This document shows positions 1 to 45,366 of a stretch of DNA of 45,366 bases, in pieces. A program made the translations under genes and the position numbers. Origin of the DNA: Bacteroidota bacterium (GTDB taxonomy: Bacteria > Bacteroidota > Bacteroidia > Chitinophagales > Chitinophagaceae); the NCBI GenBank assembly GCA_005788265.1, contig SXYR01000161.1, positions 1 through 45,366 of the forward strand. The letters run 5' to 3'. Within the stretch, counting starts at the first letter, position 1, and every line of letters begins with the position of its first letter. The notes under the pieces were generated by a model. The model was not told the DNA's origin. It made no database searches and worked only from the letters and a program-made list of their open reading frames with translations.

Positions 1-2034
1 GCTTGGTCAACTGCACAAACGGCTACCAATTTCAACATGGTATTGCCCATGGACACAAGCAAGGCTTTTGTAAGAACAGAAGTAAAAATGTCTTACGACA
101 GTTCTGGAATCTATATCATCACCATCAACTACATAGATCCTGGACAAAAATTCATGGTTGAATCATTGAAACGTGATTTCAATTTTGGGAAGAACGATAA
201 TTTTCTTTTATTCATGGATCCCTTCAATGATCAGACCAATGGATTTACATTCGGATCCAATGCAGCAGGTGCACAATGGGATGGGTTGTTGTACGATGGT
301 GGAAAAGCAGATTTAAATTGGGACAACAAATGGAATTCAGCATCCAAATATTATGATGACAAATGGATTTGGGAAGCTTTCATTCCATTCAAAACCATCA
401 GGTATAAAAATGGCATCACAACATGGGGTATTCAATTTAGCAGACTCGATATCTCGAAAGCTGAGAAATCAAGCTGGGCACCTGTTCCAAGGCAATTTCC
501 CACCGCCTCACTTGCCTATACCGGCATACTTGTCTGGGATCAGCCCCCTCCGAATGCCGGTCAAAATATTTCTCTTATACCCTATGTATTGACAGGAGGT
601 TCAAAGAATTTTATTGCCAATACTGCAACAAAATTTAGAAATTCAGTTGGACTGGATGCAAAAATTGCGGTTACATCTTCACTGAATTTAGATTTATCTA
701 TTCATCCCGACTTCTCTCAGGTAGAAGTAGATCGACAAGTGACCAACCTTGATAGATTTGAACTCTTCTTCCCTGAAAGAAGACAGTTCTTTATTGAGAA
801 CGGTGACCAGTTCAACAACTTTGGATACGGAACCCTTCGTCCATTTTTCTCTCGTAGAATCGGATTGAATGCACCTATACAATATGGAGCCAGGTTGAGT
901 GGTAAATTGAATAAGAATTGGAGGATGGGCTTCATGAACATGCAAACAGATCGAAATGTGGCGACCCTTACACCCGTACAGAACTATACTGCATTTGCCA
1001 TTCAAAGAAAAGTATTTGCACGATCCAACATTGGATTGCTGTTTGTAAACAGAGATCAGGTACTGAACAAGGATGAAAAAGCCCCTGCATATTCAAGCAA
1101 TCCATTCAACAGAAATATCGGTTTGGAATACAACCTCGCCTCTTCTAATAACCTGTGGACCGGCAAATACATGGTCCTAAAATCTTTCTCAAAAAATACA
1201 AGCGGTGATGATTTCATCCATGCCGGGAATCTTCAATACAGCAGTAAAAAATGGCTCATCAGCTACCAGCAAGAATCCGTTGGAAGGCAATTCACGGCGG
1301 ACGTAGGATATGTACCAAGAAAAGACTATTTCAAAATCAATCCATCGATCGCCCGAATTTTCTTTTCAAAGAATCCGAAGATAACCAGTCACACAATCAA
1401 ACTGATGAACTTCGATTACTTCACCAGAAAATTAAAGCTAACGGATGCAACAACTTACCTGGCCTATACATTGACCATGCGGACGCAGGCCACCTATACA
1501 ATTTGGACTGCCTATGATTTTATCAAATTGCTTCAACCTTTTGATCCAACCAACTACACCAAGGACACATTGGCAAGAGGCACAAAGCACAGGTGGAATT
1601 CAGTTGGATTTGAATTGTCCTCCAAGCCGCAACAACTCTTTACGTATTTGATTTCTGGCAGATTTGGAGGATACTACTTCAATGGAAATAGAACTTTTGT
1701 CAGTGCTGATTTGGGATATCGATTTCAACCTTACTTCAGCATGACAATGAGTACGAGCTTTAACAATATTGCGCTTCCAGCACCTTGGAACAACAATACA
1801 TTTTGGTTGGTGGGTCCACGAATTGATGTTACGTTTACCAACAAACTATTCTTTACAACTTTTGTACAATACAATAACCAGCAAAACAATATCAACCTCA
1901 ATACAAGATTTCAATGGAGGTACAAGCCTGCATCAGATCTGTTTCTTGTATATACAGACAACTATTTTCCAGCACCATTTAATGTTAAAAACAGGGCATT
2001 GGTGTTGAAATTCAACTACTGGTGGAATTTATAG
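1..2034 (+). CDS. DUF5916 domain-containing outer-membrane protein, 5' end outside window
   Basis: The frame is open from base 1 with no stop upstream of the first ATG (base 37), so the gene is cut by the window edge; 677 codons are visible. The visible N-terminal part (about residues 1-165) resembles the CBM9-like carbohydrate-binding fold that precedes DUF5916, with phrases such as LLFMDPFNDQTNG and WEAFIPFKTIRY. The rest carries the DUF5916 signature around FPERRQFFIENGDQF and FFSRRIG, followed by alternating hydrophobic/aromatic strands ending in NYWWNL, as expected of an outer-membrane beta-barrel. The family is abundant in Bacteroidota and sometimes labelled membrane-associated hydrolase, but no catalytic activity is established as far as I know. 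It converges on the transaldolase gene with a 7-nt gap. Family assignment is firm; function is not. Confidence 0.85.
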   Translation, partial: AWSTAQTATNFNMVLPMDTSKAFVRTEVKMSYDSSGIYIITINYIDPGQKFMVESLKRDFNFGKNDNFLLFMDPFNDQTNGFTFGSNAAGAQWDGLLYDGGKADLNWDNKWNSASKYYDDKWIWEAFIPFKTIRYKNGITTWGIQFSRLDISKAEKSSWAPVPRQFPTASLAYTGILVWDQPPPNAGQNISLIPYVLTGGSKNFIANTATKFRNSVGLDAKIAVTSSLNLDLSIHPDFSQVEVDRQVTNLDRFELFFPERRQFFIENGDQFNNFGYGTLRPFFSRRIGLNAPIQYGARLSGKLNKNWRMGFMNMQTDRNVATLTPVQNYTAFAIQRKVFARSNIGLLFVNRDQVLNKDEKAPAYSSNPFNRNIGLEYNLASSNNLWTGKYMVLKSFSKNTSGDDFIHAGNLQYSSKKWLISYQQESVGRQFTADVGYVPRKDYFKINPSIARIFFSKNPKITSHTIKLMNFDYFTRKLKLTDATTYLAYTLTMRTQATYTIWTAYDFIKLLQPFDPTNYTKDTLARGTKHRWNSVGFELSSKPQQLFTYLISGRFGGYYFNGNRTFVSADLGYRFQPYFSMTMSTSFNNIALPAPWNNNTFWLVGPRIDVTFTNKLFFTTFVQYNNQQNNINLNTRFQWRYKPASDLFLVYTDNYFPAPFNVKNRALVLKFNYWWNL

Positions 2035-2041
2035 ATGGAGC

Positions 2042-2692
2042 CTACATCTTTTTAGCATCCTCCAGAAACTTAGCCAACCCTATATCGGTCAGCGGATGCT
2101 TGAGAAGACCCAAGATTGAATCCAAAGGACAAGTACAAACATGTGCTCCTGCTTCTGCAGATCGAACGATGTGCAGTGCATTGCGAATAGATGCAGCAAG
2201 AATTTGTGTATCAAATCCCTGTATGCTGTAAATATGATTGATTTGTTCAATCAATAGAATGCCATCCCAATTGCTGTCATCAACACGTCCAATGAAAGGA
2301 GAAACATAGCTTGCGCCTGCCTTGGCAGCAAGGATTGCTTGTCCCGCTGAGAATACCAATGTGCAATTTGTTCTGATGCCATTATCGGTAAACCATTTGA
2401 TTGCCTTGATCCCGTCTTTGATCATAGGAACTTTAACGACAATATTCTTGTGAATGGCTGCCAGTTTCTTTCCTTCCTCTACCATGGTTTTAAAATCAGT
2501 CGACAGTACTTCTGCACTCACATCACCATCTACCAAAGCACAGATATCTGCATAATGCTTTAGGATATTCTCTTCCCCTTTTATTCCCTCTTTTGCCATG
2601 AGAGATGGATTGGTTGTAACTCCATCCAAAATGCCGAGATCATTTGCTTCTTTAATATGTGCAAGATTGGCTGTATCTATAAAGAATTTCAT
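2042..2692 (-). CDS. tal: Transaldolase / fructose-6-phosphate aldolase-type (TalC/FSA family)
   Basis: A 216-residue protein of the short transaldolase subfamily (about 215-220 residues, compared with about 316 for TalA/B). It is expected to act in the cytosol on C3 dihydroxyacetone transfer in the non-oxidative pentose phosphate pathway, or as a fructose-6-phosphate aldolase. The family opening MKFFIDTAN and the GVTTNPSL phosphate/substrate loop (about 24-31) are present. The Schiff-base lysine is K87 in VVKVPM, and SPFIGRVDD follows at about 130-140. Sequence alone does not separate transaldolase from aldolase activity. The gene lies downstream of the SRP RNA on the same strand, about 70 nt away, and converges on the DUF5916 gene. 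ATG start; length matches the family. Confidence 0.93.
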   Translation of the reverse strand: MKFFIDTANLAHIKEANDLGILDGVTTNPSLMAKEGIKGEENILKHYADICALVDGDVSAEVLSTDFKTMVEEGKKLAAIHKNIVVKVPMIKDGIKAIKWFTDNGIRTNCTLVFSAGQAILAAKAGASYVSPFIGRVDDSNWDGILLIEQINHIYSIQGFDTQILAASIRNALHIVRSAEAGAHVCTCPLDSILGLLKHPLTDIGLAKFLEDAKKM

Positions 2693-2760
2693 ACAGGAAA
2701 ATTTTGGGCAAATTAATTAAAAGAAGAGGAAAGTTAAAGGAGAGATATGCACAAAAAAAA

Positions 2761-2853
2761 GCAGGTTGATTACATCGCACCGCTCAACCGCCTACCCTTG
2801 CTACCTTCCGGTCCTGGGGGAGTTCAGCAGGAGCTGGTCGTGTAAGACCTGCC
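2761..2853 (-). ncRNA. ffs: Bacterial signal recognition particle RNA (4.5S/ffs type)
   Basis: Read on the minus strand, the segment contains the hallmark SRP core: a CCGGAAGG apical tetraloop region followed by TAGCAAGGGTAGG, i.e. the conserved GGAA loop and the asymmetric AGCA internal loop that bind Ffh. The ends pair (GCAGGT at the 5' end, ACCTGC at the 3' end), closing one long hairpin of about 93 nt, typical of the small bacterial SRP RNA without an Alu domain. Eight T residues (minus strand, 2753-2760) follow the closing stem, consistent with intrinsic termination. A perfect Bacteroidota -7 box lies 5-12 nt before the predicted 5' end. Exact ends are inferred from the stem. It sits between the T9SS plug gene and transaldolase, on their strand. 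Confidence 0.93.
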
Positions 2854-2857
2854 GATG

Positions 2858-2865
2858 CAAATATA
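2858..2865 (-). promoter_or_regulatory. Candidate promoter -7 box (TATATTTG) for SRP RNA
   Basis: The minus strand reads TATATTTG, an exact match to the Bacteroidota -7 consensus TAnnTTTG. It ends 4 nt before the predicted 5' end of the SRP RNA, the right distance for a start at about 2853. No clear TTTG -33 element is present at the usual spacing. The box falls between the RNA and the stop codon of the plug gene, and any -33 region would be inside that gene. Confidence 0.55.
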
Positions 2866-2871
2866 CGAAAT

Positions 2872-4155
2872 TCACCTGAGAGATCTATTGAATTGGCTAT
2901 TGATCTGTCGCACTGCAATCAACTGATCTGCCCTTCCTCCCAGTTCGCGGTAGTATACCAGCACCATATAACTGTTTTCAGTCTCCCATGCATCCTGCTC
3001 AGGAATGGTGCTATTGTAAACCTTTTTTCCATTTTCTTCCGTACGAATGGCATACTGATAATCGTAATATCCTTGTTTTAACAACATGGATCCTTCATAA
3101 ATGCCCTTGTCGGCATTGAAAGTCATAAGCGCATCTGGGTCATCGCCATAATTGGATAGTTGTCCAAAAATGACTAAGTCACCTTTTGGGTATCCCAAAC
3201 CGTCTTTGGGTTTGAATGTAAAATACACACGCGCATAATCTGCATTCCAAAAGGGATTCAGGTTGTCGATTGTTTCATTGACATACAATCCGTTTAAATC
3301 ACGGTAATAAAAATATTGCCTTGGTAACCTGGGTTGATCCTCTTTGACAAAAAGTTCAAATGCAGTATTGGTGTTCTGTTGTTTGGTGATTCTGTCACCC
3401 AGCAAACGGAAGCTCCTCAAATTCAACCACCTGAATTCCTTACCTGCAGCAAAGAGCATGGTATTTTCATTGTTGTACTGCAACGATCCCTGGCGAATGA
3501 AAGTAGGCTGATTCAAAGAAATCATATGATCCCACCTGAAATTTTGAAGGATCTTCAATTGCAACTGCTGTTGCGGATATCGGACATCGAAATTGGTCGT
3601 TTCCAACTGAATTTGCATCCGATGATGTGTTTGAAAATATTGTTGATTAAATGGTTGCGTTACTTGCATGCCTACATTGATTTTCTCATCTAGCACAAAC
3701 ATCCGCTTTGTGAACACCAATTTACTGGTATCGCCATCCAGAAAAACTTTAAGCAGATAATTACCGGATTTGGTAGGTTGACAATTTCGATCGGGCATGG
3801 CAGCCTGATAGTGGGTATAACGGGTGAGAGAGATGCTAGAGGCTTTGTAATTGTTGATCCTCACCTGACTAAAGCCCTTTACGTAATCAAAATAGTTTAA
3901 TTGAGCGGGCAACCAATCTGCATTGCACAATTGAATGGTGTAATAATAATTTTTCACTCCCCCATCCATATCATCAAAATGAAGTTCAAGAAGATCAGTG
4001 GAATTTAACCGAATGATGGGATATGATAAAGGATCACCCGCACGATTGAGCCGAATGGTTTTTACATGAGATGCAAATACTTTATCGGGTTGTGCATATA
4101 CAAAACCAGCCATCAGCAATGCAATAAAAAGGAGCAAGGGGGTGAAACGGATCAT
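2872..4155 (-). CDS. Type IX secretion system plug protein (DUF5103)
   Basis: A 427-residue protein with an N-terminal signal peptide (hydrophobic LLLFIALLMAGFVYA, then QPDK at about 23). It matches my memory of DUF5103, renamed the T9SS plug domains. Recognisable parts are LNSTDLLELHFDDMDGG and YYYTIQLCNADW near the N-terminus and YYYRDLNGLYV with YARVYFTF in the second half. In Flavobacterium johnsoniae the Plug protein closes the periplasmic end of the SprA translocon, so a periplasmic role at the outer-membrane secretion pore is expected. Only porQ among other T9SS genes is in the window. The gene is divergent from the LolE-like permease with a short shared upstream region, and the SRP RNA promoter abuts its 3' end. 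ATG start. The plug role is inferred from the family. Confidence 0.82.
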   Translation of the reverse strand: MIRFTPLLLFIALLMAGFVYAQPDKVFASHVKTIRLNRAGDPLSYPIIRLNSTDLLELHFDDMDGGVKNYYYTIQLCNADWLPAQLNYFDYVKGFSQVRINNYKASSISLTRYTHYQAAMPDRNCQPTKSGNYLLKVFLDGDTSKLVFTKRMFVLDEKINVGMQVTQPFNQQYFQTHHRMQIQLETTNFDVRYPQQQLQLKILQNFRWDHMISLNQPTFIRQGSLQYNNENTMLFAAGKEFRWLNLRSFRLLGDRITKQQNTNTAFELFVKEDQPRLPRQYFYYRDLNGLYVNETIDNLNPFWNADYARVYFTFKPKDGLGYPKGDLVIFGQLSNYGDDPDALMTFNADKGIYEGSMLLKQGYYDYQYAIRTEENGKKVYNSTIPEQDAWETENSYMVLVYYRELGGRADQLIAVRQINSQFNRSLR

Positions 4156-4220
4156 AAGGAGGACTTATGAAACGAAAATAATCAATAATTGATTTGTACT
4201 TTTATGAGACAATCAATTAT

Positions 4221-5453
4221 TTGAAACCATCCCTTTTCATTGTCAGAAAACTCATCACAGCGCCAAAGAAGGCGTTTTCAGCAATGATCATGAGAATAAG
4301 CATCATTGCTACAACCATCAGTGTCACTGCCATGATACTGGCGAGCTCCTTTGTAAATGGTTTTCAGCAAGTGGTAGCAGATAAAATTTTTTCATTTTGG
4401 GGACATATAAGGGTCGAGCACTATGAGCCCGTTCGCTCAACCAATGCAGAGGCAGCACTCATCAAAAAAAATGATTCTCTCAAACAATTTTTACTATCTC
4501 ATGCCAACATAGCGTCGGTTTCTAGCTTTGTAACACACTCAGCGGTACTCAGTGCCAACAACAGCATTGAGGGTATTGTGATCAAAGGAGTATCCAGCGA
4601 CTACCCCGTTTCTAATTTTCAGCAATATATCCGCCAAGGTAAAATGCCAAACTGGAGTGATTCAGGCACACAAAATCAGATGCTCGTATCAGCCTATACC
4701 GCAAATCAGTTAAAACTATCGGTTGGAGATGAATTGCTGGTTTATTTCATTTCTAAAAATGCCGATGTTCCAAAAGTTCGCAAGATGAAAATCACTGGCA
4801 TTTTCAATATTGGAATTGATATATTCGATCAATCGTATGCCATTGCTCAGCTTGATTATTTGAACAATGTAAATCAACTGTCAAATGACGAAATCAATGG
4901 ATATGAAATAACATTGAAAAATTCATCCATGCTGGATGAAACAGCCAACGCGATTTTCCCTGTTTTACCTGTAGGCTGGAACGCCATCACCTTGAAAGAA
5001 CTTTCTCCAGAAATATTTGACTGGCTTGCGCTGCAGGATACAAATAAATATATTTTCATGGGACTGATGTTGGTAGTTGCCATCATCAACATGATCAGCT
5101 GCCTGATTATATTATTATTGGAGCGGACCAATATGATTGCGGTGTTAAAATCATTTGGTGCTGCAGACAAGATGATCAGAAATATATTTGTGCTCTATGG
5201 CAGCTGGATTACCGGCATTGGTATTGCAACCGGAAGTATTGCTGGGATCGTATTGTGTCTGATCCAAGAACAGTGGCCCTTCATAAAATTGAATGAAGAA
5301 GTATATTATGTAAGCACTGCCCCTGTTCAAATAAAATGGATACAAATCCTTGTCATCATTCTTGGAACACTGATCATCTCCACGATGATATTGTTGATTC
5401 CTGCGGCTGTTGGCAAAAAAATCAATATTTCAAAAACACTGCAGTTCAAATAA
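4221..5453 (+). CDS. LolE/FtsX-like ABC transporter permease
   Basis: Four membrane spans in the LolC/LolE/FtsX arrangement: one near the N-terminus (about IIATTISVTAMILASSFVNGF), a roughly 220-residue periplasmic MacB-type core, then three spans in the last 150 residues. Such permeases pair with an ATPase to extract lipoproteins or other substrates from the inner membrane; no LolD-like ATPase is next to it. The start is uncertain. The frame opens at a TTG at 4194, but family members begin 3-5 residues before a SLFIxRxL phrase, which favours the TTG at 4221 (MKPSLFIVRKL). No ATG occurs before 4284, and starting there would remove the cytoplasmic lead. The stop codon abuts that of the SpoU methylase with zero gap. 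An in-frame ATG with a strong Shine-Dalgarno sequence lies upstream but is cut off by a stop (see findings). Confidence 0.85.
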   Translation: MKPSLFIVRKLITAPKKAFSAMIMRISIIATTISVTAMILASSFVNGFQQVVADKIFSFWGHIRVEHYEPVRSTNAEAALIKKNDSLKQFLLSHANIASVSSFVTHSAVLSANNSIEGIVIKGVSSDYPVSNFQQYIRQGKMPNWSDSGTQNQMLVSAYTANQLKLSVGDELLVYFISKNADVPKVRKMKITGIFNIGIDIFDQSYAIAQLDYLNNVNQLSNDEINGYEITLKNSSMLDETANAIFPVLPVGWNAITLKELSPEIFDWLALQDTNKYIFMGLMLVVAIINMISCLIILLLERTNMIAVLKSFGAADKMIRNIFVLYGSWITGIGIATGSIAGIVLCLIQEQWPFIKLNEEVYYVSTAPVQIKWIQILVIILGTLIISTMILLIPAAVGKKINISKTLQFK

Positions 5454-6194
5454 CTACTTGATGCATGCTGAAAGAATGATGGAGGTTGCAACTGCAGCGT
5501 TCAGTGACTCGGCATTCCCTATTTTTGGAATGGAAATTTGACGCGGATTAAATTTCAATATTTCACTTGATACACCTGTCGATTCATTTCCAATGATCAA
5601 CATGCAGGGATGATTGAATTCGATTTCATGTATAGAGGTTCCTCCTAGTACAGCAGCAAATACAGGAATATTGGAATTTGCATGAATAAATGCTAACAGC
5701 TCAGTATAATACACATTTACACGCATCATACTTCCCATGGCAGACTGTACAACTTTGGGATTGAAAACATCAACGGTATCCTGAGAGCATACAATGTCCC
5801 TCACACCAAACCAATCACATGCACGGATGATGGTTCCAAGATTGCCGGGATCCTGAATGCGATCCAAGACTACAGTTACACCCTTCGGATTGTATGTTTT
5901 GATATGATTCGTGGAAATTTCAACCAAAGCTAGAACCTCTTGGGGTGATTTCTGAGATGAAATTTTCAATAGCTCAAATTCTTCTACTGCATGGGTTTGA
6001 ATAGACGAGGGAATGGCAACATTGCGTTTATCATACCATTCTCTCAAGGCATAAATACTTTTCACCTTTTGCTGGGGTTCCCTTAACAGCTCATCAACCA
6101 TTTTTAAACCCTCCACAACAAAAACCCCCTCTTGATCCCTGAATTTTTTATGGGATAAACTTTGAATATATTTGATATCTGATTTTGAAAGCAT
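5454..6194 (-). CDS. TrmH/SpoU-family RNA 2'-O-methyltransferase
   Basis: A 246-residue protein with the two-part SpoU layout: an N-terminal substrate-binding domain (about 1-95, phrase GVFVVEGLKMVDE) and a C-terminal SPOUT domain with knotted S-adenosylmethionine site. Motif 1 is LDRIQDPGNLGTIIR (about 110-124). Motif 2 is LIIGNESTGVS and motif 3 is ISIPKIGNAESLNAAVA near the end. It should methylate the 2'-OH of a ribose in rRNA or tRNA; the exact nucleotide cannot be told. It diverges from tamL with only 20 nt between start codons, so each gene's promoter must lie at least partly within the other gene. Its stop codon touches the permease stop. ATG start; full length. Confidence 0.92.
   Translation of the reverse strand: MLSKSDIKYIQSLSHKKFRDQEGVFVVEGLKMVDELLREPQQKVKSIYALREWYDKRNVAIPSSIQTHAVEEFELLKISSQKSPQEVLALVEISTNHIKTYNPKGVTVVLDRIQDPGNLGTIIRACDWFGVRDIVCSQDTVDVFNPKVVQSAMGSMMRVNVYYTELLAFIHANSNIPVFAAVLGGTSIHEIEFNHPCMLIIGNESTGVSSEILKFNPRQISIPKIGNAESLNAAVATSIILSACIK
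6167..6174 (+). promoter_or_regulatory. Candidate -7 box (TATATTTG) for tamL, inside the methylase 5' end
   Basis: The plus strand reads TATATTTG, an exact TAnnTTTG match, about 40 nt before the tamL start codon. It lies inside the first codons of the divergent SpoU gene because the intergenic gap is only 20 nt. The -33 region is T-rich but lacks a clear TTTG. In AT-rich DNA this could be chance; position is the main support. Confidence 0.35.
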
Positions 6195-6214
6195 TTTCTG
6201 TTTAAAATTATTGG

Positions 6215-8605
6215 TTGGGCAACAACTTAAAATACATTGTTATTTGCGCAGTCATGTTCATCATGACAGCGATCTCATGTACTGTAGTAAAAAAAGCCCC
6301 CAATCTGCCTTTTCATTTCGAAAATAACATAAAAATTGATGGGAATTTAACAAAGGACCAGAAGAATGAGCTGGAGAACAGCTTATTCACACAAATTGAG
6401 GACAGTGCGCAAATCAGGGTTGCATCAAAAATACCATGGCCTTCTTTCCCCTTCATTTTACCTGTTGAAGTAATGGAAAAACCCACCACCTTTAAAAAAG
6501 AGGCCCTTCAACAATCTGTAGTGAACATGCAAAATTTAATGAGCAGCATGGGCTACAGAAAGGCTGCCATCAGTTTTGATACCACTCTATTTACGAAAAA
6601 AAAACAACAGAGAATTACAACCAATTTTCACGTCGATCCCGGAAATAGATTTTATATTGATACGATTATCTATTCTTTCAAAGACAGTGCACTGCAATCA
6701 CTTGCACGCTTACAATCTGCAAATGCTTTGCCCATCAAAGGAGCTGCGTTTGATTACAACCTGATTGATGCAGAAATCAATAGACTCACAGATGTATTTC
6801 AAAACAACGGGTTTTTTAAAATCAATAAAGAGGACCTCATAGCAGAAGTAGACACGAATTATGTTGATTTATACGATGCTGCCATTGATCCATTTGAATT
6901 GGCGAGCAGACTTTCGGATATACAATCTAAAAAAGATCAACCTTTCATAAAACTTACATTCAGATTGAGGTCCAATGTTGACAGCACCCATTTTACTGCT
7001 TATACAGTGGGCGGACTGACCATCTTTCCAGACCTGAAGACCGACGAATTCAGTCAGATCACCGATTCAAATTTTACCAATACCGATCAGATCAAAGTCA
7101 TTTCGCTGCACAATACGTTTCATGATGCCTTCATCAAGGAAAACATTGCCATGAAGCCCGGCTCGTTATTTAAAAGGGATGATTACAGCAGAACCCTCAA
7201 TAATTTTAATAAACTGGGAACATGGCAAAACATCAATATCACCAACAAAGTAGATGAGACCAATAAAAAAATAGATTATATCCTCAGCCTTCAGCCAACA
7301 AAAAAACAATATTTTGGAATTGACCTGGAAGGCAGCAGCATCCTCAATTCTTCTGCACTATCACTGGTGAGCAGCGGCAGAATTGGCATTGCAACCAATT
7401 TTACTTTGAGAAACAGAAATATTGGCAAGCGGGCTATCCAACTGGAGAACAGCATTCGAACAGGCGTTGAATTCAACAATTTCGACAGACTCCTTTCCGG
7501 TGAAACATCGCTTACCAACCGCATCACGTTTCCATGGCTGGTGGCTCCTGTGAGCAGCCGGGCCAAAGCATATTTTCAACAAGCCAAAACCATTGCGTCG
7601 GTTGATTTTGCTTATATAGACAGGTTTCGCTTTTTCAACCTCAATACCTTCAATACTTTTTTTGGCTACGACTGGAAACCCAATCCATTTACCTCTTGGC
7701 AGATCAAACCAATCAATTTTGAATACACCCGCTTCAAACCTGATAGCCTCTTCTTGGAATCCATCAGCAATTTTCCCTTGCTGCTGTATACATACAACAA
7801 CGGTTTAATTGTTGGATCGAATGCACTTTTCAATCGAAACATTACACCACATAAACCGAATGACAAAACACTGATCAGGTTTTTTGCGGAAGGAAGCGGA
7901 TTGCTTGCAGGTGCCCTTTTTTACAACGAGACAAAACCTGGAAAATCACTCAGCAATTTATACCGGTATTTTAAATTTGATGCCGAAATCAAGCACATCA
8001 TTACCCGCAGGGAAAACAGCATGCATTTTAGGCTCTATGCAGGTGCAGGCTGGGCATTTTCCACCGGTTCAAGAAAAGGTCAGGTTACACTCCCCTTCTT
8101 TAAAAGCTTTGTAGCAGGTGGACCCAACAGCATGAGAGGTTGGCCCATTCGGAAACTGGGTATTGGCTCCAATGTTTTTTATGACACAGTTGCCAATGGG
8201 ACCTTCAACGACAAATATGCAGACATCCAAATTGAAGCAAATGCCGAATACAGATTCAACCTGTTTCCTTTTTATGGATTCATGATGCGGGGAGCAGTAT
8301 TCACAGATGCAGGCAATATATGGTTTAGGAATGATCTGGAAGGTGGATTGAAAAACGCAGGTTTCAAGTTCAACAGATTTGACAGAGACCTGGCGATTGC
8401 AAGTGGATTTGGAGCCAGAGTTGATTTCAATTACTTCCTGTTGCGATTCGACTTGGGATTTCCCATCAAAGATCCCAGGTACGGTCCTGACAACAAAGGA
8501 AATGCAAACATCGAGCGGTTCTACTCCAATAAATACGGTGGATGGTTTGTGAATGGCGTTTGGCATAAGCCAAGTTTTCAATTCGCCATTGGATATCCCT
8601 TCTGA
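6215..8605 (+). CDS. tamL: TamL: lipoprotein-type TamA/BamA-superfamily outer-membrane protein
   Basis: A 796-residue BamA/Omp85-superfamily protein with a lipoprotein signal: hydrophobic residues 6-19, then lipobox TAISC with C22 as the predicted lipidated cysteine. POTRA-like regions span about 30-370 and a 16-strand-type barrel follows. Barrel signatures include the loop-6 motif GGPNSMRGW (635-643, R641 the conserved arginine), GAVFTDAGNIW and LRFDLGFPIKDPR near the C-terminus. A lipid-anchored TamA-like protein is the Bacteroidota TamL type, which partners TamB in outer-membrane biogenesis. No tamB is adjacent; the next gene is on the opposite strand. The start is TTG (6215); the ATG at 6254 would leave only nine residues before the lipobox cysteine and destroy the signal peptide. 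The 3' end abuts the YkgJ-family gene. Confidence 0.85.
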   Translation: MGNNLKYIVICAVMFIMTAISCTVVKKAPNLPFHFENNIKIDGNLTKDQKNELENSLFTQIEDSAQIRVASKIPWPSFPFILPVEVMEKPTTFKKEALQQSVVNMQNLMSSMGYRKAAISFDTTLFTKKKQQRITTNFHVDPGNRFYIDTIIYSFKDSALQSLARLQSANALPIKGAAFDYNLIDAEINRLTDVFQNNGFFKINKEDLIAEVDTNYVDLYDAAIDPFELASRLSDIQSKKDQPFIKLTFRLRSNVDSTHFTAYTVGGLTIFPDLKTDEFSQITDSNFTNTDQIKVISLHNTFHDAFIKENIAMKPGSLFKRDDYSRTLNNFNKLGTWQNINITNKVDETNKKIDYILSLQPTKKQYFGIDLEGSSILNSSALSLVSSGRIGIATNFTLRNRNIGKRAIQLENSIRTGVEFNNFDRLLSGETSLTNRITFPWLVAPVSSRAKAYFQQAKTIASVDFAYIDRFRFFNLNTFNTFFGYDWKPNPFTSWQIKPINFEYTRFKPDSLFLESISNFPLLLYTYNNGLIVGSNALFNRNITPHKPNDKTLIRFFAEGSGLLAGALFYNETKPGKSLSNLYRYFKFDAEIKHIITRRENSMHFRLYAGAGWAFSTGSRKGQVTLPFFKSFVAGGPNSMRGWPIRKLGIGSNVFYDTVANGTFNDKYADIQIEANAEYRFNLFPFYGFMMRGAVFTDAGNIWFRNDLEGGLKNAGFKFNRFDRDLAIASGFGARVDFNYFLLRFDLGFPIKDPRYGPDNKGNANIERFYSNKYGGWFVNGVWHKPSFQFAIGYPF

Positions 8606-9121
8606 TTATTGGGATACTTTCATCAACTCCTGCATCTTGGTAACCATGGTATAAGTAGCAGGACAATACTCAATATTCTGATGATGCACATGCATATAGT
8701 CGACCATTTTTTTCTTGGTTAAATGCGGAAAACCTGCACAATCAGCTGGACGTATGCTGTATATTGAACAATAATTTGTTTTCAGATCTAAAAATTGACA
8801 AGGCGTCTGTTTGTTCATCCAATCGCCTGCCTTGTCTTTGTACAACCATTTCTTCTTGAATTGATCCGGCGTTTGTTTAAAATGTCCCGCAATTCTTTTG
8901 ATATCTTCTGCGGTGAATGTCGGGGTCATGGTCCTGCAACAATTGGCACATGCGAGACAGTCAACTTCCTTCCAAACTTCCTTGTCAATCGTTGCTGCCA
9001 TTGTATCCAATCCTTTGGGCGTTTTTGTTTTCAATCTTGTGAGAAAAGCTCTCAACGTTTTTTTATTCTTCCCTGCTTTGATCTTGAATGTTTTAAAACT
9101 GAAACCAACTGCTTTTGCCAC
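8606..9121 (-). CDS. YkgJ-family cysteine-cluster protein
   Basis: A 171-residue protein with the YkgJ (putative zinc- or iron-chelating) signature: C55, C58, C61 and C62 in CLACANCC, then C108 (TPCQFL), C118 (YCSIYSIRPADC), C128 and C153. All eight cysteines of the usual pattern are present. No enzymatic role is established; metal or Fe-S binding is inferred. About 40 basic residues precede the cluster, a lysine-rich lead (KIKAGKNKK). The start codon is GTG at 9121; the next in-frame ATG (M41) would still keep the cluster. The stop codon touches that of tamL with no gap, and the gene is divergent from the recombinase gene 73 nt away. Confidence 0.82.
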   Translation of the reverse strand: MAKAVGFSFKTFKIKAGKNKKTLRAFLTRLKTKTPKGLDTMAATIDKEVWKEVDCLACANCCRTMTPTFTAEDIKRIAGHFKQTPDQFKKKWLYKDKAGDWMNKQTPCQFLDLKTNYCSIYSIRPADCAGFPHLTKKKMVDYMHVHHQNIEYCPATYTMVTKMQELMKVSQ

Positions 9122-9194
9122 AAGAATATTTTAATGATTAAATTGAGGAACGAATTTAGTTCATAAACACATACAATAGAACAGAGATTGATTC

Positions 9195-10106
9195 ATGTGG
9201 GAAATATATAAAAAGGGATTTTTGATGCACCTTCAATTGGAAAAATCACTTTCCTACAATACCATATTGGCATATGGCCAAGACTTGGATAAATTGATAC
9301 AGTTCCTTTCCATTGAAAACAAGATCAAGCAAATCAATGACATCACACTGCATGAACTTCAACAATTCATCAAGTGGATTGCATCCATAGGAATGAGCGA
9401 ACGATCTCAAGCGAGAATAATATCTGCCATCAAGGCCTTTTATAAATATTGCCTGCAAGAAGAAATAGCATTGAAAGATCCAACAGAGCTGCTTGCTGCA
9501 CCCAAGTTGAAAAAAGCGCTTCCAGACACACTGACATTTGAAGAAATTGAGCAGATCATTTCACAGATTGATCTGAGCAAGCCTGAAGGGATGAGGAACA
9601 AGGCTTTGCTGGAAACGCTCTACAGTTGTGGGATGCGGGTGAGTGAAATCATTCAATTAAAAAAATCCAACCTCTATTTAGACATTGGATTTGTAAGGGT
9701 AATTGGAAAAGGAGACAAGGAAAGATTGATCCCCATAGGGGCAGATGCAGCCAAATACCTCCAGCTATATTTGCAAGAAGTAAGAGTGCATGCTGAAATT
9801 GTCAAAGGAGCAGAGGATATTGTATTTCTGAATAGAAGGGGAAATAAGCTATCAAGGGTCATGGTATTTTACATCATAAAAGACTTGGCAGAAAAAGCCA
9901 ATATTCAAAAAAATATCTCACCACATACTTTCAGACATTCCTTTGCGACCCACTTGGTGGAAGGGGGCGCAGACCTGAGAGCTGTTCAAGAAATGTTGGG
10001 ACATGAAAGCATTACCACAACTGAAATTTACACCCACCTGGACAGAAGTTTTTTGAGAGAGACCCTGTTGAGATTTCATCCAGGCTTCAAGAATATTCCA
10101 AAATGA
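9195..10106 (+). CDS. xerD: XerC/XerD-type tyrosine recombinase
   Basis: A 303-residue protein of standard Xer length. It has an N-terminal SAM-like core-binding domain (about 1-95, YNTILAYGQDLDKLIQFL) and a C-terminal catalytic domain. The full active-site set is present: R148 (SCGMRVSE), K172 (GKGDKERLIP), H244 and R247 (SPHTFRHSFATHL), H270 (LGHESITTTEIYTH) and the nucleophile Y279. Xer recombinases resolve chromosome dimers at dif before cell division. The neighbours are housekeeping genes and no attachment repeats flank it, so a chromosomal role is preferred over a mobile-element integrase. Whether it is XerC or XerD cannot be settled; the symbol is the closer guess. Confidence 0.88.
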   Translation: MWEIYKKGFLMHLQLEKSLSYNTILAYGQDLDKLIQFLSIENKIKQINDITLHELQQFIKWIASIGMSERSQARIISAIKAFYKYCLQEEIALKDPTELLAAPKLKKALPDTLTFEEIEQIISQIDLSKPEGMRNKALLETLYSCGMRVSEIIQLKKSNLYLDIGFVRVIGKGDKERLIPIGADAAKYLQLYLQEVRVHAEIVKGAEDIVFLNRRGNKLSRVMVFYIIKDLAEKANIQKNISPHTFRHSFATHLVEGGADLRAVQEMLGHESITTTEIYTHLDRSFLRETLLRFHPGFKNIPK

Positions 10107-10155
10107 CCCATACCTCTTATTGGCCATTTGATTAACTTGCATAAAAATAAACCGT

Positions 10156-10989
10156 ATGAAAAAATTAATATTTTCCATCGCATTGATTGCAATGGTTGTT
10201 TTTGTTGATGCACAAACATTGAGAGTACCCTCCTCTTCTACTTCGCAAACCGTAAAACAAGAATTTGGACTCGGAACCATTGAACTTTCTTATTCCAGAC
10301 CAAACATGAAAGGAAGAAATATTTTTGGAGACTTGGTCCCGTATGGTGCAATTTGGCGTACAGGTGCAAACAATGCAACTACCTTGACGTTCAGCGATGA
10401 AGTTGTGATCGGTGGGACAAAAATTCCTGCAGGCAAATATGGACTCCTTTCTATTCCAGGAGCGAGTGAATGGACCATCATCATTTCAAAACAAACAGAT
10501 GTAACTTCCCCTTCTGCTTACCAACAAAGCATGGATGTTGCAAGATTGAACGTACCTGCAGTTTCTCTTCCATTTGCAATTGAGTCGTTCATGATTTTGT
10601 TCGAGAAAGTAAAAAGCAATGAATTGGAACTGATGATACTCTGGGATGCCACCATGGTCAGCTTCCCCATCAAAATGGACATAGACAAGAAAGTTATGTT
10701 GCAGATTGATAACCTGATGAACAACGACAATAGACCCTATTTCAATGCAGCGATGTACTATATGGACAATGGAAAAGATTTGAACAAGGCTGCTGCATGG
10801 CTGGAGGAAGCAACCAAACAAAGTCCAAATGCATATTGGGTATGGTATCAGAAGGCAAGATGTTTTTCCCTCATGGGCAAAAAAACCGAAGCAAAGTCTG
10901 CATCAGACAAATCGCTTGAATTGGCAAAAGCCGTCAAGAATCCCGATTATGTGACATTGAATGAAAAACTGCAAGCAAGCTTAAAATAA
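10156..10989 (+). CDS. DUF2911 domain-containing secreted protein
   Basis: A 277-residue protein with a clear signal peptide (MKKLIFSIALIAMVVFVDAQ, cleavage expected after about residue 19). It is followed by the DUF2911 domain (about 30-175): SRPNMKGRNIFGDLVPYG, WRTGANNATTLTFS and IPAGKYGLLSIPG are characteristic. The last 90 residues look like helical TPR-type repeats (AAMYYMDNGKDLNKAAAWLEEA, then AYWVWYQKARCFSLMGKKTEA). Family function is unknown; it is common in Bacteroidota and probably periplasmic. It stands alone with its own intrinsic terminator just after the stop, and converges on the phosphopantetheinyl transferase gene. Confidence 0.88.
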   Translation: MKKLIFSIALIAMVVFVDAQTLRVPSSSTSQTVKQEFGLGTIELSYSRPNMKGRNIFGDLVPYGAIWRTGANNATTLTFSDEVVIGGTKIPAGKYGLLSIPGASEWTIIISKQTDVTSPSAYQQSMDVARLNVPAVSLPFAIESFMILFEKVKSNELELMILWDATMVSFPIKMDIDKKVMLQIDNLMNNDNRPYFNAAMYYMDNGKDLNKAAAWLEEATKQSPNAYWVWYQKARCFSLMGKKTEAKSASDKSLELAKAVKNPDYVTLNEKLQASLK

Positions 10990-10995
10990 CCTACA

Positions 10996-11020
10996 AGCCC
11001 CTTTCGAGGGGCTTTTTATT
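10996..11020 (+). terminator. Intrinsic terminator after DUF2911 gene
   Basis: Six-bp stem AGCCCC / GGGGCT with a six-nt loop (TTTCGA), then TTTTATT on the plus strand, starting 7 nt after the DUF2911 stop codon. The T-run overlaps the stop codon of the convergent gene. On the minus strand no T-run follows the stem, so it should act for plus-strand transcripts only. Confidence 0.85.
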
Positions 11021-11636
11021 TGCACAATGTTGTAAACCAGATCTGGTTGTGCAAAAAATATTTCAACTCAAATGTATCTTCAGGTAGTTGAGCAAATTTC
11101 ATTTGAGCAGTTCCAGATTGATCAATATCAAATGCATTGATGACCATGTCATTTGAGAAATCGACAGAACCCCTTCCCCACCATTTGTACATTGCCTCCT
11201 TGAGTGTCCAGAACAAAGTAGCATATTCGACTCGTTGCGCATAGTCAAATTGATCCAGTTGGGTTAACTCTGTTGGATGCAAAAACTTTTTTTCAATTTT
11301 CAACACTCTTTCATGGACGGGTTCAATGTCAATGCCTACTTCCGCCTTGCTCGAAACAATCGCAGCGGCATATCCATTGCAATGAGACAATGAAAATTTG
11401 AGTATGTTGTTTTTCAATACAGGTTTTCCCCCCTTCAACACTTCAACATCCGCAAATGGAAAATTGCTGTCAATGGAATGCAGAATCATGCGAGCAGCGA
11501 GTTGTTGCTTGATTTTTTCAGGGTTGGATGCAGTTGATCTAAAAGAGAGGAATGATTCAAAAAAAGCAATGTCCTCAGCGATCTCCCAGAGTCCGGTGCA
11601 GCAGCCATCATGTTCATTGTTGAATACCATCGGCAT
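11016..11636 (-). CDS. 4'-phosphopantetheinyl transferase superfamily protein (Sfp-like)
   Basis: A 206-residue protein with the two hallmark motifs of the Sfp/AcpT superfamily: VGIDIEPV (about 108-115, Mg2+/CoA binding) and FWTLKEAMYKWWG (about 152-164). FSLSHCNGYAAAIVSS lies just before the first motif. The enzyme moves phosphopantetheine from CoA to a serine of acyl or peptidyl carrier proteins. Whether it serves fatty acid synthesis or a secondary pathway is not shown; no carrier-protein gene is nearby. The length fits a pseudo-dimeric single-chain form. ATG start; the stop codon lies within the T-run of the neighbouring terminator. Confidence 0.88.
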   Translation of the reverse strand: MPMVFNNEHDGCCTGLWEIAEDIAFFESFLSFRSTASNPEKIKQQLAARMILHSIDSNFPFADVEVLKGGKPVLKNNILKFSLSHCNGYAAAIVSSKAEVGIDIEPVHERVLKIEKKFLHPTELTQLDQFDYAQRVEYATLFWTLKEAMYKWWGRGSVDFSNDMVINAFDIDQSGTAQMKFAQLPEDTFELKYFLHNQIWFTTLCK

Positions 11637-11735
11637 GCCATAAAATTACGCTTAAACCCTGTTCAAACTTTGTTGAAAAAATAAATCGTCGGATCGCTCA
11701 TCAATTACGAATTTCGGGATGCTAAACCAATTGGA

Positions 11736-12272
11736 ATGATTCTTTCTGACAAGCGCATAATGGAAGAGATGGAGAAAGGGAGTATCAAGATCAGCCCCTA
11801 TGACCCCTCGTGTCTCGGCAGCAATTCTTATGACGTGCATCTTGGTAAATGCTTGGCTACTTACAAGAACCATATCCTGGACGCCAAGGAGCACAACCAA
11901 ATTGAATACTTTGAGATTCCCGATGATGGATTTGTTCTTTATCCGCATATTTTTTACTTGGGTGTGACCCAAGAATATACCGAAACGCATGAGCATGTTC
12001 CATTTCTTGAGGGAAAATCGTCTACCGGACGACTGGGTATTGACATTCATGCAACTGCGGGAAAGGGTGATGTTGGATTTTGCGGAAATTGGACGCTTGA
12101 GATTTCCGTGAAGCAGCCTGTAAAAGTCTATCACGGCATGCCAATTGGACAATTGATTTATTTCCCAGTAGAAGGTGAAATTGCCATCAAATACAACCAA
12201 AAAAAGAATGCGAAATATTCTGGCCAGCCAGATAAGCCCATCGAAAGCATGATGTGGAAGAATAAATTCTAG
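11736..12272 (+). CDS. dcd: dCTP deaminase
   Basis: A 178-residue protein with family start MILSDKRI and the core motif LEGKSSTGRLGI (S95, S96, R99), then GNWTLEISV with E122 as the expected catalytic glutamate. It deaminates dCTP to dUTP in the cytosol, the source of dUMP for thymidylate synthesis. A C-terminal tail rich in lysine (NQKKNAKYSGQPDKP) closes over the nucleotide in the family. It is followed 51 nt later by the RmlD-like gene on the same strand, which has its own candidate promoter. Phages also carry Dcd, but nothing phage-like is near. Confidence 0.92.
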   Translation: MILSDKRIMEEMEKGSIKISPYDPSCLGSNSYDVHLGKCLATYKNHILDAKEHNQIEYFEIPDDGFVLYPHIFYLGVTQEYTETHEHVPFLEGKSSTGRLGIDIHATAGKGDVGFCGNWTLEISVKQPVKVYHGMPIGQLIYFPVEGEIAIKYNQKKNAKYSGQPDKPIESMMWKNKF

Positions 12273-12298
12273 TCCCACCACTGATTTCCATAAAGCCT

Positions 12299-12306
12299 TA
12301 CATTTG
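12299..12306 (+). promoter_or_regulatory. Candidate -7 box (TACATTTG) before the RmlD-like gene
   Basis: Exact TAnnTTTG match ending 17 nt before the ATG at 12324, in the 51-nt gap after dcd. Transcription from here would give a leader of about 12 nt. No convincing -33 TTTG at the usual spacing. Confidence 0.35.
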
Positions 12307-12323
12307 ATGCAGTAAGTCATCAA

Positions 12324-13214
12324 ATGAGAATCCTGCTCACTGGTTCAAACGGAATGGTCGGATCAAATCTTTCAAAAGAATTGATGCGAACCAACCATAC
12401 TACGCTTGCTACCGGCCGCCAGTCCTGCAGATTACCCGCTGAATACTTTCATGACAATTTTAATTACCGTTCACTCGATATCACAGATAAAGAAGAGGTA
12501 CTGGAAACAGTGACTGCTTTCAAGCCGGACATAATCATTCATGCTGCAGCCATGACCCAGGTAGACGAGTGTGAGCAGCAAAAAATGATTTGTTACAGAA
12601 CAAATGTTGATGCTACTGATTACTTGATTCTTGCTGCAGAGGAAGTGAATGCAAGATTTTGCTATTTGTCAACCGACTTCGTATTCAGCGGAAACAACGG
12701 CCCATACAAAGAAAATGACGAAACAGGTGCTGTAAATTTTTACGGAATGACCAAGGAGCTGGCAGAGCAACATATCATAGAAAGCAAATTGAGCTGGACA
12801 ATCTTAAGAACCATTTTACTCTATGGCAGAGCCGACCATTTGAACAGAAGCAATTTCATCTATTGGGTCAAAAATAATCTTGAAGAGAACAAGCCCATAA
12901 AAGTGGTAGCTGATCAAATCAGAACCCCCACTTTTATACCTGATCTAACCAAGGCCATTATTGATACATCTGAAAAAGGATCACAGGGCGTCTATCATAT
13001 TTCCGGATCGGAGGTAATGAGTCCTTATGAAATGTCACTCATCATCGCCAAAAAACTTGGGCTTGATGCTGGCTTGATTCAGCCGGTGGATGCAAATTCC
13101 TTCACCCAAATCGGAAGGAGACCTTTAAAAACTGGTTTTATCATTGAGAAAGCAATCAAGGATATCAACTTCTGTCCTACCCCTTTCGATCAGGCCTTGG
13201 ATATCATTTTTTAA
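12324..13214 (+). CDS. RmlD-like NAD(P)-dependent sugar-nucleotide reductase
   Basis: A 296-residue extended short-chain dehydrogenase. The nucleotide-binding motif GSNGMVGSNL is at about 7-16, and HAAAMTQVDECE, the RmlD-type substrate loop, at about 74-85. The catalytic S/T-Y-K set is in LSTDFVFSG and YGMTK (about 146-150). The best fit is dTDP-4-dehydrorhamnose reductase (RmlD/RfbD), the last step of dTDP-L-rhamnose synthesis. The other three rml genes are absent here, so a related sugar-nucleotide reductase role is possible and I leave the symbol empty. The C-terminal PxxxxLD segment (PFDQALDIIF) is usual for the family. ATG start with a candidate promoter upstream. Confidence 0.82.
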   Translation: MRILLTGSNGMVGSNLSKELMRTNHTTLATGRQSCRLPAEYFHDNFNYRSLDITDKEEVLETVTAFKPDIIIHAAAMTQVDECEQQKMICYRTNVDATDYLILAAEEVNARFCYLSTDFVFSGNNGPYKENDETGAVNFYGMTKELAEQHIIESKLSWTILRTILLYGRADHLNRSNFIYWVKNNLEENKPIKVVADQIRTPTFIPDLTKAIIDTSEKGSQGVYHISGSEVMSPYEMSLIIAKKLGLDAGLIQPVDANSFTQIGRRPLKTGFIIEKAIKDINFCPTPFDQALDIIF

Positions 13215-13295
13215 TCTGCTGATTTCCAATGATTCAATGTGGATAAACTATGCTGAAAGCTGACCAATATACCCTGTTTTTTCATATTTTATTGC

Positions 13296-13303
13296 TAGAT
13301 TTG
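13296..13303 (+). promoter_or_regulatory. Candidate -7 box (TAGATTTG) for pfkA
   Basis: Exact TAnnTTTG match in the 148-nt gap before pfkA; the -33 region at 19-nt spacing reads CCTG (half match to TTTG). The implied transcript start near 13310 gives a leader of about 50 nt to the ATG at 13363. The rest of this gap shows no gene or hairpin that I can support. Confidence 0.45.
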
Positions 13304-13362
13304 CGACCGCTAACACTACTGAATTCCATCGATCCTTGCCAGCAACAATAGATGAAGTAGAC

Positions 13363-14346
13363 ATGTCCAAAAAAATCACAAAAATTGGCATCATGACCTC
13401 TGGAGGAGACGCTCCAGGAATGAATGCGTGTGTTAGAGCGGTAGTCAGAACCGGGCTCTTCCATAAAATGGAAGTCTTCGGCATCACCAGAGGGTATGCT
13501 GGAATGATTGATGACGATATCCACAAAATGGATTCCAGAAGTGTTGCGAACATCATACAACGAGGTGGAACGATTCTCAAAACTGCCAGGTGCAAGGAAT
13601 TCATGACCCCAGAGGGCAGGAAAAAAGCTTACGACAACTTAAAAAAACACGGGATCAATGGGCTGATTGTCATTGGTGGAGACGGCTCTTTCAAGGGGGC
13701 ACAAATCTTTTCCCATGAATTCAATATTCCATGTATCGGAATTCCAGGAACCATTGACAAAGATATTGCTGGTACTGATTTCACCATTGGTTTTGATACT
13801 GCAGTGAACACTGCGATTGATGCCATCGATAAAATCAGAGATACGGCCGATGCACATGATCGTCTCTTTATTGTGGAAGTAATGGGAAGAGATGCAGGTT
13901 ATATTGCGCTCTACAGTGGAATCGGAACAGGTGCTGAACATATTTTGATACCAGAGCAGAAAACCGATGTTGAAGCAGTCATCAAATCCCTTCAGGAAAA
14001 AGAGAAAAGGAAGAAACTTGTAAATATCCTGGTAGTTGCAGAAGGAGATGATTTTGGGGGTGGAAATGAACTTGCAGATTTGATCAAAGAAAGGATTCCC
14101 GGATTTGACATCAGGGTAGCCATACTCGGTCACGTACAAAGAGGTGGAGCACCATCCAGCATGGATAGAATGATTGCAAGCAGAATGGGATATTCAGCTG
14201 TGAATTGTTTAATGGAGGGAAATCACAATGTGATGGTCGGTATCATGAACAATAAAATGCATTATACCCCATTGGACAAAGCCATAAAAGCAAAGCAGAG
14301 GATCAATGAAGATTGGCTTACCATGGTAAAAATATTGGCCAGTTAA
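13363..14346 (+). CDS. pfkA: ATP-dependent 6-phosphofructokinase
   Basis: A 327-residue protein from the ATG at 13363, the normal PfkA length. An in-frame TTG at 13336 would add nine non-family residues and is rejected. Motifs: TSGGDAPGMNA (about 12-22, nucleotide site), IGGDGS (about 103-108), PGTIDKDIAGTD (about 128-139, catalytic aspartate) and EVMGRDAGYIAL (about 175-186). The G in GGDGS supports ATP use rather than pyrophosphate. It phosphorylates fructose 6-phosphate in glycolysis. It is followed by an intrinsic terminator and then pyk, so the two glycolytic kinases are neighbours but probably separate transcripts. Confidence 0.95.
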   Translation: MSKKITKIGIMTSGGDAPGMNACVRAVVRTGLFHKMEVFGITRGYAGMIDDDIHKMDSRSVANIIQRGGTILKTARCKEFMTPEGRKKAYDNLKKHGINGLIVIGGDGSFKGAQIFSHEFNIPCIGIPGTIDKDIAGTDFTIGFDTAVNTAIDAIDKIRDTADAHDRLFIVEVMGRDAGYIALYSGIGTGAEHILIPEQKTDVEAVIKSLQEKEKRKKLVNILVVAEGDDFGGGNELADLIKERIPGFDIRVAILGHVQRGGAPSSMDRMIASRMGYSAVNCLMEGNHNVMVGIMNNKMHYTPLDKAIKAKQRINEDWLTMVKILAS

Positions 14347-14348
14347 AT

Positions 14349-14380
14349 AAAAACAGCAGAGAATCATCTCTGCTGTTTTT
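14349..14380 (+). terminator. Intrinsic terminator between pfkA and pyk
   Basis: A long hairpin starting 3 nt after the pfkA stop: arm AACAGCAGAG, loop AATCAT, arm CTCTGCTGTT, then a T-run; flanking A and T tracts extend the pairing. It ends 20 nt before the pyk start codon, so either pyk has a promoter close by or some readthrough occurs. Confidence 0.9.
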
Positions 14381-14399
14381 GTATATTACAAAAAGGATT

Positions 14400-15890
14400 A
14401 TGAGCAAAAACATTGGAAAATATTTTCATCAGGAAATGGACAATGGTGCAGGAAATCAGCACATCATGCATCGTACAAAGATTGTGGCAACAGTTGGACC
14501 TGCCTGTGACACGTATGAAAAATTATTGGCATTGGTCAAAGCAGGTGTGAATGTTTTCAGGTTGAATTTTTCACATGGTGCGCATGAAGACAAAAAGAAA
14601 ATCATTGACCATATTCGCAAAATCAATGCGACTGAACCATACAACATCGCCATTTTGGGTGATTTACAGGGACCCAAGCTGCGCGTAGGAGAAATTGAAA
14701 ACAATGCATTGCATGTGAAAGAGGGTGATGTACTTACCCTCACAAATGAAAAAGTAATTGGAACACTAGAAAGAATTTATGTCTCCTACCCCAATCTTGC
14801 GGGTGATGTGGTGATTGGCAATACCATCATGATCGACGATGGCAAGATAGAAGTAGTTGTAGAGCAAATACTGCCCAACAATGATGTGCAAGTGAAGGTG
14901 AAACTGGGAGGCATCATTTCCTCCAAAAAAGGATTGAATCTGCCCGATACCAAAATTTCACTTCCTGCACTTACTGAAAAAGATTTGAAGGACCTGGATT
15001 TCATCATTGCAGAAAAACTTGACTGGGTGGCCCTTTCATTTGTGAGAAGAGTGGATGATATCATTGGAATCAAAAAGATTCTTTCAGATCACCAGAGCAA
15101 GACCAAAGTCATTGCAAAAATTGAAATGCCTGAGGCACTTGAAAATATCCGCGAAATCATCATTGAGTCACATGGTATCATGGTGGCCAGAGGAGATCTG
15201 GGTGTGGAAGTCCCGATTGAAAAAGTTCCGCTCATCCAAAGACAGCTCATCAGAAAATGTATGCACAGAGGAAAACCTGTTATTGTTGCTACCCAAATGA
15301 TGGAGAGCATGATCGACAGGGTGAAACCAAACCGAAGTGAGAGCACCGACGTTGCCAATGCTGTTTTGGAAGGTGCAGATGCAGTCATGTTGAGCGGGGA
15401 AACCGCAACAGGCATGCACCCGGTTCTGGTTGTTGAGACCATGAGAAAGATCATCATTGAGGCAGAACTATCTGAATACAAATACAACCGAGAGGAAGAC
15501 ATCAAGCCTCTTCCCCAATCGCCTACGTATATCAGTGATGCAGTATGTCTTACAGCCTGCAAGCTGGCAGAGAGCACCAACGCCGATGCGCTTATTGGAA
15601 TGACACAATCAGGTTATACTGCATTCATGCTCAGTTCTTATCGACCAAAATCTCATTTGTTCATATTTACCAAAGAGAGAACACTGGTGAATCAATTGAG
15701 CCTGAGCTGGGGTGTCAGGGCCTTTTATTACGGAGAGGAAGAAGGTCTGGATGAAATCATTTCAGATCAGATCAAAATTTTAAAGGAAAGAGGTTTCATC
15801 AGAAAAGGTGAAGTGGTCGTCAATACCTGCAGCACCCCAGTTGAGCTGCATCTTCCAACCAATACCATCAAGGTCAGTACAGTTGAATGA
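14400..15890 (+). CDS. pyk: Pyruvate kinase
   Basis: The enzyme turns phosphoenolpyruvate and ADP into pyruvate and ATP, the last step of glycolysis. The chosen start is the ATG at 14400 (496 residues), preceded by AAAAAGG. A longer frame begins at a TTG (14313) but would run across the pfkA terminator and is rejected. The ATG at 14466 (475 residues, MHRTKIVATVGPA) is a reasonable alternative because most homologues begin close to RTKIVATVGP. Motifs: VFRLNFSHG (active-site R and N), GDLQGPKLRVGE, IAKIEMPEAL (catalytic lysine), MVARGDLGVEVP (Mg2+ site) and ATQMMESM. The B domain lies between. The stop overlaps the rnhA start (ATGA). Confidence 0.94.
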   Translation: MSKNIGKYFHQEMDNGAGNQHIMHRTKIVATVGPACDTYEKLLALVKAGVNVFRLNFSHGAHEDKKKIIDHIRKINATEPYNIAILGDLQGPKLRVGEIENNALHVKEGDVLTLTNEKVIGTLERIYVSYPNLAGDVVIGNTIMIDDGKIEVVVEQILPNNDVQVKVKLGGIISSKKGLNLPDTKISLPALTEKDLKDLDFIIAEKLDWVALSFVRRVDDIIGIKKILSDHQSKTKVIAKIEMPEALENIREIIIESHGIMVARGDLGVEVPIEKVPLIQRQLIRKCMHRGKPVIVATQMMESMIDRVKPNRSESTDVANAVLEGADAVMLSGETATGMHPVLVVETMRKIIIEAELSEYKYNREEDIKPLPQSPTYISDAVCLTACKLAESTNADALIGMTQSGYTAFMLSSYRPKSHLFIFTKERTLVNQLSLSWGVRAFYYGEEEGLDEIISDQIKILKERGFIRKGEVVVNTCSTPVELHLPTNTIKVSTVE

Positions 15891-16357
15891 TCAACCACAA
15901 AGGTTTAACTATTTACACGGATGGAGCTGCCAGGGGTAACCCAGGAAGAGGCGGCTATGGGGCTATTTTAATGTGGAAAAATGAATCAAAAGAAATTTCT
16001 GCAGGTTTCTTGCATACCACCAATAACAGAATGGAATTGCTATCTGTTATAGCAGCATTGGAAAGCTTGAACAGAACGGGGCTGGATATAGAAATATACT
16101 CCGACAGCAAATATGTTGTTCAGGCTGTTAATGAGGGATGGCTTGAAAACTGGATGAGGACTGATTTTAAAGGCGGGAAAAAAAACAAAGATTTGTGGAC
16201 GAAATATTATCTCCTGCACAAACAACATCAGATTAAATTTATCTGGGTAAAAGGACATGCATCCAATCCCTACAACCAAAGATGTGACGAACTGGCTACG
16301 GCAGCAGCGGATGGAAAAGATTTGCAGGAAGACAAGGGGTACACCGAGAACAATTAA
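15887..16357 (+). CDS. rnhA: Ribonuclease HI
   Basis: A 156-residue RNase HI with all catalytic acids: D12 (YTDGAARGNPG), E50 (NNRMELLSV), D73 (YSDSKYV) and D134, with the H124 loop (VKGHASNPYN). The basic protrusion WMRTDFKGGKKNKDLW is present. It cleaves the RNA strand of RNA-DNA hybrids (Okazaki primers, R-loops). The start overlaps the pyk stop by 4 nt (ATGA), so translation is probably coupled to pyk. The 3' end overlaps the stop codon of the convergent DUF6580 gene through the palindrome TTAA. Confidence 0.95.
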   Translation: MINHKGLTIYTDGAARGNPGRGGYGAILMWKNESKEISAGFLHTTNNRMELLSVIAALESLNRTGLDIEIYSDSKYVVQAVNEGWLENWMRTDFKGGKKNKDLWTKYYLLHKQHQIKFIWVKGHASNPYNQRCDELATAAADGKDLQEDKGYTENN

Positions 16358-16914
16358 CCTACAACAGAAGCTCCCGCTGATTTTTTGATCAACTGATGGG
16401 CTCCAAATAAAATTGATCCAAATACAACGGTAGCCAAGATGCTGTTTGCATAGAAAGGCAATCCATCTATATAAGTCTGCAACAATCCAACCGTGTTTTT
16501 AGGTCTTTGGTATCCGCCATTGCCCATCCAAACCATCAGGTTGGAAACAATGAAAAACAAAGTTGGTGCTGATACAGCACTTTTGGCAATGGAAGAAACT
16601 TTTTCTGGATTGGTGAAAAATCCTACAACAGTAAGCGCACCAAACAATATATAATTGCTCACCATTCCATTGTACAATCCAGGTATTTCAAAAATACCGG
16701 CAATGAATAGAAGCTGATAGAAAATATCTGAAATCAACAGGGAAAGCATTGGAAATGCAAATGCAAATTTCTTGTCTTTTATAACTGCGCCACTGAAAAT
16801 CGCCATGGCAAACTGCGGTGCAAACCCCCATGGCCTGCCGGGTATTGCCCTGTAAGCTGCAGCCACAAGCACCAACATCAAAAAAGTATATATGTTAAAT
16901 TTAGAAATTTTCAT
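16354..16914 (-). CDS. DUF6580-type integral membrane protein
   Basis: A 186-residue, very hydrophobic protein with about five or six predicted membrane helices. The pattern fits the DUF6580 group of putative small-molecule transport (ECF S-component-like) proteins: an AAxRAIPGRPWGFAPQFAMAIF opening, and MVSNYILFGALTVVG in the middle. The substrate is unknown and the family name comes from memory. The ATG at 16914 gives the natural MKISKFN start; an ATG at 16923 and a TTG at 16941 are also in frame. It lies 61-90 nt downstream of manA on the same strand and may be co-transcribed. Its stop codon overlaps that of rnhA. Confidence 0.72.
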   Translation of the reverse strand: MKISKFNIYTFLMLVLVAAAYRAIPGRPWGFAPQFAMAIFSGAVIKDKKFAFAFPMLSLLISDIFYQLLFIAGIFEIPGLYNGMVSNYILFGALTVVGFFTNPEKVSSIAKSAVSAPTLFFIVSNLMVWMGNGGYQRPKNTVGLLQTYIDGLPFYANSILATVVFGSILFGAHQLIKKSAGASVVG

Positions 16915-17002
16915 ATTGCGCATTTGAACAAAAATAATCAATTATAGTAGGGATACAATAATATGTCCAGTTCAGTTTTCCTCAATATGTGAATAGAGAT
17001 GA

Positions 17003-18184
17003 TCAATCCACACTGGCCAACACAAAATCCAAATCTGATTCGGCCAATATGGAACAATTGTCCCCCGGGAGGAGAAAAAAGGCTGCAGCAGCTTCTGTCT
17101 CCCATTTTTCATTGCCTTTTAAAAGGGCCTTCCCCTTGACCAAAAGCAAGATGGAAGGACGCTTGCACTGAATAGATTTGTTTAAACCTTTTCTGAGATG
17201 AAAGGAAGCAATATTGAAGTCTGGAACCGGACAATCAAAATGCTGCTCCTCCTCTTGTTCAGCTTTTATTACCTTGGGAATTGTTTTATTAAACAAAGTA
17301 TTCTTTAGCAATTCTGGAATATCAATGTATTTGGGGGTAAGTCCAGCCCGCAAAACATTGTCAGAATTTGACATCAGTTCAATATTCTGTCCCTCCAAAT
17401 ATGCATGGGGCATACCTGCCCCCTGAAAAATACCATCCCCAGGATTCAAACGAAGGATATTGAAAAGATAGATGACGAATATTCCTTTGTCATAATTTCC
17501 ATTTTTACACAGGTTCTCAATAGCTCTTGCTGCCCAGAAATCGGGGGAAGTTTTTGATAATTTTCCACTTCTGTACAGGGGAACAATGGAGTTTGCAAGT
17601 GGAGCAATTATCTTGTCAACTTCGGCTTGTGTCAAATGCATCAACGCGCTGTAAAGCCCTTCAATGCCATTGGTCTCAAACGCTGATTGAAAAGGATGCA
17701 AGAATTGGTAAGTATGTAGACGATCCTCGATGTCTTCTGCAAATCCATGTAACAACCAAAACTCACTGAGTGCAATCATTACCTCAGGCTTATGGTTATC
17801 GTCTTTGTAATTTCTGTTGGGAGCGTTCAATGGGATCCCCTTCTCATTTTCAAGTCTATATCCAATTTCAGCGGCTTGTTTGTTGGGATGGACTTGAATG
17901 GACAACATATCTTTTACATCCAACACCTTTAATAAAAATGGAAGTCGCCCAAACTGTTCAGCAACCTTCTCCCCCAACCAATGGTACTTGGAGGCATCAA
18001 TTGCATCTGCCAATGAGATCCATTTGTTTGTTTCCACTTCAACCTCTGTTATACCCCCTGGGTGAGCTCCCAGCCAATATTCAGCAGCAGGCATGGTTCG
18101 ATCACGCTCCAAGTGAAAAAGATCGGGAATGAAATTATTTCCACCCCAGGCATATGGTTGAATTCTTCCTCTTAAACGATGCAT
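17003..18184 (-). CDS. manA: Mannose-6-phosphate isomerase, class I
   Basis: A 393-residue type I phosphomannose isomerase, a cupin zinc enzyme interconverting mannose 6-phosphate and fructose 6-phosphate. Zinc-site motifs are visible: SIQVHPNKQAAE (Q and H ligands), DDNHKPEVMIAL (glutamate ligand) and GAGMPHAYLEGQ (histidine ligand). The N-terminal RGRIQPYAWGG is the family opening, so the ATG at 18184 is chosen. A longer frame to 18253 would overlap the divergent yraN gene and lacks family residues. It could supply mannose or GDP-sugar precursors, or feed mannose into the glycolysis encoded nearby. Confidence 0.93.
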   Translation of the reverse strand: MHRLRGRIQPYAWGGNNFIPDLFHLERDRTMPAAEYWLGAHPGGITEVEVETNKWISLADAIDASKYHWLGEKVAEQFGRLPFLLKVLDVKDMLSIQVHPNKQAAEIGYRLENEKGIPLNAPNRNYKDDNHKPEVMIALSEFWLLHGFAEDIEDRLHTYQFLHPFQSAFETNGIEGLYSALMHLTQAEVDKIIAPLANSIVPLYRSGKLSKTSPDFWAARAIENLCKNGNYDKGIFVIYLFNILRLNPGDGIFQGAGMPHAYLEGQNIELMSNSDNVLRAGLTPKYIDIPELLKNTLFNKTIPKVIKAEQEEEQHFDCPVPDFNIASFHLRKGLNKSIQCKRPSILLLVKGKALLKGNEKWETEAAAAFFLLPGDNCSILAESDLDFVLASVD

Positions 18185-18241
18185 ATCACAATTGAAATAT
18201 CGGTGATTGAATGATTTTCGAAGATAGAAAATGAGAACAAC

Positions 18242-18598
18242 ATGGCAAGACACAATGATACGGGAAAATTAGGCGAGCAACTTGCCCTTGAATGGGCGAA
18301 GGCAAATGAATACGTCATCAAAGAACAGAATTGGAGATTTGGCAAATGGGAAATTGACCTGGTTGCATCAAAAAATGACAGACTGCATTTTTTTGAAGTG
18401 AAGACTAGAAGGACAAACAATTTTGGTTTCCCTGAGGAGTTGGTAGATAAAAATAAGCTCTGGCATTTCATCTCAGCAGGCACTGCCTACATCAGATATA
18501 AGAAAGACTTCAAGTGGATCCAATTCGATATTTTGGCTATCACGTTAGATGAAAATGAAAAGCCGACTTTCTTTCTGATCGAAGATGTTTATCTCTAG
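18242..18598 (+). CDS. YraN family protein (UPF0102)
   Basis: A 118-residue protein matching UPF0102/YraN, a predicted endonuclease-fold family of unclear role. The opening GKLGEQLALEWAKANEY and the nuclease-like core WEIDLVASKNDRLHFFEVKTRR (D, then E-V-K) are the family signature, with a C-terminal IQFDILAI strand. It is often linked to genome maintenance genes, but the function is not established. It is divergent from manA (57-nt gap). Its stop codon overlaps the TlpA-like gene's stop through the palindrome CTAG. Confidence 0.9.
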   Translation: MARHNDTGKLGEQLALEWAKANEYVIKEQNWRFGKWEIDLVASKNDRLHFFEVKTRRTNNFGFPEELVDKNKLWHFISAGTAYIRYKKDFKWIQFDILAITLDENEKPTFFLIEDVYL

Positions 18599-19677
18599 TT
18601 TTTTGAAAAAATATTGTCCAGCTTCAATCGCAACTGCTCCCCTCGTAGGTTTTTTCCAATGATCTTGCCATCCGGATCAATCAGATAGTTTTGCGGGATG
18701 CTTTGAATTTTATATTGAACTGCTACTTCATTGCTCCAAAACTTTAAGTCACTCAGTTGGGTCCAGGCAAGTTTGTCATCCTGAATGGCCTTCAACCATG
18801 GTTCACGTGCCCTGTCCAATGAGACACCCAACACGGTGAAATTTTTTTCTTTGTATTGATTGAATGCACTGACCACATTTGGATTTTCCTGTCTGCATGG
18901 ACCACACCAACTCGCCCAAAAATCAAGCAAGACATACTTCCCTCTGAATGAAGAAAGTTTAACTTCCATCCCACTGATATCTTTTTGGGAAAAGTCTGGC
19001 GCCATAGTTCCCACTGCACCAAACTTTGCATCCGCAGCCATCTTTGCTGCCATCTTCCCGTAATAGTTATTCTTTGCCTGATCTGAAATAACAGCCAACC
19101 TGTTTTCCATCACCATGGGATCATCGCTCAATTGCATCATGACGAGCACCACAAATGGTGCAACCGGAGAATTGCTATGTGTTTTTACGAAATCATCTCC
19201 GAATCGATTGGCATCAACAACCTGTTGTTCGTAATTTTTTCTAACTGCCTCGTCTTTGTTGCCCTGATTGATTTGCTGTGCCAACGCACTCAACTTTTGT
19301 ATGATTGGCGAGTAGTTGGTATTGAATTGAAAGAAATCAAAGGTTGTTTGAGAACCGGTAATCTTAGCTGTTTGCAGAGTCTTGAAATCACCTTCGATGG
19401 ATATCTCAGCTGGATCCATGAACAAAAAAATATTTTGCTGTGACCCCTTTGCTGTAAGCTTGTACAATCCTGGTTCTTTGATTTCACCCTTGAGCTCAAA
19501 ATTTTCTCCCTTGGATGTTCCTTTTGCAAGCGGCTCTGGGTCTAGTTCTTCGTTCTGAAGAAGTATTTCTGTTTTGTCAGGCATACCTTTGAATATACCC
19601 TTGATGGTGAATTTCCCAGTTTGTGCTAATAAAAATCCAGGCAATACGATCAGTGTCAGTAGCAATGATTTTTTCAT
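18595..19677 (-). CDS. TlpA-like thioredoxin-fold protein with DUF4369 domain
   Basis: A 360-residue secreted protein. It has a signal peptide (residues 1-19, ending FLLAQ), a DUF4369-type beta domain (about 22-110), a helical middle, and an AhpC/TSA-thioredoxin domain from about 220. The redox motif is WCGPC with C258 and C261, and the cis-proline loop is SIPQNYLID. It probably reduces disulfides or supports cytochrome maturation in the periplasm, as TlpA/ResA proteins do. It is the last gene of the trp-his array: its ATG overlaps the hisIE stop (ATGA), so translation is coupled to amino-acid biosynthesis genes although no metabolic link is obvious. Confidence 0.88.
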   Translation of the reverse strand: MKKSLLLTLIVLPGFLLAQTGKFTIKGIFKGMPDKTEILLQNEELDPEPLAKGTSKGENFELKGEIKEPGLYKLTAKGSQQNIFLFMDPAEISIEGDFKTLQTAKITGSQTTFDFFQFNTNYSPIIQKLSALAQQINQGNKDEAVRKNYEQQVVDANRFGDDFVKTHSNSPVAPFVVLVMMQLSDDPMVMENRLAVISDQAKNNYYGKMAAKMAADAKFGAVGTMAPDFSQKDISGMEVKLSSFRGKYVLLDFWASWCGPCRQENPNVVSAFNQYKEKNFTVLGVSLDRAREPWLKAIQDDKLAWTQLSDLKFWSNEVAVQYKIQSIPQNYLIDPDGKIIGKNLRGEQLRLKLDNIFSKN

Positions 19678-20276
19678 TTTTTATGGCGTTGTTGCAGGAC
19701 CTGCTTCACATCTTGCAAAGCATATCCTTTTGCGTTTAACAATATTAAATAATGAAACAGCAGATCAGCAGCTTCGTTGAGAAACAATTCACTGTTTTGG
19801 TCTTTAGCCTCAATGACCAGTTCAACTGACTCCTCCCCAACTTTCTGGGCAATTTTGTTGATTCCTTTTTCAAAAAGGGAGCGAACATAGGAAGAGGGAT
19901 CGTTTGAATTTTTTCGCAATACAATGATTTGTTCGAGCTGTTTCAAAAAATCATCAGATTGGTTGACTTCTCCCCAACAGGTATCCGATCCTGTATGGCA
20001 TGTTGGACCAGCGGGTTTGACTTTGAACAACAAGGTATCATGGTCACAATCAACTTCACATGATTTTAGATGCAGAAAATTTCCGCTTTCCTCCCCTTTC
20101 ACCCAAATCCGTTGTTTGGACCTGCTGTAAAAAGTTATTTTTTCGGTTGCCATGGTAAGATCGAAAGCTTCCTGATTCATAAATCCCATCATAAGCACCT
20201 TGCCTGTATCAAGGTCCTGCATGATAGATGGAACGAGTCCGTCGTGGTATTTTGAAAAGTCAACTTTAATCGACAT
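19674..20276 (-). CDS. hisIE: Bifunctional phosphoribosyl-AMP cyclohydrolase / phosphoribosyl-ATP pyrophosphatase
   Basis: A 200-residue fusion. The HisI domain occupies about 1-105, with VLMMGFMNQEA, RIWVKGEESGN and SCEVDCDHDTLLFKV (zinc/Mg ligands). The HisE domain fills about 110-200, with SYVRSLFEKG, GEESVELVIEAK and EAADLLFHYLILL. It performs the second and third steps of histidine synthesis (PR-ATP to PR-AMP to ProFAR). The order HisI then HisE is the usual fusion. It sits 24 nt after hisF; its stop overlaps the start of the TlpA-like gene. hisG, hisD, hisB and hisC are not in the window. Confidence 0.96.
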   Translation of the reverse strand: MSIKVDFSKYHDGLVPSIMQDLDTGKVLMMGFMNQEAFDLTMATEKITFYSRSKQRIWVKGEESGNFLHLKSCEVDCDHDTLLFKVKPAGPTCHTGSDTCWGEVNQSDDFLKQLEQIIVLRKNSNDPSSYVRSLFEKGINKIAQKVGEESVELVIEAKDQNSELFLNEAADLLFHYLILLNAKGYALQDVKQVLQQRHKK

Positions 20277-20300
20277 GGCTGTAAATTTACTGAATGGTTT

Positions 20301-21053
20301 TCATCTTACAGGAATTTGCCTGTTTCTTAAGAATGCTTTAAGATCTGGAATAGCAATTTCCTTGAAATGAAATATACTCGCAGCAAGAGCTGCATCGGCT
20401 TTCTGACTTAAAACCTCCAAAAAATGGGCAGGCGTACCACCTCCTCCTGAAGCAATGACTGGGACACTTACCAAGGATGAAACACTGTTGGTAATGTCCA
20501 ATGCAAAACCGTTTTTAGCACCATCGTGATCCATCGATGTCAGCAAAATTTCTCCCGCACCTCTTTTCACCCCTTCTATGGCCCAATCAGTACATTTTAC
20601 GGCCGTTGAAACAGTCCCACCGTTTAAATACACATACCAGTTGCCATCTTCATGCTTTTTTGCATCAATGGCAAGAACAATGCACTGGCTGCCAAATGCA
20701 GCAGCAAGTTCATTGATTAAATCAGGACGCTTGAATGCAGCGGTATTGACTGAAATTTTATCTGCACCTGCATCCAGTAATACCCTGACATCTTCTACAG
20801 AACTTACTCCACCGCCAACTGTGAAAGGAATATTGATGGCATGAGCAATTCGATTTACCAACGATGCCAATGTTTTGCGTTTTTCATTGGTTGCCGTGAT
20901 GTCCAAAAAAACCAATTCATCTGCACCCTGTTCTGCATAAAATCCCGCCAATTCGACTGGGTCACCTGCATCACGTAAATTTACAAAGTTGGTTCCCTTT
21001 ACAGTTCTGCCATCTTTTATATCAAGACATGGTATGATTCTTTTTGTGAGCAT
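20301..21053 (-). CDS. hisF: Imidazole glycerol phosphate synthase cyclase subunit
   Basis: A 250-residue (beta/alpha)8 barrel, normal HisF length. The catalytic D11 is in [10 protein letters not shown]; the other general acid/base aspartate lies in VLAIDAKK (about 130). Phosphate loops are FTVGGGVSS and VIASGGGGT. With HisH it turns PRFAR plus ammonia into imidazole glycerol phosphate and AICAR, the branch to purines. It begins 1 nt after the hisA stop, so coupling is likely. Confidence 0.97.
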
Positions 21054-21054
21054 A

Positions 21055-21783
21055 TTATTTGGATGCTTTTATAAACTCCTCTAATTCATGAATGCTTATT
21101 TTATTCTCATAAATGGCCTTCCCAATGATTACACCATCACATTGAACAGCTTGTAATGTATGAATATCTCCCATACATGAAACCCCACCGCTTGCAATAA
21201 TAAATGCCGAAGGAAACTCTTTCTTTAATTCTTCATAAAGCATATATGATGGCCCTTCGAGCTTGCCGTCTTTTGAAATATCGGTACAGAATATATTTCT
21301 CAGGCCCTTGTTTACATATGATTCCAAAAATGGCAACAATTCCAACTCAGATCTTTCTATCCATCCACTTACCATGATTTTGCGATCTTTTACATCTGCA
21401 CCAAGCAAGAAACGATCTGCACCAAAATATTTAATCCATTCAGAAAAAAGAGCAGGCTCTTTTACTGCAATGCTTCCAACTGTCACATATCGTATACCGA
21501 GTGATATAATCCTTTCTACATCTTCTCTCGTTTTTACACCTCCTCCGAAATCTATTTCCAAATTTGTATGCATTGAAATTGCTTCAATGGAACGCCAGTT
21601 CAATACCTTTCCAGCCTTTGCCCCATCTAAATCCACCACATGCAATCGCTTGATTCCATGTTGCTCATATTTCTTGGCCATCTCCAGTGGAGAGGCATTG
21701 TATACGCTTTTCTGCAAATAATCCCCTTCAGTAAGACGTACGCATTTCCCATCTATGATATCTATGGCTGGAATGATCTGCAT
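21055..21783 (-). CDS. hisA: ProFAR isomerase (HisA)
   Basis: A 242-residue (beta/alpha)8 barrel related to HisF. The catalytic aspartates are D8 ([15 protein letters not shown]) and the one in [13 protein letters not shown]. Phosphate-binding loops are DFGGGVKT and IASGGVSC. It isomerises ProFAR to PRFAR by an Amadori rearrangement, feeding HisF-HisH. Spacing is 1 nt from hisH and 1 nt to hisF. TrpF does the same chemistry on PRA, and a separate trpF is present, so this is not a dual-function PriA. Confidence 0.97.
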
Positions 21784-21784
21784 A

Positions 21785-22375
21785 CTATATGTCTAAAAAA
21801 TTTTGAAGGATTTTACCACCCACCTCTGCACTTTTTTCAGGATGAAACTGCACCCCATAGAAATTATCCTGATTCAACGCAGCGCTGTATTGCAAACCAT
21901 ACGCTGCATTGGCGATGGTATGCTGGCCCAAGCTGGCATAATATCCGTGAACAAAATAACAATAACTGTTTTCGGAAACTCCATCAAAAAGAGGTGTCTT
22001 TAAATCAAAAATATTGTTCCAGCCTATTTGAGGAATCTTCAAATGAATAAGATCCACATTGAATTTTTTTACTTCTTCTGGGAATATACCCATGCAGGCG
22101 GTGTTGTTTTCTTCAGAATAGTGACACATCAATTGCATGCCAAGGCATATACCTAAAAAGGGTTGCTTTGCATCCGCAATGATTTGATCTAGATTCCGCT
22201 CTTTTAAATAACGCATCGCACTGCTTGCTTCACCTACTCCTGGAAAGATAATTTTATCTGCAGAAAGAATTTCGGCTGGATCATCTGTCAATATCGATGA
22301 AATGCCTAAACGCTCCAGCGCAATTTCAACTGACTTCACATTGCCAGCATTGTATTTTATGATAGCGATTTTCAT
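21785..22375 (-). CDS. hisH: Imidazole glycerol phosphate synthase glutaminase subunit
   Basis: A 196-residue class I glutamine amidotransferase with nucleophile C78 (LGICLGMQLM) and partners H178 and E180 (GVQFHPEKS). The opening IIKYNAGNVKSVEIAL is typical. It supplies ammonia to HisF. Its ATG overlaps the trpA stop codon (ATGA), the physical join between the tryptophan and histidine gene blocks. Confidence 0.97.
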   Translation of the reverse strand: MKIAIIKYNAGNVKSVEIALERLGISSILTDDPAEILSADKIIFPGVGEASSAMRYLKERNLDQIIADAKQPFLGICLGMQLMCHYSEENNTACMGIFPEEVKKFNVDLIHLKIPQIGWNNIFDLKTPLFDGVSENSYCYFVHGYYASLGQHTIANAAYGLQYSAALNQDNFYGVQFHPEKSAEVGGKILQNFLDI

Positions 22376-23163
22376 TGTAAAATAGAACGTATGAATGTTT
22401 GTGTGGCCGCTGTATAATTGACCTCTTTTTGCAGCTGGTGGATGAATGCAGATCCAATGATGCCCCCATTTGCATGCCCGCTGATCAGATGAAAAGACGC
22501 TTTGTCTTTGATACCAAAACCAACCAGGATAGGATTCTTAAGTTGGTATGCATTCAATCGATCAATATAAGAAACCACTGCATCCATGTTCTTTTCTTTA
22601 CCGGTAGTAGAGGAAGAAGATACAGCATATAAGAAACCACTGCTCAATTGATCTAATTTTCTTACACGCTCTTCGGATGTCTCAGGTGTCACCAAAAAAA
22701 TAAAATCCAATCCATGCTGTTTCATAATTTCTCCATGCGACTGCTCAAATTCAAATGGAGGAAGATCTGGCAAAATCAGTCCGTCAATTCCAACTTCGGC
22801 GGCCTTCTTACAAAAAGCCTCAAATCCAAATTGCATGACTGGATTCATATAACCCATCAGGATAACAGGAATATGAATTTCATTCCTGAAAGATTTCAAT
22901 TGATCAAACAATGCTGCGATAGACATTCCATTCTTCAAAGCAACAGCGCTGCTTTCTTGGATAACCGGACCATCAGCCAGAGGATCACTGTAAGGCATTC
23001 CCAATTCAATGATATCAACACCCTCAGCTTGTAAAACCCGCATGATTTCAACAGTACTCTTTTTTTCAGGGAAACCTGCAGTGAAATAAACATTCAGTAC
23101 CCCGGTTTTCTTTTTTTCAAATAAATCTTGAAGACGTCCCATTGTTGAATCTTTATTGCTCAT
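22372..23163 (-). CDS. trpA: Tryptophan synthase alpha subunit
   Basis: A 263-residue (beta/alpha)8 barrel with the family signature IIELGMPYSDPLADGPVIQ, which holds the catalytic glutamate. The second catalytic aspartate is in GLILPDLPP, and GFGIKDKAS and GGIIGSAF form the phosphate site. It cleaves indole-3-glycerol phosphate to indole and glyceraldehyde 3-phosphate; indole is channelled to TrpB. It overlaps the trpB end by 11 nt and the hisH start by 4 nt. Confidence 0.97.
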   Translation of the reverse strand: MSNKDSTMGRLQDLFEKKKTGVLNVYFTAGFPEKKSTVEIMRVLQAEGVDIIELGMPYSDPLADGPVIQESSAVALKNGMSIAALFDQLKSFRNEIHIPVILMGYMNPVMQFGFEAFCKKAAEVGIDGLILPDLPPFEFEQSHGEIMKQHGLDFIFLVTPETSEERVRKLDQLSSGFLYAVSSSSTTGKEKNMDAVVSYIDRLNAYQLKNPILVGFGIKDKASFHLISGHANGGIIGSAFIHQLQKEVNYTAATQTFIRSILQ

Positions 23164-24346
23164 TCATCGCATTCATGTAGGTAGAAAGATCTTTATCACC
23201 TCGGCCACTCAAACAAATCACAGACACTTCCCCTTTTTGTAACTGCAGATCTCCCAATACTGCAAAAGCATGTGCAGTTTCCAATGCGGGAATAATGCCC
23301 TCTAATTTTGAAACTTCAAATGCTGCATGCATTGCCTGCTCATCAGTGGCAGATAAAAATCTGCCTCTACCGCTTGAGAAAAGATGAGCGTGCATGGGAC
23401 CAATGCCAGGATAATCCAGACCAGCTGATATGCTATGCGGCTCGACAACCTGCCCATCAGATGTTTGCATCACAATGCTTTTGCTTCCATGCAAAATTCC
23501 AGGAACACCCAATTGAGTCGTCGCAGCACTTAATCCACTTGTAATACCATGACCAGCCGCTTCAACGGCAACAATTTCAACCGAAGGTTCATCTAAAAAA
23601 TGATAAAAAGCACCCGCAGCATTGCTGCCACCGCCAACACAGGCTATCACGCGATTGGGAAGAGGATTGCCGGTTTTTTCTTGCAATTGAGCTTTCATTT
23701 CATGGCTGATCACAGATTGAAACTTCGCAACCATGTCAGGATAAGGATGCGGCCCCACAACTGAACCAATGATATAATGTGTATCAGTAGGATTGTTGAT
23801 CCAATCACGTATGGCTTCATTGGTTGCATCTTTCAAAGTTTTGCTGCCGCTGGTAGCAGGAATCACTCTTGCCCCCAACATTTTCATGCGAGCAACATTT
23901 GGAGCCTGGCGATCGATGTCTTTTTCACCCATGTAAACAATGCATTCCAATCCTTTCAAAGCACAAACTGTTGCGGTTGCTACACCATGCTGCCCTGCCC
24001 CGGTTTCAGCGATGATGCGTTTTTTTCCCAATCGTTCTGCCAATAAAATTTGTCCAATCGTATTGTTGATTTTATGTGCGCCGGTATGACAGAGATCCTC
24101 TCTTTTCAAATAGATGATTGAACCATATTTTTCACTCAACCGTTCCGCCAAAAAAAGCGGGGTGGGCCTGCCAACATAATCCTTTAAAAGAGCATGAAAA
24201 TCACGCTGAAAAATCGGATCATTATAAATCTCTTGATAAGATTGCTGCAAATGCTCAACATTCTGGAACAACATTTCCGGGATAAATGCACCGCCAAATG
24301 GACCGTAATAGCCCTGCAGATCTGGCGCTGTGAATGTTTTATTCAT
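23153..24346 (-). CDS. trpB: Tryptophan synthase beta subunit
   Basis: A 397-residue PLP enzyme of the TrpB1 type. The opening GYYGPFGGAFIPE and the PLP lysine K92 in CHTGAHKINN are present. GAGQHGVATA and the glycine-rich phosphate loop CVGGGSNAAG are also seen, as is SGRGDKD near the end. It joins indole and serine to give tryptophan in an alpha2beta2 complex. It overlaps trpF (8 nt) upstream and trpA (11 nt) downstream, so the cluster is translated as a coupled unit. Confidence 0.98.
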   Translation of the reverse strand: MNKTFTAPDLQGYYGPFGGAFIPEMLFQNVEHLQQSYQEIYNDPIFQRDFHALLKDYVGRPTPLFLAERLSEKYGSIIYLKREDLCHTGAHKINNTIGQILLAERLGKKRIIAETGAGQHGVATATVCALKGLECIVYMGEKDIDRQAPNVARMKMLGARVIPATSGSKTLKDATNEAIRDWINNPTDTHYIIGSVVGPHPYPDMVAKFQSVISHEMKAQLQEKTGNPLPNRVIACVGGGSNAAGAFYHFLDEPSVEIVAVEAAGHGITSGLSAATTQLGVPGILHGSKSIVMQTSDGQVVEPHSISAGLDYPGIGPMHAHLFSSGRGRFLSATDEQAMHAAFEVSKLEGIIPALETAHAFAVLGDLQLQKGEVSVICLSGRGDKDLSTYMNAMNEQ

Positions 24347-24983
24347 GGCTGATTTTTTTTAGTTGATTTTTGAATTGCTCTACTTTTTCTAAATCCTTTA
24401 TACCTGGTTCTCTTTCAAATTTGCTATTGATATCTATTGCAAACAATTTATCTGCATGGATGTTGAAATCCAATACCATATTTACATCTTCTGGTCCAAT
24501 TCCCCCACTTAAAAAATATGGACGTGTCAAAGGTATTGACAATTGCTGCCAATTGAACTTCAACCCTGTTCCACCATGTGCTTCAGCCTTGGTATCAAAC
24601 AAAAACGAATCAACCTCCCCGTATGGCAATGTTAGTTCTTCCAAACGGTCTTCATTCCCTACCCGAAATGCTTTGACCACCTTGCAATATTTCGAAGCCT
24701 GTTTACAATAAACAGGTGATTCCTGCCCATGTAGTTGAACAAAATCCAATTTCCATCTTTCAGCTACTTTGAACAGGTTCTCAATTGGCTCATCCACAAA
24801 AACACCCACTCTTAAAATTTCCATCCTGGATATCAACTCGATCTCTTGAGCAGTTATTTTTTCAGCAACATACCTGGATGATGAAGGATAAAATATAAAA
24901 CCTGCGAAATCAATACCCATTTCCGCGAGAGATTGCACCTGGTTGAAATCCGTCATTCCGCAAACTTTGATTTGTAAACTCAT
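24339..24983 (-). CDS. trpF: Phosphoribosylanthranilate isomerase
   Basis: A 214-residue barrel with catalytic cysteine C8 in IKVCGMTDFNQV. FAGFIFYPSSSRYV follows, and the catalytic aspartate is in FLFDTKAEAHGGTGLKF. The phosphate site is LSGGIGPEDV. It converts PRA to CdRP. The overlap with trpC is 4 nt. A stand-alone TrpF is the usual Bacteroidota form, as opposed to the enterobacterial TrpC-TrpF fusion. Confidence 0.96.
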   Translation of the reverse strand: MSLQIKVCGMTDFNQVQSLAEMGIDFAGFIFYPSSSRYVAEKITAQEIELISRMEILRVGVFVDEPIENLFKVAERWKLDFVQLHGQESPVYCKQASKYCKVVKAFRVGNEDRLEELTLPYGEVDSFLFDTKAEAHGGTGLKFNWQQLSIPLTRPYFLSGGIGPEDVNMVLDFNIHADKLFAIDINSKFEREPGIKDLEKVEQFKNQLKKISHE

Positions 24984-25762
24984 CCCAATTTATTTATGAA
25001 ATTGTTAAGTGCCTGACCCGGATCAGATTGTCTCATAAAATACTCTCCGATTAAAAATCCCTTGTACCCATGATCAAGAAATATTTTCACCTGTGATGGA
25101 TCATCTATCCCACTCTCTGCAACCTTGATTTTATTGGACGGAATTTGTTCAGCCATTTTCAAACTGCGATCAATATTTACATCAAATGTTTTCAGACTTC
25201 GGTTATTGATTCCAACCAACTGAACCTCATCACAAATATGACCAAATTCGTCTTCGTCATGCAATTCCAACAATACTTCCATTCCGATTCCAACAGCCAA
25301 TGCTGCCAGCTGTCTAACCCGAGCTGGTGTCAGACAAGCTGCAATCAACAGAATAAAATCTGCCCCAATCGATTTTGCCTCATGCACCTGATATTCATCG
25401 ATGATAAAGTCTTTGCGAAGAATGGGTATGGATATGCTTGAACGGATAGAAATGATATCCTGGGTTGTCCCACCAAAAAATATTTCATCTGTCAAGATTG
25501 ACAAGGCAGAAGCACCTGCGTGCTGATATGCATTTACAACATGTGACAATTCCAATTGATTGTTTATGATTCCCTTTGAGGGTGACCTGCGCTTGTGTTC
25601 TGCAATGATACCAGATCCACCTGGATGATTCAAAGCTTCACTGATTGAAAAGCAATCCCTCTCATAAAGTGCAGAATTCATCAGCATATTTTCTGGGAGT
25701 CGATGTTTCAAATCATCAACCTCTTTCCTTTTTTGTTGTACAATCGTATCCAGGATGTTCAT
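24980..25762 (-). CDS. trpC: Indole-3-glycerol phosphate synthase
   Basis: A 260-residue barrel. The family start ILDTIVQQKRKEV is present, and GIIAEHKRRSPSKG holds the catalytic lysine. The phrases ALSILTDEIFFGG, PILRKDFIIDEYQ, GINNRSLKTF and VAESGI follow in family order. It closes the indole ring from CdRP. The gap to trpD is 2 nt. The usual order of conserved phrases is intact, and I see no truncation. Confidence 0.96.
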   Translation of the reverse strand: MNILDTIVQQKRKEVDDLKHRLPENMLMNSALYERDCFSISEALNHPGGSGIIAEHKRRSPSKGIINNQLELSHVVNAYQHAGASALSILTDEIFFGGTTQDIISIRSSISIPILRKDFIIDEYQVHEAKSIGADFILLIAACLTPARVRQLAALAVGIGMEVLLELHDEDEFGHICDEVQLVGINNRSLKTFDVNIDRSLKMAEQIPSNKIKVAESGIDDPSQVKIFLDHGYKGFLIGEYFMRQSDPGQALNNFINKLG

Positions 25763-25764
25763 TG

Positions 25765-26757
25765 CTATTGGAGTTGAATGAGTTTTTTTAATGCGGCATA
25801 GGCCTTTCCACCCAATAAACTGTCTTTGGCTGATTCATAGGCTGATTCATAGTTTTGAAATTTTCCCGATAACATGAGCCCCATGGCTGCATTCGAACAA
25901 ACAACTGCATTTTGTGAAGCAGTCCCTTTGCCTTGAAGAATACACATGAATTTTTCAACTGCAGCATCTACCGTTTCGCCACCATAAATTTCATCTGGGC
26001 GCACCACCATACCACCCAATACATTCGGATGATATACTTTCTCTCCTTGTTTGGTAATGACTTTTGAATCAGCAGTAAGTGAAATTTCATCATACCCATC
26101 TAGAGAATGAACAATAGCGAATGTTGAATTTTCACTTTGAAGCAAATAATTGTAGAGGCGGGCTATTTCAAGGTTGTATACACCAATCAGTTGAAATGCA
26201 GGCCTGGATGGATTTACAACGGGTCCTAACAGGTTGAAAAAAGTTCTCACTTTGAGATTTTTTCGAATGGGTCCAACTGTTTTCAAAGCTGGATGAAAAA
26301 AAGGAGCATGCAGAAAGCACATGTTAGAAGCATCCAGCTCTTTTCTCAATGCATCCTGGTTATTTTTAAATACATAGCCAATTCGTTCCATGAGATTGGA
26401 AGCTCCACTGATACTGCTGGCACCATAATTACCATGTTTCGCAACGGGGAAACCTGCACCAGCAATGATAAAGCAAGAAAGGGTTGAAATGTTAAATGTA
26501 TTCTTCCCATCTCCACCCGTTCCTACCACATCCATGACCTCTCTGTGCTGGAAATCAATTGAAACTGAAAGTTCCAACAATGCATCTCGGAAGCCCATGA
26601 GCTCATCCAACGTAATGCTTCGCATGAGATAAACAGTCATAAACGCACTCAATTCATGCTCATTGTATTCACCTTTTCCAATGGAAACCAGAATCTGTCT
26701 CGCATCTTCTCTTGTGAGTGTTCTGTGTTCGAATAAATAGTTCAATACTTTTTTCAT
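25765..26757 (-). CDS. trpD: Anthranilate phosphoribosyltransferase
   Basis: A 330-residue type III phosphoribosyltransferase, a normal TrpD length without a fused TrpG. Motifs: the PRPP site VVGTGGDGKNTFNIST (about 79-94), KHGNYGASS, and MGLMLSG near the C-terminus. It attaches phosphoribose to anthranilate. It overlaps the end of trpG by 4 nt. The GTGGDG glycine loop and the HGN motif mark it clearly. Confidence 0.96.
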   Translation of the reverse strand: MKKVLNYLFEHRTLTREDARQILVSIGKGEYNEHELSAFMTVYLMRSITLDELMGFRDALLELSVSIDFQHREVMDVVGTGGDGKNTFNISTLSCFIIAGAGFPVAKHGNYGASSISGASNLMERIGYVFKNNQDALRKELDASNMCFLHAPFFHPALKTVGPIRKNLKVRTFFNLLGPVVNPSRPAFQLIGVYNLEIARLYNYLLQSENSTFAIVHSLDGYDEISLTADSKVITKQGEKVYHPNVLGGMVVRPDEIYGGETVDAAVEKFMCILQGKGTASQNAVVCSNAAMGLMLSGKFQNYESAYESAKDSLLGGKAYAALKKLIQLQ

Positions 26758-27356
26758 GCATTATTTTTTTTGGGAGACAACCAATTTTCAATCATTTGTT
26801 TGCCGTTGGTTGTTAAAATACTTTCAGGATGAAATTGTACACCCTGCACATCAAATTTCTTGTGGCGAAGTGACATGATCATTCCATTTGCATCCATAGA
26901 GGTAATTTCCAATTCATTGGGCAATTGATCCTTTCCAACAACCCAACTATGGTACCTTCCTACTGTCAATCTCTGATCCAATCCTGTATACCAATCATTG
27001 CCTTTAACGGACGATTTGACATTATTACAAATTTGTATTTCAGTAGATACGCCATGGTATACATTCGGAAGATTGATCAATCCGGCACCGAAGGCTTGCC
27101 CAATTGCTTGCTCACCAAGACATACACCAAAAATGGAATGTGTTGGGGCATATCGTTTGATCAAATCAAGCAGGATGCCTGCCTCCTCTGGAATACCCGG
27201 CCCAGGTGACAATAAAATCCTGTCGTATGCCGCAACCTCATCGATCGAAATTTCATCATTTCTGAAAACATCCACCTGATCACCTATGATTTCCCTTGTC
27301 AGGTGAACAAGGTTATAAGTAAACGAATCATAATTATCCAAAACCAGCAATTTCAT
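26754..27356 (-). CDS. trpG: Anthranilate synthase glutaminase subunit
   Basis: A 200-residue class I glutamine amidotransferase: family start LLVLDNYDSFTYNLV, LLSPGPGIPEEAG, nucleophile C79 in FGVCLGEQAIG, and VQFHPESILT near the end. It feeds ammonia to TrpE. The usual GVCLGHQ histidine is glutamate here (CLGEQ); that residue is not catalytic in the family. The ATG at 27356 is preferred over an in-frame GTG at 27365. Because pabA is often the same protein in bacteria, it may also serve p-aminobenzoate synthesis. Confidence 0.95.
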   Translation of the reverse strand: MKLLVLDNYDSFTYNLVHLTREIIGDQVDVFRNDEISIDEVAAYDRILLSPGPGIPEEAGILLDLIKRYAPTHSIFGVCLGEQAIGQAFGAGLINLPNVYHGVSTEIQICNNVKSSVKGNDWYTGLDQRLTVGRYHSWVVGKDQLPNELEITSMDANGMIMSLRHKKFDVQGVQFHPESILTTNGKQMIENWLSPKKNNA

Positions 27357-27375
27357 TGAATGCACTTTTATGATA

Positions 27376-28812
27376 TTATTTTTGGTGAATGGTGGATGCC
27401 AGTTGAATTGCTTTTTTCAATGCACCTAATTTATTGTTGACCTCCTGCAGTTCTTTCTCTGGCACACTTGATGCAACTACTCCTGCTCCGGCTTGGTAAT
27501 AGAGGGTATTGTTTTTACTCAAAAAACTTCTGATCAGTATAGCATGATTGAATGATCCGTTGAATCCAACCATACCAATAGCACCGCCATAAAAGGAGCG
27601 CTTGGTTGGCTCGTATGCATCAATCAATTCCATTGCCCTGAATTTAGGGGCGCCACTAAGTGTTCCTGCAGGAAATGTATTGGCCATGAGAGAAAATGGA
27701 TTTGCATCACGCTTGGCAGATGCAATCACCTCGCTGACCAAATGAATAACATGAGAATAAAATTTAACCTGACGGTATTGAGATACCTGTACATTCTCGC
27801 AAACCCTGCTCAGATCATTTCTTGCCAAGTCAACCAACATTACATGTTCTGCATTCTCCTTGGGATCTTGCAGCAATCGTTCCGCTTCCTTCCTGTCCAT
27901 GGCGTCGTCACCCGTGCGTTTAAAAGTACCAGCAATGGGATGAACAGTAGCTTTTCCGTTGCCAACGATCAGCTGACTTTCAGGTGAAGAGCCCATGAGT
28001 CGGTACTCACCGTAATCAAAATAGAATAGATAAGGCGAGGGATTGACCATGCGCAAAGCCCTGTATACATTGAATTCATCGCCTTTGAAAGATTGCTCAA
28101 ACCTTCTGCTCAATACAATCTGGAACACATCCCCTCGATTGCAGTGTGCAATGCCCTTTTGAACCATCTCGATAAAGGACTGGTCAGTCAAGTTCGAAGT
28201 CTCATCTCCCTCAGCACTGAATGGAAACTGTGGCAAGTCTCTACCGTAAATGATGTCTTCTATCATATGAGCGTCACCCTCAACCCCTTCAACATGGTTT
28301 TGGAGCAAGATCATTTCATCTTTATGGTGATCGATTGCAATCACAAATTGATACAATCTGTACCTCATGAGAGGAATAAAATCGTTGTTGGATGATGCAT
28401 GCAATTCATATCCTTTTTCCTTGAATTGCACGGTTTCAAAAAATGTTACTGCATCAAATGCTGTATATCCATAAAGCCCTTGTGCATACCCTTCTTCCTT
28501 GAATTTTTGTTCCACATCATATTGTTGCATGTAATTCCATATCAAATCAGGAATCTGGTCATCCGACAATTCAATTTTTTCTGGAGTTGCCAGAGGATAT
28601 TTAAACTCTACTGTTTGACTTGAAGTGATTTCTATTCCACCGATCGCGTTGATTGCGATAAAAGAAAAACTGTTCTCCGAAGTATGGTGATCGGTGCTTT
28701 CCAATAAGATCGTATCCCTGAACTTATCACGCAACCTCAGGTAAATGCCAACCGGCGTATAAAGGTCTGCCGGCATCTTTTTAAAACTGGTACTTAATTT
28801 AATTTTTTTCAT
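27376..28812 (-). CDS. trpE: Anthranilate synthase component I
   Basis: A 478-residue chorismate-utilising enzyme. The N-terminal LLESTD motif (about 36-41) matches the LLES tryptophan-binding site, suggesting feedback inhibition. Catalytic-domain motifs are FQIVLSRRF, SPYLFYFDYG, HPIAGTFKRTG, LVDLARNDLSRVC and FPAGTLSGAPK. It makes anthranilate from chorismate with TrpG. It is the first gene of the array. The only space between it and an upstream terminator hairpin is about 20 nt, which argues either for attenuation or for a promoter overlapping the hairpin (see findings). Confidence 0.97.
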   Translation of the reverse strand: MKKIKLSTSFKKMPADLYTPVGIYLRLRDKFRDTILLESTDHHTSENSFSFIAINAIGGIEITSSQTVEFKYPLATPEKIELSDDQIPDLIWNYMQQYDVEQKFKEEGYAQGLYGYTAFDAVTFFETVQFKEKGYELHASSNNDFIPLMRYRLYQFVIAIDHHKDEMILLQNHVEGVEGDAHMIEDIIYGRDLPQFPFSAEGDETSNLTDQSFIEMVQKGIAHCNRGDVFQIVLSRRFEQSFKGDEFNVYRALRMVNPSPYLFYFDYGEYRLMGSSPESQLIVGNGKATVHPIAGTFKRTGDDAMDRKEAERLLQDPKENAEHVMLVDLARNDLSRVCENVQVSQYRQVKFYSHVIHLVSEVIASAKRDANPFSLMANTFPAGTLSGAPKFRAMELIDAYEPTKRSFYGGAIGMVGFNGSFNHAILIRSFLSKNNTLYYQAGAGVVASSVPEKELQEVNNKLGALKKAIQLASTIHQK

Positions 28813-28835
28813 GTTCTTTCTCCAACATCATTTAA

Positions 28836-28862
28836 AAAATAAAGCCCCGATAAATCGGGGCT
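28836..28862 (-). terminator. Intrinsic terminator / possible attenuator before trpE
   Basis: On the minus strand: stem AGCCCCGAT / ATCGGGGCT around a short TT-containing loop, followed at once by TTATTTTTT. The plus strand has no T-run after the stem, so the hairpin acts on minus-strand transcripts. It lies between smpB and trpE, ending about 20 nt before the trpE ATG. It may simply end the smpB transcript, or control readthrough into trp. Confidence 0.85.
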
Positions 28863-28872
28863 ATTGTATATG

Positions 28873-28983
28873 TTACATAACAAGATTGTCTACCCCTTTT
28901 AAGAGATAGTATGCCAACCGTTGTTTGTGTTCATTGATTTCATTCAAACAAAATTGCATAAAAAGATTCATAAATCCAAGCAT
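28873..28983 (-). CDS. Candidate 36-codon small ORF in the trpE leader
   Basis: An ATG-to-TAA frame on the minus strand encoding 36 residues: a hydrophobic opening (MLGFMNLFMQFC) and a mixed, helix-like second half with EINEHKQRLAYYLL. It contains two tyrosines and no tryptophan codon, so it is not a classical trpL leader peptide. Its stop codon lies 11 nt before the terminator stem. A shorter start at M9 is possible. No Shine-Dalgarno-like sequence is clear. It could be a real small protein, a regulatory leader or chance; I recognise no family. Confidence 0.3.
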   Translation of the reverse strand: MLGFMNLFMQFCLNEINEHKQRLAYYLLKGVDNLVM

Positions 28984-29013
28984 TTTTGCATTTTAAAAGA
29001 ATATGCCTGAAGC

Positions 29014-29448
29014 CTATTTCACAAAACGCTTTATTTCGCGGTCAGATTCTCTTTGTTTGATGCTTTCCCTCTTGTCGTGAAGCTTTTTACCCTTGCCCAA
29101 TCCAATTTTCATTTTTGCATATCCTCTTTCGTTGAAATAGATGCTGAGCGGTATGATGGTAAACCCCTTTTCCTTCAGTTTCTGGGCTATTTTATCCAAC
29201 TCCTTTTTTTTGAGCAGCAATTTTCTCTCTCTGGTGGGATTGTGATTGGCATAACTGCCGAATTCATATGGCGAAATATGCAGTCCTTTTACGTAGAGTT
29301 CACCCCGATCAAGCAGGCAATAACTGTCATTGAAGCTTACCCTTCCATCGCGGACGGCTTTCACTTCGGTTCCAGTCAACATCATACCTGCATCAAATTT
29401 TTCTTCGATGAAATACTCGTACGAAGCAGACCGATTCTTGATTTCCAT
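29014..29448 (-). CDS. smpB: SsrA-binding protein SmpB
   Basis: A 144-residue protein with the SmpB oligonucleotide-binding core: NRSASYEYFIEEKFDAGM, LTGTEVKAVRDGRVSF, YANHNPTRERKLLL and IGLGKGKKLHDKRE. The C-terminal tail is basic (KQRESDREIKRFVK). It delivers tmRNA to stalled ribosomes for trans-translation. The normal family length is about 145-160. It lies 23 nt after accD on the same strand, at the end of the topoisomerase IV/accD cluster, before the 200-nt trpE leader region. No tmRNA gene is visible in the window. Confidence 0.97.
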   Translation of the reverse strand: MEIKNRSASYEYFIEEKFDAGMMLTGTEVKAVRDGRVSFNDSYCLLDRGELYVKGLHISPYEFGSYANHNPTRERKLLLKKKELDKIAQKLKEKGFTIIPLSIYFNERGYAKMKIGLGKGKKLHDKRESIKQRESDREIKRFVK

Positions 29449-29471
29449 CGTAAGTTGACCAGTTGATTATA

Positions 29472-30389
29472 CTAACTGGCAAATAAGGAGAGCAGTGTCG
29501 CAATTTTATTCTTAAGCTCTTTTCTTCCAACAATCATATCCAGAAAACCATGCTCGATTAGGAATTCCGAAGTTTGGAATCCCTCTGGAAGATCTTTTTT
29601 GATGGTTTCTTTGATGACCCTGGGGCCCGCAAATCCAATCATGGCGCCAGGTTCACCAATATTTACATCCCCCACCATGGCAAATGATGCCGTTGTGCCA
29701 CCATAAGTTGGGTCAGTGCAAAGGGATATATAAGGAATACCTGCTACTGCAAGTTTGCTGAGTTTACCTATGGTTTTGGGAAGCTGCATCAATGAGAATG
29801 CGCTTTCCATCATCCTGGCACCTCCACTTTTGCTGATGATCATTAGAGGAATCCTGTGTTGAAGACAATACTCAGCAGACCTAGCAATTTTCTCCCCCAT
29901 GACACTTCCCAATGAACCGCCAATAAAATTAAAATCCATACAAGAAATAACCAGGTCCTGTCCATTTACTTTTCCAACTGCTGCAGTAATGGAATCATGG
30001 AGTCCGGTTTTGCTGTAGGCTTCGTCCAGTCGCTTTTTGTATGGTTTCAAATCATTGAACCCCAGAAAATCAATTGACTTAACCTCTTCAAACAACTCTG
30101 TATATTGATGATCGTCGAATAAAATGTCAAAATACTCTTCGCTCCCTATGCGGTGGTGATAGGTGCATTTTGGACAGACTGAGAGATTGATTTTCAGTTC
30201 ATCGGTGGTACAGGTGTATTTGCAGGAAGGACATTTGGTCCAGAGTCCGTCAGGTGTTTCTTTTTTTTCAGCAGTCGATGTGCTTATCCCCTTTTTCCGT
30301 CTTTTGAACCAACTGCTAGAGGATGTTTCCTGCTCAGGCATTGAACCTGAAAGCTGTGCATTAAAGTCTTCTTCTCTTTTAAGTGCCAT
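29472..30389 (-). CDS. accD: Acetyl-CoA carboxylase carboxyltransferase subunit beta
   Basis: A 305-residue protein from the ATG at 30389. A longer frame to 30545 runs into parC and is rejected. The zinc ribbon uses C53, C56, C72 and C75 (CPSCKY and CPKCTY). The carboxyltransferase core has FNFIGGSLGSVMGEK, SGGARMMES and TYGGTTASFAM. It transfers carboxyl from biotin to acetyl-CoA, the first committed step of fatty acid synthesis. Many homologues start near SWFKRxKKGI, so the 26 residues before that phrase are extra; the ATG at 30341 would shorten them. It lies 79 nt downstream of parC; accA is not in the window. Confidence 0.95.
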   Translation of the reverse strand: MALKREEDFNAQLSGSMPEQETSSSSWFKRRKKGISTSTAEKKETPDGLWTKCPSCKYTCTTDELKINLSVCPKCTYHHRIGSEEYFDILFDDHQYTELFEEVKSIDFLGFNDLKPYKKRLDEAYSKTGLHDSITAAVGKVNGQDLVISCMDFNFIGGSLGSVMGEKIARSAEYCLQHRIPLMIISKSGGARMMESAFSLMQLPKTIGKLSKLAVAGIPYISLCTDPTYGGTTASFAMVGDVNIGEPGAMIGFAGPRVIKETIKKDLPEGFQTSEFLIEHGFLDMIVGRKELKNKIATLLSLFAS

Positions 30390-30468
30390 TCGCTGCGTTT
30401 GTTGTTTCCAATTACAAATATAAACCATCCATGTTTTTATGGCATGACTATATGTAAATAATTGAATA

Positions 30469-32982
30469 TCAATTAAAAAGTGAGGCTTGAGTGGATGAGG
30501 ATGGTGACTGCATCCATTCAATTTCAGTGCTCTTGGTGTAATCAACCAACTTTGTTCCCACTGCTTTCCATCCCATTACATCGGCAAAATCATTCACTTT
30601 TACCCTGGTTTGCTTGGCCTGGGTACCTCGTCCGGACTTGACAATGGCAACTGGATTGGGATCAGTAGAAACAGCCTCCACATAATTCCCTTCCGCTTCT
30701 TTTATGAAATAAAATTTATTGTGCAGTGTGGTTGTTTCGATTTTGAAACGCTTCAAATTGTACTGCAATTTTTCATTGTCGAGGTAGATGACTGCGATAA
30801 TTTTAGAAGGATCAAATTTTTCGATTTTGATTAATTTTTCATGATCGAATCGCTGGGTCAATTCAGTATCAGTTATCTCATAATACCCATCATGGTATAC
30901 AACCAACAATTGATCATCCGGGGCAAAGGTCCCAAGATATACCCCCTTTTCCTCTGTATTCAATCTTCCAAACGTATCATCGAACCAAATATTTCTTCCA
31001 CCCAATGTTGATTTACCTGCTTCCAACAATTTGACGTTCTTAATGGGATATTTCGTAACCTGATTGCCAACGGAACCTCTTCCTTTGATATCCAATGAAT
31101 CAAAATAAAATTCCAACTGTTTATTCCTAGCGCTGCAATTCGGACTTAATACAACCATAACAGATTCTGCTTCACCGTTGGCATTGGCAGTAAAATAATT
31201 CACTTTAGACTTTTCACTTCCCTTGGTAAGATCGTATTCTTTGTCCCGTGTTACCCCTGTTACATTGAAACGCTTGGCATATGAAATACCCGTTGTTCCA
31301 TCTGTATAGATCATATTATAGGTAGAACGCTCATCATTTTTATGAAATACCGCTGCGTAAAGAATGTCCTTACCAATGTAAACTTTATCATCCACCTTCA
31401 CCACTTTCATGATACCTAGTTTGGTGAAAACAATGACGTCATCCAGATCAGAGCACTCCGTAACAAATTCATCCTTCTTTAAACTTGTGCCAATAAAACC
31501 CTCTGCCCTGTTCATATAAAGACGCACATTGGCAATTGCCACCTGGCGTGCTTGAATAACATCAAACAATTTGATCTCAGCTTTTCGCTCCCTCCCCTTT
31601 CCAAATTTTTCTTTCAAACCTTCAAAGTACGCGATGGCATATTCAGTAAGATTGTTCAAATCGTTTTTCACCTGCTTCATTTCACCCTCGAGTGATTTGA
31701 TCTGCTGATTCAATTCATCGATATCAAGCTTGTAGATGCGGCGGACTGGCTTCTCGGTTAATTTAACAACATCGTCGCGTGTAACTTCTTTCTTGAAATT
31801 TTTCTTGTAGGGATCAAATGCTTTTAGAATAGAATGAAGTACACGTTCCCAATCTTCGTGCTTCTTCTCAAGCTCCTTATAAATTTTTTCTTCAAAGAAG
31901 ATCTTCTCCAATGAAGTAAAATGCCATTTCTCTTGAAGTTCAGCCAGTCGAATCTCCAGTTCCTTTTTCAAGAGTTCTTTGGTATAGTCTGTAGAATGTT
32001 GCAACAAAGCAGTTGCCGAACCAAAAACAGGTTTATGATCTATGATCACACAAGCGTTGGGAGCAATGCTCACTTCACAATCAGTAAATGCGTACAACGC
32101 ATCTATCGTGATATCCGATGAAATTCCTGCAGCCAATTCAACCAATATTTCAACTTCTGCTGCCGTATTATCCGTTACTTTTTTGATTTTAATTTTCCCC
32201 TGATCGTTTGCTTTAACGATGGACTCCATGAGTTGGGTTGTTGTTACACCAAAAGGAACATCCTTGATCACAATACTTTTTTTGTCGAGCTCCTGAATAT
32301 GTGCGCGGCACCTGATCCTTCCGCCCTTTTTTCCATCATTGTAATTGGTAACATCGATCATTCCTCCTGTTTGGAAATCCGGATAGAGTTCAAATTTCTT
32401 TCCCTTCAAATATTTAATGGAGGCTTCAATCAACTCATTGAAATTATGGGGAAGTATTTTTGTTGAAAGTCCGACTGCAATTCCTTCTGCACCTTGTGCA
32501 AGCAAGAGCGGAAATTTCATTGGCAAATTGATGGGTTCCCGTTTCCTTCCATCGTAGCTCAATTGCCAATCAGTTGTTTTGGCATTGAAGGCGACTTCCA
32601 ATGCAAATTTGCTCAATCGTGCTTCAATGTAACGGGCTGCTGCTGCATCGTCACCTGTTCTGACATCTCCCCAATTTCCCTGGGTATCAATCAGTAAATC
32701 TTTCTGCCCTATGTTCACCAGTGCATCTTGTATACTTGCATCACCATGCGGATGGTATTGCATGGTTTGCCCAATGATATTTGCTGCTTTGTTCAATCGG
32801 CCATCATCCATTTCTTTCATGGAATGAAGAATTCTGCGCTGAACAGGCTTGAGCCCATCGTTGACCTCCGGCACAGCCCTTTCAAGAATTACATATGATG
32901 CATAGTCCAGAAACCAGCTTTTGTACTGACTGCTGACGCCACCTTCCTGATCAAATTCAGTTATTGATTTATTTTTTGCCAT
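30469..32982 (-). CDS. parC: DNA topoisomerase IV subunit A
   Basis: An 837-residue type IIA topoisomerase A subunit. The breakage-reunion domain contains LKPVQRRILHSM, YHPHGDASIQDALV and the catalytic Y118 in AAAARYIEARLSK. A coiled region (about 350-470) and a beta-propeller C-terminal half follow. The GyrA box (QRRGGKG) is absent and the gene is paired with a ParE-type B subunit, so topoisomerase IV is preferred over gyrase. In the quinolone-interaction region the position matching E. coli ParC Ser80 is alanine (A82), as I recall for other Bacteroidota. It begins 2 nt after the DUF1835 gene. Confidence 0.92.
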   Translation of the reverse strand: MAKNKSITEFDQEGGVSSQYKSWFLDYASYVILERAVPEVNDGLKPVQRRILHSMKEMDDGRLNKAANIIGQTMQYHPHGDASIQDALVNIGQKDLLIDTQGNWGDVRTGDDAAAARYIEARLSKFALEVAFNAKTTDWQLSYDGRKREPINLPMKFPLLLAQGAEGIAVGLSTKILPHNFNELIEASIKYLKGKKFELYPDFQTGGMIDVTNYNDGKKGGRIRCRAHIQELDKKSIVIKDVPFGVTTTQLMESIVKANDQGKIKIKKVTDNTAAEVEILVELAAGISSDITIDALYAFTDCEVSIAPNACVIIDHKPVFGSATALLQHSTDYTKELLKKELEIRLAELQEKWHFTSLEKIFFEEKIYKELEKKHEDWERVLHSILKAFDPYKKNFKKEVTRDDVVKLTEKPVRRIYKLDIDELNQQIKSLEGEMKQVKNDLNNLTEYAIAYFEGLKEKFGKGRERKAEIKLFDVIQARQVAIANVRLYMNRAEGFIGTSLKKDEFVTECSDLDDVIVFTKLGIMKVVKVDDKVYIGKDILYAAVFHKNDERSTYNMIYTDGTTGISYAKRFNVTGVTRDKEYDLTKGSEKSKVNYFTANANGEAESVMVVLSPNCSARNKQLEFYFDSLDIKGRGSVGNQVTKYPIKNVKLLEAGKSTLGGRNIWFDDTFGRLNTEEKGVYLGTFAPDDQLLVVYHDGYYEITDTELTQRFDHEKLIKIEKFDPSKIIAVIYLDNEKLQYNLKRFKIETTTLHNKFYFIKEAEGNYVEAVSTDPNPVAIVKSGRGTQAKQTRVKVNDFADVMGWKAVGTKLVDYTKSTEIEWMQSPSSSTQASLFN

Positions 32983-32984
32983 GG

Positions 32985-33815
32985 CTACTCAGTAGTTTGT
33001 GCCGCATTTTTTTTCTTGATTTCAAAATCTTTCATTGCACCCAATCTCCCAATTACCTCGTACTTATCATTTTGCTGCATCATTGTTTTCAACCTCCAAA
33101 GTAAAAATGCATCACCTGTGGTTTCTTTGTTTTTCGATAAAAAGGAATGAATGATCTTAGATGCCTTTTGTGGCTCCGGCATGATGAACCTTGAAAGATC
33201 TGTATCATAAAAATTCACTTCCTTGTGTAGAATTTTTTTTCCACCTTCCAGTAAACGCACCATAGAACCTTGAGCACAGATCTTACCCCATTCATCTCCA
33301 TCCACTTCAAACTCACTGGCAGTTACAGGTCTTGCTAATTTTTTAGCTTTCAAAAATTCTTTGGGAGGAATCTGACTCAACCATTCCGGATAAAAAATAT
33401 TTCCCTTTTCATTGATGAAAGGCAGGTTATTGAGGTATAGAATATGAATACGGTCCTTGTATGCAGCAAGCTGACTCACCAGCCAATAATATCCGCAAAC
33501 ATCATGTTTGTTTTGAGCTGCCCATATCCATACTGATTCATTTTCATCATTGGTCAACATCTCGACGATGTCAAGCAATACCTTTCCATCCTCTACTTTT
33601 CCTTCCTCCAACATTTCTTCATGGTCACCTCCTTCAAGTACCATCTTCCACCACTCCTTTCGCTCTGCTGCTCCATCAGGTGTATGGATGTATTGAAGGG
33701 GACCAACGGCATAGTCGTCGCGTACAATTTTGATTTCACCTGCCAAGGTCTCATCCATTTCGATGGCTTTCCCCAACACTTCTATGTCTGGCTCGTTGAA
33801 TACTATGTGAATCAT
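32985..33815 (-). CDS. DUF1835 (plus DUF3658-like) protein between parE and parC
   Basis: A 276-residue cytosolic protein. The N-terminal half (about 1-130) matches DUF1835: MIHIVFNEPDIEVLGKAI, IVRDDYAVGPLQYI and later IWAAQNKHDVCGYYWL. The second half resembles DUF3658, which often follows it (ASEFEVDGDEWGKIC, FLLWRLKTMM near the end). No signal peptide or membrane helix is seen. The function of the family is unknown to me. The spacing is striking: 4 nt after the parE stop and 2 nt before the parC start, so it should be translated together with both topoisomerase IV subunits. ATG start. Domain names are from memory. Confidence 0.8.
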   Translation of the reverse strand: MIHIVFNEPDIEVLGKAIEMDETLAGEIKIVRDDYAVGPLQYIHTPDGAAERKEWWKMVLEGGDHEEMLEEGKVEDGKVLLDIVEMLTNDENESVWIWAAQNKHDVCGYYWLVSQLAAYKDRIHILYLNNLPFINEKGNIFYPEWLSQIPPKEFLKAKKLARPVTASEFEVDGDEWGKICAQGSMVRLLEGGKKILHKEVNFYDTDLSRFIMPEPQKASKIIHSFLSKNKETTGDAFLLWRLKTMMQQNDKYEVIGRLGAMKDFEIKKKNAAQTTE

Positions 33816-33819
33816 ACAT

Positions 33820-35718
33820 TTAATTTGTTTGTTCTACTACGGCATCAAGTTCCACACGCAAATTGGAGACGATGAAGTCCTGCCTCTCCTGCGTGTTCTT
33901 TCCCATATAATATTCCAGCAGTTGTTGTATGTGCATTTGATTTTCAAGAATAACAGGCGTTTTTTTCATGTCAGGACCGATGAATCGCTTGAATTCTTCA
34001 GGCGAGATTTCCCCGAGTCCTTTGAATCTCGTGATCTCAGATTTTGCACCAATTTTTTTCATCGCTGCCTGTTTTTCTGTTTCAGAATAACAGTAAATAG
34101 TTTCCTGCTTATTCCTGACCCTGAACAAGGGTGTCTCGAGAATATACACATGCCCATCTCTGACCAAATCCGGGAAAAATTGCAGGAAGAAAGTCATCAG
34201 CAACAACCTGATGTGCATGCCATCCACGTCTGCATCAGTTGCAATAATGATATTGTTGTATCGAAGGTCATCCATGCCTTCTTCAATATTGAGAGCATGT
34301 TGAAGCAAATTAAATTCTTCGTTTTCATACACCACCTTCTTGGTAAGTCCAAATGAATTCAAAGGCTTTCCCCTGAGGCTGAATACAGCTTGTGTCTCCA
34401 CATCTCTTGATTTTGTGATGGATCCACTTGCAGAATCACCCTCGGTGATAAATATGGTGCTCTGGAATTGCTTTGCAATAAATTCTTCCTTTCCCTTTGA
34501 AGGAGGTTCATCATTCAAATGAATTCGGCAGTCTCTGAGTTTCTTGTTGTGCAGATTGGCTTTCTTTGCTCTTTCGTTTGCCAATTTTTTAATCCCCGCC
34601 AATTCTTTGCGCTCTCTTTCACTTTGTTCGATGCGTTTTTTCAACGCTTCTGCTACAGAGGGATTTTTGTGCAGGTAGTTATCCAGCTCTTTTGCGAAAA
34701 AATCAGAAACAAAATTTTTCATGGAGGGCCCCCCTTCAAACATGGTCTGGGATCCCAACTTTGTTTTGGTCTGTGATTCAAAAACAGGTTCTTGAACCCT
34801 TACTGCAATAGCAGCTACAATACTTTGTCTGATATCTGAAGTATCATAATCTTTCTTGAAAAAATCACGGACTGTTTTTACAAAAGCTTCTCTGAAAGCA
34901 ATCACATGCGTGCCGCCTTGTGTTGTATACTGTCCATTTACAAAACTGTAAATATCTTCTCCGTATTCATTGTTGTGTGAAATGGCCACTTCAATGTCTT
35001 CAGCTTTGAGGTGAATCACGGGATACCTCAACTCATCTTCATTGGTATTTCTATGCAGCAAATCAAGCAATCCATTTTTGCTCATGAACTTCTTCCCGTT
35101 GAAATTGATGATGAGCCCCGCATTCAAATAACAGTAATTCCACAATTGCTTTTCAATATAATCGGGGATGAAATGGTAATTGCGAAAAATCTGTTCATCG
35201 GGAATGAAAATGACTTCTGTTCCGTTTGATTCCTTGCTAGATGCCTCTTTGTGTTCCTTGGAAAGGGCACCACGTGTAAACTCTGCTATTTTCTCTTTGC
35301 CCTCTCTGAAAGCCCTCACTTTGAAGTATTCACTCAACGCATTCACTGCTTTGGTGCCCACGCCGTTGAGTCCAACGCTTTTCTGGAAAACCTTGCTGTC
35401 ATACTTGGCACCTGTATTGATCTTACTCACTACATCCACCAGCTTTCCCAAAGGAATACCTCGCCCATAATCGCGGATCATGACTTGCTTGCCGTTGAGT
35501 TCGAGATCAATCTGCTTCCCATAGCCCATCATATGCTCATCGATGCAATTGTCCATTACTTCTTTGAGCAGGACATAGATCCCATCATCCTGGCTGCTGC
35601 CGTCCCCTAGCTTTCCAATGTACATGCCCGGACGAAGACGAATATGCTCCTTCCAATCGAGGCTTTTGATCGAATCCTCGTTGTACTCAAATGAATTATT
35701 GTCTTGCTGTTTAGCCAT
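33820..35718 (-). CDS. parE: DNA topoisomerase IV subunit B
   Basis: A 632-residue type IIA topoisomerase B subunit. The GHKL ATPase domain has RLRPGMYIG, the catalytic E53 and Mg-binding N57 in [17 protein letters not shown] and [13 protein letters not shown]. The transducer domain follows, then a Toprim domain with [10 protein letters not shown] and [10 protein letters not shown], and the C-terminal [13 protein letters not shown]. The Toprim motif reads GDSASG where gyrase B has GDSAGG, a feature I associate with Bacteroidota ParE. It decatenates daughter chromosomes with ParC. A perfect palindrome and a candidate -7 box lie in its upstream region. Confidence 0.93.
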
Positions 35719-35730
35719 AATTGTTGAAAG

Positions 35731-35751
35731 ATTGGTTCATTTTGAACCAAT
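35731..35751. repeat. Perfect inverted repeat (9-bp arms, 3-nt spacer) upstream of parE
   Basis: Arms ATTGGTTCA and TGAACCAAT around TTT, beginning 13 nt before the parE ATG. If the candidate -7 box at 35772-35779 is used, the repeat falls in the 5' untranslated leader, where it could be an operator or an RNA hairpin close to the ribosome-binding region. No T-run follows directly, so it is not an intrinsic terminator. Confidence 0.75.
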
Positions 35752-35771
35752 TTGTGTAATCACTTGGTTGC

Positions 35772-35779
35772 CAAAGATA
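35772..35779 (-). promoter_or_regulatory. Candidate -7 box (TATCTTTG) for parE operon
   Basis: Exact TAnnTTTG match on the minus strand in the 134-nt gap between the S24 regulator and parE, predicting a start near 35765 and a leader of about 45 nt containing the inverted repeat. No TTTG at the -33 spacing (TAAC instead). Confidence 0.4.
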
Positions 35780-35852
35780 AATGAATGGAACCTGCCGAGT
35801 TAATGGAGGTTATCAACGGGGTGTGCATAATTCAAGCTCCATTGCAATGGAA

Positions 35853-36608
35853 TCAGTTCATGCGCTTCTTGATGGTGCTGACCTGTTCCTGGAGATTGTT
35901 CACCAGCTGAGCCAACTGGCCAACATCCCAACGCTGCTGTTGGGCAACTTTTGAAATCACCATTTGTGCCTGCCAGATTTCAAGGATATCCTCAGCATTG
36001 ATTTGATATGGCTGGAAGGATGGGTTGTCGCTTGTAAGCGTGACCTTATTTTTTGTTTTAGGGGATCTTGAAACACGCTTGTACACAATTCCTTCATTTT
36101 TGCTGACAACGATGCAGGCAGCATTTTGCTTGATGTCGTCCAAAGCATCCATTTTTTGCCCAACTATAATAGAACCGCTCGGCGTAGGCAACATACTGTC
36201 GCCTATGATTTCAAACGCCCTGAAGTTTCCACTTCCCAACATAGGAAGAGTGAATGTATTGAGCTCGTCAATGAATTCATCATCTGCATATCCTGCCAAA
36301 TAACCCGCTGCAGCTTTCATCGGTACAAAATGAATGAGGTTGTTCTCTCCTGCCATCTTCAATTGCCTGCGCTTTGCTAAATAATTTCCTTTTGATTCGC
36401 TCAAGTCTCTTCTCAACAAATCATCCAGACTGACCCTGAACAAGTCACTGACCACCTCCAGTACATCCACCCTCGGCTCAGCTCGCTCTTCCTCATATGC
36501 ACCTAACAAAGATCGCTTGATCTGGAGCTTTTGGGCAAATTCCTCCTGCGTAAGTCCTTTTAACTTACGCAGATATTTCAAATTTTGTCCTGCGAATGAC
36601 TGTGACAT
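35853..36608 (-). CDS. XRE-type regulator with S24/LexA-like peptidase domain
   Basis: A 251-residue two-domain regulator. An N-terminal helix-turn-helix of the XRE/Cro type (about 7-62: LKGLTQEEFAQKLQIKRSLLGAYE) is followed by a LexA/CI-like S24 domain (about 100-215). The expected serine is S138 (IGDSMLP) and the lysine K177 (VYKRVS); an A101-G102 pair (KAAAGYLAG) could be the self-cleavage site. The last 30 residues look coiled-coil (QLAQLVNNLQEQVSTIKKRM). It could be a RecA-responsive repressor or a host regulator. No other phage genes are near. The ATG at 36608 is preferred; the longer frame adds 16 non-family residues. A palindrome overlaps its promoter region. Confidence 0.87.
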   Translation of the reverse strand: MSQSFAGQNLKYLRKLKGLTQEEFAQKLQIKRSLLGAYEEERAEPRVDVLEVVSDLFRVSLDDLLRRDLSESKGNYLAKRRQLKMAGENNLIHFVPMKAAAGYLAGYADDEFIDELNTFTLPMLGSGNFRAFEIIGDSMLPTPSGSIIVGQKMDALDDIKQNAACIVVSKNEGIVYKRVSRSPKTKNKVTLTSDNPSFQPYQINAEDILEIWQAQMVISKVAQQQRWDVGQLAQLVNNLQEQVSTIKKRMN

Positions 36609-36624
36609 GCTAATGATTTTGGGG

Positions 36625-36653
36625 CAATATACTAAATATTTTAGTTTTCCAAA
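36625..36653 (-). promoter_or_regulatory. Candidate promoter with embedded palindrome for the S24 regulator
   Basis: On the minus strand TTTG (near 36652) is followed 18 nt later by TATATTG, a near match to the Bacteroidota -33/-7 pair. The spacer contains an inverted repeat, ACTAAA / TTTAGT with 3-nt spacing (36631-36645). An operator in this place would suit autorepression by the XRE protein whose ATG is about 17 nt downstream. Inferred only from position and symmetry. Confidence 0.35.
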
Positions 36654-36734
36654 CAAATTGCTAAGTTTTTTTTCAAAATGAGTTTTGATTCAATTAAAAT
36701 AGAGGATTTAAATATGTGGTAATTTCGGGGTGAT

Positions 36735-37529
36735 ATGATTCAAACCAAGCATGCTAAAAAAGAGAAACCCGTTATTCTAGTTGTAAACGATGACGGTGTA
36801 AGCGCCCCTGGCATCAATCATTTGGTAGAGGCTGTAAAAGATTTGGGAAGAGTAGTGGTAGTTGCACCCGACAAACCTCAATCAGGCATGGGACATGCCA
36901 TTACCATTGGGTATCCGTTGCGCCTGCATAAAACACATATCGCAGCAGATGTTGAGGCATGGGGCTGCAGCGGTACTCCAGTAGATTGTGTGAAACTTGC
37001 TGTCGACAAAGTATTGCACCGCAAACCTGATATTTGCCTGAGTGGCATCAACCACGGCGCCAACCACTCCATCAACGTGATATACTCAGGAACAATGAGT
37101 GCAGCCATTGAGGCCTCGATTGAAAATATTCCTGCAGCAGGATTTTCATTATTGGAACATAGCCTCGAAGCTGATTTCACTGGTGCAAAAAAATATGCAA
37201 GGATGATCGTGGAACAAATGCTGGCAAAAAAGGCCGATAAACATCTTTGCCTGAATGTGAACATCCCGAAAGGAGATGCAGCATTGATCAAAGGAGTGAA
37301 AGTGTGCAAGCAGGCATACGCGAAATATGAAGAAGATTTTAAAGAAAGAAAAGATCCCATCGGGAAGAAATACTATTGGCTGACCGGTGAATTTTTAAAT
37401 CTTGAAAAAAGCAAGGACACCGATGTGTGGGCATTGCAAAACAATTACGTAAGTGTTGTTCCGGTTCAATACGACCTGACCAATTATGCACTCAAGAAAA
37501 AAATTGAAAAAGACTATACCTGGGGATGA
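36735..37529 (+). CDS. surE: 5'-nucleotidase SurE
   Basis: A 264-residue protein with family motifs ILVVNDDGVSAPG (metal-binding D19, D20), VVVAPDKPQSGMGHAIT and GCSGTPVDCVKLA. The substrate loop ICLSGINHGANHSINVIYSGTMSAA is the SurE signature. SurE removes phosphate from nucleoside monophosphates and is linked to stress and stationary survival. It begins a plus-strand trio: its stop overlaps the start of the small membrane protein (ATGA) and lpxB follows. The spacing points to one transcript. Confidence 0.95.
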   Translation: MIQTKHAKKEKPVILVVNDDGVSAPGINHLVEAVKDLGRVVVVAPDKPQSGMGHAITIGYPLRLHKTHIAADVEAWGCSGTPVDCVKLAVDKVLHRKPDICLSGINHGANHSINVIYSGTMSAAIEASIENIPAAGFSLLEHSLEADFTGAKKYARMIVEQMLAKKADKHLCLNVNIPKGDAALIKGVKVCKQAYAKYEEDFKERKDPIGKKYYWLTGEFLNLEKSKDTDVWALQNNYVSVVPVQYDLTNYALKKKIEKDYTWG

Positions 37530-37819
37530 GAAACAAGGACAATTATATACTGGGATTGACGATTGGAGCGGTGCTCCCCTTGTTGAGTTTCTTCGGATAT
37601 TATTACTGGAAATTCAGCTTGTTTACATTCGGTGAATTTATTGAACTGCTCTCTCAAAATAAATCACTTGTGACGGCATTGAGCATTCCTTGCTTGCTGC
37701 TGAACATTGTACTTTTTACCATTTTCATCAACGGAAGAAAAGACAAAACAGCCAAAGGAATCTTCATTGCTTCTATTATTTACGCCTTATCAGCACTCAT
37801 ATTTAAATTTTTATTTTAA
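37526..37819 (+). CDS. Small three-helix membrane protein between surE and lpxB
   Basis: A 97-residue hydrophobic protein with three predicted membrane segments (about 8-28, 46-70 and 78-97) and a short polar link NGRKDKTAK between the second and third. I recognise no family. It overlaps the surE stop by 4 nt (ATGA) and ends 8 nt before lpxB, so it is very probably a translated gene of this operon. Inner-membrane location is inferred. Given the neighbour, a role around lipid A or the envelope is possible but not shown. Confidence 0.75.
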   Translation: MRNKDNYILGLTIGAVLPLLSFFGYYYWKFSLFTFGEFIELLSQNKSLVTALSIPCLLLNIVLFTIFINGRKDKTAKGIFIASIIYALSALIFKFLF

Positions 37820-37827
37820 CCATCGGC

Positions 37828-38961
37828 ATGAAATACTACATCATTGCAGGTGAGGCGTCGGGGGATTTACATGGCAGCAAGCTGATAAGAGCCATCAAAA
37901 AAAATGACCAACATGCCAATATCCGAGCATGGGGCGGAGACTTGATGCAGGCAGAAGGAGCAACCATTGTAAAACACTTTCGGGATTTGGCTTTCATGGG
38001 ATTTACAGAAGTCATCCTGCATATCCATGCCATATTCAACAACCTGAAATTTTGCAAGAAAGACATCCTCGACTTTCAACCCGATGTCGTTGTTTTTATT
38101 GACTACCCCGGATTCAATTTACCCGTGGCAAAGTTTGCAAAACAAGCCGGATTCAAAACAGTCTATTACATTTCACCTCAGGTATGGGCATGGAAGGATT
38201 CGCGTGTAAAAAAGATAAAAAAATACATCGACCAAATGCTGGTCATCCTTCCCTTCGAAAAAACATTTTATCAGAAATGGGATTATCATGTTGAATATGT
38301 AGGACATCCTTTGATAGAAACGATTGAATCATACAAGACATCAGACACATCAAAAAAATTCATTGCCGAATACAAGAGAAATCATTCCAATCCAGTTGTT
38401 GCCATTTTGCCTGGATCAAGAAAACAGGAAATCAGAAAAAAACTTCCGGTGATGCTAGATGCAATAAAAGACTTGGAAGGGGTTGCATGCATTGTTGCAC
38501 AGGCCCCTGGCATTGATGACCGATTCATGCTAGACCTCATTGAAGAAATTCCGAATGTTGCCATTTGGAAACAAAATACATACCAACTGCTCTCCGTTGC
38601 AGATGCAGCAATGGTCACTTCCGGTACCGCCACTCTTGAAACGGCCCTGTTTGGAGTTCCAGAAGTAGTTTGCTACAAAACTTCTATGTTGTCGTATGCG
38701 ATTGCAAAAAAAATTATCAAGATCCCCTTTATTTCTTTGGTCAATATCATCATGAACAAATCGGTTGTAAAAGAACTCATTCAAGAGCATCTCACTGCTG
38801 AGGATTTAAAGAAGGAGTTGATGGAATTGTTGTACAATCAGGAAAAAATACAAGAAATGAAAAAAGATTTTGATGCATTGAAAAAAAGCTTGATCCCCGG
38901 AGGAAATGCATCAGAAAATGCTGCTGCTGCCATTCACCGTCTCACAGAAAACAGTGCATGA
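37828..38961 (+). CDS. lpxB: Lipid-A-disaccharide synthase
   Basis: A 377-residue GT-B glycosyltransferase of family 19. The opening YYIIAGEASGDLHGSKLI is diagnostic. VFIDYPGFNLPVAK, YYISPQVWAWKDSRVKKIK, VGHPL, ILPGSRKQEI and TSGTATLETAL follow in family order. It joins UDP-diacylglucosamine and lipid X into the lipid A disaccharide at the inner membrane, so the organism makes lipid A. It is the third gene of surE-membrane protein-lpxB. Its stop codon touches the stop of the convergent 55-residue gene with no gap. Confidence 0.96.
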   Translation: MKYYIIAGEASGDLHGSKLIRAIKKNDQHANIRAWGGDLMQAEGATIVKHFRDLAFMGFTEVILHIHAIFNNLKFCKKDILDFQPDVVVFIDYPGFNLPVAKFAKQAGFKTVYYISPQVWAWKDSRVKKIKKYIDQMLVILPFEKTFYQKWDYHVEYVGHPLIETIESYKTSDTSKKFIAEYKRNHSNPVVAILPGSRKQEIRKKLPVMLDAIKDLEGVACIVAQAPGIDDRFMLDLIEEIPNVAIWKQNTYQLLSVADAAMVTSGTATLETALFGVPEVVCYKTSMLSYAIAKKIIKIPFISLVNIIMNKSVVKELIQEHLTAEDLKKELMELLYNQEKIQEMKKDFDALKKSLIPGGNASENAAAAIHRLTENSA

Positions 38962-39129
38962 CTACTTTTTGAACAGGAGCCTGACGATGATTACAATAAG
39001 TGCGAAAAGAAAAAGAAGAATGGACAACCTGTTGATGCCATGCATGTACTTGATCCAAGTTGTATTAGGCGTTTCCTCATCTTTTTTCCTCAAGTAGAGA
39101 TAAGTCGCGATCTGTTTCCAAATTCCCAT
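38962..39129 (-). CDS. Small single-pass membrane protein (55 residues)
   Basis: An ATG-to-TAG frame on the minus strand encoding 55 residues: a cytosolic-looking start MGIWKQIATYLYLRKK, then IKYMHGINRLS and one strong membrane helix (about 36-51, LLFLFALIVIIVRLLF) ending in KK. Support for a real gene: it fills the gap exactly, starting 9 nt after the LuxE-like gene's stop and ending in contact with the lpxB stop. Its composition is a clear soluble-head, single-helix layout. It resembles small conserved Bacteroidota membrane proteins (possibly DUF6728), a recollection I cannot check. Function unknown. Confidence 0.7.
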   Translation of the reverse strand: MGIWKQIATYLYLRKKDEETPNTTWIKYMHGINRLSILLFLFALIVIIVRLLFKK

Positions 39130-39138
39130 AAAATGAAT

Positions 39139-40101
39139 TTAAGCTGTCAATAAACTACATCCTCTTGTATCGCTGCTGTCTAACCGTCCCATCAGTTCAA
39201 ATGCACCATCCCCGGTAAACCTCGCGAGATCGTCTGTTGCGATGAAGCCAACGCTGTCAAGGTTTGCAAGATCAATGACATTGATAACACCCGTCCGCAT
39301 GATATGTTCATTTGCATTCCAAATTTCAAAAGGGTCGTCGGTTGACCTCAGCATTATTTTCAATCTGGAAGATGTTTGATAGATCCCCTCTCCCTTTGAA
39401 TATGCCTGAGACATCAATTCTGTCATGCCATATTCTGCATGAACAGCTTCAACACCCAGCCCGAATTTCAATTGTTGATGCATTTCTGACCTGGTAAGTT
39501 CTTTTTTCCTGCCTTTCATTCCACCTGTTTCCATCACAATGGCATGATGCAATTTCATGGGATATGCAGTTGCAAAATCCAATAATGCAAATGTCACTCC
39601 TATGAGCAAGGTCTTTTGTCGATTGGCCTCCAAATGAATCAATGTATCATGCAGTCCCTTGAAATCATCCAGGAAAAATCCGCTGGATGGATGTTTGCTC
39701 AATTGGATGAAGTGATCAACCATGGCAACCAATGAAGAATTGTTCCTTTCCAAATAAGATGGAAGCAATCCAAGCATACAATAATCACTTATATCACCAT
39801 ACTGTTCCTCAAACAAATTGACTGTATTGGTGAGATATTGCTGCAGATCACTGATGCAATGCATGCTATTGATTGCACCGGTTGTTCCGCTGCTTTCGAA
39901 ACAATGTGCCGGATGGAACTCACCTGTTTTCACTTGGTGGGTTTTGAAAAAAGAGATGGGTAAAAAAGGGATGTCCTCCAACCTGGTGACGCTTGTGGGG
40001 TCCAGATGCAGCCCATCGATGAATTTCCTGTACAACGGATTCTCTTCGGACTGTTTCTTGAACAACCTCAGTGCGTCTTTTATGAATAACGGTTCGAACA
40101 A
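39139..40101 (-). CDS. LuxE-like acyl-protein synthetase family protein
   Basis: A 320-residue protein of the LuxE/acyl-protein synthetase superfamily (adenylate-forming type). The ATP loop FESSGTTG is at about 68-75, a mid-protein METGGMKGRKKELT follows, and the core HAEYGMTELMSQAYS. RFTGDGAFELMGRLDSSDTRGCSLL closes it, resembling the C-terminal part of the ANL fold. It may activate a fatty acid or other carboxylate; the acceptor is unknown. No lux genes are near, so bioluminescence is not implied. The only plausible start is TTG at 40101; the next stop upstream in frame is five codons away. It is followed by the 55-residue membrane protein and is divergent from the lipoprotein gene. Confidence 0.83.
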   Translation of the reverse strand: MFEPLFIKDALRLFKKQSEENPLYRKFIDGLHLDPTSVTRLEDIPFLPISFFKTHQVKTGEFHPAHCFESSGTTGAINSMHCISDLQQYLTNTVNLFEEQYGDISDYCMLGLLPSYLERNNSSLVAMVDHFIQLSKHPSSGFFLDDFKGLHDTLIHLEANRQKTLLIGVTFALLDFATAYPMKLHHAIVMETGGMKGRKKELTRSEMHQQLKFGLGVEAVHAEYGMTELMSQAYSKGEGIYQTSSRLKIMLRSTDDPFEIWNANEHIMRTGVINVIDLANLDSVGFIATDDLARFTGDGAFELMGRLDSSDTRGCSLLTA

Positions 40102-40156
40102 GGTTAAAGGTTGTTAAAATAGGTTCTGGGGAATAGGTTTTTCGTTGTGAAACGGC

Positions 40157-40164
40157 TAATTTTG
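40157..40164 (+). promoter_or_regulatory. Candidate -7 box (TAATTTTG) for the lipoprotein gene
   Basis: Exact TAnnTTTG match ending 17 nt before the ATG at 40182, in the 80-nt gap between divergent genes. The predicted leader is about 12 nt, like that of the RmlD-like gene. No clear -33 TTTG. Confidence 0.4.
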
Positions 40165-40181
40165 AACAGCAACAAAGGTAC

Positions 40182-40613
40182 ATGAGAAAAATCTTCCCTC
40201 TCATCATTACAGCCATTTTTATGACTGCCTGCGAGAAAACAAGCATGCAATCAAAACCTCTTTTAAAAATCAACAGCATCAGCTCCAGTCAAATTTTTGC
40301 CGGCGATGATTTACAAATCAAATTGCAACTTTCTGACCAAGAGGGCGATTTTCTTGATACCATTTGGTTTAAAAAAACCACGACCCGTTGCCTCAGAAGC
40401 AATTTTACCGATTCGAGTATCCTGCAAATTCCAGCTGATCTACCCAGAACAAAAAATTTCAGCGGAGAGTTGATTGTCACCTTGAATTACAGTGTTGCGC
40501 TGCAGCCGAGGTGTTTCAGCAGCGATACTGCCATTTTCAGCTTTTGGGTGAAAGACGAGAAAGGCAATAAAAGCGATACGGTAAAAACCTCCTCCATCAT
40601 TATTTCAAGATAA
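40182..40613 (+). CDS. Predicted lipoprotein
   Basis: A 143-residue protein with a lipoprotein signal: basic start MRKIF, hydrophobic core, and lipobox MTAC with C17 as the likely lipidated residue. The mature part looks like a single beta-sandwich domain (LKINSISSSQIFAGDDLQIKL, LSDQEGDFLDTIWF, IFSFWVKDEKGNKSDTVK), similar to Ig-like folds. Two extra cysteines (in TTRCLRS and QPRCFSS) may form a disulfide. I do not recognise a named family. It lies 7 nt before the M42 peptidase gene, so the two are probably co-transcribed. Confidence 0.8.
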   Translation: MRKIFPLIITAIFMTACEKTSMQSKPLLKINSISSSQIFAGDDLQIKLQLSDQEGDFLDTIWFKKTTTRCLRSNFTDSSILQIPADLPRTKNFSGELIVTLNYSVALQPRCFSSDTAIFSFWVKDEKGNKSDTVKTSSIIISR

Positions 40614-40620
40614 CCCTCTT

Positions 40621-41730
40621 ATGGCAAAGTCTATCAGATCGAAAAAATTACTCAGTGACAACGCTTATGCATTTCTGAAAGAATACATCAATACACCCTC
40701 GCCAACTGGATTTGAATCAGGCGGACAAAAATTATGGCTGAAATATATTCAGCAACATGTGGATGAAACCATGACCGATCCATACGGATCTGTTGCAGGC
40801 ATCATCAATCCCAAAGAAAAATTCAAAGTTGTCATCGAGGCCCATGCAGATGAAATCAGTTGGTTTGTGAATTATATTTCAGACAGTGGACTTATTTACC
40901 TGAAAAGAAATGGCGGTGTGGATCATCAGATTGCTCCTGGTAAAAGAGTATTGATCCATGGTAAAAAAGGATCGGTAAAAGCTGTATTCGGATGGCCTGC
41001 CATTCATACAAGAATAGGGGGTGGCGAAAGAAAAGATCCCCAGCCTGCTGTAGAAAATTTATTTCTCGATTGCGGTGCAAAAAACAGAAAAGAAGTTGAG
41101 TCGCTTGGCATCCACATTGGAGCAGTTGCAACATATGAAGAGGGGTTTGATGAATTGGCATTCAATTATTTGATTGGAAGGGCCATGGACAATAGGATTG
41201 GTGGATTTATGATTGCTGAAGTTGCCAGAATGATAAGAGCCAATAGAGTAAAACTGCCATACGCTTTATACGTTGTAAATGCAGTGCAGGAGGAGATTGG
41301 ATTGAGAGGCGCAGAAATGATTGCAAGAAGAATCAAGCCTGATGTTGCCATCATCACCGATGTTACACATGATACCACCACCCCTATGGTCAATAAAATC
41401 ATTGAAGGTGATGTAGCCTGCGGAAAAGGTCCTTCGCTTGCATATGGACCCGCTGTTCACAATAAATTACTCACACTGGTTGAAAATGTTGCAAACAAAA
41501 AGAAGATTCCTGTTCAAATGAGAACCGTTTCCAGGAGCACAGGTACTGATACTGATTCATTTGCATACGCAAATGATGGATGTCCCTCTGTATTGATTTC
41601 TATTCCATTGAAATACATGCATACAACAGTTGAGATGCTGCACAAGGATGATGTGGAAAACACCATCCGGCTGATGTATGAAACTCTTGTCACGTTGAGC
41701 CCAAAAACAAACCTCAGTTACTTCTCGTAG
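40621..41730 (+). CDS. M42-family metallo-aminopeptidase
   Basis: A 369-residue peptidase M42 (glutamyl aminopeptidase / FrvX / endo-1,4-beta-glucanase-like TET family). The metal ligands and catalytic residues can be traced: H75 (EAHADEIS), D190 (RAMDNRIGG), the E224-E225 pair (VQEEIGLRG), D247 (ITDVTHD) and H334 (KYMHTTVEML). TPSPTGFE near the N-terminus is the family opening. It is cytosolic and expected to form dodecameric shells that trim peptides. It follows the lipoprotein gene closely. Its 3' end overlaps porQ by 13 nt on the opposite strand. Confidence 0.92.
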   Translation: MAKSIRSKKLLSDNAYAFLKEYINTPSPTGFESGGQKLWLKYIQQHVDETMTDPYGSVAGIINPKEKFKVVIEAHADEISWFVNYISDSGLIYLKRNGGVDHQIAPGKRVLIHGKKGSVKAVFGWPAIHTRIGGGERKDPQPAVENLFLDCGAKNRKEVESLGIHIGAVATYEEGFDELAFNYLIGRAMDNRIGGFMIAEVARMIRANRVKLPYALYVVNAVQEEIGLRGAEMIARRIKPDVAIITDVTHDTTTPMVNKIIEGDVACGKGPSLAYGPAVHNKLLTLVENVANKKKIPVQMRTVSRSTGTDTDSFAYANDGCPSVLISIPLKYMHTTVEMLHKDDVENTIRLMYETLVTLSPKTNLSYFS

Positions 41731-42743
41731 TCAAATAATTTGTAAACGAAGGAAACCTGATGTTGTGAATATGTGGACTGGTAATGGGTCCTTGCATATT
41801 GAAATTGCAGACTGTTCAGATGGAGCCGGATTCCATATCCAAACCCAGTGAGTCCATTTGCAAGATTCCTGATTTGAAGCTCTTTTCTTCTAAGCATATT
41901 ATACCCTAACGTGAGTATAATTTTTTCTCCTACCAATAAATCTGCACCTGCAATAAAGTGACTAAATATTTTTGTTCCAATACCATTGCTCACCACCGTT
42001 CCATAGTTATCGGTATCAAAATTTTCATCTTGGTACAGCAAGTCAAATTGGTGCAATCGCTGTGCAGTCAGAGAAAATTTAATAGGTGCTTTTTCAAGTT
42101 GCTTGGTCAATCCGATGAGCAAATCAAATGGAAGATCCTCACCTTGATTCGCATATCTTCTGACCTGAAATCCCATATTTCTTGCAGCAAATCCCACTTG
42201 TAGCATATTTTCTTCATCATAATAATTCAGTCCAATATCTGATGCGATTCCAAAGCTGTTGTAAGGGCCGTACCTGGAATTGATGAACTTGAGCGTTGCT
42301 CCATAATACCAACGTTGACCATAAGAACGGGCAGCTGCTAAAGATACCATTTGATCAAATGCAGTGAATGTACCCATTACATTGCCTGCAGCATCTGTCT
42401 GTGTTTCACTTCCATACAGCAAATGGGCAATTCCAGTTGCGAAGGTTGTATTCCACCCTTCATGATGGTAGGCACCCGCACCAAAGAGCCCATTGATGGT
42501 AGGAGCAATCGAAGCAAAATTGGCTGAGATATTTCCATGGTGCTGATACCGCAAGAGTGCTGGATTGTCGTTGAAGAGTCCGACGTCATTGTTAAAAGTG
42601 GATACATTTCTTCCTCCCAATGCACTTGCCTGTGGCACCCATTGCATTTTCAAGAAATTATAGGTTGCGGAGCCTCCGAGCGTTTGAGATGAAGTTGAAT
42701 AACAGCAAACAAAAAAATAAAACAGGCATGCAATTGATCGCAT
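41718..42743 (-). CDS. porQ: Type IX secretion system protein PorQ
   Basis: A 341-residue predicted outer-membrane beta-barrel. The signal peptide covers about residues 1-19. The PorQ-like opening GGSATYNFLKMQWVPQASALGGRNVS follows, with DVGLFNDNPALL next, and strand-rich repeats continue to the end (YSQHQVSFVYKLFDYEK). In T9SS, PorQ is an outer-membrane protein that holds PorZ in the cargo-attachment complex. It lies 35 nt downstream of lon on the same strand and probably shares its transcript. Its end overlaps that of the M42 gene. No porZ, porU or porV is present in the window. Confidence 0.88.
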   Translation of the reverse strand: MRSIACLFYFFVCCYSTSSQTLGGSATYNFLKMQWVPQASALGGRNVSTFNNDVGLFNDNPALLRYQHHGNISANFASIAPTINGLFGAGAYHHEGWNTTFATGIAHLLYGSETQTDAAGNVMGTFTAFDQMVSLAAARSYGQRWYYGATLKFINSRYGPYNSFGIASDIGLNYYDEENMLQVGFAARNMGFQVRRYANQGEDLPFDLLIGLTKQLEKAPIKFSLTAQRLHQFDLLYQDENFDTDNYGTVVSNGIGTKIFSHFIAGADLLVGEKIILTLGYNMLRRKELQIRNLANGLTGFGYGIRLHLNSLQFQYARTHYQSTYSQHQVSFVYKLFDYEK

Positions 42744-42778
42744 GCCCGAAATTAAACCGATGCGGTGAATATTTAAAA

Positions 42779-45181
42779 TTAAACCAAGGCCAATTCAAGC
42801 ACCTGTTGCATGTTTTTTACATAATGAAAACGAATGCCTTTGATGAATTCAGGATTGATTTCCTGCACATCTTTCTCGTTTTGCCAACAAAGGATGATCT
42901 CTTTCAATCCGGCTCTTTTTGCTGCAAGGACTTTTTCTTTGATTCCTCCAACCGGCAAAACTTGCCCACGCAATGTTATTTCACCCGTCATCGCGAGAAA
43001 TGGCTTTATTTTTCTGGAAGTAAATGCTGAAGCCAATGCGGACATCATGGTGATACCGGCACTTGGTCCATCTTTTGGCACTGCTCCTTCCGGTACGTGG
43101 ATATGGATATTCTTCTTTTTAAACATATCAGGATCAATTGCAATCTTCTTTGCATTGGCCTGCAGATAAGTATAGGCAGTGGAGGCGCTTTCCTTCATAA
43201 CGGTACCCAGATTTCCTGTAAGCTGAAGATCTCCTTTCCCTTCACTCAAAGTTGTTTCAATAAAAAGAATATCTCCGCCTACATAGGTCCATGCCAACCC
43301 AACGGCTACCCCCGGCATATTGGCCGTTTTATATATTTCATTGGAATATTTTGGCTTTCCCAATATCCTTGAAATATCTGTCTGTGAAATCAAAGATTTG
43401 ACCTTTCCTTGTATTGCAACATCCTTTGCATAGCTTCTCATGATACTGGCCAATTGCCGATCCAATTCCCGCACGCCACTTTCTCTGGTATAATTCTCAA
43501 TCAGATAAGTCATGACCTGCTGATTCATTTTCAGGTCATAGGCCTTGAGCCCATGAAGCTCTTTTTGCTTCGGAAGCAAATGCGTTTGTGCAATTTTCTC
43601 TTTCTCTTCTACTGCATATCCTGTAAGATCAATGATTTCCAAACGATCTCTCAATGCAGGTTGAATACTTTGTATATCATTTGCCGTTGCAATGAAAAGT
43701 ACGCGACTTAGATCATATTCAAGTTCAAGGTAGTTGTCATAAAAACTATTGTTTTGTTCTGGATCCAATACTTCCAATAATGCGGATGATGGATCTCCTC
43801 TGAAATCCTTTCCCACTTTGTCAATTTCATCCAATACCATCACCGGATTGGATGATTTTACTTTTCGGATGGATTGAAGAATCCTGCCAGGCATGGCGCC
43901 AATATACGTTTTACGATGTCCCCTGATTTCACTTTCGTCATGCAGTCCACCTAAACTGAAACGTACATACTTTCTTCCAATGGCACTCGCGATGCTTTTA
44001 CCCAGAGAAGTTTTTCCAATGCCCGGTGGACCCACAAAGCAGAGAATTGGACTTTTCATATCGCCTTTCAACTTCAACACTGCTAGGTATTCAAGAATTC
44101 TCTCCTTGATTTTTTCCATCCCATAGTGATCCTTGTCCAGGACCTTCTTGGCTTTTTTCAAATCATAACTGTCGGTAGTGCATTCATCCCATGGCAGATC
44201 CAACATCAAATCAACATGGTTATAAACAGTTGAATAATCCGGTGTGCTAGGGTGCATACGCTCCAGCTTCTCAATTTCTTTTTGAAACAATTCTTTTGCA
44301 GCAGCAGACCATTTTTTGGCTTCTGCCTTTTTCTTCATTTCCTGAATCTCTCGGTCATTGCTGTCCCCACCCAACTCCTCTTTGATGCTTTTCAATTGTT
44401 GCTGAAGAAAATATTCACGTTGCTGCTTATCAAGCTCCGTCTTGGTTTTGGTTGTAACCTTGTTTTTCAATTCAGCGAATTGCAACTCTTTTTGTAGCAG
44501 TTTCAATAAGAGCTCAGCACGCTGGCGCATGTCGTTCATCTCCAGCAACGCTTGCTTGTCTGCCAACTCACAATTCAAATTGCTGCCAACGAAATGGATC
44601 AGGAATGATGGATTCTCTATGTTGCGTAAAATGATGGATGCTTCTGTTGGAATATTCGGAGATAATTGGATGATTTGTGCAGCCAAGTCTTTGATGGAAG
44701 AAACGGAAGCTTGAAATGCCTGATCATCGGTGATCACTTGCTCTTCCAATGCTTTTACAACACCTTTAAAAAATGGATCTTCAGAACTGATCTTGACCAA
44801 CTGAAATCTCTTCTTACCTTGCAAAATGGCAGTAGTACCTCCATCGGGCATTTTAATCAGCTTCACAATTTTGGCAACGGAGCCCACCCCTTCAAGATCA
44901 TCAACACCTGGATCCTCAATATTGCTGTCTTTTTGAGAGAGTACTCCTACTAATTTGTCAGTTTTATAAGCCTCCTCAATAGCCTTGATTGATTTATCCC
45001 TTCCAACTGTAATGGGTATGACTACTCCTGGAAAAAGCACGGTATTTCTGAGGGGCAGAAGTGGCAACTCCTCTGGTAAAATGAGTTTTTCCCCGTTTGC
45101 TTCATCATCCTCATTGAGTGGAATGATGGGCATGAAATCCAATTCCTCCTCCTGTGGCAATAATTTTAAATTCAATCCCAT
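42779..45181 (-). CDS. lon: ATP-dependent Lon protease
   Basis: An 800-residue LonA-type protease. The N-terminal substrate domain (about 36-235) contains LPLLPLRNTVLFPGVV. A coiled-coil linker (about 235-315) follows. The AAA+ module has Walker A GPPGIGKT (384-391) and Walker B VMVLDEIDK. The C-terminal protease domain has catalytic S707 (KDGPSAG) and K750 (GGIKEKV), 43 residues apart as in E. coli Lon. It degrades misfolded and regulatory proteins in the cytosol. The ATG at 45181 is preferred; a frame to 45208 adds nine non-family residues. porQ follows 35 nt downstream. Confidence 0.97.
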   Translation of the reverse strand: MGLNLKLLPQEEELDFMPIIPLNEDDEANGEKLILPEELPLLPLRNTVLFPGVVIPITVGRDKSIKAIEEAYKTDKLVGVLSQKDSNIEDPGVDDLEGVGSVAKIVKLIKMPDGGTTAILQGKKRFQLVKISSEDPFFKGVVKALEEQVITDDQAFQASVSSIKDLAAQIIQLSPNIPTEASIILRNIENPSFLIHFVGSNLNCELADKQALLEMNDMRQRAELLLKLLQKELQFAELKNKVTTKTKTELDKQQREYFLQQQLKSIKEELGGDSNDREIQEMKKKAEAKKWSAAAKELFQKEIEKLERMHPSTPDYSTVYNHVDLMLDLPWDECTTDSYDLKKAKKVLDKDHYGMEKIKERILEYLAVLKLKGDMKSPILCFVGPPGIGKTSLGKSIASAIGRKYVRFSLGGLHDESEIRGHRKTYIGAMPGRILQSIRKVKSSNPVMVLDEIDKVGKDFRGDPSSALLEVLDPEQNNSFYDNYLELEYDLSRVLFIATANDIQSIQPALRDRLEIIDLTGYAVEEKEKIAQTHLLPKQKELHGLKAYDLKMNQQVMTYLIENYTRESGVRELDRQLASIMRSYAKDVAIQGKVKSLISQTDISRILGKPKYSNEIYKTANMPGVAVGLAWTYVGGDILFIETTLSEGKGDLQLTGNLGTVMKESASTAYTYLQANAKKIAIDPDMFKKKNIHIHVPEGAVPKDGPSAGITMMSALASAFTSRKIKPFLAMTGEITLRGQVLPVGGIKEKVLAAKRAGLKEIILCWQNEKDVQEINPEFIKGIRFHYVKNMQQVLELALV

Positions 45182-45271
45182 AAAATAATCTTTACGACAA
45201 TATGTCACCTGAGCGTCCTGAAATGGACTCCCAACTGAATATACACCATGTAGGTCAAGTTTGATGCCAAC

Positions 45272-45304
45272 AAAAAAGCCCTGATGATTTATCAGGGCTT
45301 TTTA
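45272..45304 (-). terminator. Intrinsic terminator, probably bidirectional
   Basis: Stem AGCCCTGAT / ATCAGGGCT with loop GATTT, flanked by an A-tract on one side and a T-tract on the other, so it could stop transcription from either strand. Its place suggests that it ends the minus-strand gene entering from the right edge, before lon. The remaining ~90 nt before lon hold no promoter I can support. Confidence 0.8.
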
Positions 45305-45321
45305 TATTGAAAAAGTACTTT

Positions 45322-45366
45322 TTAGAGTGAAATGCCGATCCCAGCCTGCAACATCTTTGACTTCCA
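45322..45366 (-). CDS. C-terminal 14 codons of a gene cut by the right edge
   Basis: On the minus strand a frame runs in from the window edge for 14 codons and ends in TAA at 45322, 18 nt before the terminator. The residues end in LQAGIGISL, an alternating hydrophobic pattern that could be the last strand of an outer-membrane barrel. The other frames also read through, so support is limited to the terminator position and this ending. Confidence 0.35.
   Translation of the reverse strand, partial: WKSKMLQAGIGISL

Follow-up and report, generated by a model that had tools for sequence, protein, structure and literature searches.

A candidate tryptophan attenuator with a Trp-His leader peptide ahead of a joined trp-his operon in the Chitinophagaceae

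Transcription attenuation has been worked out mainly in Proteobacteria. The Escherichia coli trp operon is governed by a ribosome-mediated attenuator whose leader peptide, trpL, contains Trp codons, and the attenuators of the thr operon (Thr and Ile codons) and the ilv operon (Ile, Val, and Leu codons) carry codons for several amino acids in one leader. A survey by Lopatovskaya, Seliverstov and Lyubetsky reportedly may cover Bacteroidetes. According to the accessible text of the respective reports, the leader transcript of Sinorhizobium meliloti trpL starts at the leader ATG and encodes the 14-amino-acid peptide peTrpL (PMC7298713), Bacteroid-trp RNA (Rfam RF01692) is a probable cis-regulatory RNA (Weinberg et al. 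2010, PMC2864571), and the trp genes of Thermoflavifilum thermophilum and Filimonas lacunae interrupt the his operon, possibly as parts of one operon (PMC8305728). Our literature search turned up neither a trp attenuator from Chitinophagaceae nor a Trp/His leader, which is weak evidence of absence given that the subscription literature lay mostly outside the search; a trp-his leader element was likewise not found in the accessible portions of PMC2965389, PMC4833913, PMC1173090, and PMC1183508.

The window, a 45,366-nt stretch of a Chitinophagaceae genome, carries on its minus strand smpB (29014-29448), a 201-nt gap, trpEGDCFBA-hisHAFIE (28812 down to 19674), and a thioredoxin-like gene. The gap contains an element that, judging from comparison among relatives and from modeled folding, is very probably a ribosome-mediated Trp attenuator and possibly one that reads both Trp and His (Table 1). 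A preliminary description of this DNA had proposed a candidate attenuator before trpE, and the leader, terminator, and pairings compared across the family bear this out; it had missed a 14-codon leader with Trp and His codons and the continuation of the operon into hisHAFIE. A terminator scan gave no terminator-like site at the trpA/hisH junction, and hisH-A-F often follow trpA in the trp operons of relatives. Elsewhere in the window, a Bacteroidales small SRP RNA (RF04183, 85.6 bits) lies at 2755-2861 on the minus strand.

Table 1. Genes and putative regulatory features of the trp-his locus, in window coordinates and in order of transcription
Feature	Position	Strand	Basis
-33 promoter-like element, TTGG of TTTTTTGG-like box	28976-28979	-	conserved in alignment of 21 near relatives and in 185-leader profile
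-7 promoter-like element CAATTTTG	28949-28956	-	TTYG 3-10 nt before in-frame leader ATG
Leader ORF MKSMNTNNGWHTIS*, 14 codons	28899-28943	-	counterpart ORF in 21/21 distinct near relatives
Trp control codon TGG (putative)	28914-28916	-	invariant in 21/21 near relatives
His codon CAT, candidate second control codon	28911-28913	-	His in control window of 127/127 hisH-linked and 28/45 unlinked leaders
Region 1 core CTATCTCT, partner of region 2	28902-28909	-	window fold; 1:2 swap test
Region 2 AGGGGTAG, contains GGGGT 28892-28896	28890-28897	-	2:3 swap test
Small hairpin TGTT-ATGT-AACA (TGTTATGTAACA) within antiterminator	28871-28882	-	fold with ribosome at Trp codon
Terminator AGCCCCGA-TTTA-TCGGGGCT	28843-28862	-	sequence inspection
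Region 3, terminator 5' arm	28855-28862	-	sequence, alignment
Region 4, terminator 3' arm	28843-28850	-	sequence, alignment
Terminator T tract	28833-28842	-	sequence
trpE	27376-28812	-	closest NCBIfam model TIGR00564 trpE_most, below curated cut-off
trpG	26754-27365	-	TIGR00566 above cut-off
trpD	25765-26757	-	TIGR01245 above cut-off
trpC	24980-25762	-	NF001377 above cut-off
trpF	24339-24983	-	closest model NF002298, below cut-off
trpB	23153-24346	-	TIGR00263 above cut-off
trpA	22372-23163	-	TIGR00262 above cut-off
hisH, 4-nt overlap with trpA	21785-22375	-	TIGR01855 above cut-off
hisA	21055-21783	-	TIGR00007 above cut-off
hisF	20301-21053	-	TIGR00735 above cut-off
hisIE	19674-20276	-	PF01502 and PF01503

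The leader ORF MKSMNTNNGWHTIS (codons ATG AAA TCA ATG AAC ACA AAC AAC GGT TGG CAT ACT ATC TCT TAA) holds one Trp codon followed by one His codon, and its stop codon lies immediately before region 2. For comparison, trpE homologues were searched in 60 related genomes, of which 57 matched and the best 30 became loci; with 80 further loci kept from GTDB contigs and six added upstream regions, this gave 116 loci and 108 distinct upstream regions. By program, a short ORF with at least one Trp codon precedes trpE in all 108, the pick being doubtful for L112, where the WW leader was chosen by eye. With L112 miscalled in both counts, the Trp run comprises three codons in 76 regions, two in 9, and one in 23, and the codon after the run is His in 95 of 108; wider relatives mostly read WWWH, and the window reads GWH. 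The ORF, which we take to be translated, would thereby place Trp codons in the control position of an attenuator. Leader and terminator together were detected automatically in 102 regions, and in the remaining six (L046, L060, L112-L115) the Trp-codon ORF is visible by eye. Among the loci from other families, L113 (WWWA) and L114 (WWWP) lack hisH in the sequence retrieved beyond trpA, and in L115 (WWWN) hisB lies immediately upstream and the retrieved sequence does not include trpA. In L050 and L085 the Trp leader starts approximately 360 to 460 nt upstream of trpE, versus the usual 130 nt or so, with extra sequence between terminator and gene, and in one genome (L304 and L386; G342) trpA and hisH are linked, yet no Trp leader was found before trpE.

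The window's 21 distinct near relatives, one clade in the TrpE tree, all carry one Trp codon with His directly after it (two His codons in L015, L020, and L022) in an alike N-x-W-H context, and their alignment shows no change in the Trp codon, in the GGG of region 2, or in the terminator core. A W-H leader in all 21 compares with 0.34 expected from Markov shuffles. Among 83 others, a WW-His leader was observed within 250 nt in 66 and within 600 nt in 72, with 0.02 expected by chance.

Promoter-like boxes that resemble the -33/-7 promoters of Bacteroidota stand just before the leader ORF, which begins 5 nt past the nearer box. We profiled 202 distinct leaders, 200 of them scorable, and found TTYG 3 to 10 nt ahead of an in-frame leader ATG in 185, against 176 of 1,881 other ATGs in the same sequences, with a TTTG/TTGG box some 20 nt farther upstream than the -7 box. 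The complete TAnnTTYG form occurs in 41 leaders, as its first base is more often C than T. The placement of these boxes suggests that transcription starts at or beside the leader ATG and that the leader is probably leaderless. It also makes unlikely the transcript start near 28825 that had been offered as a way to reduce the hairpin to a terminator of smpB. The preliminary description had given the deciding role to a ribosome terminating on a 36-codon ORF (28873-28983), which lies in a different frame from the leader. This ORF is present, but among the 21 near relatives only the window itself (L001) has such an ORF, of at least 25 codons and ending near the stem, and it starts upstream of the conserved promoter-like boxes; we rejected it as the leader.

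An intrinsic terminator precedes the first trp gene, as expected of an attenuator. The hairpin, GGGGT (28892-28896), and the TGTTA/TAACA palindrome (28871-28882) are all present as previously reported. The fold of the 139-nt leader is better than that of most shuffled sequences (z = -2.45, 4 of 200 shuffles as good). In 19600-29500, 10 terminator-like sites were found where 7.4 +/- 3.6 were expected, so that these sites by themselves are not above chance. What goes beyond chance is conservation: the hairpin, region 2, and the Trp-codon ORF recur before trpE of relatives.

Folding and pairing were assessed in 107 of the 108 leaders (L112 left out), the pairing by permutation tests that ignore relatedness. 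The duplex of region 2 with the leader's own terminator 5' arm (2:3) averages -13.1 kcal/mol versus -11.2 (sd 0.2) when partners are permuted, with none of 10,000 permutations as low and shuffled region 2 giving -7.2 kcal/mol; the duplex of regions 1 and 2 averages -18.7 versus -15.3, again with 0 of 10,000 as low. The 2:3 signal stems largely from lineages in which both partners differ. For example, in Ferruginibacter-like leaders (L075, L077, and L082) region 2 contains GUGUC and forms its duplex with a matching part of the arm and loop of the terminator; Chitinophaga leaders use a different 2:3 pair, with region 2 at -16.1 for its own terminator versus -5.0 and -6.5 for the terminators of the two main groups. 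For L106, its own terminator ranks 47th of 107 as partner of its region 2. Conservation of the alternative pairing, which had been named as a check on the attenuator, therefore holds across the family; within the 21 near relatives the pairing barely varies and the check is uninformative, with no own-partner preference (-11.1 own, -11.2 swapped) and zero compensatory pairs in RNAalifold. The antiterminator postulated earlier, GGGGT with GCCCC, is borne out by the pairing test and by the fold with the ribosome stalled at Trp, in which GGGGU:GCCCC encloses the mini-palindrome as a small TGTT/AACA hairpin. Antiterminator and terminator hairpins are predicted to be mutually exclusive, as in an attenuator.

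To model ribosome positions, 13 nt were masked from the A-site codon, and the GC bases of the terminator 5' arm were scored as held upstream when their probability exceeded 0.5. In the model, the antiterminator holds the arm upstream in 107 of 107 leaders with the ribosome at the last Trp codon and in 107 of 107 with the ribosome one codon further (His in most), in 3 with the ribosome at the stop codon, and in 41 without a ribosome. Masks of 9, 11, and 15 nt give 8, 5, and 0 leaders at the stop codon and 107, 107, and 105 at the next codon. In the window the values are 0.82 at Trp, 0.46 at stop, and 0.63 ribosome-free, so that its switch appears less sharp than most. Counting of GC bases alone was adopted because the AT bases of the arm blurred the all-base measure, by which the window's states are not separated (0.53 at Trp, 0.60 at stop, 0.47 free) and 16 of 107 leaders exceed 0.4 at the stop codon. 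When the ribosome is moved codon by codon, antitermination is favored up to two codons past the last Trp (+2, 96 of 107) and drops at +3 (29 of 107); in the upstream direction it fades gradually (103 at -3, 73 at -6), and the strong range in the window is -1 to +2. Whatever the ribosome state, the complete terminator prevails at equilibrium, with a mean probability of 0.81-0.85 in the full transcript, so the switch would have to be kinetic, with the antiterminator forming first, as in known attenuators. Weighing against the attenuator is the lone Trp codon of the window, which is few for such a system.

We propose that transcription would begin at or next to the ATG of the 14-codon leader ORF. 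When charged tRNA-Trp is scarce, the ribosome would stall at the Trp codon and cover region 1, region 2 (GGGGU) would then pair with the terminator 5' arm, and with this antiterminator formed RNA polymerase would read through into trpEGDCFBA-hisHAFIE. When Trp is plentiful, the ribosome would reach the stop codon and block region 2, the terminator would form, and transcription would end about 20 nt before trpE. Because the His codon directly follows Trp inside the same control window, a ribosome starved for His would probably cause readthrough too.

With smpB on one side, trpE on the other, and a T tract at its end, the hairpin could be no more than the terminator of smpB, with the trpE promoter downstream of or within it. 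The genes upstream make this scarcely credible. As upstream neighbor, smpB was found in 21 of 207 regions and hisB in 39, and the leader ORF, the pairings, and the terminator recur before trpE also behind hisB or other genes; promoter-like boxes ahead of the leader likewise fit poorly. Since the element stays with trpE under varied upstream genes, we rejected this explanation. The 39 regions with hisB directly upstream of the trp leader include L063, L064, L069, L096, and L097, and in such regions the trp operon and its attenuator thus sit within the his operon. A TnaC-like arrest peptide, sensing free tryptophan instead of charged tRNA, is very unlikely for other reasons. The lone Trp codon in the window's lineage and its alike N-x-W-H context would suit such a peptide, but wider relatives mostly carry WWW, the pattern of codon sensing, and the logic would be reversed, as TnaC induces Trp breakdown at high Trp. 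A ribosome-mediated Trp attenuator remains our reading of the element.

Whether the His codon belongs to the sensor is a question that gene content can address. Using a control window of -3 to +2, chosen after the codon scan, we found a His codon in all 127 hisH-linked leaders and in 28 of the 45 that are unlinked (172 distinct TrpE rows; Fisher p 9e-12, not corrected for descent). Linkage in set 2 was called from coordinates, and in the downstream stretches checked hisH appeared in 0 of 30 unlinked and 9 of 9 linked loci; in 10 of those 30, trpA is missing from the stretch and trpE stands apart, so that hisH might adjoin trpA elsewhere, and three of the 10 (L234, L255, and L257) have no His codon. 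G233, at first placed among the unlinked genomes, was counted as linked because its contig has the same length as that of L084, whose hisH is in two pieces. Left out of the count were L304 (linked, leader not found), L315 (linked, WWWH by eye, missed by the program), L237, L249, and L260 (linkage not called at the time of the count; L260 is in fact linked, with His), L112-L115 (other families), L116 (outside the tree), duplicates, and 25 of the 107 set 1 rows, L112 included, for which linkage was not called. When no hisH comes after trpA, a thioredoxin-like gene mostly takes its place (13 of 15 in one count, 18 of 20 in another), and in 3 of 8 inspected genomes of this kind hisH follows a hisB-like ORF (Pfam-confirmed for one), with no call by the script in the other five. 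The unlinked L056 and L236 have kept both the His codon and an upstream hisB.

Codons for both Trp and His thus fall within the stretch where stalling favors antitermination, and a single attenuator may read the supply of both amino acids and coordinate two unrelated pathways fused in one operon, a proposition to which we give even odds. The attenuator may instead sense Trp only, with the His codon kept for RNA pairing or another reason, an explanation we regard as a real possibility if somewhat short of an even one. The His codon adjoins region 1, it is retained in many unlinked leaders as counted above, and in 10 of the 17 His-less unlinked leaders the site carries Gln (CAA/CAG), keeping the bases CA. 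Given the His runs in leaders ahead of hisG, a single His codon may carry little weight. The use of both CAT (121) and CAC (29) speaks for the amino acid, as do five linked leaders without His right after the Trp run, which have His elsewhere in the control window (HWWWQ in three, WWWQH, and WWGH), a placement seen in none of the 17 unlinked leaders without it. The HWWWQ leaders (L106, L307, and L311) may represent one event. Every one of 13 inferred His losses, and the single gain as well, maps to an unlinked branch; such branches make up 30% of tree length (binomial 1.3e-7). The mapping used Fitch parsimony with arbitrary ties on one quick tree and has linkage lost 9 times and regained 6 times. 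By counts and by loss mapping, the association of the His codon with linkage is strong. An independent-pairs test, though consistent in direction, was not significant (8 starred pairs, 1.8 agreeing and 0.0 opposed, median p 0.5), nor was it with 82 rows (3 starred pairs, same p), which leaves room for sensing of Trp alone. If the attenuator does read both amino acids, the window's lineage may have been rebalanced from three Trp codons and one His codon to one Trp and one or two His codons, a scenario that, taken jointly with dual reading, receives half of our credence. Dual sensing, if true, would offer a natural example in which control codons track the genes that an operon contains, with the His codon free to be lost where the trp operon is without hisH; it would make regulatory-codon evolution testable across sister genomes and would amount to a compact two-input RNA switch.

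Leaders of hisG were viewed alongside. In the window's own genome (L329, G000:C30), hisG is on another contig, with a leader ORF MSVIVNKHHHHFSPRG about 120 nt before it and, after this ORF, a GGCTTGCC...GGTAAGCC hairpin and T tract, a candidate His attenuator. Runs of at least three His codons were seen in the hisG leaders of 15 of 19 loci examined, a count without a chance control; of the remainder, L328 has a weaker His run, and L331, L339, and L341 were not called by the script, L341 having HHH behind a GTG start. The window's genome therefore seems to have a putative His attenuator ahead of hisG as well as a Trp-His leader in front of the hisHAFIE-bearing operon.

Attenuation itself is a known mechanism, and neither Rfam nor our paper searches yielded a description of this family-wide variant with a Trp-His leader. 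Rfam searches at gathering score gave no match in the window's leader or in the trp leaders of 20 loci. A T-box was matched neither in the window at gathering score nor by any of the 13 hits obtained in 28700-29100 with a limit of E 5; these 13 scored far short of their gathering thresholds (best E 0.21), and we read them as sequences that resemble terminators. Bacteroid-trp RNA belongs to the same phylum and its name points to trp genes, and it was rejected as the identity of this element after 0 of 40 genomes (the window's own and relatives, up to 63 candidates scored in each) gave a match, the Bacteroides control being positive. With S. meliloti trpL/peTrpL the element shares a 14-amino-acid leader peptide and, on the putative start proposed here, a transcript that begins at the ATG; no His partner or his genes are mentioned in the accessible text of that report (PMC7298713). 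The fused his operons of T. thermophilum and F. lacunae share with the relatives surveyed here trp genes inside a his operon, and the accessible text describes no leader peptide for the fused operon, its sole mention of attenuation concerning E. coli and Salmonella (PMC8305728). The E. coli trp attenuator is alike in its leader ORF with Trp codons, its competing 1:2, 2:3, and 3:4 hairpins, and its terminator before trpE, whereas the leader here has one Trp codon and then His, is probably leaderless, differs in sequence, and precedes an operon that also contains hisHAFIE. Control codons for more than one amino acid in one leader are shared with the thr and ilv attenuators, but the amino acids read there share pathways, whereas Trp and His belong to separate pathways that are joined here in one operon.
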